A stretch of DNA of 64,000 nucleotides from Craspedostauros australis (taxonomy: Eukaryota; Bacillariophyta; Bacillariophyceae; Mastogloiales; Achnanthaceae): positions 124,001 to 188,000 of the forward strand of contig JAMXDE010000041.1 of the NCBI GenBank assembly GCA_026770025.1, read 5' to 3'. The notes under the pieces are model-generated. The model had not been told where the DNA came from and searched no databases. It was given only the letters and a program-made list of their open reading frames with translations. Shown piece by piece: positions 1 through 64,000 of the stretch; position 1 is the first letter of the stretch; every line of letters begins with the position of its first letter. Made by a program: the position numbers and the translations under genes.

Positions 1-1277
1 AGGGCCTGTCGCACGAAGAATTCATGCACCTTTGGATTGTACCATTGCAGATCGACGTACTTTTGCCAAACGAATCGCTCTCGGGCTGCCTCATCTGACT
101 TCTCCGTCGGCCGGTTCGTTGTTGCTGGTGATTGCGGTTGTGATTGCGGTGACGATGATGATGCTGTTGCTGCTGCTTTGGATGATCTTGTGGACGTGGT
201 GGTGCGGTTGGGCTGATTGTTCTGCTTTGACTGCGGTGGTATGTGATCAAACTTCGCTTCGTAGATATCGCCCACGGCCTTGTTGCCGTACCATTCCATT
301 GCGTGCACGTCGTGTTCGTTCCCTGTGCCGACAGATTAGATGGAGTTGAATGTGTGATGTGTGCGTAGATGGATGGATGGATGGATGTACGGAGGCATGG
401 GAGAGCAGAGGTGGGAGATGAAGACGATATGATATGATACGATGAGAGAAAGAGAGAGGTACGATCATGTCAGAGTGTCATCCGCGAAGCAAGACGGGGA
501 GCCACGTCGGCGAGGATCGATGAGGCCTCATCGAAGATAGCAGAGGCGCGAATGCTCCAGAGACGGTACAAGACGTGTGGCGGTATGCACTTCAAGTATT
601 CTGCAACTCCAAGTATTACACAATCCACATGGAAATGACCCATCATGGCCCATCGTGATGCAAACTTCCATCCACCGAAAACGAGGAAGCAACTCACATT
701 CATCCAAATGCACGGATCGGACCTGCGTTGTGGCACCCTTGCCGTCTGCATCGCCGTCTCTGCTGCCCCTTCGATGCGTCGACCGGAACATGGCGCGGTG
801 CGCACTGGCGCATTCCAAGCAACAGAACGCGGCCATGCGCAGGATGTTATCCGCATCGCCGTCCAGATCGGCATGCAACGGCCCTGATCGACCTTCGTCG
901 AGATCGATATCGAGTCGGTGATGCACGAAGACACCCCACGTGGGTCTGCGCGCGTGACAATCCACGCACTTTCCATTTTCCGGTTTGCGCTGCAAGGTCT
1001 TGATGCGTCTCTTCCAGTCCGTGTCCGCCGACGATCCTTGCTGTTGCGCTGCTGGTGCGTTCGAGTCGCTGACTCTGGTTCTTCGCATGTTGCTGTTGCC
1101 GTTGTTGCCGTTGTTGACGTTGCTGTTGTTGCTGTTGGCGGTTGTGTGAGGCCTGTTCTTGGTGGTTCGATTGGCGATGCCAGTGGCGGGCTTTTCGGAT
1201 TTGTTGCTCTTCGATCTGCTGATGGCAGGCTTTCGCAGCGTTGTCTGTTGCAGACTCGTCTGCGTTGCGGTGATCAT
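1..1277 (-). CDS. ArfGAP-domain protein, two exons, 3' end outside window
   Basis: GTPase-activating protein for Arf-type small GTPases, expected at membrane-trafficking sites. Exon 1 is 1277..698 and exon 2 is 322..1; the 375-nt intron has a GTGAGT donor and a CGGCACAG acceptor. Splicing rebuilds the ArfGAP signature: CVDC at about residue 103, PTW, CCLEC with a following R, then VRSVHLDEW (the W codon is split by the intron), then ME.YGNKAVGDIYEA. Exon 2 stays open to base 1 with no stop, so the protein continues past the left edge. Oddities: about 28 extra residues lie between PTWGVF and the second Cys pair, and a shorter Gly/Asp-rich insert precedes VRSVHLDEW. The first ~95 residues are Asn/Ser/Gln-rich low complexity. 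The intron holds a GATG/GGAT tetranucleotide run near 368-388. The family call is firm; the exact partner GTPase is unknown. Confidence 0.86.
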
Positions 1278-3705
1278 CGCAATTCAATGGCCGTTCGATG
1301 TTGTTGGACAATCGGAACTGCTGAATCCGACCCAACGCGCTGCGGTAGATAGATAGATCGGTAGATGGATGGATGGATGGATCAATGGATGGCCAAGGTA
1401 AAGCAAGTCCCCGTGCTCTGAGGGAGGAGACGGCCCTGCAGTTCTGTGGCTTGGTCTGTGCGCGCCAATTGCAGCTGCAACGTGAACGGACACAGATACG
1501 GATCGAGTCTGAGGACAGCGACGCAGACAGACAGAGGGAGACAAGCAGAGAGGGAGAAGGAAGGTTCAAGATGGAAGGCATTCAGTCATGCGAGCATGCG
1601 TCCATTCATCTTGCTCTTCCTTTCTCTTGTTTCTCCTCTGTTGTTGCTGCTGTTGCCGCTCCTCTCTTGGCTCGTTTTTGTATCAGTTCGTATTGAACCA
1701 CTACCACACCACCGATGAGTATTATACGAGTGATGCTGCTTCACAGCAGAGCAGGGCAGGCCGCACGTTGGCTCGTGCTCGAAGTGCCCGGATCGGCTTT
1801 CTCTGTCTACCCCTCACAGTTGTGTCGTTTGGTCACTTGTTGTGATGATTGACACTTGTGTGGCACTCCAGCGCGGCAATCCAACGGATCAGGGACAATG
1901 TCGCTGGATGACCGGCCGCACCTCTCGTCCAATCTCTTCTTCTTGCGCGGGCTGCTTGGCTCTGTTCTTGTTCTCGCTTGTCTCGGAGCGGTTGGGTTGA
2001 TGCTTGATGACCTTTCCGACAATGCGATGCTGCAGCGTCCAATTCCAACAGTGTTTGTGATGATGTTGGCGACGGCGATGGTAAGTAATGACGATGTTCG
2101 CGGAGTGATGTCTTCTTGCTCGTGATTGTGGTCGTGACCAGGTTGGTTTGCGTGATGTTGGTGTTGGCGAAGTTTGCATCGGCGCAACGCGTTGTTCGTG
2201 GAACCACAGTTCCGAAGTTTCGCAGAAATTGAGATTCTTGGTTTGCGGTAAAAAAGACGCGGCCGTTGTGTCTTTCGTGTTGTCCAGTTTCGACACTCGT
2301 TCTGTGCACACTCTTTCTGCAATTGCTCTCCTCTTCTCGCCTCTCATTGGATTGGCAAGCATGCATCCACATACACACACACTCACGCACACTTTGTTTG
2401 GCTTCTTTCTCAGTTCTAATACAATGTTGTCCATGGTCAAACCAGCGATTCGGACTCCAAGGAAGAGCGCAAGTGGAGTAGCAGGAAATACGACCTAACG
2501 AAACAATACTCGGAACAGTTGCCGCCATTGTGTACGCACAATACAGAATACAACTAAGCACGACGACGCACAAGATACGAGTATAGTCGAACCACGTGCC
2601 TTTGATGGGTGTGATACAACAACAATGACAGCAACAGCAGCAGCAACAAAAGGACATTCCGCCTCTCGGATGATCGTGTCTCGTCTTCACGAAGGAACAT
2701 CGCTGACGATTGAACTTTGCGGAACGAGGAGAGTGAAGCGATGGCGAGAATTCGCCACAACAACAGGAACGGAAAAGCGATGCACGCAGAAACAGTCCAG
2801 CGCAGAAGATTCCATGTGTACGCGTTGTGTCCACCACAAGTCTTCGAGCGTTCTTTCTTGTTGGCAACAAAAATCCTGCTTCCAATGTCCAAGCGCATAA
2901 CTGTGTTACTCGTGGTTGATATTTTCAATTGACATTCCCGCATCCGTCGGCGATGTGTGAGTCATGTGTATCGCAGCCGATTGATTCCTGATTCAATCCA
3001 TGAACAAAACATAGTTCGTGAATAAACTCATTAGTCGGCGTTGTCGAATCGCACTTGCGGTGCGCGACTCATCGGACATGGAAGCGACAGCATGCGACAT
3101 GTTCCGCGCGACGCCACCAGCAAAGGTGACAACACATTTCTCATTCACTCGCTTGGCCGGAAGAGCGAATGCTGATAGTGAACTTCCTGATGCGGTAACA
3201 ATAATGTGGGCGACTCTTTGGCGCCGAAAAAGGAAGAGCAGCATTTTCCGTTCGACGAGTCCTTGAGGGCAGCGAATGAGAACGGCAGAAGTGAATGCAA
3301 CGTGTGAGCTGCGGATGATTGATTGATTGATTGATCCGATTCTGAGCCGAGTTGGGTGGAGTAACTGGCTGATTGAGCGAATGATCGGCTGATTGGTTGA
3401 CGGAATGTGTGAGGGTGTGAGGGTGCGAGTGTAATGTGAGTGTGTCCAGATGAGTGAATTCATTGTGTGGGTTCATCGTCTCGAGATTCGGCGATTCTTC
3501 TCTTGACATCCTTTCTGTGATGGCATTGTTCCTGTGCATGAGAACACTGCAACCACCAGTGAATGTGACATTCAAACCCGCAGTCTCCATGACCGTCGTC
3601 ACCATCATCGTGATTGTCATGACCATCATCTTCACCACAAAGTGACAGCGGAGATACGAACAAGGACGTGCGAATACTCCACAGTAGAATACTCTTGTTT
3701 CGCTC
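1278..3705. other. intergenic, no supported gene
   Basis: No ORF here shows a recognisable domain. All three minus-strand frames are unusually open around 1889-2322 because the plus strand is T/G-rich, which removes stop codons from the complement. A short hydrophobic plus-strand frame starting at 1898 ends at a good GTAAGT donor near 2081, but no convincing second exon follows. A GATG tetranucleotide microsatellite lies at about 1363-1385. Confidence 0.5.
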
Positions 3706-3708
3706 CAG

Positions 3709-3732
3709 GGAGTCATCGTAAAAGTTACAAAA
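3709..3732 (+). repeat. left terminal inverted repeat of Harbinger-like element
   Basis: 24 bp identical to the reverse complement of 9897-9920. The element boundary is placed so that the flanking CAG at 3706-3708 matches CAG at 9921-9923. Confidence 0.88.
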
Positions 3733-4639
3733 AACTATAATTTGCTTTTTTGCTGACATCACGGGTCCCATAACAAGTGCACAGAAGCGTTGAGGACACA
3801 ACGACCACTTCGACTAAATCAAAACGAATACAATCGACCCACCCGGCCAAACTACAACACAATCCGCCTCAACACCAACAATCTGCTCGAACATCAAGAA
3901 CAAGTGAGATGGCTACTTTGAATATTCCTCCTCAGAAGGTTCTAATTTGGCTCTATTTCTTTGATTCAACAATGCTGGCGCGCCGGTGTGGTGTGTTCCG
4001 TCCCCTACATCAAGTCGTGATCAACGACCAGTTGCCACACATCCCACCAATGAAAACTCACATGTCTTTCACAAGATGAAACTAATCCAAACAAGCTGAT
4101 GGAATATTTGACTCCTCTTGGTAGGTTTGCTCCTCTGACCATCGCTGCCATTGACAATCCTCGATTCGAGTGTCATTGCTTTTATCCCACTGCTCATCAT
4201 GACAAGCACATCAATGATGAGTGGTGTCAGTCTTTGCTGTTGTGATGCATCATGTGGCAATTGGATCAAATGTGGGTTCCTCAATCTGCATTCCATGTTG
4301 ATTCCCATGCCATTGATCTCCCTTTCCTCATTTGTGCATTGATACAATCCAGCTAACTGAGGTTGGCAGCCACAAAAGATCTCCATGATGCCATCCTGGC
4401 ACTGAAACAACGACCACAAACAAAAACATGCACCCAACATCATCATCGAGCGGATACATTCTGAAATTTGATCAAACAAAAGCCATCACAATCGTCATCA
4501 CACATCAACACAAGCATGCCATCTTGTTTCGACTCGGTCAATGTGAATGTTGGCACCTTGTGATCTTTGGCCAGTTCCTGATGACCATCTCTCTGAAAGT
4601 CAGAAATGGCAACCAGCCTTTTGCGCAGTCACAGTTTGG

Positions 4640-5501
4640 AGAGAGCTTTGCATCCACATTCAGTGTGAATCCATGCTTGTGCCTTTGCATCTGGGAGCAC
4701 TGCAACTTTGCTGCTCTGATCAAGCCCAAGCATCTGTTGTGGATGCTGTACTATTTGCATCACTATCCCACTGTGCACATGGCTTGTTTTTCCTTGGAGT
4801 GGCAGATTGGATGCTGAAGAGATACATATGGCAAGTCATCAAGCAGATTGCTTCGAAGCTCTACACTGTGGTAAGTTCACATGAAGTCTGCCTGAGTCAA
4901 CTTTGCTGTGACAATGTGCAATTGCTCGATTCCAAATGAGCACACTCACACTCATTGTGCATATTCCTTTTCAGGTTGTGTGGGAGCACTGTAACCTTGG
5001 CCAAGTTGACCTCTCATGCAAGATCACGGTGGATGGCACAGATTTCCAGATCGCAGGGCCAACCTCATTCAACAAGAAGTGGTACTCCCACAAATTCCGC
5101 GGGCCTGGTTGCAATATGAAGTTGGGATCTCCATCCAACGTGGCGGCATTGTTTGGATCAATGGGTCCTTCCCTTGTGGGTCTCATCCAGACCTCAAGAT
5201 CTTTCAATCAGGTCTCAAGAATTGCTTTGACGATGGCGAGATGATCAAGGATGATCGCGGATATCGCGGCGATGAATGCATCAGAACATCTGGCGACTTC
5301 GTCTCCATGACAGAGAAGAGGGCCAAGGGCGTCGCAAGAGCACAACACAAGACCATTATTGGCAGGTTCAAGAACCGGAAGATCCTTGAGAAGAGCTTCC
5401 TCCATGATTGCAACCTACACAAGTATATGCTCAAGGCCGTTGCCACAATCACCCAGATTCAGATCGATGCGGGCAATCAGCCATTCCATGTCACATACTG
5501 A
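4640..5501 (+). pseudogene. Harbinger/IS5-like DDE transposase, frameshifted
   Basis: The reading frame can be followed through three pieces. The first (about 4640-4800) reads VNPCLCLCIWE then KPKHLLWMLYYL, the helical N-terminal part of Harbinger-like transposases. The second follows a frame slip near 4800 and contains an intron at 4872-4974 (GTAAGT donor, TTTTCAG acceptor). After it come VWEHCNLG and VDGTDF, the first catalytic Asp. A second slip at about 5108 (apparently one missing T) leads into the third piece, with GGIVWINGSFPCG, HPDLKIF (second Asp), DDRGYRGDEC (third acidic site) and a normal C-terminus ending INAG-like QIDAGNQPFHVTY. All catalytic acids survive, so decay is recent or the slips are assembly errors. 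Unspliced or uncorrected, it cannot make a full protein. Confidence 0.85.
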
Positions 5502-7612
5502 GACATCATTCACCATTCACCTGCTGATAGCAATGGCGAAAATGGGCTCGATCTGTTCCATCAGTAGCACAGTATCAGCTGAGAGCAACCAAGTTCACAT
5601 GGTATCACACCTCGTCTCTATTCTATTCAGATGTGCTCTAATAGGAGCCACTGCAAGTGCAAGTAGTATGCTCCACATCGTGATATTCATTTCATTGTTT
5701 GCTCCAAACATCTTGATAGCGCGATTGGTCACATGGAGGTTGTGTGAGCCAACTCATCGAGTCGGTCGATACCGGACATGCTGCATTCATGGTTTCTGTT
5801 CCACGCAATATCGCAGGCGACATGGCATGCAATTGCAATACTCCACACGAAGCTTGATGAGCAACGACGAGCCATTGCATACAACACTGTCACGGCAGTG
5901 AATACACTAGGTATTCAGTTGTGCGGACCATGATCCTCTTGAGCACAGATCACAATGGCGGACTTCTTGGACGAACAAGAGTAGAACGGAGAGACAATGA
6001 TGGCAGAGTAAACAGTATATGCAAACCGTGCCAAGCTCCTCTTCACCATCGGTACAGGATGATGTACTACTCCTCACCAAGTTTGTATCATACGCATGTC
6101 TCGCAACCAACACCATCCGATAACAAACCGCACTGTCAGGCAAAACACCAACCGCAACTTGTCAGGATCGTATCTGGCGATAAAATGCCACACCAAGCAG
6201 GCTTGCGTTGTTCGTTGTGTTGGGTGCCTCTTGCGTGGATTCCAGGCGTCGTGGTGCAGAGACGAGAAACAGGGGGGCCACGTTTGGTGGTCGATGTGAT
6301 GTGCTGTGATGCTCGAGAGGTGCCGATCGCAATTCAACCCACACAGGCGTTGCTGTTGGTTCATTCCTCTGTGCGGCTTTTGGCGGGAAGTTACTCCGCC
6401 ACGAAAATCGAACGCTGGGTTGACACGTCTGCCAGGAAACACAGCGTGCACGAATCAGAACCACGCAAATCTTGCATCCAGCACCGTCACGCGCACACGA
6501 ATGCGCGCACACAGCACCATGTGAACAGAGCGCGAGGCGGGACTGCAATGGCCAGCATCAAACAGTTGAATTCGTTCCATCAAACGGAAACCATTGTCAC
6601 AACGACAAGCCCTGCCGTCCGATGCGACAAATCAAAATACAATGACGACATCGCAAAATAAATTGACGACATCGCAAAACAAATTGACGACAGACGAGAA
6701 TCGCACTGGGCCTTCCTCCCATTTCTGTTTGAAACGGTGTTTGGCGAGTTGTGTTTTGTTTTGTCGTTATTTGGGGAACAAAACCTCTCTGAGGGAAGAT
6801 CCTACGAACAGTTCCTACTGGAGTTCTACCGAGAACCGGCTTGCGTTCACGTTTCGTTGATCATACGACACGACTTGAAGGTTTGCTTTGTCGGACAAAA
6901 AACGCGTCCTGTCGGACGATTTTGGCATGACGACGTCGCAAGAATTCGAGTTGTCGTCACCGATAACACGTGATCACATCAACATGATTTGTGTCCGTTC
7001 CGCAAACCGAAAAACTGAACAACAAGCGGGGATGTGCACTTCTCACAAACAAAACTCAATCACGAAATGAGCACAACAGCGCCACAAAACAAGCGTCCTC
7101 CTCCTCGAACTGCAAACGGCGAGAGATGAATAGTGCGATGATGTTCCACGATGAGCCCGTTTGAATACTTGAGTGCTCTAGATCGTAGTTTTCAAACCTT
7201 GCTGTTAGTTGTAGTACAAACAAGTCGTAGCGATTCGTCGTTCGTGGCTTTGGGTTACTTTGCCTTCTTTGCGCATCAGAGGTGCGCTCTCTCGATAGAA
7301 CTTGTGCATGTGCTGACCCTGACTTGCAAGCATCACACTCTTGGATTGCTCGTTTCAATCCATCTATTTTCCTCCCAACTCATGCTGTTATTGTCGAATC
7401 GATGCGGATCGTCGTGTGTGCACAAATCATGCACGATGCAATAAAAATCGAAATGATGATGGCTGCTGGTCAGCAACAGGCAACCACGCCACGTACACAA
7501 TCAAAGGCTTCAGCGAAACACCTGCACACTTCTATCCCTCCATCGAAGGACTCAACCATTTCTGAGAAATGCACACCGATTGGCAAGCTAAGTACACAAA
7601 GCAGAACCTCCA

Positions 7613-9590
7613 ATGCAACTCCAGAAGCTGTCACAAGCCTTGCAGAAGTTCCTGCAAACTGGCAAAGGTATGCATTGACTGAGAGCATCTGATGGTGGTT
7701 TGATGTTGGCTTTGTGTTGCTCACCACAACCACTCACATCCTCTTTGTGCTTTCAGGGTTTGGACTTGAGTTTCGTGCCAAGTGTGGCTGAGCATGCCAG
7801 AAAATTACAGCGATTTGCCAAAAGAACTTCAAGACACTCTCCGGTACCACCCATCAGGCCACAACAACAGCAATGACACGAATGACGAGGATTTTGAACC
7901 CAACAACAAAGATGAGGACGATGCCAGCTGTGACAATGAGGAGGAGCTTTCTAATTTGCCAACAGTTGTAAGCACACCACACTCCAACAGAGCCAGCAGT
8001 ACCAACGACATCAGCAACAGCACTGACAAGAGCTTCTCGTTTGCTGGCTCCAAATCGGACGGAGCTTCCGCGGATCAACTGTCACCCAACTTCATTGACG
8101 ACAATCTCATCCTTGCCACTCCACCATTCATCATGCCTCATCGTACCAAAGTGCCCAAAACCACGAAGTTTACACCAAACACCACACCAAAGAGCGCAAC
8201 GTCTAGCTGCAACAACAACAACAACAACATTGAAGAAGCAATGCGCAGCCTCAACATCAACCATGTGAAAGGAAACGAGGAAATTGTGACAACTTCGAGT
8301 GCCAAAATGGTCAAGCAAGGATCATTCCAAGAGAATGCGCTGGATCCAGTGTTGGGAGGCATTCTGATCCACAACCATCATGGAGTCCACATCTTCTTTG
8401 TGCTCGAACCGCTCGTCAACCCAGAATCTAGTCGCTTCTCCAGCAAGGATGACGGGTGGAGCATTAAATTGGCGTACAAGCTACCAGCAACTTATTACTC
8501 CGCAAGCAGCATCTACGGGCCATTCACGGATCGTCCTCAATTTTCCGTTGGCCTTCGTCAGGGACAAGAAGCGCTTCGCTCGATGGCACAATCGCAAGCC
8601 GATGAGAACGGTGAACCTGCAGTCACGCGCAGGGTAAGTGTTGACTTCCAGATGGACAACAACTTCTGGCATGCTGTGATGAAGATGCCGATGCCTGCAC
8701 AGTACCACATCATCTACAACGGTCTTGGGTCGTTCACCATCGCGGCGTTCTGTTTTGAGCTGCAGCAGAAGGCGGCGATTCCGCTTGGTCACACCATCTC
8801 ACGTACCATCGCGGGGATGGAGCCAAACAACACATTTGGTGGAGCACCGTTTGGAACTCCACAACGCAGCCACAACTGGTTTGCGCCCAGTGTCTTCTCT
8901 CCATCACCAGGAGCCCCAGCATTCTCAGGACACCATGGTGTCGCTGCCAACAGGCATGGATTCCTGCCTGCTGGGTTTGGCACACAGCCATTTGCAACCC
9001 CAACTCAGCCACATCAACAAGGGTTTGGTTGGGGACAGCAAGGAGCAGCAAGCCATTTTGGCAACATGCCAGGAGCTGCAAACTTCACGCTGCGCTCTAC
9101 TGGGCGCCACAAGAACGAGGAGGAGGCAGCACGCAGCCAAGCAGCAGAGGCTCGTGCACAACAGGAGGAGGACCGTCGTCGCCAGCCAGAGCAGGAAGCC
9201 CGAGCGCTCATTGAGCAGGCAAATGCTCGCACAAAATTGGCGCAACAGAGAGCTTCATCCGAGGCAGAAGCGCAGGTCTGTGCTGCGCAAGCTCACAATG
9301 CTCGTCTCATGGAGAAAATGAGAGCACTTGAGGAGGAGAAGGCCAAGTATGCTCGCATGGTGGAGCAGCAGCGCGCAGCAGCAACCAACATTGACAACAC
9401 CACCTTCTCAATCTCGGACATGCCACAAGCCCCCACTGCTGGGTTTGTCCATCGTCGCGAGAATGGCAATGTGCTGAGCCGAAACGATTCTGTACACCAA
9501 CGAATGGATGGTGTTCCAAGATCTGTCACAACAGGAGTTCATTCAGCTGCTGTCTCTGAGGATGGACTTGCATCAACAGTGCATGCATGA
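7613..9590 (+). CDS. transposon-borne ORF: acidic, FG/P-rich and coiled-coil protein
   Basis: Not recognised. The main exon is 7783-9590 and stays open for 602 codons. A small first exon (7613-7667, starting MQLQKLSQAL) joins in frame if a 115-nt intron is removed (GTATGC donor, GCCAAG acceptor), giving about 620 residues. An alternative TTTCAG acceptor at 7757 gives a stop, so the first exon is tentative. From N to C: an Asp/Asn/Ser-rich acidic stretch (to ~180), a compact region with many aromatic and beta-prone residues (about 205-355, containing VDFQMDNNFWHAVMKMP), a Gly/Phe/Pro-rich linker resembling FG repeats, then a long Glu/Ala/Gln/Arg coiled coil (about 460-540). Its position inside the Harbinger-like element suggests the accessory protein such elements often carry, but no Myb motif was seen. 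Confidence 0.55.
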
Positions 9591-9896
9591 GCCCCAACCA
9601 AGTTCATGTTGCAAGAGGATGCTCGCTCAACAACACACCAGGCAGTGAAAAGCGCACAATGGGCAACAAATGAGCACCAACCAAGACACACACACATCAA
9701 CAACAACACCCACAAACAAACAGAACCAAGTCAGTGCGCTACTAGAATAAGCCAACACCGATAGTAGCAACAGTAACGAACACAACAAACCTGACTTGCC
9801 ACAGTCGCGATCCGACCACCAAATGGATTGCCGTTGTCGATTTACTCGACTGTGACGAAACGTTGATAATTCGTGACCTAAATACAAACTATTTTA

Positions 9897-9920
9897 TTTT
9901 GTAACTTTTACGATGACTCC
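9897..9920 (-). repeat. right terminal inverted repeat of Harbinger-like element
   Basis: Reverse complement of the left terminal repeat, 24 of 24 matching, followed by the second CAG copy at 9921-9923. Confidence 0.88.
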
Positions 9921-11011
9921 CAGGGTACAATACCACAAGAGTTGCCACGGAACGAAATTATGGAGAGTACCATCGCAACCAGCAGGAGAGTGGTGGCACA
10001 ACAATTGATCCGCTCCACGAGATTATGGTTTGTCGGAAACGGGTTCGCTGTCGCCCATGGCCATTCTCGATCCTCTTGTCGCTGCAACCTCAAGGAACCC
10101 GAGGCGCTTCCTCTCTCTCTCTCTCTCTCTGCAGACAAGTGACTCCCGAGGGGTGACGATCTGGCACACGCACACATGCGCTCACACTCACACATCTACT
10201 CGTCTCCTCTTCCACCATACGCATCATTTAATGCTATACTCACCCGCGTGAGCGAATTGCGAACAGCAGAGTGACTCCTCGACACATGGTATCGAACACA
10301 GCAGGACAGAAGCAGAGCGAATCAAAGCAGGCCGAAGGGAGACAATGATGCTTCACGCGTACTCTTCTCTCCTCTTCTCTTGTCTGTTGGCGCTCTGGCC
10401 TCGATTGTCATGATCAATAATATCATGTTTCCGTTTCTGCTCCGCCAGTTCCCTTTGAGATTGGTGATACCACCGAGGGCGGCAATGATCGTGCCTGCAC
10501 ATGGCACCACTGACGCAATAAAGCACTGTCCTGACCTTGGCCGTGGATGACAGCGTCATTGGCGCCGCTACCGCACAGCGGGCGCTGAATAGAGTGAACG
10601 CAGGACGTGGAGAAGTTGGCGGAAACTCGTCGCTTTCTAAAAAGTAGAGTGGAGTACTGGTACGCGCACTGGCAGTGAAGATATCAAGCATTCCTATTAC
10701 ACTTGTGAACGCATGTGGAAGTCCCTTCCCTTTCATCCAGCTTCCGGTTCAACTCCTCTCCTTTGCACTCGCCCATGATACCGCAATACCATTGCCCCCT
10801 ATTCTCCCATGCGTTCACTCTTACTGTCATTGTCATTGGCGCTGTCGCTGTTGGTTATCGCTGCTGGTGATGTCGCTGGTCGCTGTCGCTGGTCGCTGTC
10901 GCTGGTCGCTGTCGCTGGTCGTTGTCGCTGGTGGTTGCTGCAACTTTCCTTCTTCTCTTGCCCAATACCATACATACGCACGTGCGCCAGCGTTTCAACC
11001 TCAACAGCGAC
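9921..11011. other. intergenic, no supported gene
   Basis: No domain-bearing ORF. Contains a CT microsatellite at about 10112-10131 and a 13-bp minisatellite at 10871-10935. It holds the 3' side of the TPR-like gene. Confidence 0.5.
10871..10935. repeat. 13-bp tandem minisatellite
   Basis: About five copies of the 13-mer TGTCGCTGGTCGC in tandem, the last two with one or two substitutions. It lies 80 bp downstream of the stop codon of the minus-strand TPR-like gene, so it may be part of its 3' untranslated region. A 13-nt period is not codon-compatible, arguing against coding. Confidence 0.85.
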
Positions 11012-12430
11012 TCATGCCGCGTTGGCGGTGAGACCTTGCTTCAACACAACCTGCGAGACGTTCCACCAGAACCCATCCCAGGTTGACTTCCACTCGGCCG
11101 ATGAAGACGAGGAGAGTGTGCGTTCCTGGAGCAAGGTCATGGTGGAGAGGAGGTACTGGAAGAACAACGTCGATTGCGGCGCGTTGCCCAGATGCTGGTG
11201 GATGGTCCCGATGTTGTTCAGGATGGACATGGCCAGCTGCGGTCGGACGAGCAGCCGGGATGGTGCGCCGCCGTCGTTGGCATTGGCGTTGTCGTTGGTG
11301 ATGTGCTTCTTCATCTGGTACTTGTACGATATCTCGTAGTGTTCCAGCGCCTTTGACAATGATCTGCGGTCATTGCACCGCAGCCCGTGCATGTGGTAGG
11401 CCAAAGCGAGGTTGTAGTGCGCGATGATGGCGATGGTGCAAAGGTAGGCCGACGGGATGATCTTGGTGGCATCGTAATGCATCAGCGCAATCACATTCTC
11501 GAAGATGAATGCTTTGCTGGAACTGCCGTTGCTGCTGCCGTTGGCGTTGCCGTTGATGTTGCTGTTGATGTGGCTGTTGCGTTTCCAAAAGCCGCAATCG
11601 AGCGGGTTGTCGTGGTCGTTGCCAGATGGCAATGGCGTCGACTGCCCCGCAGCTGGTCGTTGCTGTCCTTGTGATTGTCCTTGTCGTTGTTCCTGCTGGT
11701 GCTGGTGGCCTTCTCCTCTTCGTGAGTTGGGTGTCGATGAAGATGATGGATCGGCGGACATCATGCAGCTGAAGGTTCGCTTGTGTTTGTTGTCGATGTC
11801 CGCATTGTTGATGGAATTGCATTCGCTTCGGTCTTCTGCTTTCACAGCGCCGTTGTCGTCAGCGTCGGCTCTTGAGCTTGACTCGTCTGCCACTTCCTCT
11901 CTCGTCGGCGAATCGGTTTGTGGGGTGTTGTTATTGTTGTTGTTGCTGTTGCTGCCGGCCTCGGCGGTTGATCCGTTGCGTTCTACAGCAGGGACAGAGG
12001 TTGCAGCAGCAGCAGAGTGGCGTCGCATCCGTTCCTCCACCGTTTCCACCGCCACGCGCAGGCAGTTCACCGCCAAGGCAGTGTCGTGCTGCATGAGCAG
12101 GAAGTACGCACCCTTGTTGTTCGAGATCACCATCTGGGAATCCAGGAAGCGATCGATGTTGTTGCCAACATTGTGGATGTGGCCTGTCGCATTGGCGCTG
12201 ACGTTGTTGATGCTGCAGCCGCGACTCTGGCCATCATGTGGTGGTTGCTGTCGCTGCTGCTGATGTTGCTGCTTGCGGAAGGAGCGGCCATGTTGCTGCT
12301 GTCGCAATGGCGAGGTAAGGCGGAGATGCGATGAGTCTGATGTGTTGCGCTTGCGTCGCTTCAGGCCATGGCAACGGTCTGTTGCGATGTCCTCCTGATT
12401 GTTTGGTGCGTTTCTTTTGACGGGCAGCAT
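11012..12430 (-). CDS. TPR-like protein of unknown function, about 472 aa
   Basis: Single exon from ATG at 12430 (MLPVKRNAPN). The frame is open a further 179 codons upstream, but that part is Lys/Thr/Asn/Gln-rich, includes a GGTTT tandem run (12630-12656) and looks like 5' untranslated DNA. After a basic, Gln-rich N-terminus come helices with TPR character: DTALAVNCLRVAVETVEERM (about 130), AHYNLALAYHMHGL with SLSKALEHYEISYKYQ (about 345-385), and MSILNNIGTIHQHLGN followed by STLFFQYLLSTMTLL (about 415-445). Between the first and second TPR-like blocks is a 170-residue Ser/Asn/Gln/Asp linker. The NNIG.IH..LGN and LLSTM signatures recur in short TPR proteins I associate with diatoms; their function is unknown. 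The gene is isolated and shares no promoter with neighbours. Confidence 0.7.
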   Translation of the reverse strand: MLPVKRNAPNNQEDIATDRCHGLKRRKRNTSDSSHLRLTSPLRQQQHGRSFRKQQHQQQRQQPPHDGQSRGCSINNVSANATGHIHNVGNNIDRFLDSQMVISNNKGAYFLLMQHDTALAVNCLRVAVETVEERMRRHSAAAATSVPAVERNGSTAEAGSNSNNNNNNTPQTDSPTREEVADESSSRADADDNGAVKAEDRSECNSINNADIDNKHKRTFSCMMSADPSSSSTPNSRRGEGHQHQQEQRQGQSQGQQRPAAGQSTPLPSGNDHDNPLDCGFWKRNSHINSNINGNANGSSNGSSSKAFIFENVIALMHYDATKIIPSAYLCTIAIIAHYNLALAYHMHGLRCNDRRSLSKALEHYEISYKYQMKKHITNDNANANDGGAPSRLLVRPQLAMSILNNIGTIHQHLGNAPQSTLFFQYLLSTMTLLQERTLSSSSSAEWKSTWDGFWWNVSQVVLKQGLTANAA

Positions 12431-14520
12431 CTTGCGTTGTGTTGGTGATGATGTTGGTGGTGATGTTGCTGATGATGTTGCTGATGATGTTGATGCTTCT
12501 GTTTTGTGGCACAAAGGTTGATGGCCGAAAGCTTCTGGTTTGTGAGGGCGGCTTGTTTGTTTTATGTTCTCGTCTGCCCCTGCTTGTTGGCGTCCTTCGT
12601 GCGGTCTGCTACGCTGTGGCCTTGGTTCAGTTTGGTTTGGTTTGGTTTGGTTTGTTTGTGGGTTGGGAACTTTTGTGCGTCGTGATTTGTGGGAGTTTGC
12701 TGTGATCTCCTCTGGTCCGGAAAAGAAGAGAGTGAGGGAGCAGAACCATCCCACACGCTCACAACTTTGGTCCATTGTTGTGATCCGATGTGCGGTTGCT
12801 CTGCCGTGCGATCTCCACGTGCGGTGTGGCACAGCGCGGATTCCGCCCACGAAACCCCCATCTCGTGTAAAGCGTGGTTGGCACAACGGAAGAAACGCTT
12901 CACGAAAAACACTTCTTCCCTTTGCTCCGCGCATGAACGCCGTTCTCCCACCTGAGAGCGCATTCACAACACAACACTTTGCATTTTGGTGGAACGGAGC
13001 GTGATGAACAACCGCTTTTCACCGAGTGAGCGTATTTGCGGGTCTTCGTGCGCGGTTGGTGATGAGAACAATTTGTGGCCGCGGACACATCATACTCGCG
13101 CTGTTGTCATCGCAGGTTAGATCAAATGTCGGGTGCAAGCCCCTTTGATGACTTTGGTCACACAGATTGTCACTTCGTTCACTAACGCGCGAAACCCTCG
13201 AGTGATTCGATGTCTGTGTTGTGACAAGGATAAGTGTTGTCTGTTTGGCTAAATAGCCTGATGTCCGCCAACTGTGCGTGTCTCTAATTGGATCACCTTT
13301 GGGAGAACGTCGCAGGGCGACTAACTTGTGACTGCGTAGGTTCGGGTAGTGAAACAAGTGCAACAGTTTCGTCGCTTAATTGTCGGGGCTGTGTGGAACA
13401 GTGGGAAGTCGCTGGAAACTGCTGGAACGTCACAATCATCGCAAAGCAGAACGATTGTGACCACACACAAACGAACTTCAAACGCGCACCATCGCCAGGG
13501 CCATTCCATCCATGACCGCAACGGTAACAATTCGCCATCTGGATGTGGTCGGCACTTATCTCCACGCCAATGCTATTCGAGGTTATGTTGTGATTGTTGC
13601 GGATGTCACAATCGGTCAATGGGAGGGAGATGACCGAAAGGCGTTTGAGCTTCGCTCCACGCCGCCTTACAGGATGTTTGGATGATGTGATGGTTTGAAG
13701 AGGCGGCGCCGTGACGGTGCGTGATGATGTCGTGCTTGGGGGACCGACCATTGCCACCTGTATCACACGCATCACCAAAGCCACTCCGTGCAGTGCGAGC
13801 CATCATCGCCATTGTCGCTTCCAAAAGCATCTCGCACAAGGTGTCCGAAACTACGAATAGTTGGGGTTCCACCCCATTATCTGGCTTCGACTCCGTTGAT
13901 AAGTGCCCTACGCGCACCAGCTCCTCCATGAGCATTCACGGTTTGATTGTGCTCTCTACGAGCTGCACCAGAACCATGCTGATACGAATGCTAAATGCTG
14001 TCCACTGTGAGTGCGCGTGTGCCAGTAAACGCTTTGGAGGAGCAATCGCACATGATTCTCACAACTCTGCATAGAGGATAATACTTGGCAGCCACACAAA
14101 CACTCGCTCAAATAGGACCCCTGTGGCTCCCACCGACTCTATCGTGATTGCACCGCACATGAATCGCCCCAGCACTCCGCAATTTTCATGGGGTATTTTT
14201 GAATGCACGACGATCTACAAGCCACAATGGCAGAAGCCACAAGCCACAATGGTAGAAGCGGAATGCGGAATGCGGCGTGGAAGAGTAGATGGTATTCTGG
14301 TACCTTCTCCCCCAACCTCCATCTGTATCACGCTTCCGTCAACGCTCATTCGCAAGATGTCGCTGCAGATCACATCGATGACCTAGCGCGAGTAGATCGG
14401 GACGCACCATTCACGCCAAGCTGTCATCGTCTCGAGCCTTCAGTTCGTTTTGGTCCATGGACAATTGGAACAGCAGGCTAACAAGCCTCCTACGAAGGCG
14501 CCACACGTGTACGACCTACC
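12431..14520. other. upstream region of TPR-like gene and intergenic
   Basis: Holds the 5' side of the TPR-like gene, with the GGTTT run at 12630-12656. Minus-strand frames at 13293-13784 and 13606-13935 are open but carry no recognisable domain or splice logic. The right edge is the ATAC target duplication (14521-14524) of the next transposon. Confidence 0.45.
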
Positions 14521-14524
14521 ATAC

Positions 14525-14559
14525 GAGCCCCTCGAGTGAGTCGACCAACACTTTGAAAT
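14525..14559 (+). repeat. left terminal inverted repeat (35 bp perfect)
   Basis: Matches the reverse complement of 20524-20558 at all 35 positions; weaker inverted similarity runs on to about 14685. Preceded by ATAC. Confidence 0.93.
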
Positions 14560-15023
14560 GGACATTCTAACTTTTCATCTGCGATATCCAAACCAAGCAC
14601 ATATTCGTAATACCTATAGTCTCTTTATACATAATTAACCGTTACATTTTTTGTTAGATCCTTATTTTAAGTTTTATGGAGTGATCTATGTGTGCATTGC
14701 AGTCGCGTTGATCCAACAGCACAAAACCCGTTGTTGTTGGCAGAAGGTTCTATCATGTTCTCATGTATTTATCGTGAGGTGATCAGTCACGGACTTGCTT
14801 CCGAAGGTGTCAGTCGTTTGGTACGCGTTAATTACACGTTAGCATGTGGCACCTGATTCCACATTCTGCTCGTCACAAAGCACATGACACAAAACACATC
14901 ACACAAAACACATCATCGCCATCATTTCGCAAATTTGTGCCATGCTTCGGCTCCATTCACAACTTGCCTCGCCAATGCCCTGCACACTCGCCCTTTCGCT
15001 CCATGCTAGTTCTCCTCCTCCTG

Positions 15024-15064
<41 letters not shown>

Positions 15065-15191
15065 TGTTGTTGTTGTTGTCAACGAATGGTCGACCATTCA
15101 TCGTTTGCTCTCCTTCCTCACTTCATCTCAACCTGTGCTGTTCATCACATCCAACCAGCTAACAACCATACTCAACACCAACAACTACATC

Positions 15192-18100
15192 ATGCCTATC
15201 TCGACCCCTACCAAGGCCCTCTCCAAGGATGCTAACCCCTCTGCCCGTAAGAAACCGCGTTCTGCTCGCCTTGCATCTGCTCCTCCTGCCGACTCCAAGG
15301 GAAACTTGCTCCCTACCGCGGAGCAACTGTTGCCTGACAAGCCATTCGCTGCGTTGAGGAAGCCAACCACCATCACGCGAGTGATCGATGTGAAGCCGAT
15401 GCTCGCAGCGGATGGCAGCCTCGTCCCGAACGGTACGCATGCGCACGCTCGCGTGCTGCATGTGTTCGTTCACATCCTCGATGACAACGGAGGCGTCTTC
15501 GACGACTCCAACGTCAACGTGCGATCCGAGGGACGAGGTGTCGGCGATGGAACAGTGGTGAGCGTTGTCGTGAACGCGCCACCCCTGCCTGCTGCAGCTG
15601 ATGTTGCTCCGCCTGTCGAGCCTACCCCGCCAGCGAGGCTTCCCCGGCGCTGCAATACTGTTGTTGCTGGGGGCTACGCAGATGCCTCTGGCGACAGCGA
15701 CAGCACCTACGACGACAACGGCAAGGAGGTACGGGCGCGTGCCAGCAGGAACAGGAGAGGAGGTCAGTTCGGGTACAATCTGGAAGAGGCGGGAAACTGG
15801 AGGCGCGATGCCATCGTTCGTGCGATGGCAGCTCTTGGATCTAACCTAGATCCAAAACTGTTGCAGCTGATGCCGAAAAAAGGGTTCGTCCTCACAGGCA
15901 GCCACGATCGGACCATCTGGAGCTCTGTGAAACAGATGTGGAATGTTGTCTCATCCGCGCTTTGGACAGTGCTGCTGCCAGAAGAGGACGTGCCAACTCG
16001 TCAGATGGAACAGGTGGTTGCATTCGTGCGCGGCAACGTGGATCTTCCGCCAATCATGTTGGCGCCCAATCTGTACACCCTGGGCTTGCTCGGAGAAACT
16101 CCATCATCCCGCGCGGTGAGAGCTGCTTTGGCCATGTCTGCGCCACATGCACTGTGTACTTCCATCCTCGAAAAGCGCGCGCAAGAACTGTCCGACGAAC
16201 AGAAGACTCGTATGCTTCCCAAACGCGACATCATCACACATAGCCAGGTATGCACCTTGCGTCGCTACTACGACATGTTGAGCCATGGCGAAACCATCTC
16301 ACCGCCAGTTCTTCAGTATCGCGTGCGTGCTTGCGACCTGTCTGGCGTGGTGTCCTTCCTCATGACAACAACAACATACAAGGCAGGGTTAAGTCACAAG
16401 GTACAGTATGGTGGAATTGAATTTGAGAATGTCCCGGTGTTCGATCGTGGCAGCACCACCATCCAAGAATTATTCGACATGTACTCTTCCACTACCAATA
16501 CTCCGGTTGGGATGCCTGCTTTCACCACCATGACCCACCTCCTCACACGCAAAAGCAAGATCAAGACAGGCCTCTCTTCCTTCGAAAGCTACTTCTGGAT
16601 GGCAACGGGGAAACTCAAACAGGCAATTTCGCGCCTAGTAGACCTACTGAAGGCTAAGTATGGAGCAGATGGGGAGGAGCAAAATGATGCCGCTGTGGAT
16701 GCCAATGACGAGTATCAGCACCAGAACAATGAGCCTGATGATGTCATCACACAGCATGTGCGCACAGCCGATTCTCTCTTGCATGCACTCGAACTGCTTG
16801 TTGTGTTCCTCAAATGGGAGTTCACCGCCTCTCACATGCAGCTTCAGTGTGACGATCCAATGCACTCGGCCACGTTCGCTCTCACCACCAAAAAGGAGAA
16901 GAAGAAGGCATCAACCACATCGACCAATCAACGCAAAGCACGAACCAACAAACACAAGCGCAAGAAGAACACCGCTGTCACAAATGACACTTCTCCCACC
17001 ACTGCAAGCGAACAACCACGTAAAGTATGCAACCGTTGTGGAGCAGCAATGCGATTTGTGAATGATCGTTTTGTTCCTTTTGTCAAAATGCTTAAGGACA
17101 ACGAACTCGCAGAACACAATGACGAATTGCAATCAATGCTTGCAGCGGCCCCGGGATTCGCCAACGAAATTGTTAACTACATGGCTCACAAAGTGCGTGC
17201 CAAAGTGCAATTCGGACAAATCGCCTTTTATCAATCCCAGCTCAATGAAAAGCCTGAAAGAGCCTATGTGGTACTCGACCATAAGCAAAAAATTCTACCG
17301 ACAGGCCAAGGCGAAGCCCAACAAGAATATTGGGGGAAGAAGGGGATGTCACTGCTTGGGGCAATGGTCATCACGTGTCGCAACGACATTTTTACTTATC
17401 GGTTCATCGACATTGTGGTCGAGGGAAGACCGACGCAAGACACACTTCAAGTTGGTGGACTGCTGGAGATCGTGCAAAAAAAGGTCAAAGACATTCACCC
17501 ATCCGTGACTGAAATCATCCTACAGAGCGATAACGCGTGTTGCTTTGCCAGTCACGAGCACATCGCGCTCATCACATCCAAACTCAACAAGAACCTTGTG
17601 ACACGAAACGCCGCCAAAATCATCGCCTGGATCTACACGGAGGCCCAAACTGGTAAGAGCATGCTGGACACCCACTTCGCGTACATCACCCGTGTACTGC
17701 GAAAATACGTGCAAAGTGGCAAGGACATCAAGACCCCTTTCCAAGTCTTCCTCGCGCTCCAAGCCGGTAACATCGCAGGTACGACAACGGTACTTGTCAA
17801 CGCGGCGCTCCTGGCAGGCAACATCACCACGCTGCCTGGTGCACCAAAACGACGATTCCGCGCAAGTGGGCAACAGGTACGTATGACTCACGAGGTGAAG
17901 TACGACGATGACCAGGCGCGGTTGGTGGCTGCATCTGGAATCACGGAAGATGTTGTGGTGAAGAGCACCGAATGGGGAGGGTGGATCATCAACGAGTTGG
18001 GTGTCATCGCGGACAAAACATTCACGTCCGACAAGCTGCCGATCACGTCCGAATCATTCAGGAAGACGGACAAGACGCGAAAACTCGGGCGCACAGCGGC

Positions 18101-18707
18101 AGAGAGCAAGGGGCTTGCGTTCGGCAAGGCCATCGCAGACGGACAACAACATCTACCATCCGATCACACCACAGCGCTACAAGACCAGACCGCAGAAACC
18201 GAACACCCACCACTCGCAGTACAAGGCTGGGCCAGCAAAACAGCACGGACCAATGCCAAACTACCGGACTACATTGCGGACAAATTGAAGGGCATCTGTG
18301 AAGTGTCCGCGAAGGACCCGAAAAACAGACCGTCCGAACACGAAGCACACGAGCAATTGATGGACAGTGAAAAAGCCAAAACTGACTGGTACGTACAACT
18401 GCACGCTAACCCGATGCGTGTGAAAGCTTCACTGTCAGCAGCGTACAACGCCAAACAACGCAAGGACAAGAAGCAAGCTGCTCTCAAGGCGGAAACCAAC
18501 ACCAACACCAACCCAACAAGCACAGCAACAGCATCTGTAATTGTGGCAACCTCCAATGCACCAGCTGCAACAGAGGAGGAACGAATTGAAGAGGAGTTGC
18601 AGAAAGAGGAAGAGGAATTGGACCATCAGATGTGGTGTGATGCTCACACCATGAAGGCGAACACAGAAAGTGAGGCTGTGTTGGATGATGAGACGGAAAT
18701 TTTGTGA
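15192..18707 (+). CDS. putative DDE/D transposase, about 1171 aa, intact
   Basis: Start chosen at 15192 (MPISTPTKAL). The open frame reaches back to 14844 only through a (TAG)n/(TTG)n microsatellite that would encode about 24 consecutive Val. From N to C: a basic Lys/Arg/Ser segment; a conserved helical region (about 215-520, with TIWSSVKQMWNVV); an Asp/Asn-rich gap; a helix-then-Cys segment leading into a Lys-rich stretch and CNRCG at about residue 613; and a putative RNase-H-fold core. The core has VVLDHKQK (D about 696), WGKKGMSLLGAM, IILQSDNACCF (D about 780) and EAQTGKSMLDTHFAYI (E817 or D826 as third acid), followed by RKYVQSGKDIKTP. The C-terminus is Lys/Glu-rich. This order (LD..K, FGKKG-like, SDNA, GGK..D, GHD-like) fits a transposase; expression in the host is not shown. 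It is the only long gene in the element. Confidence 0.75.
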   Translation: MPISTPTKALSKDANPSARKKPRSARLASAPPADSKGNLLPTAEQLLPDKPFAALRKPTTITRVIDVKPMLAADGSLVPNGTHAHARVLHVFVHILDDNGGVFDDSNVNVRSEGRGVGDGTVVSVVVNAPPLPAAADVAPPVEPTPPARLPRRCNTVVAGGYADASGDSDSTYDDNGKEVRARASRNRRGGQFGYNLEEAGNWRRDAIVRAMAALGSNLDPKLLQLMPKKGFVLTGSHDRTIWSSVKQMWNVVSSALWTVLLPEEDVPTRQMEQVVAFVRGNVDLPPIMLAPNLYTLGLLGETPSSRAVRAALAMSAPHALCTSILEKRAQELSDEQKTRMLPKRDIITHSQVCTLRRYYDMLSHGETISPPVLQYRVRACDLSGVVSFLMTTTTYKAGLSHKVQYGGIEFENVPVFDRGSTTIQELFDMYSSTTNTPVGMPAFTTMTHLLTRKSKIKTGLSSFESYFWMATGKLKQAISRLVDLLKAKYGADGEEQNDAAVDANDEYQHQNNEPDDVITQHVRTADSLLHALELLVVFLKWEFTASHMQLQCDDPMHSATFALTTKKEKKKASTTSTNQRKARTNKHKRKKNTAVTNDTSPTTASEQPRKVCNRCGAAMRFVNDRFVPFVKMLKDNELAEHNDELQSMLAAAPGFANEIVNYMAHKVRAKVQFGQIAFYQSQLNEKPERAYVVLDHKQKILPTGQGEAQQEYWGKKGMSLLGAMVITCRNDIFTYRFIDIVVEGRPTQDTLQVGGLLEIVQKKVKDIHPSVTEIILQSDNACCFASHEHIALITSKLNKNLVTRNAAKIIAWIYTEAQTGKSMLDTHFAYITRVLRKYVQSGKDIKTPFQVFLALQAGNIAGTTTVLVNAALLAGNITTLPGAPKRRFRASGQQVRMTHEVKYDDDQARLVAASGITEDVVVKSTEWGGWIINELGVIADKTFTSDKLPITSESFRKTDKTRKLGRTAAESKGLAFGKAIADGQQHLPSDHTTALQDQTAETEHPPLAVQGWASKTARTNAKLPDYIADKLKGICEVSAKDPKNRPSEHEAHEQLMDSEKAKTDWYVQLHANPMRVKASLSAAYNAKQRKDKKQAALKAETNTNTNPTSTATASVIVATSNAPAATEEERIEEELQKEEEELDHQMWCDAHTMKANTESEAVLDDETEIL

Positions 18708-20397
18708 TGGCTGTGCGTCACCGCGATAACACTAGTTGTGGAGTTTTGTGGGGGCAGACCATGCTACTAAAACGAGTCTAGAGGCCATCCAAAAAGCACA
18801 TCCAATATCTGCTTGTCATGCTATATCTCAACAACACATTGTCTACAATTAAATCTAAACAGTGCATTCATACACCTGACTAGTGTTTATACAGAATATC
18901 GAAGTTAAATTGACAAAGAAATTATTTTTAGTGTCATGTTGGTCCATCACACAGTTGTGTGGTGGATTCACAAAATTCTCGACCAAGCAATGTTGCCCTC
19001 CAATCAGCACCCATGATCATCATCATCATCCTGGTATTTTGATAAACTGCGCACCACAATCGCTCTGTATACCCCCCATCTACCCACTCCATGAAGGATA
19101 CAACGTTTTGGCCACATTGCATGCCCCAAAGTGTCCATACACTGAAAAAGAGTGATTCCAAAAAACGATTTTCAAGCCGGATGCGGTATGGATACGGATC
19201 CATACCTCATGCACATGACCCTTTCAGCCCCTCCACGTGCCCCTCGTGCATTCCCACACTCCCTGGTGACATGATGATGCATCCAGAGGGGGATGGGCAT
19301 CGATGGTCTTGATGGTACACCTCCATTTGGTGATGCCATCTCTTTTCGTGGCACCCCACCAAAACATGACCTGTCTGTACTCATTCGAGGCCACAGCCTC
19401 TTCCAGACAATATCTGCGGCGCGAACTTCGCGACGTGCATCTTCCGTTGGTGCCGCACGCATCTTGCATGGGCGACTTGGCGATTGGGTGGCTTGATGAT
19501 GCTGCCTGTCACAGCCAAAGCCACACCATGGGAACCCCCGCGATACACCGCCAAAACTCTTGCCCTCCACTGTTTCCTCTGCGCGGACACCTTCTCGGTC
19601 GTCCCCGAACCTCAAACTTCGTGTGAATCTTGGTCTTGGCCTCCTGGAGCCATCCTGCCCATCCATAGGCGTTGGGGTGGGCTGTGGATGGAGTACACCG
19701 GCCATATGCAACGAGGCAATCTGGCGCGAAATTGTGACGTTTGATCTGGGGCCTGCGACGGCCCCAAATCAAGCGCTCTCGCGGCCCCCTCTCGTCCACC
19801 CACCAACGGCTGCATCGCGGTGACGGCGATGTGCTTGGATTTGTCATTGGACCGCTGGTTGGTGCGGCGCAGTGATTGCCGTTGGACAGCCATTGTGGCG
19901 TTTTTTGGTGTTCCGCCATTGTCATGTTGTTGTTTTTTGGAGTCTGGCACTCTCAACCAGTCGGACATACTGGGGGATAAGGTAATTGCAAACACCTAAC
20001 CAAAATGCACGAAAGAAGCATGACACAAAACACTTCCGGAGTACCAATGCAACTCGACCATTCCGTCACGACGAAACGTCGCTGATGCTGCTTCACATCG
20101 TGCTGTGATTGGTGGCTCATGACGCAGCAGCCAGTCTAGTGACGTAGATGACGGATCAGACAGGCACAGGGTAGAATGGATCCAAACGCGCACTCGCCGC
20201 TTCTCCCAAAACTCTACAACTAGCGCTATCGTGGACGGGGTGTTGGATGGTCTGATCGGAACACCTCAAAAAGAGACTAAACAATTCAAAATGGGAACAA
20301 CGTCGCTGAAACGAAGAACAGCAAAGGGTTAAATTGGATCGATGTAGTCGTAGGCGAAAGGCTGAAACCCGAGAGAGATCGAAAATTGCTCATATCC
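18708..20397. other. non-transposase part of the 6.0-kb transposon
   Basis: About 1.7 kb between the transposase stop and the right subterminal repeat. Minus-strand frames at 19509-19925 (starting MTMAEHQKTP) and 19172-19711 overlap and could be exons of a second small gene, but no domain or consistent splice path was found. Mostly it looks like non-coding cargo. Confidence 0.4.
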
Positions 20398-20523
20398 ATC
20401 GGTCCGTAAAACTTAAAATAGGATCTAACTCAAAAATGTAATGGTTAATTATTTGTATTAGACCTACAGGGATTACGAATATGTGCTTGGTTTGGACAAC
20501 GGAGACAAAAATCCAAGAGGTCT

Positions 20524-20558
20524 ATTTCAAAGTGTTGGTCGACTCACTCGAGGGGCTC
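20524..20558 (-). repeat. right terminal inverted repeat (35 bp perfect)
   Basis: Inverse of the left terminal repeat; inward inverted similarity extends to about 20398. Followed by ATAC at 20559-20562. Confidence 0.93.
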
Positions 20559-20562
20559 ATAC

Positions 20563-22329
20563 CACACATTCTCCTTTCCCTCGCACCCACACCGTACACA
20601 CTACACACTTTATGTAGTGCGCGCCATGACGTGTAGCCGCTCTGTTTCTTGTTCGATTCGCAAGTTGAAACAGAACCAGACATCCGACTCTCAGAAAGAG
20701 ACAGACCGACGCGGGGGCTTGTTCGCAACGCTCATCATCATGTGCCCGAAGTCGAATGCAAACATACTCTGCCATGGCTCCGCTCTGGATGAACCAGAGA
20801 AGTGGAGCAGACACGAGAACCCACGCCACCACCACCACTACCACTACCACTCCTGCTACCACTGTTGTGTCCTACTCATCGCGGAACAGCACAGCGTGTG
20901 CCAGACAATGGGTCGTACACACCGAAAGTTGCGACAGCAAAGTCGGAGCGACTGCTCCGGGGTGATGTGGTGCGATGCGATGCGATGCCGGTTCTCTGCC
21001 CTTTGCGTTCCATTGTGGAGCACCATGCCTCTCGGTTTGCCGTGGCGCTAGTAAGAAAGAGCAAGGTGACGATTTCTCCATGCGTATGCGTATGCGTCTG
21101 ATTCTACTTCTGCCTTCTACTTCTACGTCTTCTACTTCCGCAGGTATAGTACTTCCCATTATTTATAGACACCGATCGTTCCTGAGCGAGAGGAGGTCTT
21201 CTGAAGCGCATGGCGTATCGCTCGTTGCTCCTAACCTGCGACAGTGTGTGGCGTTGATGTTTGCGATGAGCGATGGGTTGTGCTGGTGGAGATGATCATG
21301 ACGCAGCAGACACCAACTTCCAGATGTCGCCCATCACGATTTTCTCATTTCATTCGTTCTGCTTATTTGCAGACTATTTCTTACTTACCGCATATCCTTC
21401 GACTTTGTTCGTTGCCGAAATGCAATTAGATCGCATTAGTCGGAATGAAATTGGTATCTTTCAATTCGTTGTAGTCCACCAAGACTCCAAATACTCCGAG
21501 AAAAGGAATCGGAACAGACACAATATTCTAGAGTGTCCGTGTACTATGTTGTTTATTGGTTGCAACACAATCATCCATCGCTGTTGCCCGCCTCGAAGCA
21601 AAATGACTTCGGTTCACCAGAGACGACAGCGAGTGCACAATGTGAACAGAGTACGCATACGTAGTACGATTGTGGCGACGATGCTCCTTCCCTCTTGCGG
21701 TCGGAAGAGCGGAGAGTCCATGTGGTTGATGGGGAAGTTGGGAAAGGAGCGAATGGATGGAGTCGTGGCAGCGCAAAATGTGAGCAAGGTTGCGCGGCCG
21801 CTTGTGCGGTCACAAGGATGAACTCGAGAGGACAGTTCGAGGGAGGTGCGTACGATCCATGTGAAGTACTCCAATAGATACCCCTCTATCTATGTACGTC
21901 TGCCACGAAGCAAATGAATCAAAGCACCGTTCCATCCGCTGAGGTGCCTGAGAGGGACGGAATGCGCACTGGGCGGACAATTGCGCCAAACCGCAATGCT
22001 GCGAACATGCAAGGCACAGCAGAATCGCAAATGCACCGCGCACGGGACCCAGAGTCTTCACGAGTGAAGCAAGAAGAAGGTTCTTCTCATCGCTTGGGAG
22101 TATCAACCGTATGTACCTTGAGAGTGTTCCTGAGCACGACCCATCGAGTGTGCTCTGGAAACACAAGCGCTCCATCATGCAACGCCATACCGTGCGATGC
22201 AAAGTAGCATACTGGCATGTTGGATGACGACGATGATGATGTGCGTAGGTACGAAGTTTAGTGGTGTGTTGTTCTATCATTAGGAAAGTGTTCAAAATTT
22301 TAGAGATGGCATGTGTGCGTTGTTTCATG

Positions 22330-22362
<33 letters not shown>
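20563..22362. other. intergenic, no supported gene
   Basis: Right flank of the transposon and 3' side of the minus-strand gene ending at 22363. Open frames such as 21273-21821 (plus) carry no recognisable features. A CT microsatellite occupies about 22331-22364 and reaches the stop codon of the gene. Confidence 0.45.
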
Positions 22363-22367
<5 letters not shown>

Positions 22368-23379
22368 CCATGGACATGCGCAGGAAGAGGCTGTCGACGG
22401 TGGCGTTGTCATCCGCGTCGCTGTCGCTGTCTTCGTCCTCGTTGCTGTTTGCATCAGCAGCAGCGTTTGCATGTGAGCTGTCGCCTTCGTCAGCCTCCTG
22501 CTCGTCATCATCATCATCGCAAGCGCATTGGGCGTTGAGCTCCTCAAGGACGCTGGAGTCGATGAGCGGCACAATCTGCGACGATCGTCGTCGGGTGCTG
22601 CGCCTGCCAGCACGCGATGGTGCATCCTCCACGCTGGGCCGCAAGTACAGGAAGGCGTCGTGCTGATCCTCCAGCGCTCTCTGCTGACAGTTGTGAATGT
22701 GCGTGGGCGGGATGGCCCGCTGGTAGGCGCGCGAGAGATGCACAGCGTCGTGGTTGGACGAGGACAGGACGGTGCAGTACTCGTCGTGGTCGTCCTCGCT
22801 GGCCTTGCGCAACCGCGTCTGCTCCTTGAGGACGGCGTAGATGCTGGCCGTGCGCAGCTGACGGCGGAAGGCCAATTGGTTGGCGAGCTTGTGCTCGAGG
22901 CCGCGCACGCAGTAGTCCTGGTCGTCGCTGACGATGTCGATATCGACGCTCGAAGAGGACATGCGCTGTCGCTGCTTGAAGAGCTTGACCGTCATGCGGT
23001 TCCATGACTTCATGAACTGGAAGTCCGACTTGGTGTACCAGAGGTCGTTGGCGACGTCTCGTTCGTGCAGAGCGTGGCTGGCCTCGCGGTAGACGGTGCT
23101 GTGCAGGTCGAAGGCCACGCGCGCTTGTCGTCGCTTGTTGGGCTGCTGTTGCTGCTGCTGCTGTTCGTGGATGCAAGACCACGACGATGATGATGAGAGG
23201 TTGGAGTGCGCCGTGTCGGCAGTCATGGAAGTGTGGGATGAATCGTCATCGCGCTGGCTCTGCTCCTGCTTCAGCGATGATGGTTTCAGTGCTGATGGCC
23301 AAGTCGTGGTGCATCGGAATGTCATCTTGTTGTCTTGTTTTAGTGATGGTTTGATGGTGGTAGTGTTGATCGTTTGCAA
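22363..23379 (-). CDS. uncharacterised algal protein family, member A
   Basis: 338-residue single-exon protein of unknown function, same family as the gene at 35439-36542. Shared core (about residues 85-245): RRQARVAFD, DLWYTKSDFQFMK, YCVRGLEHKLANQLAFRR, YAVLKEQTRLRK and LSRAYQRA. The partner has the same order: VRFAEDV, DIWYNREDFSRMR, VCYRGLEYPHESRQRQEE, VVLDEQDRQ and IAQMYGFYTRA. I associate this W-Y-x-x-x-D-F ... RGLE ... L.EQ.R layout with many diatom hypothetical proteins. The N-terminus is Ser/Gln-rich; the C-terminus has a long Asp/Glu run. A second ATG at 23325 is an alternative start. The stop lies next to a (CT)n tract. Confidence 0.75.
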
Positions 23380-24727
23380 TGGCGGTTGTGGCTTGCTTGG
23401 TTTTTGTGAGAGGTTGGTGAAGCCAATTGAGTCGGGCTGAGTTGAGTTGTCGGAAGCGTTGCCAATCGCCTTTCTTGGCGACAGTCACTTTCTTTGAATC
23501 CTTCGCAGACACCACAGTGGCACGACGCTACGACAACCCACTCGAGAAGAACACGAACAACCTCGCAGAAGGGTCCCAATCGTACGACACCACGCAGCAC
23601 CTCGCAACGCCAGTCCACGTGATAACATCCTCACGCGAGCCAAGTACACCTTCGGCCGCGCTGCTGTGTTTTACCAGTTCCTTCTCTGGCCTGGATACTC
23701 CATTTGGGTTTCGCCAGAGTTCCGTCACGGCAGCATGTTTCGAAGACTGTCTTCTTTCCACCTCGCCATGGCGTTCGTCGCGGCGAGGTTTTGTTCTCTC
23801 TGCAGTCCATTCGAGTCTCTGCAGTCTTCGTGGTGGTGCGTTCTGGTTTGGCCGGTTCTGTGTGCATGATGGAAGCCACACAGAGAATGCTTGTGCGAGA
23901 ACTTTTTGGGCAGTACCTCTGTGTGCGGGTGAGAGTTCCACATAAGCACGAATACGGCATAGTCTTGCAGACGGCTTCTACGTTCTTGGTGATGTGATCC
24001 TCAACAACTCGTGTGACGCATAAATGTTGGTCGAAACAAGCGGAAGGGCCATGATCCGTGAGGCTTAGGATGGATCCACGATCCCGTTTCGAAGTATCCC
24101 TACGAATAGAGCCCCGTGCCCTTCTCACTTCGTTGACATGTTTCCGATCCATGTTCTGTCACCTCCCAAGAACGATCGGCTTATACAGCTGTGGTACATC
24201 GGCAGCAAACCTCAACAACTATCTGCACGAATGGAACCATCGCAACAACAGATATGCACACTGTTGTACGTTGGCCTGATTGAACAACACCACCCAAGTT
24301 CATGCATGTTCTCCACCACTTGTGTGCGCAACAGCCCAATCCGGTCATCAGTTCACGAGTTGCGCACAGGAAAACGTCAATACGGACCAATGTTTCATAC
24401 ACAGAAAGCAATCAAACGCCACCATCGCACAATCCAAATGTCATCTCGGCGATGTTTGGTCGATGGTATCTTTGATCCATGTGACTCGAACACAGACGAA
24501 CAATCTGACTCAATCCCAAAGATACTCGGATGAGACAACACATCATCAGAACGCAAGACGACATCAATGATGGCGACATCAATGACGACGACGATGGCAT
24601 GGATCAGAACATGTCGACAACGATGAATGGATGCATGGGTGGGTGGATGCATTTGGTTGACATGCCCATGCCGTTGCTCATAGTGCACAAACACTCCACA
24701 GATTTCATTATGCAATACATCGAACGA
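23380..24727. other. divergent intergenic region
   Basis: Lies between the 5' ends of the minus-strand gene at 22363-23379 and the plus-strand VDR-like gene, so it should hold both promoters. Opposed open frames at 23427-23945 (plus) and 23528-23941 (minus) mirror each other and show no domain. No regulatory motif could be assigned. Confidence 0.45.
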
Positions 24728-27341
24728 ATGAAGAAGATGGCGAAATCATCATCAGGCTCGGTCGCTGGCGCAAGCCGCCTCTGCTTCCTCGCATTGTTGC
24801 AACTGCAGATGCTGCTGTTGTTGATGTCACTGCTGACGACATCCTGCGATGGATTCGCGCGGTCCAACGCAGCGCGTGCTCAGCACGTCAACGATGCAAA
24901 GCAACGTACCCAGCTGTTCAGCACCGCAGGCAGCGCGACGAAGAACACCATCGGAAGCGTCGCGTTCCTCGTGCCATCGTCAGAGGAGACGGATTCGCCG
25001 TCCAAATTTGGGACGTTCTCGCCAGTGGACAACCCCACCAACTTTGACGCGGCGCGGCACCTGGCGCTCAAATGCACCTTCTTCTCCGATGATCAAGTCA
25101 GCAGCAGCATCCGTCGTGTTCCGATGCAGCAAGGCGATGCCAGCAGTTTGGTTGCACAGGATTGCGTCAATGCCGACGTCCTCATCGCGATGGGATTGAA
25201 GTCGGAGGACGAGCTCGCGTTCGCCCAACGCATCTTCGATCGCAGATCGTCTGCGCAGGAGGAAAACGAACGAGACTTGTTCGCCAAGCGCTGCCATTTC
25301 GCGTTGGACTGCAAGTCGTCGTCAACGCTGTCACCCAAGGTCGGACCATATCTGGAACAGAATCCGTCCTTGATGTCGTCGCTCTTCCCATGGACCGATG
25401 ACGGCGCCGGCAAACGTTTCTGCGAACAGATGCGAGGCCTCTTCGATCGGTGGACCAGCGATGATTTTACGGTCGCCATCATGCTCTTCTTCAACCGATT
25501 TTCGGGACACACCCTGGATTGGGTGCAGTACAGCGTCGACGCGACGTGGGAGAAGGGGCCGATCCGCAACGTGCAGGAAATCGCCACCATGGTGGACAAG
25601 TGCGGCAACTGCATTACCAAGTGCCTGCAGGACGAGAATTGCCGCACCTGCATCGGAGCCTTGAATGCGCTCGACACGCGCGATCAGGCCACGTCGTACC
25701 GCACCATTGTGAGCTACGAAAGCGACCTGCTGCGCGATTTCAGCTTCTGCATCTTGCAAAAGAACAACGTCTTTGGTTGCAAGGCCACCATTCCCAAAAT
25801 TCCGAAAGTCACACCGATGGCATCCTGGAGGCAGCAATCCATGACGACCGAGCTGGGCAGGAGCTTGCTGGTCGGCCATCTCAAGGGCGAAGACATCGCG
25901 CCGGATGGTGGTCAAGGGTTGGATATTTCCTGGAAGGTAGCATGTGGAGCCAACGTCGCCTACGACCAGTTCCCATCGCAGAATCAGGTATGTGAGATTT
26001 GGTGCAGCAGCTGGCATCGTCATCATCAGCGGAATACTAGGCTGAGTATGCATGAAGATCGGTTTGATGCGATCGCATGCAGAACCAAGCGTTGGTATTT
26101 CCGCTCTGCTTTTTGTCTCTCCATTTCTGCGATTGCTGATATTGCTGATATTGCTGGGGTGCACAATGTACTTGCACGATATGGCAGATGGAGTTAGTTA
26201 GTCACTCCTAACATTTGCCTCTCTCCACTCCTTTGCCCCCCGCGTTGCCACAACCTTTGGTGTCCGACTCTTCTCATAAAAATGCCTGCCGTGTGTATGT
26301 CATGATGCAATGCACGCACGTGCGATGTCTTGCATTGCATTACATTGCACGCCGGAAAACAACCGCTCCACCACTGTGGCCTCGGCAGATCTTTTACGAG
26401 TCTGCAAATGGCAAGGGCATGTGGTATGATCCAGTCTTTCGTGTGGAAACTCTGGATGGCCGTGATATTTGGTGCAAGCGGCACTACAAGGTCCGAGATG
26501 CCAAGGAACCCGGAACGTACTTCTTCTCTGTCCTGGACAACGGCGTTACAAGTGAGTCGTGGAATGCCCAGCAAGGCGTTGCGAATGCTTGATGACTTGC
26601 TTTGGTTGGTCGGCGAACTCGGTGTGCCCAGGGTAGGAGGCAAGCTTGTTCGAACGGCAAACCTTCAAACTCGGCCGAGCCTCACAATTTCATCTTCATC
26701 ACCATCTCCTTTTCTTCTTCTTCTTCTTCTTCCTGATTGTGATTTCACCATAAACATCACCATCACTGAATTACCGCTTGGATCACGCAACAGGCAACGA
26801 GTTCTGGACTATCCTCGATGCTGCAGATGATTTGTCATGGATCCTCTTTCATTATGCGGGCGCTGCCACAGTCGTTGGTCAGGTAAGCATGGAGTTGCCT
26901 GCACACACTACACTTTGACGTTGAGCACCCCTTTGTCATGCCGAATACAACAATCTCACACCACCACAATACAACACAACACACCGCGCTCGAACACACC
27001 AACACTGAATACAACCATTCTACTCGTATGGTATCAACATCGCGTCCTTGGTCCCGACACTTTCAACCCACTCTTTTGAATGCACATCCCCTCCAACACA
27101 CCGCCAACAGCGATACATTGGTGGCCTGCTGTGCACTCCCGATGGGTCGCTGCCAACAGAATCAGACCTTCCGAGAATTTGGAAGTCATTCCGCGACGCC
27201 GGAATCGAACCTTGGGAGCTGTTCGCCGTGAACAATGACGAGAATTCGCCGGGATATATCGCGGCAGGTGCCCCGCCTCTCGACTTTTACCGCAAGGACG
27301 TCATTGCATCGAAATTGGCCAAGAGCAACGCCGTGAGCTAA
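24728..27341 (+). CDS. VDR: violaxanthin de-epoxidase-related (VDR) protein
   Basis: Predicted plastid lipocalin-type protein related to violaxanthin de-epoxidase of the xanthophyll cycle; the reaction of VDR members is not established. Exons: 24728-25987, 26389-26551, 26794-26882, 27111-27341, all joined in frame (580 residues). Introns use GTATGT, GTGAGT and GTAAGC donors and CAG acceptors. The N-terminus has a hydrophobic signal (LLLLMSLLTTSC) followed by DGFARS, consistent with a signal peptide plus Phe-type plastid motif. A Cys-rich stretch (KCGNCITKC ... NCRTC, about residue 291 on) precedes the lipocalin-like part: DISWKVACGANVAYDQFP, MWYDPVFRVETLDGR, WCKRHYKVR, FFSVLDNGVTSNEFW, LSWILFHYAGAA and EPWELFAV. 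The DISWKVACGANVAYDQFP stretch points to VDR rather than VDE or VDL. The start at 24728 is preferred over an in-frame upstream ATG because it puts the signal peptide first. Confidence 0.82.
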
Positions 27342-29886
27342 ATGAGGCGTAGAGAGAGAGAGAGAATGGCACTAGTTGTCCTCATGGCGCTCTCCAACTA
27401 ATTCCAACTTCCCTCCAGTTGTTCTGATCGGGCCAGAGTTCATGCTGATCATGCGACATGACGTCCAGGCAGTCTCGAGAGTACCACAGAGTAGAGCACA
27501 TAACACGGCCACTGTGCTGGAAGGAGCACATATGATTGTGGAATACTGCCCACCATCACTTTAGTCTGTCCGTCTCATATTTCTGTCAGAATCTTGGGAA
27601 TACTCAAAAAATGACAAAATCATTTGTTTGTTTAAATGGATGATTATTTTCATTATAGACTCAATGGACCACACGAAAAATGGAAAAAGGAATCTTCAAG
27701 TCCAAACTCAAAAGTGATCATGTGTCGCAACCAGAAGAGAAGCAATGAAGAAAGGAACTCCTGGACTTCCCACTCGTACCCAACCCTCTCACTTCCCCCA
27801 ATCACATGATGAAGGTCGATGCCGTTTTTGGATCATCCTTGGAGCCAGTGCGTGACGTCTTGGATGGTTGGACAACGAGCGATCGTGTTCGTATTGGCAT
27901 TTCTTGGGCGTTCGTCTCTTGTTCATTCGCAGGTTGTGGGCGTGTTTGTCGGTCGTGGGGTACAAGTACAAAGAGATTAGGTTGGAAAACACAATCTCTA
28001 CTCCGCAAGTACTAATCACTTCAGGACGAAGTTCTCCAAATCTGCTTCTTGTTCCCTGGGATGGCAGATCGCGGGATCGATCACAGAGAGAGCTGAGCTG
28101 TCACGAAGATGCACGCTGCGAGTAGAGAGAGAGAGAGAGACAGGCGTTGTTGACCCTCGCGTTCGTCTCTCTCTCTCTCTTTTGCTGCATTGCGCTCCAA
28201 AATTCCCTCCGCACATCATCACACCATCACAACACTGATGTTGCATTCGACACCAGCAACATTCCTGTGACCCTCCTTGACCAGGGCAGTTAGTTGGCTG
28301 GTGGAGAGTTTCTCAAAACAATTGTCATCCCTTGGGCAACCAATCGAACTAGTAGTGTGACTGGCCTTTGCGAGAACAATCTGCTCGTGCGGAGACGATA
28401 CGATGGAGGAGTTCTCTGCTTTGCGAGAAAATGGCAGAAAGTTAGCGTCGGCATGCTACTGCGCTCCACTCTGTTACTTTCTATTGCTTGGACATCGTGA
28501 GCGCAGTAGTGCTGGAATGACTTCCATCGTCTCGGCAACGTCATCATCTGGATCATTTCGAAGTGAGGACATCTCTCTCTCTTTTCTCCTCCGTTTTTGG
28601 CTTGGCCTGTCGTGCGATCTGCTCTTTCGGAGGCTCGCCCAGCAGCGTGTTCATGAAGCATTTCTTGGAAAAGAATAGACACGCCTCCGCATGGTATGTA
28701 GACAATGCCGCGCCAGCGCTTGAATTGGAGTTGATTGCTTGCGCCTGCTCGTAAACACCGTTGCGCTTCCCCCAGCACCATCGCCGATGGCAGTGCTAAC
28801 ACCGATGCAAGCATTCAGACGCCAGAACGCAAAGACGAGCACGATACCGATCGATGACGACAATTTACTGGTTCAAACACGCGCGGCGCAGCTTGTGGTA
28901 AATCTGGTCGCTCCCCTCTGTCTCTGTCTCTGTTGGGAACGATGCGGTCGAGCGTCCAAAAGCAACCGCGTCCTCCCAAGATCGAGTCGCAGGTTGACGT
29001 TGCCTCACGAACTGTGACAGGAGCAAAAAACTCAGTCGCCCTTGTTTTTAATGGCAGTGCGGTACCGGATGGGCTTCGATTGTGTTCGTGCGTCCGTCTA
29101 TCCATCCGTCCACTCCTTCGTGCACCTCTTGTTGTTACACGCTCACGGTAGCACGCCAGCCACAAGGTGACAACCTTTTACGAACAGCAGTGACTGCATG
29201 AACACGGCACAAACGCAACCAATGCGACCATCCGGAGAGCTCCGAAATCGTTCGGAACTGTGGCTGTTGGCAACGTGCTTTGCGGGTGGTACAGAAGAAT
29301 GGAGTGTTGCACAACACAGGAAACTGTGAATAATAACCGTGACTGATGTACGGGAAGTGTGTGCGATGAAATGCTTCGTTTCTCGCTTCTTCCACCGATT
29401 CTCTATCGTTATGTATAACGTTGTCATTGAGACCCAATGCGTGATAAGTTGGACGAAATAACAGGCGACAGACATATGTGGTTGCAGTCAACAGCACGAA
29501 CGGAGGCTTCTTCGTCTCGTTCGCTCTGTACCGATTCACATTTGAAGTTGCGGAATCGACGACCAAGTTTTCATGTGATGTATCCCGCGCAACGTTGCTG
29601 CTGAGTTAACAGGAGGAGGATCAAGCAGAAAGTGATGCGAGAGTCTCACCACACGGTGGCTGCCGCAACACTTTGGGTTGGTGCCTGTGGACGAGAAACG
29701 ATGAACAGAAGTGTGGGATGGGCCACTCGTCCGCTCGCAAGCAACAGATCCAGGGCAAAAGTGGAGATGTGTCGAAGCTGTCTCGGTCTGCTCACAATTT
29801 TTGAAAGCAACAAACGCACAAGCGCATCAACGCACAAACGCAACGACACAAACAAATAGAAGTGCTCCACCCTCCCATACCATACA
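27342..29886. other. intergenic with GA/CT hairpin
   Basis: No supported gene. A (GA)n run at about 28122-28141 and a (CT)n run at about 28166-28180 are complementary and could form a hairpin. Another GA tract is at about 27349-27364, just after the VDR stop. Weak frames at 28290-28814 and 29135-29566 (minus) have no domain. The last 12 bases before 29887 read CATACCATACA, next to the HSF start. Confidence 0.45.
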
Positions 29887-31680
29887 ATGCCATCACATTC
29901 TTCGCAAATTGACTGTCACAGCAGCATCTCCATCATGAATAGAAACAAGCAGAACGCAGCCGATCACATCAGCCGCAACAAGTGCGTGACGATCACGCAA
30001 GAGCCGACCTCCATCGTGCTGGACATCGCCGCTTTGATCGATGCCAGGAAGAACACACCGAAGACGTACAGAGGCGGGGCTCTCCAGTTCCCTTGGATGC
30101 TGCACAAACTCCTCGAGGAATCGGAGACGAACAACACCACGCACATCATCTCTTGGCTGCCGTGCGGACGAGTCTTCAAGGTCCATGACAAGGCATTGTT
30201 CCTGTCCGACATTCTTCCCAAATACGTGCGCCAGTCCAAGTACAAGAGCTTTGTGAGATCACTCAACCTCTGGGGATTCACAACATGCCGCCAATGCTGC
30301 GGCAAAGAACGACGCGGAGCATGTAAGTTCACCCATCATCTTTCGCGGCATTTCGGAGCCGCGCTCTTGTACGCTTCCATCGCCGGTTCCTGCCGACACA
30401 TTTGCTCCCCCACCCCCCCCCCCCCCGTATTGTAATCCATTCTATGATAACTGTTGCTGACAAACACACACATGCTTCTCTCTCCCTCTCCTTCCATTAT
30501 CATATCCGGCTTGTCTCCATTGTGATAAATCACGCAAACAGACTTCCATCCCAACTTCGTGCAAGGCAACCCCAAGCTGAGCCATGAGATGGTCCGCATC
30601 AAGGTCAAGTCTCGTGTGAAGAGGGATTACAAGGCATGTGGCCTGTGCGACTTCGACAAGCACAGCGCCACCACCATCAGCAGCACCAATTCGGTGTGCT
30701 CTTCGCAAAGGAACGAGGCCGTCTCGTCTCCAGTCTCTCCGCCGCAGCCGCAGCCACAGAACATCACGGAAATCGCTATCACGATACCACTGTGTGTGAC
30801 TCCATTCCCAACCAACGATGTGTGCCAATCACCAGACTTCTCGTCCACCGCCCAGCACGAAGTGTTGTGCACCAGCTTGCTACGCGCCTCGTCTATCTCA
30901 TCGCTCACGATCGGATCCAAACCATACTGTCCCGCTGGGATGGAGGATGTTGCACAAACCCATTCCGAGTCAGAGGCGCACAATGATATCGCGGATGGCA
31001 ACCACACCAATTCAACCATCGTCACGGCTCCATCTCATGATGGGCACATGCCAAGGGAGATCACTATGCCACCGCCGGCACAGCCACAACCATCTGCTTC
31101 AGCTGCAATGACACCACCATTTGAATTCGTCACGCAGCACAAGACCACCATCAGCTCCTCCTCGTCGACTTCCTCGCTATCATCGCTGTCGTCCAGATCA
31201 TCAACACCGTCTACACCGTTGCCATCATCCAACGACTCCTTCGACAATGCTTGGAGTGATGCGCATGACGACGCCCACTTTGGAGGTTTCCCACAGCACC
31301 AGGACTTCACGCACCCACTCACCAACCAGCCCCCAGCCATGCAATTCCATGACACTATGCCGTTCTTGTCTGCCAAGTCTTACACAGAGATGGACGCATG
31401 CCAAACAGCGATGTCTTCTAGACCTGCGGATTTCTTTCCGTCGTCTGGCTTCGCAAACACTGACGCTCAGGCATCTGATTTGGACGCAATGATCGAAGGC
31501 ATTGCTGGCATGAGCTCCGACACAAATGCGTTCCAAAAGATGTTCAACAATGTGGCGCAGCTGGACGTTGACCGAGAGCAGGTGGTCGCAACTGACTACA
31601 TGAACAACTTCGACTTCGAATTTGGCGCCGACGCCGAACCAACTCCGTTCGCCACCGACGTCCAGATCTCGCTGCTTTAA
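29887..31680 (+). CDS. HSF: heat-shock-factor-type transcription factor
   Basis: Nuclear DNA-binding regulator of the HSF family. Exon 1 is 29887-30322 and exon 2 is 30542-31680; a 219-nt intron (GTAAGT donor, CAAACAG acceptor) splits the Tyr codon in RGAYFHPNF. Product 524 residues. The DNA-binding domain covers about 68-170: FPWMLHKLLE, ISWLPCGRVFKVHDK, LFLSDILPKYVRQSKYKSF, VRSLNLWGF and YFHPNFVQGNPKL. The recognition helix has VRSLNLWGF where classic HSFs have QRQLNLYGF, a common type of algal variation. No clear heptad coiled coil (HR-A/B) follows, so oligomerisation is uncertain. The middle is Ser/Pro/Thr-rich and the end holds an acidic-aromatic patch (DYMNNFDFEFGAD), a plausible activation motif. 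The intron contains a C15 run at about 30412-30426. An in-frame ATG at 29935 is a possible alternative start. Confidence 0.9.
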
Positions 31681-34600
31681 TCGCACCAACGAAATCAAAT
31701 CACATCCGACCGAATACCCCAAAGGAGCCTTCTGTGGCCCTGAGTGAAACCAGGAGACCGCCGGATGGGCATCTACATCCTCAAACGGATGAGCGCAAGG
31801 ATCCCCACAACCCTCCAAGTGTCACTATTTCCATTTAATCAATAGACCACATCAATACTTACACACACATGCGCAGTCAAATTCAATCAGGCTCTCTCTC
31901 TCTCTCTCCCTCTCCAGAGAGTACAAGTCCAGCCGCAATCACAATTGTCATTCGTTTGGTATCACACTTCCTCTCACACTTCCTCTCACACCTGGACATT
32001 TGCACACCCACCCACCCACAGATTCTGCTGCGCAATTACCCCTCCTCGGCCCAAACTCTGTTCGTAAAATCCCCAGGCAACACCAACACCAGTCCTTTCG
32101 TTGTGTGATCGGGTACAACTGTGAATGTTGGTGAGGTACAAGTATGCGCGATTGTTGTATCCAAAAAAGCACAATACTTATGGTGTTGGCTCAGTTTCAG
32201 ACACAATCACACTTCTTATTCGGGTCAGCTGTCCCGGTTCTCAAACGTGCCACTTTGTACAATGTGTGTCGCCCACTTGGGACGTGGATAATGGTAGTGA
32301 CGGTTCATATCCGTCTGTCTTGTGTACGGATGACAACATAGATGCTGTTCTTTGGTGATGTGCAGTCGTAGTTGAATGATAGAAGAGTAGAGGGATCTTG
32401 TTTCAACAGCAACAGTAACAACGTTAGCGGCGTCAGCCATCATGACGATCCTGCAATTGTCCTTGCGGGAGTGCTCTATGATCAGTGAGCACAAAGATTC
32501 CTGTCACCGTGTTCATGTGGTGCCAAACAGGATCCACAAGAGGACGAGAGGGTTTGGCACGAAGGAAACGAAAGGTAAAGTCCAGTGGACAATTCGAGAG
32601 GGCAACAAACGGGCAGCTCGCACATGACGGTGATCCTCGTACCCGGACCTCGCAAAATGCATCCTCTGCCGTCTCTGGCACGCGGACGCAATGACCTCAT
32701 CATCAAAATCAGAATGACAACGACGCGCCACTGCTTTGCGGAGAACGTTCTGGGAGAAGTCGGGAACTGGGATGGAACGGCGTGGTTGAGTGAACGCGGG
32801 CTTCAATCTTTGTCCGATAGAGCCGACCGTTGGTGATGAGTTGAAAAGCACGCCGTTCACATCCATCCGTTTTGTCCATCAACAAGGGATGGTGCAGAGC
32901 GATGGAGGAGTCGGCGCGAAACCTTCGCCTTTGAATTTGATGCCGGTCAGCCCGACCGGGGAGATATCTATGGATCTTTCTGGGCAAACAATTTGGGGAA
33001 CAAGAGAAGAAAGATCAGATCGAAAAGGGCCAATGTTGGAACAACCAAGGGAGGAATGAAGGACGGAAGGTGGGCGATGCGACACAGAGAGACACCGAGG
33101 GTGGAGACCTGGCGCCCCAACACGTGGTTCTCGACACCACGGGCGCCCACGAGGTTTGGCGTTTGGGGATGTGTCTGTACCTCTTGTGGGCGGCCGAGGC
33201 GTCCACCATTGGACGATGTGAGCTCCCGCAGCTGCGGTCTTTGGCATTGATGGCATCACCGCGTGAGCTGATGCCATGCCTGGACACACATGCCAATTCA
33301 TGCTAGCGTTGACATTGCAACGGACCTGGTCAACGTTGTGACCCCAGTCAGCGCAGGCAGTCTGCGTCATAAATCCGAGTGGAGTACCGATGGGACTGTT
33401 TCTGATCAGGGCGTATCAAAGCATACATGCGCCAAACAGGACGGTCCACGAGAGTTCTTTTGTCGACGAACAGAGAACGGCGTACACAAAAGTGTTGGAC
33501 TCTAATCAGTTCCTGCCATGCTCGTATTCAGCAAGTGCGAGTACTCTCCACGATGTTGATGATGGTGGTTGGCTGCGATAGTCGTGCACAAAGGCTGAGG
33601 AGGTGTGGTACAACCTACCAGTTGGTGCATACTCCACATTAGTAGAGACGTCGCGATTCTATCCCCAGAGGTGAACGCACATGGCTGAGCACATAGCAAG
33701 GAGTATGGTCGTGCCCACGCTCTCAAACGGGGAGTCGCAGCGCTCTTACTGCGCTCTCGCTTGTGTTAGTCGTCTTGTTCATCCTCAGTCTCATGCAGAT
33801 ACATACGATCTATTCTATTCTATTATACTGGCTACCCGTAGTGGGATTCACAAACATCAACGCAACAGCACAGCAACAGCACAGCAACGCGTCAATTTAC
33901 ATAACACAAACCTGCTCTGCATGTCCACCGCACTCACTGCCAACAAGACATATTGCAGCTCGAAAGAGCTACGAGTACCACACACATCATCTATGGAATG
34001 GCATGCCACCATAAGTCCTCGCACAATGATGGCGTCTGCGGCTGAGATCGGGTTGATAGGACGAAGTGAGCTTTGGAATAAACGGGTGCCAGTGCACAAA
34101 CGATGGTATGGACTTCGGTTGCGTATCAATGGCATGCCAATGTCAATGTCAACACCCGCGAGACTTCAACCATCTTTCTGGAATGAGGAAGCCTCCGTGA
34201 GAGTTGCTGTTGTTGTTGAGGTTCTTCTTGAGCCAAATCGTGGGGATGTCTTCGGCGCTTCAATGCTTGCCGTGATTGTTCGTTTTTGGGACGCGACATT
34301 GCGTTGTCGTTGGGGGGCGCGTTTGCATCATTTGCTGTCTGGTGTGGTAGTGGTTCCGCGCTCTGCGATGATCGTCCTTGTGTTGTTGCCTGAACATTTG
34401 TTGTCTACACCGCCTGCGCAATCTTTCGCCGTTTCGGTTGGAACCGAAACGCGCTGTTCATCACGATCACATCGCTCACGTTTTGTACCGAGAGATTTGT
34501 GAGCGGCGCCTTTGTGTGCCGATGGTGCGACATTTTGGTTTGTCACAGGCTATATGTTGTAGTCATCAATGTGGTTCTGCTTCAAGGTTCTGAATGTCTC

Positions 34601-35438
34601 AATGACGCCAACACCAAGAGGAAAGCGCCCAACAGAACCCAAACGGCATTCACATCCACTCCTCCCATCAAACGTGTTCTTTCCGTTTGCATCTCCGCAA
34701 CGTGCTCTGCAACTGACAGACGAAATGCGTCATCCACGTCCCGGATGAATTAGTCGTTGCGCTGCCCCAACATCATCTCTCTTTCTCTCCCTTGGACCAC
34801 ATGTTGCAGCTGTGGTCGTCGTTGACGTTGTCGCTGATGTTGGGACGTCGCCGTTTTCGCCGATGTCTCCGATGTCGCTGCCGCGTTTCTGAGACTGTCA
34901 CTCCGCCATCCCCCTTGTCTCCGTTTCATCTGTCTGTTTGCTTCTTCTTTATTTGACCGAGAAGTGGCATCACAGGTACCCAACTTCGTATGTACGAGTA
35001 CGCCACAGCGCAGACAGGTGCTTGGGATGGTGGTGGCATCTACGCAACATAGACATAGGCGCAATACAGAACTCGCACCACCACAAGCCAACGAGAGGCA
35101 ACCAGTACCTGTCGGAGGAAGACAGGTTGCGACGGTTCTGTGGCGAAGTTTGATTGTCCCGTGGTCCTCCTCGGACATTCCGAAGACCGACTGTTGTCAC
35201 AAAAACGAAAAGCCAACAACGAGAACGGCAGACCACCTGAAGCGACAACCGGAACATCAAGGGAGGAATAGTAACAGGAACAGCGACAGAAAGAGCAGAC
35301 CACATCCTCGATCGCAGCTGAATTCACAACTGAATTCACAACTGCATTCACAGCCAACCAGACACAGACACACACAATTGCATCCACAGCCATCTCGGAC
35401 CACTCACAAATTCGAAACGATCTCTCTGGACTCCAACC
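31681..35438. other. long intergenic region
   Basis: About 3.8 kb without a supportable gene. Several frames exceed 100 codons (for example 33681-34502 plus, 32879-33370 minus), yet none has a domain, a signal sequence or consistent splice sites. A CTCTCTCT tract occurs at about 31893-31910. Confidence 0.45.
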
Positions 35439-36542
35439 ATGGGAACGCACACAATCAACGAAAGCAACAACACCCAAATGCTCAAATCGCAACACGAGAG
35501 GAACCAGCAAGAGACCGAGCAACCAAAGGCAGCAGCAATCACAACGACAGAAGCAGCAACAGCAGCAACAACGCGAACGGCAACCACGGAAGCCGTAGCC
35601 GCAACAGCAGGGATGGTGACCATCACAACCACAATCACAACCACGACGACCATGACAGCCAAAAGAGCCTCCATGATCCTCCCCGCCCTGACCTCTGCAA
35701 GCAACCACAGTCTCAGCAGCGCCAGCAACCACTCATGTCCGCACATCCCCTTGCACACGCAATACGATGACATGCTCGGTCATCTGCAGGCCGCTCATGT
35801 TGGATACGACGGGCCACAACAGACTCCGACGCAGCGACAGCTGCATTCGCAAAAGCGAAGTGTCCGTTTCGCCGAAGATGTCATGGAATCCCGATCGACC
35901 ATGCGCCGCCGCAGCTACACGCAGGTTCCTTCATCGCCACCAACATCGCCGACATCGACACCAACAGCAACAACAAAGGCAACCGAGACTGACATTGACG
36001 CAATCGCCAAGGCAGACATCTGGTACAACCGAGAGGACTTCTCCAGGATGCGACAAGACAATCGCGAGACCGTCAAGCAGATGAAGAACCTCGTGCCGGA
36101 AGACATCCACAATGACGTCTGCTACCGCGGTCTCGAGTATCCTCACGAAAGCCGGCAGCGGCAGGAGGAGGTCCACGCATCGATCGAGGTCGTGCTCGAC
36201 GAGCAGGATCGCCAGCACGATCTCGACATCAACGAGCCCGATGTGATTGCGCAGATGTACGGCTTCTACACACGAGCCTGCCAAAGCAGAGCTGTCCGTC
36301 AGGGTGCGCGCGACGCAGTGGACTGCGGCTTCGGGCGCGATGCGAAGCAGCTCCGATCATCGTACTTCCGCTCGTCGTCGTCGCCCTCCGTCGAATGCAC
36401 CAGCAGAGCGTGCAACCCGCCCGTCATGCCGATCCGGCGTTCCATCATCTCCGTTCCAAGGGATGCGACGCTGCCGTGCGCGTACCCACGCCGCACGACG
36501 GATTATCCTCAGTTCCACATCCGACGCTCGAGCATCGACTAA
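35439..36542 (+). CDS. uncharacterised algal protein family, member B
   Basis: 367-residue single-exon protein, paralogue of the product of 22363-23379. Residues 1-135 are Thr/Ser/Ala-rich and poorly conserved, so the exact start is soft. The core begins with SVRFAEDVMESR (about 140), then DIWYNREDFSRMRQ, ETVKQMKN, VCYRGLEYPHESRQRQ, VVLDEQDRQ, IAQMYGFYTRACQSRAVRQG and DAVDCGFGRDAKQL. The C-terminal 70 residues are Arg/Ser-rich. Function unknown. Two family members 12 kb apart on opposite strands suggest an expanded family. Minus-strand and other-frame ORFs over 34964-35773 are by-products of its repetitive Thr-rich codons. Confidence 0.75.
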   Translation: MGTHTINESNNTQMLKSQHERNQQETEQPKAAAITTTEAATAATTRTATTEAVAATAGMVTITTTITTTTTMTAKRASMILPALTSASNHSLSSASNHSCPHIPLHTQYDDMLGHLQAAHVGYDGPQQTPTQRQLHSQKRSVRFAEDVMESRSTMRRRSYTQVPSSPPTSPTSTPTATTKATETDIDAIAKADIWYNREDFSRMRQDNRETVKQMKNLVPEDIHNDVCYRGLEYPHESRQRQEEVHASIEVVLDEQDRQHDLDINEPDVIAQMYGFYTRACQSRAVRQGARDAVDCGFGRDAKQLRSSYFRSSSSPSVECTSRACNPPVMPIRRSIISVPRDATLPCAYPRRTTDYPQFHIRRSSID

Positions 36543-38003
36543 ACAGTGCTCTTCACATAATACTCTAAACAATTCATATCACAGTCCATATATCATATCA
36601 TAGAATACATACTACAGTTACACCAATCCTTGACGCCAAAGCCGGATTCCAAAGCCATTCCACGCCCATTTCACGTCCATACTATTTCGTGTGATGGCAC
36701 CCACCACACATTCGAAGTGTTATACGGGTCCCTGTCCTGTCTATGGGCTGCGAATTCACATCGGCGAAGGGTCACACGGTCATCATTTCCAAAGTGCAAA
36801 CCAGCCTTCGTTGCTGTTCTATTCGTAGGCATGCTACGACTACGACTGAGCCTCGGAGGGCATCTCAAAGCATTGTTGACGTTGATGTTGGTGAACACGA
36901 ACGCTGCCTTGTTGCGCTCTGCAACAATTTGACAAAACGTGAACATGGAGGCGGTCCTCTCTGTGGATTCGAAAGGTACTTGTCATAGCATGGATTTGCC
37001 TGGGCCACACGCACAAGATATCCTACCTGCTGCATCCAGACCCTTCATCGCGGTGCGGAAGGAGACTCGGAGATCCTGCACCGAGCAGTGAGATGATCTT
37101 GAAGAGAGGGAGAGGGAGATGGAGTTGATGGCGACTCGTATGTCGTGATCATTTTGTGGTTGCATTTGCGTCTGCCTGGTTGCACTCGTAGTCGTATTAG
37201 CATGGCCTTGTGGGTAAATGTGGTGATGTGCCATAGTTTCTCTCGAGGATAAGGTAGAAATGTCTACTCGCGGGATGATGGTGAGCGGATGAGAGCACAG
37301 TAGACCAAGGTGAGTGGAATTATTACCGTCCATGCCAAAGAGTATGGTAAATACACAGGCAATACCATACAAGTGTAAGCGCACAGCGGGAGCGCAGGCA
37401 GGCATGCATGCACAATGTCGGCTGATCTTTGCCGCCTCCACCTCTCCTTTTTAACCAGTATCATTCCTGTTGAAGAGGTAGCGTTGTCATCCGCCCCACG
37501 GTTCGCAGGAGAGAAAATGATCACTGCCTCACATTCGGCGCGAAGTATGTACGCGTCTGCATCACCAAGTGATAGAGCATGCCCATAACATTGCAGAGTA
37601 TGGCGTGGCGCACACAAAGGTCCATCGTCGTTGAGGTGATGAATATGCAGAACAACAGAACAGAACATTCACTCGTGCCGAGCACCGACCTATGCCTGGA
37701 GGAATCGGAATCGATCACCTCAACGGTTCGCTGTCAATGACATCGGCCTCGACTGCACCTCAATCTCAGAATCTTGCAGCGACAATAAACGAAGCCAACG
37801 GGAGCAACAGCTTGGTTGGTATGTACAGATCCGCCGATTGTGAAAGATTGAAAGCATATGCGTGGAGTATATACTTTGCGATACTATTACGCTACGAGTA
37901 CGGTACGCGTGTTATATCGTATCGTATTCGCACCATACGTAGTGGCAGGCAGTTTGCATTCATCGACGCCATCGCTGCTACTGCGAGTCGGCTCCGCTCT
38001 ACT
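36543..38003. other. intergenic, no supported gene
   Basis: Convergent region between family member B and the minus-strand small gene. Open frames such as 36983-37441 (minus) carry no domain. Confidence 0.45.
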
Positions 38004-38869
38004 CTATCTGACCTTGACGCCCATTTGCTCGAGCGCCTGCAGCAGCTCCGCGTTCTGCTGTTGCAGCGCGTAAACATCATTGTAGTACGTGGTGTAGAGA
38101 TCCTTCTGCTCCTGCTTGAATTTGATGTTCAATTTCTTCTCCTTGCGGTTGGAATGGAACTTGCCGCCCAGGAACCAACCGAGGCTGGCGCCGGCCAAGA
38201 TCTTTCCCCATCCGAAGGCTCTGTTGGGTCGGTGGAACGTGGCGGGTTGTGTTTTTTTCGATTTCGAGTTTGTAGCGTGGGACAGCAAGAGGAAGTGAGA
38301 CACTGGATACGATCATCGCATTCCTGTCGGAGATGTATGGTGGGCAAACGTGCAGCATATATGTGTGCAGATTATGTATCCACGCTGTGGGCACTCGCAA
38401 GTATAATAAAAATTAATGTGCGCAGCCACAATTCGCATGAAGACAAAAGTCGTTGGCACTTCAACACAGTGCTGTCGCTATCGCTATCGCTGTTGCTTGG
38501 GTCCTCGCATTTCCACATTGCCGATGGCAAAGATGCTTGGGAGCTCCATCCACTCGGGCGACACCGGGATGGGCATCGGCATGGTACCCGAACCAACGCT
38601 TCCAAATCATGATGGCGGGGAGTGCGTCTGCATGCGCCCATCATTCATCTTGGCTGTCGTTTGGATGATGCACCGCAGCACACTTACGGTGGTCCAGCGG
38701 CCTCCTTATCCTGCTGTCTCATCGCGTAGTCATGATACAGGTTGTCCTGGGCGTAATCCTGGTTGGAGTACCCGCCGTCTTGGTAGTCGTAGTCCTGCGC
38801 TTCGCAGCGCTGCGTGGCAGATGCCATCAGGACAGCGCACAGCGCCATCTTCAGCAGTTTCATCATCAT
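38004..38869 (-). CDS. small secretory-pathway protein with Gly-rich membrane segment and coiled coil
   Basis: Two exons: 38869..38688 and 38220..38004. The 467-nt intron has a GTAAGT donor and a CCAACAG acceptor, and joining restores P-AFGWGKI. Product 132 residues. Residues 1-24 are a classic signal peptide (MMMKLLKMALCAVLMASATQ) with cleavage likely after RCEA. Next is a Tyr/Asp/Gln-rich segment (DYDYQDGGYSNQDY). A Gly-rich hydrophobic segment GKILAGASLGWFLGGK (about 64-79) follows, then basic residues and an amphipathic helix rich in Gln/Leu (YALQQQNAELLQALEQM), probably a coiled coil. I recall a similar core in small diatom proteins; function is unknown. The large plus-strand frame 37692-38612 over the same bases is a by-product. 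Confidence 0.72.
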
Positions 38870-40710
38870 GTTGGCGAGCTTGCGATTGTCGTCGTCCTTG
38901 GCGTTCCACGCACAGGTGTATCAATACTCTCAATGCCGTTGTCTTGCTTGCAATACGGTGAGATCATTGTGGATGAAGCCGACAAACGGCATCTTGCTTC
39001 GTGTTGACGCCATCGTCGCGTTGTTGGTTTTGCGTTCTTCTCTTTCTGCGATTTTGTTGAAAAGTGCCATCTGGAAGATCGTGAACAAGATACGTCTGGC
39101 CGTCGCTTGCAAATGATCGACCAGAACGATCCAAAAGTGATATCCGACTGGTTGGATCAAATTGTGCCAAGAATCGGAATGCTGATGCCTTCAGACACAC
39201 CCCGCAGCTACCTGCTCCGATACTCTGCCCTACTCTATCTTGTTCCACCAACCCATGAACGAGAGTTGACGTGGAAGATGGAGAAATACAGCAGCCTCAG
39301 TCTGTCGCAGTCGTACAAGGGGAGGCAAAGTCGAGCGCTTCCAATCGGACGAGTACTTTGCTCCGAGCGAGAAACCAGCAATTGTATGCGCAACTGCATG
39401 GCTCCATGCTCGCACCTGCGTTGAAGTCAACTTGTTCCCGCCATGCTGCTTCAACCAAGACGGGAGAAACGATTTGGGCATCTCATTCTCAGAGGAATGA
39501 AAATAGATGGAGCGCCACATGATCAAGACGAAAGATTGCGATGCACATTCCCTTGCACAACGATTACATGCCCTCGTACTTTCTGTCTTCTCGTATTGCC
39601 TATTTTTGGAAGATTGGGATCGGACCAGAAAGAACCCACAGAATCATCAATCTGATAGCAGCATTTCTGGTGGAGGACCACGGATGGCGCAGATCTTCTT
39701 GCGGGCACGAGTAGTTGGATTGTCTTCGACGTTTGTCTTTTCCACATAGCAGCGGAAAGGTTCGACGCAGCAAGGACGCCGCGAAATGGATGTTGTGGAC
39801 GCACCTTGACACTTTGGTGATGGGAGCGGGTTTGGGACTGGTGCGAATGACACGGTTCCCTGCGGATGTCGCGGTTGAAGTACCTTTCACTTGATGACGA
39901 TGTACAATACATTTGGTCCACAAGAACGATTGTTGAGTCCGCAGAGAGGCTGGTCACATGTCTCTTTGGAGGTCTCGCCATCGCAAGAGACCAGTTCCAA
40001 AGTCGTACCTTTTTTCCGACGCAAACATCTCTTGAGAGACACGAGCAGCCTCGTCAGAGCTCTGCATCTGACGTTGGTTGGATTTTCGATAATGCACTTA
40101 AGGTGACGATATTTTGTTGGAACAAGGGAACATCAACTGCTCCATCAACTGCATCAATTGCGTCACTTCCGCCAACATCTCAGACACGCCAAATCCGAAC
40201 CTCTTTGTCTTCTATGTGTTGTTCTTGCAGCAACATCGACGAAACCAGAAGCGACACAGAGAAGCTTCATCTGAACTCAACATGACGTACATGCTGCGCC
40301 AAGATGCGCATCAAAAGTTGGCGCAGTCGGTTCCACAAGGGCCGGGTGTTGGCACAAGACTCGGTCTTGCTGTGAGATGTGGGAGCTACGGGCTCCTTCC
40401 GACTTCTGTCGATCCAGCGTCGTGAGCCACCACCGATCATTTCCACCAGCCATCATCGCTGACCGCGAAGTTGTGGAACCTTTCCTTCACTCGTGCGTTC
40501 CAGCGCAACCGCTTCATCGCAGCCGCACACACCAGCAAACCCAACAGAACCACGTGCTCTATCAGCTTCGCACGATACGCATTCCCTGCCAGTCCACTCC
40601 GCTTACAAATCAATTCCGCATCCGCACCATACTCGCACTCTCATCGACCGACGCCACCCTGAGAAGCAGCAACTGAAAAACGCTGCTCTAGTGCACCTCC
40701 CTTGCGTGCC
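38870..40710. other. divergent intergenic region
   Basis: Between the 5' ends of the small secretory protein and the first bZIP gene. No domain-bearing frame was found; frames such as 39523-39981 (minus) and 39866-40285 (plus) look random. Confidence 0.45.
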
Positions 40711-40755
40711 ATACCATACCATACCATACCATACCATACCATACCATACCATACC
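40711..40755 (+). repeat. (ATACC)9 pentanucleotide array abutting bZIP start
   Basis: Nine uninterrupted copies of ATACC ending two bases before the ATG of the bZIP gene at 40758, so it lies in the presumed 5' untranslated region or core promoter. A two-unit version (CCATACCATACA) directly precedes the HSF ATG at 29887. Confidence 0.93.
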
Positions 40756-40757
40756 AC

Positions 40758-42358
40758 ATGCAATACGACGGCACCATGAACATGAATGAAATCCCAACGA
40801 TCTCGCTGTCGGAATCGTCAACCATGTTCGCGTCGGACGACACCACATCCATCCTCGATCATATTCAGGGCGACCTTGATTCGATATTCAATGATGAACT
40901 GAAGCAAGAGCAGCAGCATCAGCCGCAGCCGCAGCATTTTCAGATACCCGCGATGGCGGCACTGGACACTGGAATGAAGTACTTCCAATCCTCTTTGCCA
41001 ACACCGACGAATGTCAGTACCAACGTCAATACCAACATCAATCCACATTCTCTTCCTCAACACACATGCGAAAGCATGCCAGCGATGGCCGTTTCAGCCC
41101 ATTCGATGCCTGGTATGCAAACGCTGCCATCACAGCAGCCCCAAATGCAGGCACTTGATCCTTTCCCATCGTCACGGATGGCATCACAACCACTTGCATC
41201 ATCAATGCAATCGGCTTGTGGAAATTTTGGGCCACCCACAACCGAGGCCGCACCCGCGACGTTGTCGCTCGCATTCTCAGACGCCAATTGTAGCAAATCC
41301 TCAACACCCTTTGTGTCGCCGTCGACTCTATCATCTTCGTCAGCGCCGCCGTCATCATTCCTTCTATCTCCATCGCTGCGGCTGCCAGCGCAGGCAGCGG
41401 GGTCTTACAACACTCACGCGATTCTCAACCATGGCAACGCCGCAGTCGCAGGCGCAGCACCACCAGCAACATTATCAGCCCCAGAAAGCACTGCGCAGAT
41501 GCCATCTTTCTTGTCCCAACCACACCCACAGCAACCGCAGCAACAGCAGCACCAACAACATTCATTATCGCTAGCATCGCCACTGTCGATGTCCCTACCA
41601 TCTCTCGTCCCGTCATCATCAAACGGAATCGCGATGAACGGATACCAACACTCTGTGCCCAGCGTGGGCTCGGCCAATCAATTCGTATCGATGCAAGCCA
41701 TGCCCGCAGCAATAAGGCAGGTGGCCAGCGCCAACAACGTGTCGGCGATAGTCGCCGCGGGCATGATGACGGCCGCATCCGCATTCCCACAGAAACGCAA
41801 CATGCAAACACTGCGGCAATGTCAACAACAGCAGTCACGATATGGCATCAACTCCGCAGGCAAGAAGCAACAGCGAGAGGAGGCAAGAAAGTGAGTAACA
41901 TCATCGCAGAGGAGACAATGCGGTATTCCACAAGTATAACACGAGAGTGTTGTGATGCTACTCCATGCGGCATTGGATTCTTCTTCTCAAGCGTTTCTTC
42001 TGAACCTCCGTCCTCACCGAAACTGATCTCCTCCCCTTCATTTGATCCTCCAACTTTCCACCATCATCCAACATGATCGAACTCCATCACACTATCGTCG
42101 CACTTGCACTCCGCAATGCCTCCAAGACAACGCAACCGGAAGCATGCCAAGCAAAGCCGCCAACGACGCAAAGTTGAGCTCGTTCAGCTGGTGCAGCAGC
42201 TCGAGCACTTGAAGGCCGAAAACTACGAGTTGCGCCATGAAGTCTTCGTGCAACAGATCCAGCAACACAGCAGGGTGCTGGACAAGGACACCATCCAATT
42301 CGTCAAGACGCAGGCAGCAAAGCATCCGAAGCAGGACACGACATCCATCGTCGGATAA
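40758..42358 (+). CDS. bZIP transcription factor (bZIP-1)
   Basis: Two exons: 40758-41890 and 42127-42358, with a 236-nt GTGAGT...CTCCAAG intron; product 454 residues. The long N-terminal region (about 375 residues) is Ser/Pro/Gln-rich, typical of an activation domain, with an acidic start (SILDHIQGDLDSIFNDEL). The bZIP domain is at the C-terminal end and is made only by splicing: EEARK joined to QRNRKHAKQSRQRRK, then a zipper with Leu at heptad spacing (LVQQLEHLKAENYELR). The basic region keeps the invariant Asn and Arg of N-x7-R. Without splicing the frame stops two codons into the intron and would give an activation domain without DNA binding. The gene is convergent with bZIP-2, 533 bp apart. 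Minus-strand frames within are by-products. Confidence 0.9.
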
Positions 42359-42891
42359 CAGATGGATAGGACGTACGATACTGCGCCCTCTCAATTTCCA
42401 TAGAGTAAATATGCCTCTCAACCAATTTTAACACCGATTCCATCACGATCACGAGTGCGATGCTTGCCGTTGGAAAGTAAATGTATCGTAGCGCACGGCT
42501 CGTAGCGTAATGATGCAACTAGCTGCAACCGCCGACTCCCGATCCGTGCTTCCGTGTGAGCTGGTTGATGGAAGCTGGCAACGAATTCCCTCCGAGATAC
42601 GTCTGCAGCCAATACAAGTCAATGATACTTGTTGTGAGATTGTAGTTCGATTGTAACTGTACTCTATCCCATACTGAAACCCCATTATGGAACCTCATAC
42701 ATCCAGGTAGCATCTCTGAATGAATGTCCGTATGATATGTAGAGCAGCGTAGTGCACTGTTTGGTACGGTACATATATTTGGTAACATGAATGCTCTACC
42801 CTGCTTCATGGTACCAAGGCACAACATGACCGTTGTGTAAAATTCCGCGGCAGATTTTGCGCGGTCATGTGGTCCTGCTTTCCCCGGACAT
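42359..42891. other. convergent intergenic region between bZIP genes
   Basis: Shared 3' region of two tail-to-tail bZIP genes. No gene seen; no clear terminator or poly(A) signal could be assigned. Confidence 0.5.
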
Positions 42892-44202
42892 TCATGACAC
42901 AGTGGGATCCATCTTGTTGACACTCGTGCACGGCGTGATGACGCGCATCGCTGCCTCCTGCGATACCACCGCCGATGATACCACTGCCGTTGGCGTCATG
43001 ATCCTGCTGCGTTTCTGCACGACCTGATGGCGCAATCCCCGCAAAAATTGCAGCGACGCATCATCCACATGGCGGTGGTGTTTCAAATGGAGGAGGTCCT
43101 GCATCTTGAGTTGTTCCTGTAAGCACTGGTCCACCGTGTCGGGTCCCAGGATGGAACTCATTTGCTGTTTCATCCTCGCATTTTCTTTCTTCAGATCTGA
43201 CAGCGTGGCTTCCAAGGATTTGGTCAACGATTTCTTGCGCAGGCGGCTGCGTTTGGCATGTTCGCGGTTGCGGATTCTGGATGGCGTGCGATGGGAAGTG
43301 ACGTGCAGTGATGTGAGGGAGTGCGATGGCGAGAATCAGAAATGGAGAAGAATGAAGCAAATGAGTGAGTAAAATGTGGGTGACAGAATAAGTGCGATAT
43401 TGCATTCATGCAGTCGCTGTGCAATTCATCTTGCATCCTGTCGAAGATCAGCGATTGCATTCCACTCGTATTGTTCCGGCCCCATCAATTGATGGTGCTG
43501 CGCTTCGACTCACTTGCGTGCCTCCTCTTGCTGCTCTTCCGTCACGGAATCTGAGATCGTGCTCAACGATCGCTTGCGTTCCAGGCTTGATGACCAAGTT
43601 GTGTTGGGAACGATGGTGGCCGTTGCTGTGGATGCCAGTGGCGTGTACGAAGGCGCCAATGCAATCGGAGCCGGCGCAATTGTCTGGGGCAGTATTGTAG
43701 CAGCCGGGCCTTGGAAGAGGCTCTGTGCCGTCGATGGCACGATGGCGGGCGCGATCATTGCTGGCTTGGCGATATACTGTGGCCGCGATGACGGTACCGC
43801 AACTGAAGGAACAGCGACTGGTTTGGAAAACAGCGGATTCGGCACAGTGGACTGCGCCGTGGTGGCGGGCACAGCGGCATGCGCATTGTCTTGCATGAAA
43901 TCAGCAAAGACATCCTTGAGCATGTTGGTGAACTCGGGATCGGCGCTCATGGCCGCCAACTTCCTCTCGGTCGCATCGCTTGTGGATGGTGGTGCAGGGA
44001 TCGGCGCTGCTGCTGCTGCTGCTGCCGCGGCTGCCGTCGCCACCATCGATGCGCTGCTCGAGAGTATGTCTGGTTGCGGAACTGGGACGCTGCTCGAAGT
44101 CACAGTGGTGACCTCATAAACGGCAGTTGCGGATGACACGATCGGCGCGACGGGCAATAGCAGCGTCTCGCATGGGCTTGTGGTCGTTGGTGGGGGAGTC
44201 AT
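42892..44202 (-). CDS. bZIP transcription factor (bZIP-2)
   Basis: Two exons: 44202..43514 and 43276..42892, separated by a 237-nt GTGAGT...ATCCAG intron; product 357 residues. The N-terminal 200 residues are Ala/Pro/Thr/Val-rich with an Ala run, a conserved-looking acidic patch (DPEFTNMLKDVFADFMQD, about 87-105) and EEQQEEARK at the exon end. The spliced bZIP domain reads KIRNREHAKRSRLRKK followed by a zipper with L, L, M at heptad spacing (SLEATLSDLKKENARMKQQM). The region after the zipper (about 265-357) is helical and ends MDPTVS. Intron phase and place match bZIP-1 exactly, so the two are probably paralogues, though their activation regions differ. Confidence 0.9.
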
Positions 44203-46542
44203 TGCGATGGCTTCGATTGGATTGGATTGGATTGGACTGGCTCTGTTCGGAATGGCAATTGGATTAGATTGTGGTTGTTGCGATGATGATTGTTGTGCTG
44301 ATTGTGACGATGATTGTGACGATGATGGCGATCGTGTTTGTATTTGTTCTTTTTTCAGTGATGAATTATGTTGATGTGATGGTGAGTGTGATTGTTGTGA
44401 TGATGATTGTTGTGATTATTGTGGCTGCTTCCGATGCCGCTTGGGTCTCTGCGCTCGAATCGTAGTGCCACTGCCCTTTCCACTCGGTTGTGGTGCTTCC
44501 CTGGTGATACTCCTCTCACGATTGCTCAGAATGGTTGCTGCGAAGGACTGTCAGTGTTGACAATTGGTTTCGATTCGGATGGGGAGCTTGTGTTTCACTA
44601 TCCCTCTTCGTCATTCGAGTGTACTGGTGCGTTCAGGGACTTATTCCGCCACACACAAACACAGAGTGAACCGTTTTTCGGTTTTGTACACGCAAGTATG
44701 ACAGTGCGCTGTGATGACGAGGCACACGAATGCATTTTCCAACTTCGTGATGATTTCGTGTGGTGACAGTTTTGGGTTCGCGTTCGTGTGGTTTTGGTTC
44801 TCGATGGTTGGTGCGAAGCGATGACGTTGCGGCTGAAGTTAATACGTCTTCGGTGATGTGTCGTTCCTTGCGTTGTCATAGTGTCTGATGTCATTCCGTT
44901 GCACTATGAGGTCACCCTCTCATCACTTAATGAGTTTCGTGTCGCATCTGACTGACGTGGCCTCCCCAAGTGCCGGTTTCGTCAAGGAGATTTCTTAATT
45001 GCTGACCTCAGACATCGTGCGTTTTCCGAGCCTCCCAAGCGTCAACGAGAGCATCAACGAGGGTGCCAGCCACGTATCTGAGAGATTCTCACGACTCCAC
45101 CAATTGGATCTTCAGCCGCAGTTGAAGTCTCGCAATCTACTCCACGCAACTCGAAAGTGAACCCAGAGATGGCTCTCACTTGCAGCACAATATTTTTTCG
45201 TAGAACACTCGTTGGCATCATCGATAAATGGAATGCATGATGGACTTTCGTGTCAGGGATCTACAATAGTCTCAAGCATCATCGAGCTCGGAGCCTTGGG
45301 ATGCACTGTGCGGCAACTCACGTCGCAGAGAAGGAATCGTTTTGAAAGGCAAGGGGTGAACATCCATGGCAACAGCTCCTCCGTCGTAGCTCGTTGGAGA
45401 CGGCATACTTGCCAGCGCTTCCGCAATGAAATGCTCCAGGGATTTTGGAGACTCATTCCTGGTGGCCGTTAGATCGTGCGACACTTGCGGACTGGTAGCG
45501 GCAGAGATGGGATTTCACAGCAGAATCTCGCAATCGTCGTGCAGCTTCCTCCCGTGCGTCACTCAACGGTAGTACTCGTTTCGCGCGCGTGATCGGGATA
45601 GAATTACACTGATGGAAAGAATGCTTCAGGATGGATTCTTGTTCGTGGTGGCCTTGGTGGTCAGGGCCTGTGCCAATGCCACGGTCCTTGTCGACATCAA
45701 ACTGCGCTGGACCAGAAAGATCGCCGATGGGGCCATCTTGAGGAAGCACGGCTTCACGTTCGGCTGCGAATGCAATCCAAAACCTCTACCTTTTCGACGG
45801 TTTCGGGTGCGTCTTCTCGTGGCAGTTGGCGCGACGTCGCATTATCGACTTGAAGCACGCAATCACGCCATATGCAATTGTTCCCTTGCGAAACGAGATT
45901 CGACTTACCGCCGTCTCAATTTTCATTTGTTTGCGGCACATGGCTCACCTTTGCTGTGTATGGTGCCTGTTCGGACACGCATTGTCTTGATTTGCTCCTA
46001 TCGTTTTGGTCGAAAATGTGAGTGCGGGTTTTGTTCTTGTTGTCCACTTGGCGCGCTCTTGTCAACCAACAATGGCAAAAAGCATGTGCCTACGTCGAAG
46101 TAATTGGCTCCGTCATCGTTAAGTACTCTTCGCTCTCGGTGGCGAAGAAATTAGCAACAGGTAATTGTTGCATTGAATGTTCCGGAAGGCGTTACAACAT
46201 GCTCGATGATTAGAGAAACAAACCCAATAGAAACATGTGATGTTTGTCACCGTCGTAAAAAATCGCTTTTTGAAATCTGCAACATGTGGCTTGTTCTACT
46301 GTTGGATTCACTTCACCGATTCCCACCCGCCGATCTCCAATCGAAACTGCGGAAGTTCGCGGAAGGGTGCGATCATAGCTCACAACACGATCTATTGGCA
46401 CTGCGACCTCGAGCGGAGGTGAAACAGCAACCCACCACCCCCTCTCACAAACAAAGAAACAAAGGCATAGGCACACGCGCCTCCCGTCGGTCTCCCATAA
46501 AGAAGCAAACTGGACGAACGCAACGCCATTCCTCACAGCACC
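44203..46542. other. divergent intergenic region
   Basis: Between the starts of bZIP-2 and the LRR gene. The first 250 bases carry GATTG-type simple repeats (about 44215-44245) and GATGATTGTTGT-type runs (about 44275-44420). The plus-strand frame 45612-46103 has no domain. No gene is supported. Confidence 0.45.
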
Positions 46543-48945
46543 ATGCCGCAAGACAGCAACAGCAAGAGCACTCCCACCAGCACGAACCCTTCTCAGGGCA
46601 TCCGCCCAAACAGCGGAGGAGGACGGCACAGCAACGCCATGCCAGTGCGCAGTATTGTTCCTCCCAACTCTAAATCACGGTTCCCCAACCGCATTGAGAG
46701 GCCTGGACACCCCATACCTCGCAACCCGCTACGACCTGGAGTACCAACAGAGCAAAATGAAACGACTCTCTCAGGGGCATCATCCAACAACGGGAGCACC
46801 CAGCGAGAAGTAGAAGACCTCGGGTCAACAACGTCATCTATAACGGGGGAGGCAGAGATGGCGGAGACGGAAGATGCGTGCTCTATCAACTGCGATGTGA
46901 ATGCCACATCGTCATCGTCGTCGTCATCATCATCATCATCATCATCATTGTCATCAAACGGGGCAGGCTCAGGATCGCAGCCGGCATCAATCCAAGAGGA
47001 CACGACCAATGGGCCTCAACTTGATGCCGAACGTCTCAATAATCCAGAGGTGGCGCAGACCGACACGCACACCGACACGCAGAGCGACACGCAGCCCGAG
47101 ACAAAGGCGAGGTGCAAGCGTCAGCATTGGATGCTGTTCGTATTTCTGTTCATGATTGCGGTGATCGTTGTTATCGTGGCGTTGCTGTTGATGTCGAAGG
47201 TCATCGACAGAACGACAACCAAAACCACCAAATCAAACGCGCCACGGACAAGCTTGGCACCGACCATGTCGTTGGATCCTTCGCCCTTGCCCTCACCCCC
47301 ACCTTCAACGATAGTCTCTCCATCAGGTACGCAGGCCAAATCGGTGGTACCATCGGTTCCTCCATCCAAATCGAAGGCGCCATCGCATGCACCATCAAAT
47401 ACACCAGTCTCATCCAATTCACTGTCCACATTTCCATCGAGCTTACCATCCGCCTCGGCATCCATCCAGCCGAGCGCGATGCTTTCCATGCCTGCCTCAC
47501 CAACGGCCGATTCGCTCTTCCTACTGTACACCAACATCCTGACACCCATCTTGGAGGCAGAGCCAAGCTTCACCAATCGATCTGTATTCGAGGATCCAAC
47601 CAGCCCTGAATCTCAGACGATGGAGTGGCTGTCGAAGAACCACCAGATCTCAAGCTTGAGCCAGCAGACTTTCAGCACCGGCAGACTTCGAAACTTTGAC
47701 CATGGCATAGCAAGCTCTCGCAGCGAAACCACCCTCATCCTACATGCATCGGATCTCAACGAGCTCCTCGAGAAGTATGTGCTCGTGTTGCTGTACTTCA
47801 AGATGGGAAATAGCGAGCAATGGGCACCCCTCTACAATTACCTCGACCCCGATTCTCATCACTGCCAATGGCAAAATCCCAGCGAGTCCAAAGGCATCTT
47901 TTGCGATGACGATCTCGAAGTGATCGGATTTCAGCTGAGCGATCGTTTCATCAGCGGGACCATACCAGATGAATTATACCTCCTCACCAACCTGTGGAAT
48001 TTGGATCTTGGCGGATGTACGAACATTCGTGGGACAATCTCGACCTACATTGGTCGATTGTCGGATTTGTGGGATGTGAGGCTCGACGGGACCTCGATGG
48101 AAGGAAGCATTCCGAGCGAGATTGGGATGTTGACCCACATGTGGCGCTGGGCATCCTACGACTCCCATGTTAATGGGAGCCTGCCAACCGAGCTTGGGAA
48201 CTTGATCGACCTTGAGGTCATCGATGTTAAAGGGTCAGCCATGACGGGGCCTCTCCCAGTCGAGCTTGGGAATCTGGTCAACCTGGAGAGCGTCTACATG
48301 TTTAACAACCTGTTGACAGGTTCTCTCCCAACGGAGATAGGGTTGATGACAAGTCTCCGAGTATTCTACATCGAGGACTGTCAATTCCATGGACAGATTC
48401 CATCTGAGATTGGCCAACTGGTCGACTTGGAGCAGTTGTACCTGCAGAACAACAAACAGCTCAATGGCACTCTCCCATCTCAAATATCCAATCTCAGAAA
48501 CTTGAAAGACTTCTCCATTGGTGGTACAAGTATCGTCGGCAATCTTGACCCAATCCTCTGCCTTGCAACCAACACGCTAGACCGCATCTGGGCCGACTGC
48601 TCTACACCACCCGGGGTTAGCATTCTATCATCAGTCGCATGCTCGTGCTGCAGACACTGTTGCTACACCGACGAGGATTCGGGAGATGCCGAGTGCGACA
48701 GACAGACGAACCCAGCGTATACCATGTGCTACAACAACGAATGCACGTCATGCGGCAATGGGCGGTTTGTTTCGTCATGCGACGAGTGCATCGATCGCAA
48801 CGTTTCGTCGTTGGGGACACCGCCACAGTGGATCGACTTTGATGAAATCACGAACATGGAGATATGTTCTGGATCATGCGCACTCGAGGGGACAACCGGG
48901 ATGTGCAAGATGAGGAACTTCACAGATGCCCCTCTTGGAGCGTAG
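46543..48945 (+). CDS. LRR membrane protein, intact, single exon
   Basis: 800 residues, no intron. Residues 1-193 are low complexity and presumably cytoplasmic, with a 14-Ser run encoded by (TCA/TCG)n. Residues about 195-217 are one strong transmembrane segment (MLFVFLFMIAVIVVIVALLL). A Ser/Pro/Thr-rich stalk follows (about 225-325), so the topology is type II with the LRRs outside or in a lumen. Repeats of about 24 residues occupy about 465-680, with the plant-type pattern LP.ELGNL..LE and G.IPSEIG.L..L. Before them is a LRRNT-like block (HHCQWQNPSESKGIFCDD). The end is Cys-rich (CSCCRHCCYTDED ... CTSCGNG). Likely a surface or adhesion/recognition protein; no kinase domain, so it cannot signal as a plant receptor kinase does. 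The LRR gene at 55442 has the same layout. Confidence 0.88.
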   Translation: MPQDSNSKSTPTSTNPSQGIRPNSGGGRHSNAMPVRSIVPPNSKSRFPNRIERPGHPIPRNPLRPGVPTEQNETTLSGASSNNGSTQREVEDLGSTTSSITGEAEMAETEDACSINCDVNATSSSSSSSSSSSSSLSSNGAGSGSQPASIQEDTTNGPQLDAERLNNPEVAQTDTHTDTQSDTQPETKARCKRQHWMLFVFLFMIAVIVVIVALLLMSKVIDRTTTKTTKSNAPRTSLAPTMSLDPSPLPSPPPSTIVSPSGTQAKSVVPSVPPSKSKAPSHAPSNTPVSSNSLSTFPSSLPSASASIQPSAMLSMPASPTADSLFLLYTNILTPILEAEPSFTNRSVFEDPTSPESQTMEWLSKNHQISSLSQQTFSTGRLRNFDHGIASSRSETTLILHASDLNELLEKYVLVLLYFKMGNSEQWAPLYNYLDPDSHHCQWQNPSESKGIFCDDDLEVIGFQLSDRFISGTIPDELYLLTNLWNLDLGGCTNIRGTISTYIGRLSDLWDVRLDGTSMEGSIPSEIGMLTHMWRWASYDSHVNGSLPTELGNLIDLEVIDVKGSAMTGPLPVELGNLVNLESVYMFNNLLTGSLPTEIGLMTSLRVFYIEDCQFHGQIPSEIGQLVDLEQLYLQNNKQLNGTLPSQISNLRNLKDFSIGGTSIVGNLDPILCLATNTLDRIWADCSTPPGVSILSSVACSCCRHCCYTDEDSGDAECDRQTNPAYTMCYNNECTSCGNGRFVSSCDECIDRNVSSLGTPPQWIDFDEITNMEICSGSCALEGTTGMCKMRNFTDAPLGA

Positions 48946-49354
48946 CATTGGAAAATAGGAAGAGCACGCAGAGAGTGATGGTTGGTGGCTGTGGATCCTT
49001 CAATGCATGATGGACTATTTGTGTAAAGCATCCCAACAGCAGGATGAATTGCATCGTATAATAGGAACTACTCGTACATGAAACATCACATTGCATGATG
49101 TTATGGTATACTACGATGCGTATGCTCTCTTCGGAGTCATCGTATTCGTTGGGATGGTGGATACGCGTCGCTCCTGCGAGTTCTCCAGAGCATGTGGTCG
49201 CATGCGTTCTCGTCTGCCACCACCTCTACGAATCGTGAGCAGTATTTGGACGCTCTTGTGGCATCCTGCGCCGAAGTATGATGTAGAAACGGACAAGCAG
49301 CAAAACCATACCATAGCAATCGAACGGTCTCCGTAAAGCCGTTCAATAGACAGC

Positions 49355-49873
49355 ATGGTCAAAGAGCAGGCTATCGCTGGGCGGGAGCAGCACAAGAACA
49401 CGAAGACGACCGCAACTGAGGCGAACATGGGACAGCGACAGAAGCGTTTTGTGATTGGAGCAGTTGTGTTGGCCATCCTTGCCATCGTTATTGGCCTCGT
49501 GCTGGGCCTGGGCAACGATGGCAACACCAACGCGTTGGTTCGGATCCAATCGCCCGCAACAGCCGCGCCCACATCAACGGTGCCAGCATCTGCCGTGCCA
49601 ACATCGGCCCCATCCGTATCCATATCGCCGAGCAACGCCCCCGCCTGATCTGCGGAAGCTTTGTTAATCTCGGATGTCATTCGAACAGCATCGCCGCAAA
49701 CCTCTGTGGATCAGTTGGATGCGGAGAACACGCCACAAGCCAAAGCGCTTGAATGACTCATCGAAGACCAACGGGGCGTCGGAGGCAACGGCATCAACGG
49801 TGAAGGTTGGCCACAGGATGACTTGATCGTGAGCTGCGCTTTGCCTGTTTTCCGCCACAGCACAGGCAAAGAC
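49355..49873 (+). pseudogene. LRR membrane-protein relic, paralogue of 55442 gene
   Basis: The segment matches residues about 470-620 of the product of the 55442 gene: Gln/Lys-rich lead-in, QRQKRFVIGAVVLAI transmembrane segment, Pro/Thr/Ser stalk with SPSNAPA, then QTSVDQLDAENTPQAKALE, LIEDQR and GEGWPQDDL. Two in-frame TGA stops (about 49646 and 49753) sit exactly where the paralogue has TGG for Trp. The match ends near 49873 at RHSTGKD, before the repeats. A relic of a duplicated gene, without the LRR part. The sequence between it and the transposon at 50282 shows no gene. Confidence 0.85.
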
Positions 49874-50300
49874 ATGTCCCGGACGATTAAGGAGATGCGG
49901 TAAATTACATCAAACGATAATGAAATCAGCACGAGTTTGGGTTTGGCTGTTGGCGTCATCAAACCTCGAGCGAGAAGACGTGTGTCGAAGAACGTCCAGA
50001 CGCCTCGATCGAAGCCAAAGACGCTCACGAGGGCTTTGGAAAGAGACAATTGTGCCTTTTGCAGAGTGGGATTGATCGGGTCAGGACATAAATGATGGGT
50101 GTCGGGTTTCTGCTATGGATGCGTACTGTTTCCCCGCTACAGCGCTTGTGATGCCTCTTGGATATGCCTGCAGAACGTGTTCGAGCGCACGGTTCCACAC
50201 CCAATACCCTCAAGTTGTGCTTATGTCGACGAACCGTTGATATCAAAGTCTCGATTTTGTGTCACGAGGATTTCGCGGCAAATATCCGTAAGGAATTTTT

Positions 50301-50474
50301 CGGGACTGAGGAGTCCACTTACGGCTAAGTGGATTCCTCAGTCCACTTACCATTTTTGTTGTTTCGTAAGTGGACTCCTCAGTCCAGTTACCGTAAGTGG
50401 ACTGAGGAGTCCACTTACGACCACAAAAAAAGTAGTCGAATTTCGCTCATCTGAGAAAAGACTACTTCGACCAC
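50301..50474 (+). repeat. left palindrome array and inner inverted repeat
   Basis: A partial copy (from 50301) and three full 26-bp near-palindromes at 50325-50350, 50366-50391 and 50393-50418, with loop CCTC or GAGG and scattered substitutions. The last continues into a 56-bp unique arm containing AGTAGTCGAATTTCGCTC, which pairs with the right end. Confidence 0.9.
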
Positions 50475-51887
50475 CCCACCCTGTCACATTTTTTGGATTC
50501 TTCGTGTTGTTGCGTGTAAACTTGTGCACACAGCGATTTTGCATTGAGACGCACCTCCTCCGTTCTTTTTTACGCAATAACAGCAATCAACACTGACTCT
50601 ACTCTGCATTATATTGTCTTTCTCTACTGTTATGATACTGTTATGCTACTGTTATGCTACAGTCATCCTTGTGAGCCTCTTGTGCGTGGAATACGTTGGT
50701 GTACATAATTCGTATTGCATATCATCGTTTCTGCTTCCTTCCATGCAGACCGTGAGTTGTGACCTCTATATCTCTGCTGTGGGTCCTGGCTTCGGCGGCT
50801 GCCTTGTGCGCAGCTTGTATTGCTGCTTCCAGATTCAGGACAGGCACCCTTGAGCTAATTATTGTGGCTGTGTTTGTTTGATGTGCCTTGGCAGTGGTGG
50901 CTTCACCGTCGGCGTTGTCATTGCTTTCGTTGCTCATCTCTCTTGCTATCTCTGTTACTGCATTTGTAGCTGTGGTGGTTGTCTCATCTGTGTTTGCGCT
51001 GATAAGGCGTTCATTGTGGTGGCTTCTCTCATTGATGCTGGGCCTTCACCTTCTCTACTCATTCGACAGGCTCCTTGTGCACAATTCGATGACATAAGTT
51101 GTGAACAATGATTGCGTCCGCTCCTTTTGCGATGTTTCTTAATGCCATGGTTAGGGCAATGCCACATGTCATGAGCCACTCCTGTTTGTCAGCTTTGATG
51201 TATCAGCAAGCATACAAGTTGCATCCTGGACAGATCCAGTGTCTACACACTGAACAGGCAACACAGGTTCCCCTCACGTCTGGACAGTACCTTGCTGCAT
51301 GCTCACCCTGCCGCAATCATTTGGTCATTTTTATCTCCTCCTTGGGATCCATCGTGGATAGGCTGGCAAGCATTCCTTTTTATTTTGACGGTCCTCGGGG
51401 CATCCCCGTGGCTGCATCTCGCCATCTTCGACGGCTGACCCGCCTGCTGGAATGATATCAGTGTTGTGGGTCGCTGTCTCCGTGCCTCCCTTTTGTTTCT
51501 TGCCCTTTCTTTCGTCTGCAGCCATGACTGCGAGCAACTTGCGCAACCAAGCAATGATTCATCCCATCAACTTGTTCAGACTTCACTCATGATTTACTCT
51601 GCTGGGATACTGTTCGATGGTGCCAGTGTGGCCTGCTTCAATTTCATGATCGGAGTGTGCCTCTGTTGCGTAGTGAATCAATCAGTGCAGTGCCACAAAC
51701 ATGGTTTGTAGCTGTCAACCGACTGCTATGCAATGGATTGTTGCAATGAGTGGGGACGCTTTGTGCTGCTGGATGAGCTTTGTTGTTATGTCAGACCCAC
51801 CATTCAGGCATTTCCATACAGCACAGTTCAGGGGAGGAACGTCTTCACTGGAGGTACTGGGAAAGCAAGAATGTTGTGGTGGGTTTG

Positions 51888-52846
51888 TCAAGTCTTCTTG
51901 TGATGAAATACTCCATCCCCTGTGATGTTCCGCAGGTTCTTGCTTGCCCTGCAGAACTTGTTCGTCTTTGGGCTCAGCTTGAGAAACTCTGTATCAAGCA
52001 TCTTGGATGATTGCTGATCTGCCTCTGGAATTTTGGGGAAGGCAAACGCCAAGAGCAAACGGGATGCATCTTCAGGAACGTTCTCAGAATGATGCAAGAG
52101 GCCAAGGGAAAACCTCGTTCCTACAATGCACAGGATGTTTCCCTTTTTGTCTCCTGTCACCCAATCGAGCGTTCATGTGAGTCGGTGGTTGTGGAAAAGG
52201 GATCCACAGTTGTGTGAGAAGACAGATGAGGTTGGTACGGAACAAAGTGAAGCCATTTGGACAGGGAGAACCTGCGTTGCATTTGCCACAAGGCGCACTT
52301 ACCGATCACGATCAGAGCTCCTCTCGCATCATAGACACATATGCATGGTGAAGCACCTGAATCATTTCTTTGTCTGCCCGGAAGATTGAGCAATATGTTT
52401 TCTCTTGTGCATTCAGATATAGATGGGTGCTAGTTGGGAAATTGTGCACATGTTCCACATTTCCGATGCAACTCCCCTTTCAGTTTTGTGTTCTGAGTTG
52501 TTCTCGTCTTCATCTCTACAATGAATACCTCATTGTGTGCATCATTGGTTGGATCCCCCACAATGCTCAGGAAATTGATGGAGGCACGTACGTAGGTTTT
52601 GCTCTGTTTCCGGACGAGGCCAGCATGAAATGCGGCCTTGATGGTCGTGTTGATTCCACCCACATGTTTGCAGTTCATGGCTGCTCTCATCAGTAGTTCC
52701 TCGTTTGCATGTCCCAGACGTGTGTAGGCATAGGATTTACCATGCCAGGCCTTCATGAACCATGCCTGCAAAGCTGTCTTTACAAGCTGTTGCTGCAGTT
52801 CCAGCAACTGGGGTGATGCGGTACCATCACTTCCATTGCTGAGCAC
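51888..52846 (-). pseudogene. PD-(D/E)XK-nuclease-like part of transposon protein, broken
   Basis: The first piece (52846 downward) reads LVKTALQAWFMKAWHGKSY, LGHANEELLMRAAMN, FHAGLVRKQSKTYVRASINF and EVFIVEMKTRTTQ. The GH.NE helix, the site near ASINF (Asn where the second acid is expected) and the E-x-K (VEMKTRT) follow the order of YqaJ-like PD-(D/E)XK nucleases. Downstream, an exon with QVLHHAYV and YDARGALIVIG (the two halves in different frames) precedes a GTAAGT donor at about 52284. The next exon reads DKKGNILCIVGTRFSLGLLHHS and runs to 51888. A further segment near 51730-51880 reads WKCLNGGSDITTKLIQQH, like the GG.D part of piggyBac/DDE_Tnp_1_7-type proteins, but has in-frame stops. 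The changed acid and slips make activity unlikely. Confidence 0.6.
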
Positions 52847-53687
52847 ATCATTTTCGTTGTGTTCTCCTTGTGTATCAGTCTGGAGACTGGAGTTACTGTT
52901 CCTTGTTGCTGCTGTGGCTTAGTCTGCATTGTTGGATGGGGATGAAGGATTGCTGTGCTCTGAGCTACCTCTATTTTTGCGTGCAGCTGTGCTATCATCT
53001 GGTAGGCATGCGTCAGTGAATGCTGGTGTGTCTGCAACCTCTGCTCTACTGGAAGCACCTGCATTCGACGCGGATGTGGCAGTAGTGGGTGGACCAGAGG
53101 CAAATGTGCTCGATGCTGCAGTGTCGGAAGCTGGCGTGCCTGATGTGCAAGGGGTTGGTGTGTTGAATGTGGACGATGTGGATTGTGAGGCAGGCGAGCC
53201 TGAAGTCTTGGGCACAGATGCTGCAGCTGTGGCTTCTTCAGTGGGGTGTGTGTTGCATGCCAAAGTTTGAAGATATGGAGGATTGAGCTGGAGATGAAGG
53301 GAGAGCGAAAGTGCTGGCGACTGAGGTTGTAGATGTTCAAGTCTGCCGAGCAGACAAAGATTGTCCTTGATGACAGTGGACGGACTTTGTGCGCCTTGAT
53401 GCTGGTGTGAGTCGAGATGGCCTCGTCCATCTAGAAGCAGATGATCTCGTGCTGTGCGTTGTAGATGTGGATGGAGGAGGAGCTGATGTGGCAGACATCA
53501 ATGCGGATGATGTGAATGAAGGGGAGGCACAACAACTGCATGTACTAGGTGCAATTGCATACCTGCCAGAGTTGCGGTTGATGCTGGCTGCAGCATCACT
53601 TGACTGCTGGGTTGCAGCAGCCTGGGCAACACTGACTCCCTTCTCATGGGCGATGCCATGCGGATCCTGCAGTTGTTTGTCGTCTGG

Positions 53688-54499
53688 CTAGGAGATGGGA
53701 TGGAATGGTTTGCATTGGTCGAAGCAGCCATCATTGCAGTCTTGTAGAGGATGTCCAAGTCCTTTGAAAGCTGCTTCATGCACAGCCCTTGAAAACGGTT
53801 TGGCGGCATTGTGCAGTGCTTGCAATTTGCCTTCCCATGGGTGCTCAGGGTGAGGCTGAGCTTGTTTTGCAACGTCTTGGCTGGACGCTTGTTTCCGTTG
53901 CACGAGCGCAGACAGGTGCAGACTTTCTGCTGAGCAGTCATCCTCTGACCATTGCGCAACAGAGGCTCGTAGGTTGGCCTCCAATTTCAATGAGTTGTCT
54001 TGTTCATTTGTGAGCTGCTTGTAGTGCACCTTTGCATCAAGCAAGGCCTTTCCCACAGCAACACAAACTCTACCGTGTTGGGATCCAGCATCTTCCATTG
54101 CAGGCCCATAGAAGCCACTTGTTCTGGTTCTGTCAGAGCTAGTTGTTCAACAGTTCTGGATGTGCCGGTTGCAGATGTGCTGGTTGTAGTTGTGTTAGTG
54201 CAAGCATCATTGGGGATGATGATGTTGGCGGCAGCAACAATGGCAGCAATCAGCATGGCTGCTGGTGCATCGTTGGCCACATGAGCATTGCCAACAGGGT
54301 AGACTCCAGTATCGACGCTGTTGGCATCAACATTGCTTTTGTTGTGGACACCAAGGATGTCATCATTTTTGTCACTGTCAAGATCGATCAGGGTATCAAT
54401 AACCCAGTCTTCGTATGAGCTGTCGGTGTCATTGTCGCTGTGGTTGGTGGTATCTGCTATGTGCTCGATGAGGGATGCGATGTCAGGCAAAGTACTCAC
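53688..54499 (-). pseudogene. N-terminal part of transposon protein, frameshifted
   Basis: From ATG at 54499 (MSTLPDIASLIEHI) the frame is Asp/Asn/Thr-rich for about 150 codons. It then loses coding character near 54060, while another frame takes up a helical segment (GKALLDAKVHYKQLTNEQ, LKLEANLRASVAQ) to 53688. No domain is recognised. By position it is the start of the protein whose nuclease-like part lies at 51888-52846. A frame slip or missed intron separates them. Confidence 0.5.
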
Positions 54500-54767
54500 G
54501 ATGAAACAAGCTTCTTGAAGCTGGTGGGAACCTAAACAGTGTTATATTAGAGGAACATTTGATGATGAAAGACGTTGATGGTACTGAAGGGGACGACAAT
54601 TACGATAAAAAGCTTGTGGTTACACACAAAGTTGTTGTGTTACCGTCTACAAGTCTATTGAAGTCCAAGGATGCGGTTGACAACACGTAAATCAACGCGA
54701 CAAAATACGAAGCCAGCATCACAACCAGAACGCAACCGAGAGAAACAGGGAATTTGGAGGAGGTGGA

Positions 54768-54926
54768 GTGGTCAAAGTAGTCTTTTCTCAGATGAGCGAA
54801 ATTCGACTACTTTTTTTGTGGTCGTAAGTGGACTCCTCAGTCCACTTACGGTAACTGGATTGAGGAGTCCACTTACGAAGCCCAAAAATGCAAGGGGGTC
54901 GTAAGTGGACTCACCAGTCCACTTAC
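54768..54926 (-). repeat. right palindrome array and inner inverted repeat
   Basis: Three 26-bp near-palindromes at 54824-54849, 54851-54876 and 54901-54926. The segment 54768-54849 is the inverse of 50393-50474 with one mismatch in 82. Confidence 0.9.
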
Positions 54927-54960
54927 GAAAACGCCCACACAAAAAATTCCTTACGGATAT

Positions 54961-55441
54961 GCGAAGAAGGAAATCATGCACAGGAGGCAATTGGCGACGA
55001 CTTCGGTAGCATTATATACGTCCGATAGTGAATACCGTGAGGTACTCAGAATCTGTGCTTGTTCTTACGTCACCCTAAACGGCGACCAGTGCCCTGGGGA
55101 CGCAAGATACCGTGGCCCTCGCGTAACCAATGTCACTCTCTGCACAGGTACCGTTCTCAGCGCTGTGTCGCTGTGACGTAGTACCCGACAGTTTTCCCCC
55201 TTTCGGCGCTTCACGATCATCGTCGTCGTTACTCCGACATCATTGATCGCAACCCATGCGCACCGCGCGGTCAACTTCGCTCTGAGTACGCCGCGCGCAT
55301 TCGGTGCGCACATCGTCACACGCCCTCTCCTTTGATCGTTGTCCTTTTTAGCGGCTCCATTTGCGGCTCTTCCCATAATCACAGCGCCGCTCCGCAAGTC
55401 GAGAGCAGCCGGAGTCCAAGACAGCAACAACCAGTACGAGC
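54961..55441. other. short intergenic region, promoter side of second LRR gene
   Basis: Separates the palindrome-ended transposon from the ATG at 55442. It has no gene. The minus-strand frame 55065-55652 is a by-product of the Asn/Gly-rich codons downstream. Confidence 0.5.
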
Positions 55442-58400
55442 ATGTCGTCCCTGCCTCCCAATGCCCGCGGCGAGAATGATGATAGCATCGTCTTCGTGAA
55501 CGAAAGTGGTGGTAGTCACAGCTATGGCAATAACGATGGCAATGAGAACGGCAACGGCAACAATGGTAGCAACAATGGCAACAATGGCAACAATGGCAAT
55601 GGCAATGGCAACGATAATGACAATGACAGCGATGAGAACCATTCGACAACATCCAACATGGACGAAGACGAGGTCTTCCCTCCTACTGATCTGGAGCCCA
55701 CCGAATCGCAGCTCATGAGGGACTTGTCGCAACCCGTCTTGCGGATGCGCAGCAACCAGATCATGGCCATCATCGAGGCCGCAGACACCGACGAATCGGG
55801 CGAACTGCGTCGCAGCGGCTCCTTGAACAGCGATGCTGCGGGCGGAGATGGAAATGCAGAAACCCACAGCGACGATGAGCGTCCGCAGTTCGTCGACCAT
55901 GACGACGATGAGCCAAAGCGCGCTGATAGCGACGCACTAAAACCTGCTTCGTCCGGCGCGCTCGCGGTCGCACTCACGGCTGCTGTTGGTGGCACGAATA
56001 ACGAGGGCACATCGCCGACGGCGAAGGCGAGATCCGTTGGAGCCTTTGCTGTGCCGTTTGCATCGCCAGCCTCCAGCAGCAGCAACCGCTCGGATCGCAA
56101 TGTTGCGATGAACAAGAAGGACGCCTTCACGCTTGCGATGAATCCCTCTCAATTCAGTTCGAACGCCGCGAGACCGCGCTCTACCAACAAAAATGCCCGC
56201 AATAGCGGCCGATCGGTCGGAGCGCACCGTGTGACGAACAACAGTGCGGATACTGGCAGTCTCACGAAGAGCGTTGCCGTCCATCGAGATAGCAGCAGCA
56301 CCGCAGCAAGTGCCGACCGAGCCGCGAAGGACGCCTTGGCCGTGGATCAAGCCCGCACCTCCGTGGTCGGAGCTGTGCCGTCCATGTCTCTGAAGGGTGA
56401 TGCGAAGGAGAAGAAGGAATCCGGTGACCGCAAGTCGTCGGTCTCGATCTCTTCTTACTCGAAGACGATCATGGATGATTCGGAGGCCTTCAGCAGCGCC
56501 GGCATGGGCATTCCGCAGGATGATGATGTCAGCAACGATGCCAGCAATGCCACCAACCTCTTCGGTAGACCGGCGACGCCGGCCATCAGATCGCGCAGTG
56601 CTGGGCTGCGTGACGCCTTGTCTACCAACCCCGCTATCGCAGAACACCTCGATGGGCATATGCAGGAATTGCGCGACAGTATGGCGAATCAAGAGCAGTT
56701 CGTCGATCTGGAAGGCATGGCCATGGGCGACGACAATACAACGGCCGTCGAAGCTGTTGCGGTCAACGACAGCGAGCTCCTCCAAATCGCGAGAGATGAG
56801 GTCATGGAGAATGCTGTCGAAGCGCAAGTCGTCACGCAGCAAGAGCAGGAAAAGACCATCGAACTCGCTGCAGCTCAGCGAGGCAAGCAGCAGCAACGCA
56901 AGTACGCGATTGTACTTGCGTTGGCGCTCGTTGCCGTCATCGCCCTTGCGATTGGTCTTTCAGTTGGACTGGAAGGCAGTGGCAGTGGCAGTGCATTGAT
57001 TGCGATCAATATAACGATGGTTCCAACCGAATCGCCCACAACGGCCACACCAACGCAACTGCCGTCTGCATCACCAAGCAACGCCCCCACTCTCGCTCCC
57101 ACCTGGTCTGCGGAAGCATCGCAGCTCTTGGACTTCATTCGATCATCGTCGCCTCAAACAACTGTGGATCAGTTGGATGTGGAGAACACGCCACAAGCCA
57201 AAGCGTTTGATTGGCTCATCGAGGACCAAAAGACCCGCAGGGCCTTCAATGCCGACGGCAAAGGCTGGACGCAGGGTGACTTGGCTGTGCGGTATGCGTT
57301 GGCCGTGTTTTACTACAGCACAGGCGGAGACGGTTGGTTCGTCAAGGAAGACTGGATGGCGCTTGGCATGCACCATTGCGAGTGGGGCGGATCGATCACC
57401 TGCGGCAACAGCCCGACGATACAGCCGTTGCAGAAGATATCCATGTCCGGCAACAACCTGGCCGGCACCCTTCCAGATGAGCTGGCCATGCTGTCACTAC
57501 TCGGTAAGCGCGGTCATGCTGTTGTGGATGATGCCTATTTCTCAATGCGCCCTTTAACTTTGGCGCAAACGCAGCAGTCTCCCCCATGCCTTTTGTTATA
57601 CATCTTCGCGTCTAACACTCTTGCATCCAAACCCATTCTTCTCTGCTTGTCCTGGTTGTGCTGGCACAAATTCTATACAAACCTCCCGCGACACGTCTAC
57701 CATCACACAAACCAGACACCCTCACCCTGTCGGGAAACTCACTGTCAGGATCCATACCAACATCGATGGCAACGATTCAGAGCATGGCGTACATGGTTCT
57801 GTCCAACAACATGCTCGAAGGTCCACTTTTCCCCAACGACGAGTGGGAACCAGTGATGAAGAACTGGCAGAACACGCTGCTGGAGTTTGATCTGTCCCAG
57901 AACACCTTCACGGGAGACTTCCCAGCTGGTTTAAGGCATCTCAAGTCGGTCGTCAACATCCAACTGCAGAACAATGCACTGAATGGGACCATCGCAACGG
58001 AGATCGGATTGATGGAGAGTTTGGGTACGTGGTATTGTGTACACGTGTGTATCTGTATACGTGTGTTTGTATACATTTGTATGTTTGCGTGTTGAGTGTT
58101 GCGCGCATTCCATGTGTTGGGTGTGGCAGATGCAGTATGTCCGTCGCAACAGACCAACGGTTTCAAATGGACGATTGCTCACCACCTTCCATTCCCTTTC
58201 CATTCCAATTGTCCCTCCTCACCAATACACCCCCGCGCCACGTACCCGCACCAACACGCCATCCACAGAGGAAATCGATCTGAGCCGCAGCTCCTTCAGC
58301 GAGAATGCCACCATCCCATCAGAAATCGGCATGCTTGATTCGTTGCAAAAGTTCATCATGATCTCATCCAACATAGGCGGTACAATCCCAACGGAGCTTG

Positions 58401-58766
58401 GATTGCTCAAAGATCTCCAACTGCTCAAGATCAACCGCAACAAGAGGATCGAGGGTATGATCCCTCCACACATTGGCAACATGACCAGTCTGGAGACGCT
58501 GTCTCTCGGTTCCAACAAGCTGGTTGGCCCCATCCCAGAAGAGATCGGGCAGTTGATCAACCTCGAGGAGATAGAATTCGACAACAACCGTCTTACATCC
58601 TGGCCAGAGTCCCTGTTCGAGAACCTCACAAAGCTTCGCATCTTGAACCTGCGACGCAATCAGATCCGGAGCTCGCTTCCGCCATCAATCGGCAATCTCA
58701 CCGACTTGCAGGTGTTCAGCTTCGAAACCAACCCAATTTCAGGCTCATTGCCATCTGAAATCGGGT
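55442..58766 (+). CDS. LRR membrane protein, interrupted by Copia insertion
   Basis: Exons: 55442-57503, 57716-58024 and 58269 to about 58766; introns 57504-57715 and 58025-58268 (GTAAGC/GTACGT donors, AACCAG/TCCACAG acceptors, all phase 1, each interrupting LRR coding). Residues 1-485 are Asn/Gly/Asp/Ser-rich and presumably cytoplasmic. About 487-510 is a transmembrane segment (YAIVLALALVAVIALAIGL), then a Pro/Thr/Ser stalk, an LRRNT-like block (HHCEWGGSITCG) and plant-type repeats (GNNLAGTLPDELAML, IPSEIGML, IPPHIGNMTSLE, IPEEIGQLINLE). The repeats stop in the middle of GSLPSEIGL at about 58766. Beyond that the frame reads unrelated sequence to a stop at 59140, and the Copia Gag frame starts at 59667. 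The promoter and the first two thirds are intact, so a truncated product could be made; the Cys-rich end seen in the 46543 gene is missing. Confidence 0.85.
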
Positions 58767-59305
58767 TGAGTTGGGACAGACTAGCTCCGGGACTGACTCG
58801 GGACTTGACTGTCCATTCCGCGTACACGGTACTCGGTACCCAAGACCGATACTGTGATGAAAGGCTACCACACACACGATGTGTAGTTGAACTGCAATCC
58901 TTGCGTTGCTCGCCCTCCAGCTCATGCACCCCTGCCACCTATCCACCTCGTCACCCTGCCGAACATGCATCTGTCTTGAAGCATATCCATGTGAATGGAT
59001 CAGTTACTGCTCTATGGGTGATGATACTGGAAGACTGTATGCGTGCAGGATCACCACGGCATGTTGCTGCGCAACAAAGAACGGCTGAAGTACGACAGCA
59101 TGAACCCCACCTTTTTACTCGATCGTCCTATCAATGGTAAGCTTAACACATAAAACAAGCAATCAGAAACAATCTTCACAGCTTACTCTCAAGTTTACTA
59201 CAGTTACACCATCGTCTGATACAGCTTTGCTCTCAACATCAAACGGCGTCAAAACCGGTTGAAGGGCAGATCATCCTCCTAACAACGTGCAAAAGACACG
59301 GAACA
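58767..59305 (+). repeat. candidate 5' LTR
   Basis: Inferred, not matched: the left limit is the point where LRR homology ends and TGAGTTGGG begins; the right limit is a CA just before a tRNA-primer-like TGGTAGCTGC. TG...CA ends and a length near 540 bp suit an LTR. Without the 3' copy either border may be off by several bases. Confidence 0.5.
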
Positions 59306-59310
59306 CTAAC

Positions 59311-59323
59311 TGGTAGCTGCGAG
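59311..59323 (+). other. candidate primer-binding site
   Basis: TGGTAGCTGCGAG begins five bases after the presumed LTR end. TGGTA starts are typical for primer sites complementary to initiator Met-tRNA ends. The host tRNA is not known, so this is a proposal. Confidence 0.4.
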
Positions 59324-59666
59324 TGGTTCTCGCTTACATCCACCTTCCTCACTCTCAAAGAGACTTCCTCAAGCGCGCAGACCGCTGTGTCCAACAACAC
59401 TGAGCCCAAAGGCTCCAAGCCTCTCAGGACCAACGACCCTGACTAGCAATCTATGAAGTTAGCCCGAAGGCAGCTCATCAAACCAAGCCCTTGCTAAGCA
59501 AGCGCACCCAAACCAACACCTGCAAACCAGGTGTACGTCTCAACAGCACCCCTGCCACGACCTCCGTGCACACCTTCGCCACTGAAGGGAGGAAGAGCAG
59601 CAAGGCCTGAGACAACCGTCGACACCAAGCGAAGCCCAACGACTTCGACACCTCCACCACCTCACC

Positions 59667-62600
59667 ATGAGCGACCAAGGAGAAGACACGAGCATCAGCA
59701 GCGAAGAACGCAGGCTGGAGGCCTTCGTGGAGCGGCTCAATCAACAAGCCGCCCAAGCTCTTCGAGACCTCAACGAGTCCCGAGCCTCACGAGGAGCTGC
59801 ACCCATCCCTGCCCAGCAGAGAGGCCAAACGGCAGCTGGGCAAGGCGAAGGCGACCCAGCCCAAGAAAACGCTGGGGGCGCCAACAACCCACCAAATCTC
59901 GGTGAGACCGAGGGAACCGCTAGACGCGAAGGCAACGCCGACAACCAAACCGGATCCACCGGAGATGGCTTTCCTTTTGAAGCAGACGAAGACCCCATCG
60001 GACCCGAAACCACGTACGTGGCGTACGAAAGCGAAGACAAGCCAGAGAAACCCATCATGGGTGGTCTCACCAAGGCTGGTCGCCACTGGGTACCCTGGAC
60101 AGGAGGGAAGCCAAACGTCGAATGGACAGGCCTTGCTGAAGATGCAGCCCTGTCCTACGACAGCTCCCAACAGCAGCGCGTCCTCCACAACGGCTCCGAC
60201 TCCAAGAACCAACCGGAGCGAGAGAAAGGCATCCGCCCACGCTTCCGGATTGGAGACAACCGCCAGCGCATGCTGCGCCTCCTCAAAGACCACATGTCCA
60301 CCGCAGGCCTCATCTCGATGGCCTACATGAGGAGCAACGAACACCCCGATGAGATGGTATGTGTCCTCGATGCCCCAGGCAGCACCACCATCAGCCAGGC
60401 CACCGACCACCATGACCTCTACCGCAACTTGTGGGATCGATACGACAAGCAAAACAACGCCTCTGCCGCTCGATTCCTTCGCGACAGCCTTGACCCCGAC
60501 CTCGAAGACCGCTTGATGAACCGCATCAAGCCGAAGTACCAACAAGACTTCAACGTGATCTTCACCGAACTCATCAAGAGTATCACTTCAAGCTCGCTGG
60601 ACAAGTACGCACGGCTCCAAGAGAAGGTCAGAAAGACCACGCCCCAGAAGTTCCAGGGAGAGAACATCCAAGCCATGGCTGACGCTCTTCGCATCATGTG
60701 CAAGGAACTTCAAGACGCCGACCAGTTCAAGATTTCGCTCCTCCGTACCATGACAGACAACTTCTTCATGGCAGGAGGCAGAACCACGTCAGGAGAGCGA
60801 TACCGTCATCGCATCCTCGACATCAGCGATCGACTCAGACGACTCATCGAAGACAAGTCCCTCAAGACCTATGAGCGAGCGGAGCCCCACCTTCTCCGCG
60901 AGGACCTCACCTGGATGGACATCTGCAGCGTAGCTGAGGATGCCTATCTCGACGAGCTGCAGGGAAACTCCTGGCACGCCAACAGGCACTCTCGTGACCG
61001 TAACACCCCGCGCATGCATGCAAACCACTCCTCGACTACAAAGGAAGCCCGTCTTCTGGAACAGCACAAAGGAGGCAAGCGACAGGGTGCCAAGAACAAA
61101 TCAACCACGAAGAGAACACAACCAAAGAAGGACCCTTGGATCACAACACCCCCACGGAAGGGCGAGCCACAACAAAAGCTCATGAACAACAAGACCTTCC
61201 ACTGGTGCGCGAAGTGCCGCCACTGGCGCATCTCCCACGGCACAGCCGGCCACATCGACGACTTCAAGCACAAGCCAAACAGTCCACAGCTCGAAATCGA
61301 CCATGCAGCATGGACTTGCCTTTCCGCCGAAGCTCACGCAAACGAACGCTCCTGGTGGACCGCCGTGTGGAACGTGTTCACTACCTTCGAAACCATCAAC
61401 ATCGTCACTGGCACCTTCCTCCTCCTTTGTGCAGCACAAATCTCTCTACTCGGCATCGAATGTGGATGGCATGTGGTGAGTATCATGATGTGGATGACAA
61501 CAACCATTGTGCTATTCGCCCTTCACACCAACGTCCCACGCCAGTACCAACCAACCCCAATGCGAACCATCCGCCAGGTAAACACGTGGAGGAAGAAACA
61601 AAACAAGTCAAATAGAGCAAGACCACGCTTCTATCACTACCCGGCAACGCCCTCGAACGATCTCTACGACTCTCTGTTCGGGAACAACGACTTCAAACAT
61701 TTTCTCCTTCACAAGCGCACCAACGCGAAACATCACGCCCCACGTCACGCCCCAATTGCGAACCACCAAAACAAAACTCGCCGCGCTCTCCGGTTCCCAA
61801 AACACCAAAACTCCTGTCGCGCGCGAAACAGAATGAATCCCGCTCGTCCACCGAACCGGCACACGAAACATCACTGCGACTTTTACCACTTAAGGACTCC
61901 CACTCGCTTCAAGCGGGGGTCTCACACAGATCCAAGTGAACATCAGAGTCTCCGTCACAACGGTAACACAAGCGAAACACAGTCCCATGGATACACAGGC
62001 ACCAGTCTAATTACCAACGCCTACCACACCCTCGCAACAACCTTCGGTTTCCAACATGCCTTCGCCGCACCCCACAAGGTGGAAGGCATCATCCCTCAAG
62101 ACGGCTCCTTCGATGTGGTATGGGACACCGGCGCCTCCATCTGTGTGACCAACGATATTAACGACTTCGTGGGCCCTACGTCTGCTCCAACCTCGCCAAC
62201 CTTCCTCAACGGGTTTCTTCGCCGCACCAAGGTAAAGACGAAAGGCAGGGTTGAATGGTCCATCCTCGACGTCGACGGCAACCCTCGATCCTTATCCCTT
62301 CCGGCTTTCTATGTGCCGGAGTCCTCAGTCAAGCTCATCAGCACCGCATGCCTCCTTAATGAATACAAAGGGGAGAATATTGTCGTGGAAGCGAACAACA
62401 TCCAGCTGAGCGGCATCCCTGGAAACGACGAACGAGGTCCCATCATCGCCCACAACAAGAAATCGAACAACCTTCCGACATCACGTGCATATCGCACTGG
62501 CGACCTCACCGAACTCCCAGCGGCACTCGCCACAACTGTAACTTCCGTGGCAGAGCAGAACCAAAACCTATCTCAACCGCAGAAGGAGCTGCTCAAGTGG

Positions 62601-64000
62601 CACTATCGACTCGGGCACCTCTCCTTCAGACGAGTGCAGTTCCTACTCCGATCCGGCGCCCTCGTCAACACTGAGGCATCACGGAAGATGCAAACAGCTG
62701 CCGCCCGCGTACAAGAATGCCCACTGTGTGCGGCTTGCCAATTTGGCAAACAACACCGCAGAACCACACCAGGCACAACGCAACACGCCGTCCAAGACCG
62801 ACAGGGTGTGATAAAAACAGATCACCTCTTCCCGGGTCAGCAAGTCTCAGTGGACCACTTCGTGGGACGCACCTTGGGCCGCCTCTTCACAGGAAGAGGC
62901 AAGTCCGATGCGTCGGAGATGTACAAGGGTGGCGCAATGTTCGTGGACCACGCGTCCGGCTACATACATGTGGAGCCAGTCGCATCCCTCACGACCCACG
63001 CTACGTTGGAAGCCAAGGAACGCTTCGAATCCATGTGCCGCGATGTGGGTGTGCCTGTGCGCTCGTACCTCTCTGACAACGCCACCACCTTTACATCGCC
63101 AGATTACGCCGAACACCTCAAACGGTTTCATCAAGTGCACCGCTTTGCTGGAGTCGGCGCTCACCATCACAACGGAGTGGCCGAGCGCAGCATCCGCACG
63201 ATCATCTCTATGGCACGAACAATGATGATGCATCAAAGCATTCATTGGCCTACGATGTTCGATGCCCAGCACTGGCCCATGGCCGTCGTCCATGCCGCTT
63301 ACGTACACAATCGTGTACCAAGCGCAGCAACAGGACTCACGCCTTTGGATATTCTCTCGCGCACGCGCATGCCCCTGAAACAGCTACACAACCTACATGT
63401 GTGGGGCAGCCCCGTCTACGTCTTAAACAAGGCGCTCGGCGACGGCCGCAAGATACCAAGATGGGAACCACGTGGGGAGCGCTATGTAAACATGGGACTC
63501 TCCCCTCGTCACGCGTCCACAGTTCCGCTGGTCCTCTCGCCGAGGACAGGATCGATCACGCCACAATTCCACGTTGTGTTTGACGATTGGTTCGCGACGA
63601 TAGCGACCGACTTGGCTGATCTTCCAGACTACAACTCGACGGAATGGACGCACATGTTCGGTGATACTACTTACCAAATACCGTTCGATGACGACGACAT
63701 CATTGCTATGGAAGAGCGGGACATCGAGCGAGAGGATGAAGCCGACCACCAGCGATTCCTTTCCTCACACGATGACGATCCGCCGGCAAAATTGTTGTCA
63801 GAAACGCCAAACACAAGAACCCCGATTGTGAGTGAACAAAATTCACCAACTCACATTTTGAGGCAACCCGTGACATCACACACGAAAACCGATGCCACCC
63901 CAATCGACCAAGTACAACCACCTCAACAAGTCAGCCGCTCGCCAACAACCATCGATATCAACAACCCGATACCACCGATGCCGTCGACAGAGGGAGCCGG
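59667..64000 (+). CDS. Copia Gag-Pol polyprotein, open to right edge
   Basis: One frame from ATG 59667 (MSDQGEDTSI) to the last base, no stop, at least 1444 residues. Gag covers about 1-500 and is helical (for example HDLYRNLWDRYDKQNNASA). A short Cys-His box, CAKCRHWRISH (about 513), replaces a standard CCHC knuckle. Two hydrophobic stretches follow (about 575-622: IVTGTFLLLCAAQISLLG and IMMWMTTTIVLFAL), unusual for Copia. The protease has DTGAS (D820). The pre-integrase box has WHYRLGHLSF and CPLCAACQFGK. Integrase shows VDHF (D1063), LSDNAT (D1137) and GVAERSIR (E1173), i.e. a D-D-35-E layout. A typical C-terminal integrase box follows (HVWGSPVYVL). The linker towards reverse transcriptase is Asp/Thr/Pro-rich. 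Gag and Pol need no frameshift here. RT and RNase H must lie past the window. Confidence 0.92.
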   Translation, partial: MSDQGEDTSISSEERRLEAFVERLNQQAAQALRDLNESRASRGAAPIPAQQRGQTAAGQGEGDPAQENAGGANNPPNLGETEGTARREGNADNQTGSTGDGFPFEADEDPIGPETTYVAYESEDKPEKPIMGGLTKAGRHWVPWTGGKPNVEWTGLAEDAALSYDSSQQQRVLHNGSDSKNQPEREKGIRPRFRIGDNRQRMLRLLKDHMSTAGLISMAYMRSNEHPDEMVCVLDAPGSTTISQATDHHDLYRNLWDRYDKQNNASAARFLRDSLDPDLEDRLMNRIKPKYQQDFNVIFTELIKSITSSSLDKYARLQEKVRKTTPQKFQGENIQAMADALRIMCKELQDADQFKISLLRTMTDNFFMAGGRTTSGERYRHRILDISDRLRRLIEDKSLKTYERAEPHLLREDLTWMDICSVAEDAYLDELQGNSWHANRHSRDRNTPRMHANHSSTTKEARLLEQHKGGKRQGAKNKSTTKRTQPKKDPWITTPPRKGEPQQKLMNNKTFHWCAKCRHWRISHGTAGHIDDFKHKPNSPQLEIDHAAWTCLSAEAHANERSWWTAVWNVFTTFETINIVTGTFLLLCAAQISLLGIECGWHVVSIMMWMTTTIVLFALHTNVPRQYQPTPMRTIRQVNTWRKKQNKSNRARPRFYHYPATPSNDLYDSLFGNNDFKHFLLHKRTNAKHHAPRHAPIANHQNKTRRALRFPKHQNSCRARNRMNPARPPNRHTKHHCDFYHLRTPTRFKRGSHTDPSEHQSLRHNGNTSETQSHGYTGTSLITNAYHTLATTFGFQHAFAAPHKVEGIIPQDGSFDVVWDTGASICVTNDINDFVGPTSAPTSPTFLNGFLRRTKVKTKGRVEWSILDVDGNPRSLSLPAFYVPESSVKLISTACLLNEYKGENIVVEANNIQLSGIPGNDERGPIIAHNKKSNNLPTSRAYRTGDLTELPAALATTVTSVAEQNQNLSQPQKELLKWHYRLGHLSFRRVQFLLRSGALVNTEASRKMQTAAARVQECPLCAACQFGKQHRRTTPGTTQHAVQDRQGVIKTDHLFPGQQVSVDHFVGRTLGRLFTGRGKSDASEMYKGGAMFVDHASGYIHVEPVASLTTHATLEAKERFESMCRDVGVPVRSYLSDNATTFTSPDYAEHLKRFHQVHRFAGVGAHHHNGVAERSIRTIISMARTMMMHQSIHWPTMFDAQHWPMAVVHAAYVHNRVPSAATGLTPLDILSRTRMPLKQLHNLHVWGSPVYVLNKALGDGRKIPRWEPRGERYVNMGLSPRHASTVPLVLSPRTGSITPQFHVVFDDWFATIATDLADLPDYNSTEWTHMFGDTTYQIPFDDDDIIAMEERDIEREDEADHQRFLSSHDDDPPAKLLSETPNTRTPIVSEQNSPTHILRQPVTSHTKTDATPIDQVQPPQQVSRSPTTIDINNPIPPMPSTEGA

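Follow-up and report, generated by a model that had tools for sequence, protein, structure and literature searches.

A complete, probably autonomous DDE/D-type transposon with Sola-like anatomy from a large young family in Craspedostauros australis

The stretch of DNA that we analysed (the window) comprises 64 kb of Craspedostauros australis contig JAMXDE010000041.1 and contains a complete transposable element of 6,034 bp at positions 14525-20558. The first-pass annotation had reported a complete element at 14521-20562; its completeness stands, but its borders had to be moved inwards, because that span takes in both target duplications. These duplications, ATAC at 14521-14524 and again at 20559-20562 (no strand assigned), were read from the flanks as had been claimed. 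Comparison of the two ends revealed perfect terminal inverted repeats (TIRs) of exactly the 35 bp proposed, at 14525-14559 (plus strand) and 20524-20558 (minus strand), the termini of the element being GAG..CTC. Internal to these lie imperfect subterminal arms, at 14560-14684 and 20399-20523 (both plus strand), which form an inverted pair. Identity between the two ends was 80% when 130 bp were compared, 78% for the first 160 bp and 60% for 250 bp, in agreement with the roughly 160 bp of further inverted similarity noted earlier. Between the arms, the element consists of one gene, encoding a transposase of 1,171 amino acids (15192-18707, plus strand), and a long non-coding 3' stretch (18708-20398, plus strand). 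LRR proteins are also encoded in the window; taken with 61 chlorophyll-binding matches, they point to an alga as the host and, less firmly, to a diatom. One of the chlorophyll-binding proteins had four LHCI chains of PDB entry 9vfj as its best matches, followed in fifth place by a fucoxanthin chlorophyll a/c protein, whereas an 18S pattern gave no hits.

As first annotated, the transposase frame (15192-18707, 1,171 residues) has no internal stop. The open frame extends further upstream, as an ORF of 1,287 amino acids from 14844. When divergent copies were compared, mismatches within 15192-18707 fell mostly at third codon positions, and since this bias was clear only from about 15275 onward, we take 15192 to be the likely start of the transposase. 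In the same comparison the bias was not seen upstream of the frame or from 18708 on, and single-base indels were present; on these two grounds we rejected a further gene in the 3' part of the element. Opposite the transposase lie antisense frames of 150-330 residues, which were taken, by their position only, as by-products of the transposase frame.

The transposase frame is under purifying selection, with dN/dS values of 0.23-0.40 in ten comparisons among nine intact frames of the family. In nine of these ten comparisons the synonymous distance over the first 400 columns exceeded that over the core (e.g., 0.47 and 0.11, respectively, between the window copy and L018), an unevenness along the frame that suggests exchange between subfamilies. 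Specific co-evolution of an N-terminal domain with the ends was not supported: each of the ten regions compared with the ends correlated with them (r = 0.36-0.88, Mantel p = 0.0005-0.0025) in a sample of 16 of 22 copies, six near-identical copies having been dropped at 2%.

The three acidic sites pointed out in the first-pass annotation were found in the order given: D696 in VVLDHK (17277-17279), D780 in QSDNACC (17529-17531) and D826 in GKSMLD (17667-17669), with E817 (17640-17642) as an alternative third acid (all plus strand). As candidates for catalytic roles, D696, E817 and D826 were invariant in all 29 rows of a transposase alignment in which five rows repeat a copy already present. The Cys pair of CNRCG (C613 and C616; 17028-17042, plus strand), also claimed previously, was Cys at both positions in 29/29 rows. 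D780 was Asp in 25 rows and Asn in four, and three of the four D780N copies (L019, L021 and the insert in L037) have full-length frames. The D780 codon is preceded by C, and the change to Asn corresponds to the transition that a CpG of this kind would be expected to undergo; C>T or G>A changes confined to a single copy were commoner at CpG (53 per 714 CpG bases) than elsewhere (77 per 2,375). By comparison with integrases, a helix-like stretch, LDTHFAYITRVLRKYV, would favour D826 over E817 as the third acid. The catalytic triad is most likely D696, D780 and D826.

Two single-sequence structure predictions of the transposase had mean pLDDT values of 39.8 and 38.5. In the second model, whose mean pLDDT of 38.5 is too low to rely on, strands and helices follow each other as in an RNase-H core as far as the second acid. 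A fold search of the PDB with this low-confidence model returned no match at E <= 0.001; its top rows were acetyltransferases, a phosphohistidine phosphatase and gelsolin domains, and the 50 rows shown included one viral terminase nuclease domain (E = 0.23), which we take to have an RNase-H-like fold; at this model quality none of these rows carries weight.

We searched a genome of 74,831,031 bases in 90 contigs for further copies. In this search, which the first-pass annotation had suggested, the same ends recur: the 22-bp end GAGCCCCTCGAGTGAGTCGACC was found 79 + 76 times with up to two mismatches, and its reversed control not at all, so that its occurrence is not due to chance. A second end type, GAGCCCGATCAGTGAGTCGACC, occurred 86 + 81 times (reversed control 0), although some few sites could match both patterns. 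When the first 100 ends listed for each type were paired, 40 (GAGCCCCTCGAGTGAGTCGACC type) and 37 (GAGCCCGATCAGTGAGTCGACC type) inward pairs were less than 20 kb apart, with 20 and 26 ends, respectively, left unpaired. Of these pairs, 32/40 and 28/37 measured 5.9-6.2 kb, eight and nine were longer, and none of the 77 was shorter than 5.9 kb. This survey covers 200 listed of 322 counted ends, and short derivatives with diverged ends would escape it. The whole transposase was found nearly at full length at 39 or more scored places (551 candidates), with at least 84% identity, 28 of the 39 being free of stops. The transposase core was found at 150 or more scored places (358 candidates), all with at least 86% identity; of these 150, 113 lay within frames that stay open for 1,150 residues or more, and the other 37 did not. 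One of the 113, C11:1586123, was flagged with an internal TGA. Among 20 copies fetched whole, 13 had a full-length uninterrupted frame and seven did not. The element belongs to a large young transposon family.

Target sites were read at 42 insertions, i.e., the window copy, 20 whole copies, 20 pairs of 60-bp ends and one nested insertion; the choice was not random but favoured ends similar to those of the window copy, and it took in 36 of the 40 GAGCCCCTCGAGTGAGTCGACC-type pairs. Perfect 4-bp duplications were present at 39 of the 42, and a central TA on both sides at all 42. The duplications were ATAT (8), TTAT (5), ATAG, ATAA and CTAT (4 each), TTAG and ATAC (3 each), CTAG and GTAA (2 each), and TTAA, GTAG, TTAC and GTAT (once each). 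The flanks of the 42 insertions had no clear base preference beyond the four duplicated bases. Two of the exceptions, L026 and L027, lie about 2.3 kb from each other in opposite orientations, neither having matching flanks of its own; an inversion of the intervening DNA, by exchange between the two copies, would let their flanks pair as ATAG/ATAG and ATAT/ATAT. The third exception, L021, is flanked by GTAT and CTAG.

The nested insertion, in L037, is a 6,057-bp copy of GATCAG type within the right arm of another copy. Its junctions read TTACGA-ATAT-GAGCCC on one side and GGGCTC-ATAT-GTGCTTGG on the other, and the window's own right arm holds the uninterrupted counterpart, TTACGAATATGTGCTTGG (from 20471), in which the single ATAT lies at 20479-20482 (plus strand). 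Because the nested junctions match this uninterrupted site, they fix both the ends and the 4-bp duplication. The empty-site check suggested by the first-pass annotation was thus passed for the family, the comparison fitting the proposed ends. No empty allele of the window insertion itself was found in the assembly, the joined flanks matching only the window's own two flanks. Two other copies are almost identical to that in the window: L012 has no differences over 6,034 aligned bases and one gap, and L009 has one difference (6,033 of 6,034 aligned bases matching), two gaps and a broken frame. The three are flanked by different duplications (ATAC in the window, ATAA for L012 and TTAA for L009). 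The window copy therefore moved very recently.

Searches of Pfam, NCBIfam, PHROGs and PDB sequences gave no credible match to the transposase, the few rows returned (E = 0.08 to 7) being unrelated families. The earlier label "unassigned superfamily" holds for these libraries, and is limited to them, neither Repbase nor Dfam being among those searched. In viral and prokaryote contigs, collections nearly devoid of eukaryotes, no relatives were confirmed with queries from the family, or with queries holding a string of animal-type transposase. Phage and plasmid collections yielded no relatives. This presumed animal-type string is 30% identical to the window core, but it was chosen with the window motif in view and serves as a lead only, without weight here. 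A literature search, outside of which lay most subscription papers and Repbase Reports, gave no mention of this family.

The earlier proposal of a complete and probably autonomous DNA transposon is strongly supported by the copy number, the identical copies at different sites, the 4-bp duplications, the nested insertion with its empty site, and the purifying selection. The inverted ends of 35 bp and the duplications of fixed length (4 bp, perfect at 39/42 insertions) are features of the DDE/D class of transposons with inverted ends. We consider it very probable that this is an autonomous, recently active transposon of that type, moved by its 1,171-residue protein by means of an RNase-H-like triad. 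The ends, duplications, empty site, copy number, purifying selection and recent movement are shown by the sequences, and to these the reading adds a presumed RNase-H-like fold and triad, a putative excision from the donor site, and the window protein as the likely agent that moved the window element. By analogy with DDE/D transposons, the transposase would recognize and pair the inverted ends and cleave next to GAG, using an acid triad that is most likely D696, D780 and D826. The cut ends would then be joined across a 4-bp stagger centred on the TA of an N-TA-N site, and host repair of the stagger would create the 4-bp N-TA-N duplication.

Two other accounts of how the element moves have to be weighed. 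Cut-and-paste families usually leave deleted copies, so that the lack of any inward pair shorter than 5.9 kb among the 77 listed, with 60 of them at 5.9-6.2 kb (from the first 100 ends listed per type), is unusual for such a family. This puzzle about the mechanism leaves room for replicative movement (copy out, paste in), a route also favoured by the long frames kept in most scored copies. However, the same pattern would arise if the family were young or required its long arms, 46 of the 200 listed ends were unpaired, and 122 of the 322 counted ends fell outside the listing; we regard a replicative route as unlikely. It is less likely still that the window copy owes its intactness to chance and is moved in trans by another copy. 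The broken frame of L009, only one base and two gaps away, and the existence of D780N copies would be consistent with movement in trans, but the purifying selection and the many long frames show that coding capacity matters to the family.

If the mechanism of the autonomous element is as we infer, this algal genome harbours many recently active and apparently self-sufficient transposons, whose target is nearly unrestricted, i.e., any N-TA-N. Such an element might become a tool for transgenesis or mutagenesis in algae, and would aid in the structural placement of Sola-like transposases.

To which superfamily the element belongs can be judged from its anatomy and from the searches described above. 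The failure to find a credible match in the four sequence libraries named above, or relatives in viral, prokaryote, phage and plasmid collections, would be expected of a superfamily without a name, as might the strict N-TA-N targets of 4 bp; but collections that hold hardly any eukaryotes and do not include Repbase or Dfam would give the same outcome, and we think an unnamed superfamily improbable. Equally doubtful is an extended form of the idea, in which the family, part of an unnamed superfamily and strict in its 4-bp N-TA-N targets, would propagate nearly always as complete copies able to move themselves, perhaps because it moves replicatively or because transposition requires its long arms and the non-coding 1.7 kb of its 3' part. 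Duplications of 4 bp are shared, according to the available portions of published accounts, by Ginger1 and AcademX (PMC10045372), Kolobok (PMC9587614) and piggyBac (PMC9587614, PMC10045372), but membership of one of these other named superfamilies (Ginger, Kolobok, piggyBac or AcademX) is highly improbable. Ginger resembles the window element in its 4-bp duplications and fairly long TIRs (PMC10741241, PMC10045372), but its ends are described in the excerpted text as TG..CA (PMC10741241), whereas those here are GAG..CTC, and no integrase match was found in Pfam. With Kolobok the element shares 4-bp duplications and, as far as the portion of the source goes, ends of the form 5'-RR..YY-3', which GA..TC would fit (PMC9587614). 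However, Kolobok and piggyBac are described there as targeting TTAA (PMC9587614), which accounts for only one of our 39 duplications. As read from the sequence, the window protein also lacks the C/DxxH step of Kolobok between D780 and the third acid, and the GAG..CTC ends do not agree with the CC..GG of piggyBac. Academ is said in the available text to encode a helicase or nuclease (PMC10045372), but the window protein had no Pfam match of any kind and the rest of the element has no codon bias. Tc1/mariner was also rejected: all targets read in the window family have a central TA, but the family also duplicates the bases flanking the TA, which vary between insertions, giving 4 bp rather than a 2-bp TA duplication.

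The Sola superfamily is defined by transposase homology, whereas the likeness of the window element to Sola is one of anatomy, and the third acid of a D-D-D set is here chosen as D826 in preference to E817. That the element is a Sola1 or Sola2 transposon, i.e., a new family of a named kind, is for these reasons a serious possibility that falls somewhat short of being probable. In the excerpted description, Sola elements have a D-D-D transposase, 4-bp duplications, a size of mostly 2-9 kb and TIRs of 11-1,124 bp (PMC10741241); the window element agrees in duplication length, in size (6,034 bp) and in TIR length (35 bp), and D696, D780 and D826 would supply the D-D-D set, although E817 is invariant too (29/29 rows). 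On this published anatomy, the locus is not shown to be the undescribed system for which the first-pass annotation had named it a candidate. The portions available of other papers include a choanoflagellate Sola1 element with 4-bp duplications and 32-bp ends (PMC6875170), and record Sola-1 and Sola-2 for a brown alga (PMC12477816) as well as Sola for a diatom, Cyclotella cryptica (PMC7466962). Sola2-type elements of Polysphondylium have targets such as ATAT (PMC3627910). In the same partial source, the Sola2-type targets of two Sola2-bearing amoebae are AWWT, AAAT and ATTT (PMC3627910), which do not fit a strict central TA, so that agreement with the N-TA-N of the window family is partial. We regard the element as a member of a new DDE/D transposon family that, by comparison with published descriptions, is Sola-like in anatomy.

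A CpG step is present at the codon (window 17529-17531) for D780, the proposed second catalytic acid of the transposase. In four genomic copies of the family (L017, L019, L021 and the nested insert of L037) this position is occupied by asparagine, and three of the four have a full-length frame.

Two other copies, L026 and L027 (contig C6, 1182200-1196504), are inverted relative to each other and have swapped target duplications, as if the intervening 2.3 kb had been inverted through an exchange between the copies. The left flank of another copy, L066 (contig C44, near 388568), reads TCGGGCTC-ATAT, i.e., the end of a different copy plus its target, so that the target duplication of one copy seems to have served as the insertion site for another.

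The window also contains a pair of 45-nt inverted arms (beginning CCAGGGAGTCATCG; 3705-3749 and 9880-9924) spaced about 6.2 kb apart, which enclose a 598-residue ORF (7794-9590) with no match in a Pfam search; arms and ORF together are possibly a second DNA transposon. Genes for leucine-rich-repeat proteins are located at 46543-48945 and 58112-59140, and a 136-nt direct repeat is present as two diverged copies (49636-49771 and 57094-57229). Another pair of inverted arms, of 127 nt each (50354-50480 and 54762-54888; 94% complementary, spacing 4.3 kb), has hairpin-like ends and is probably a further inverted-repeat element.
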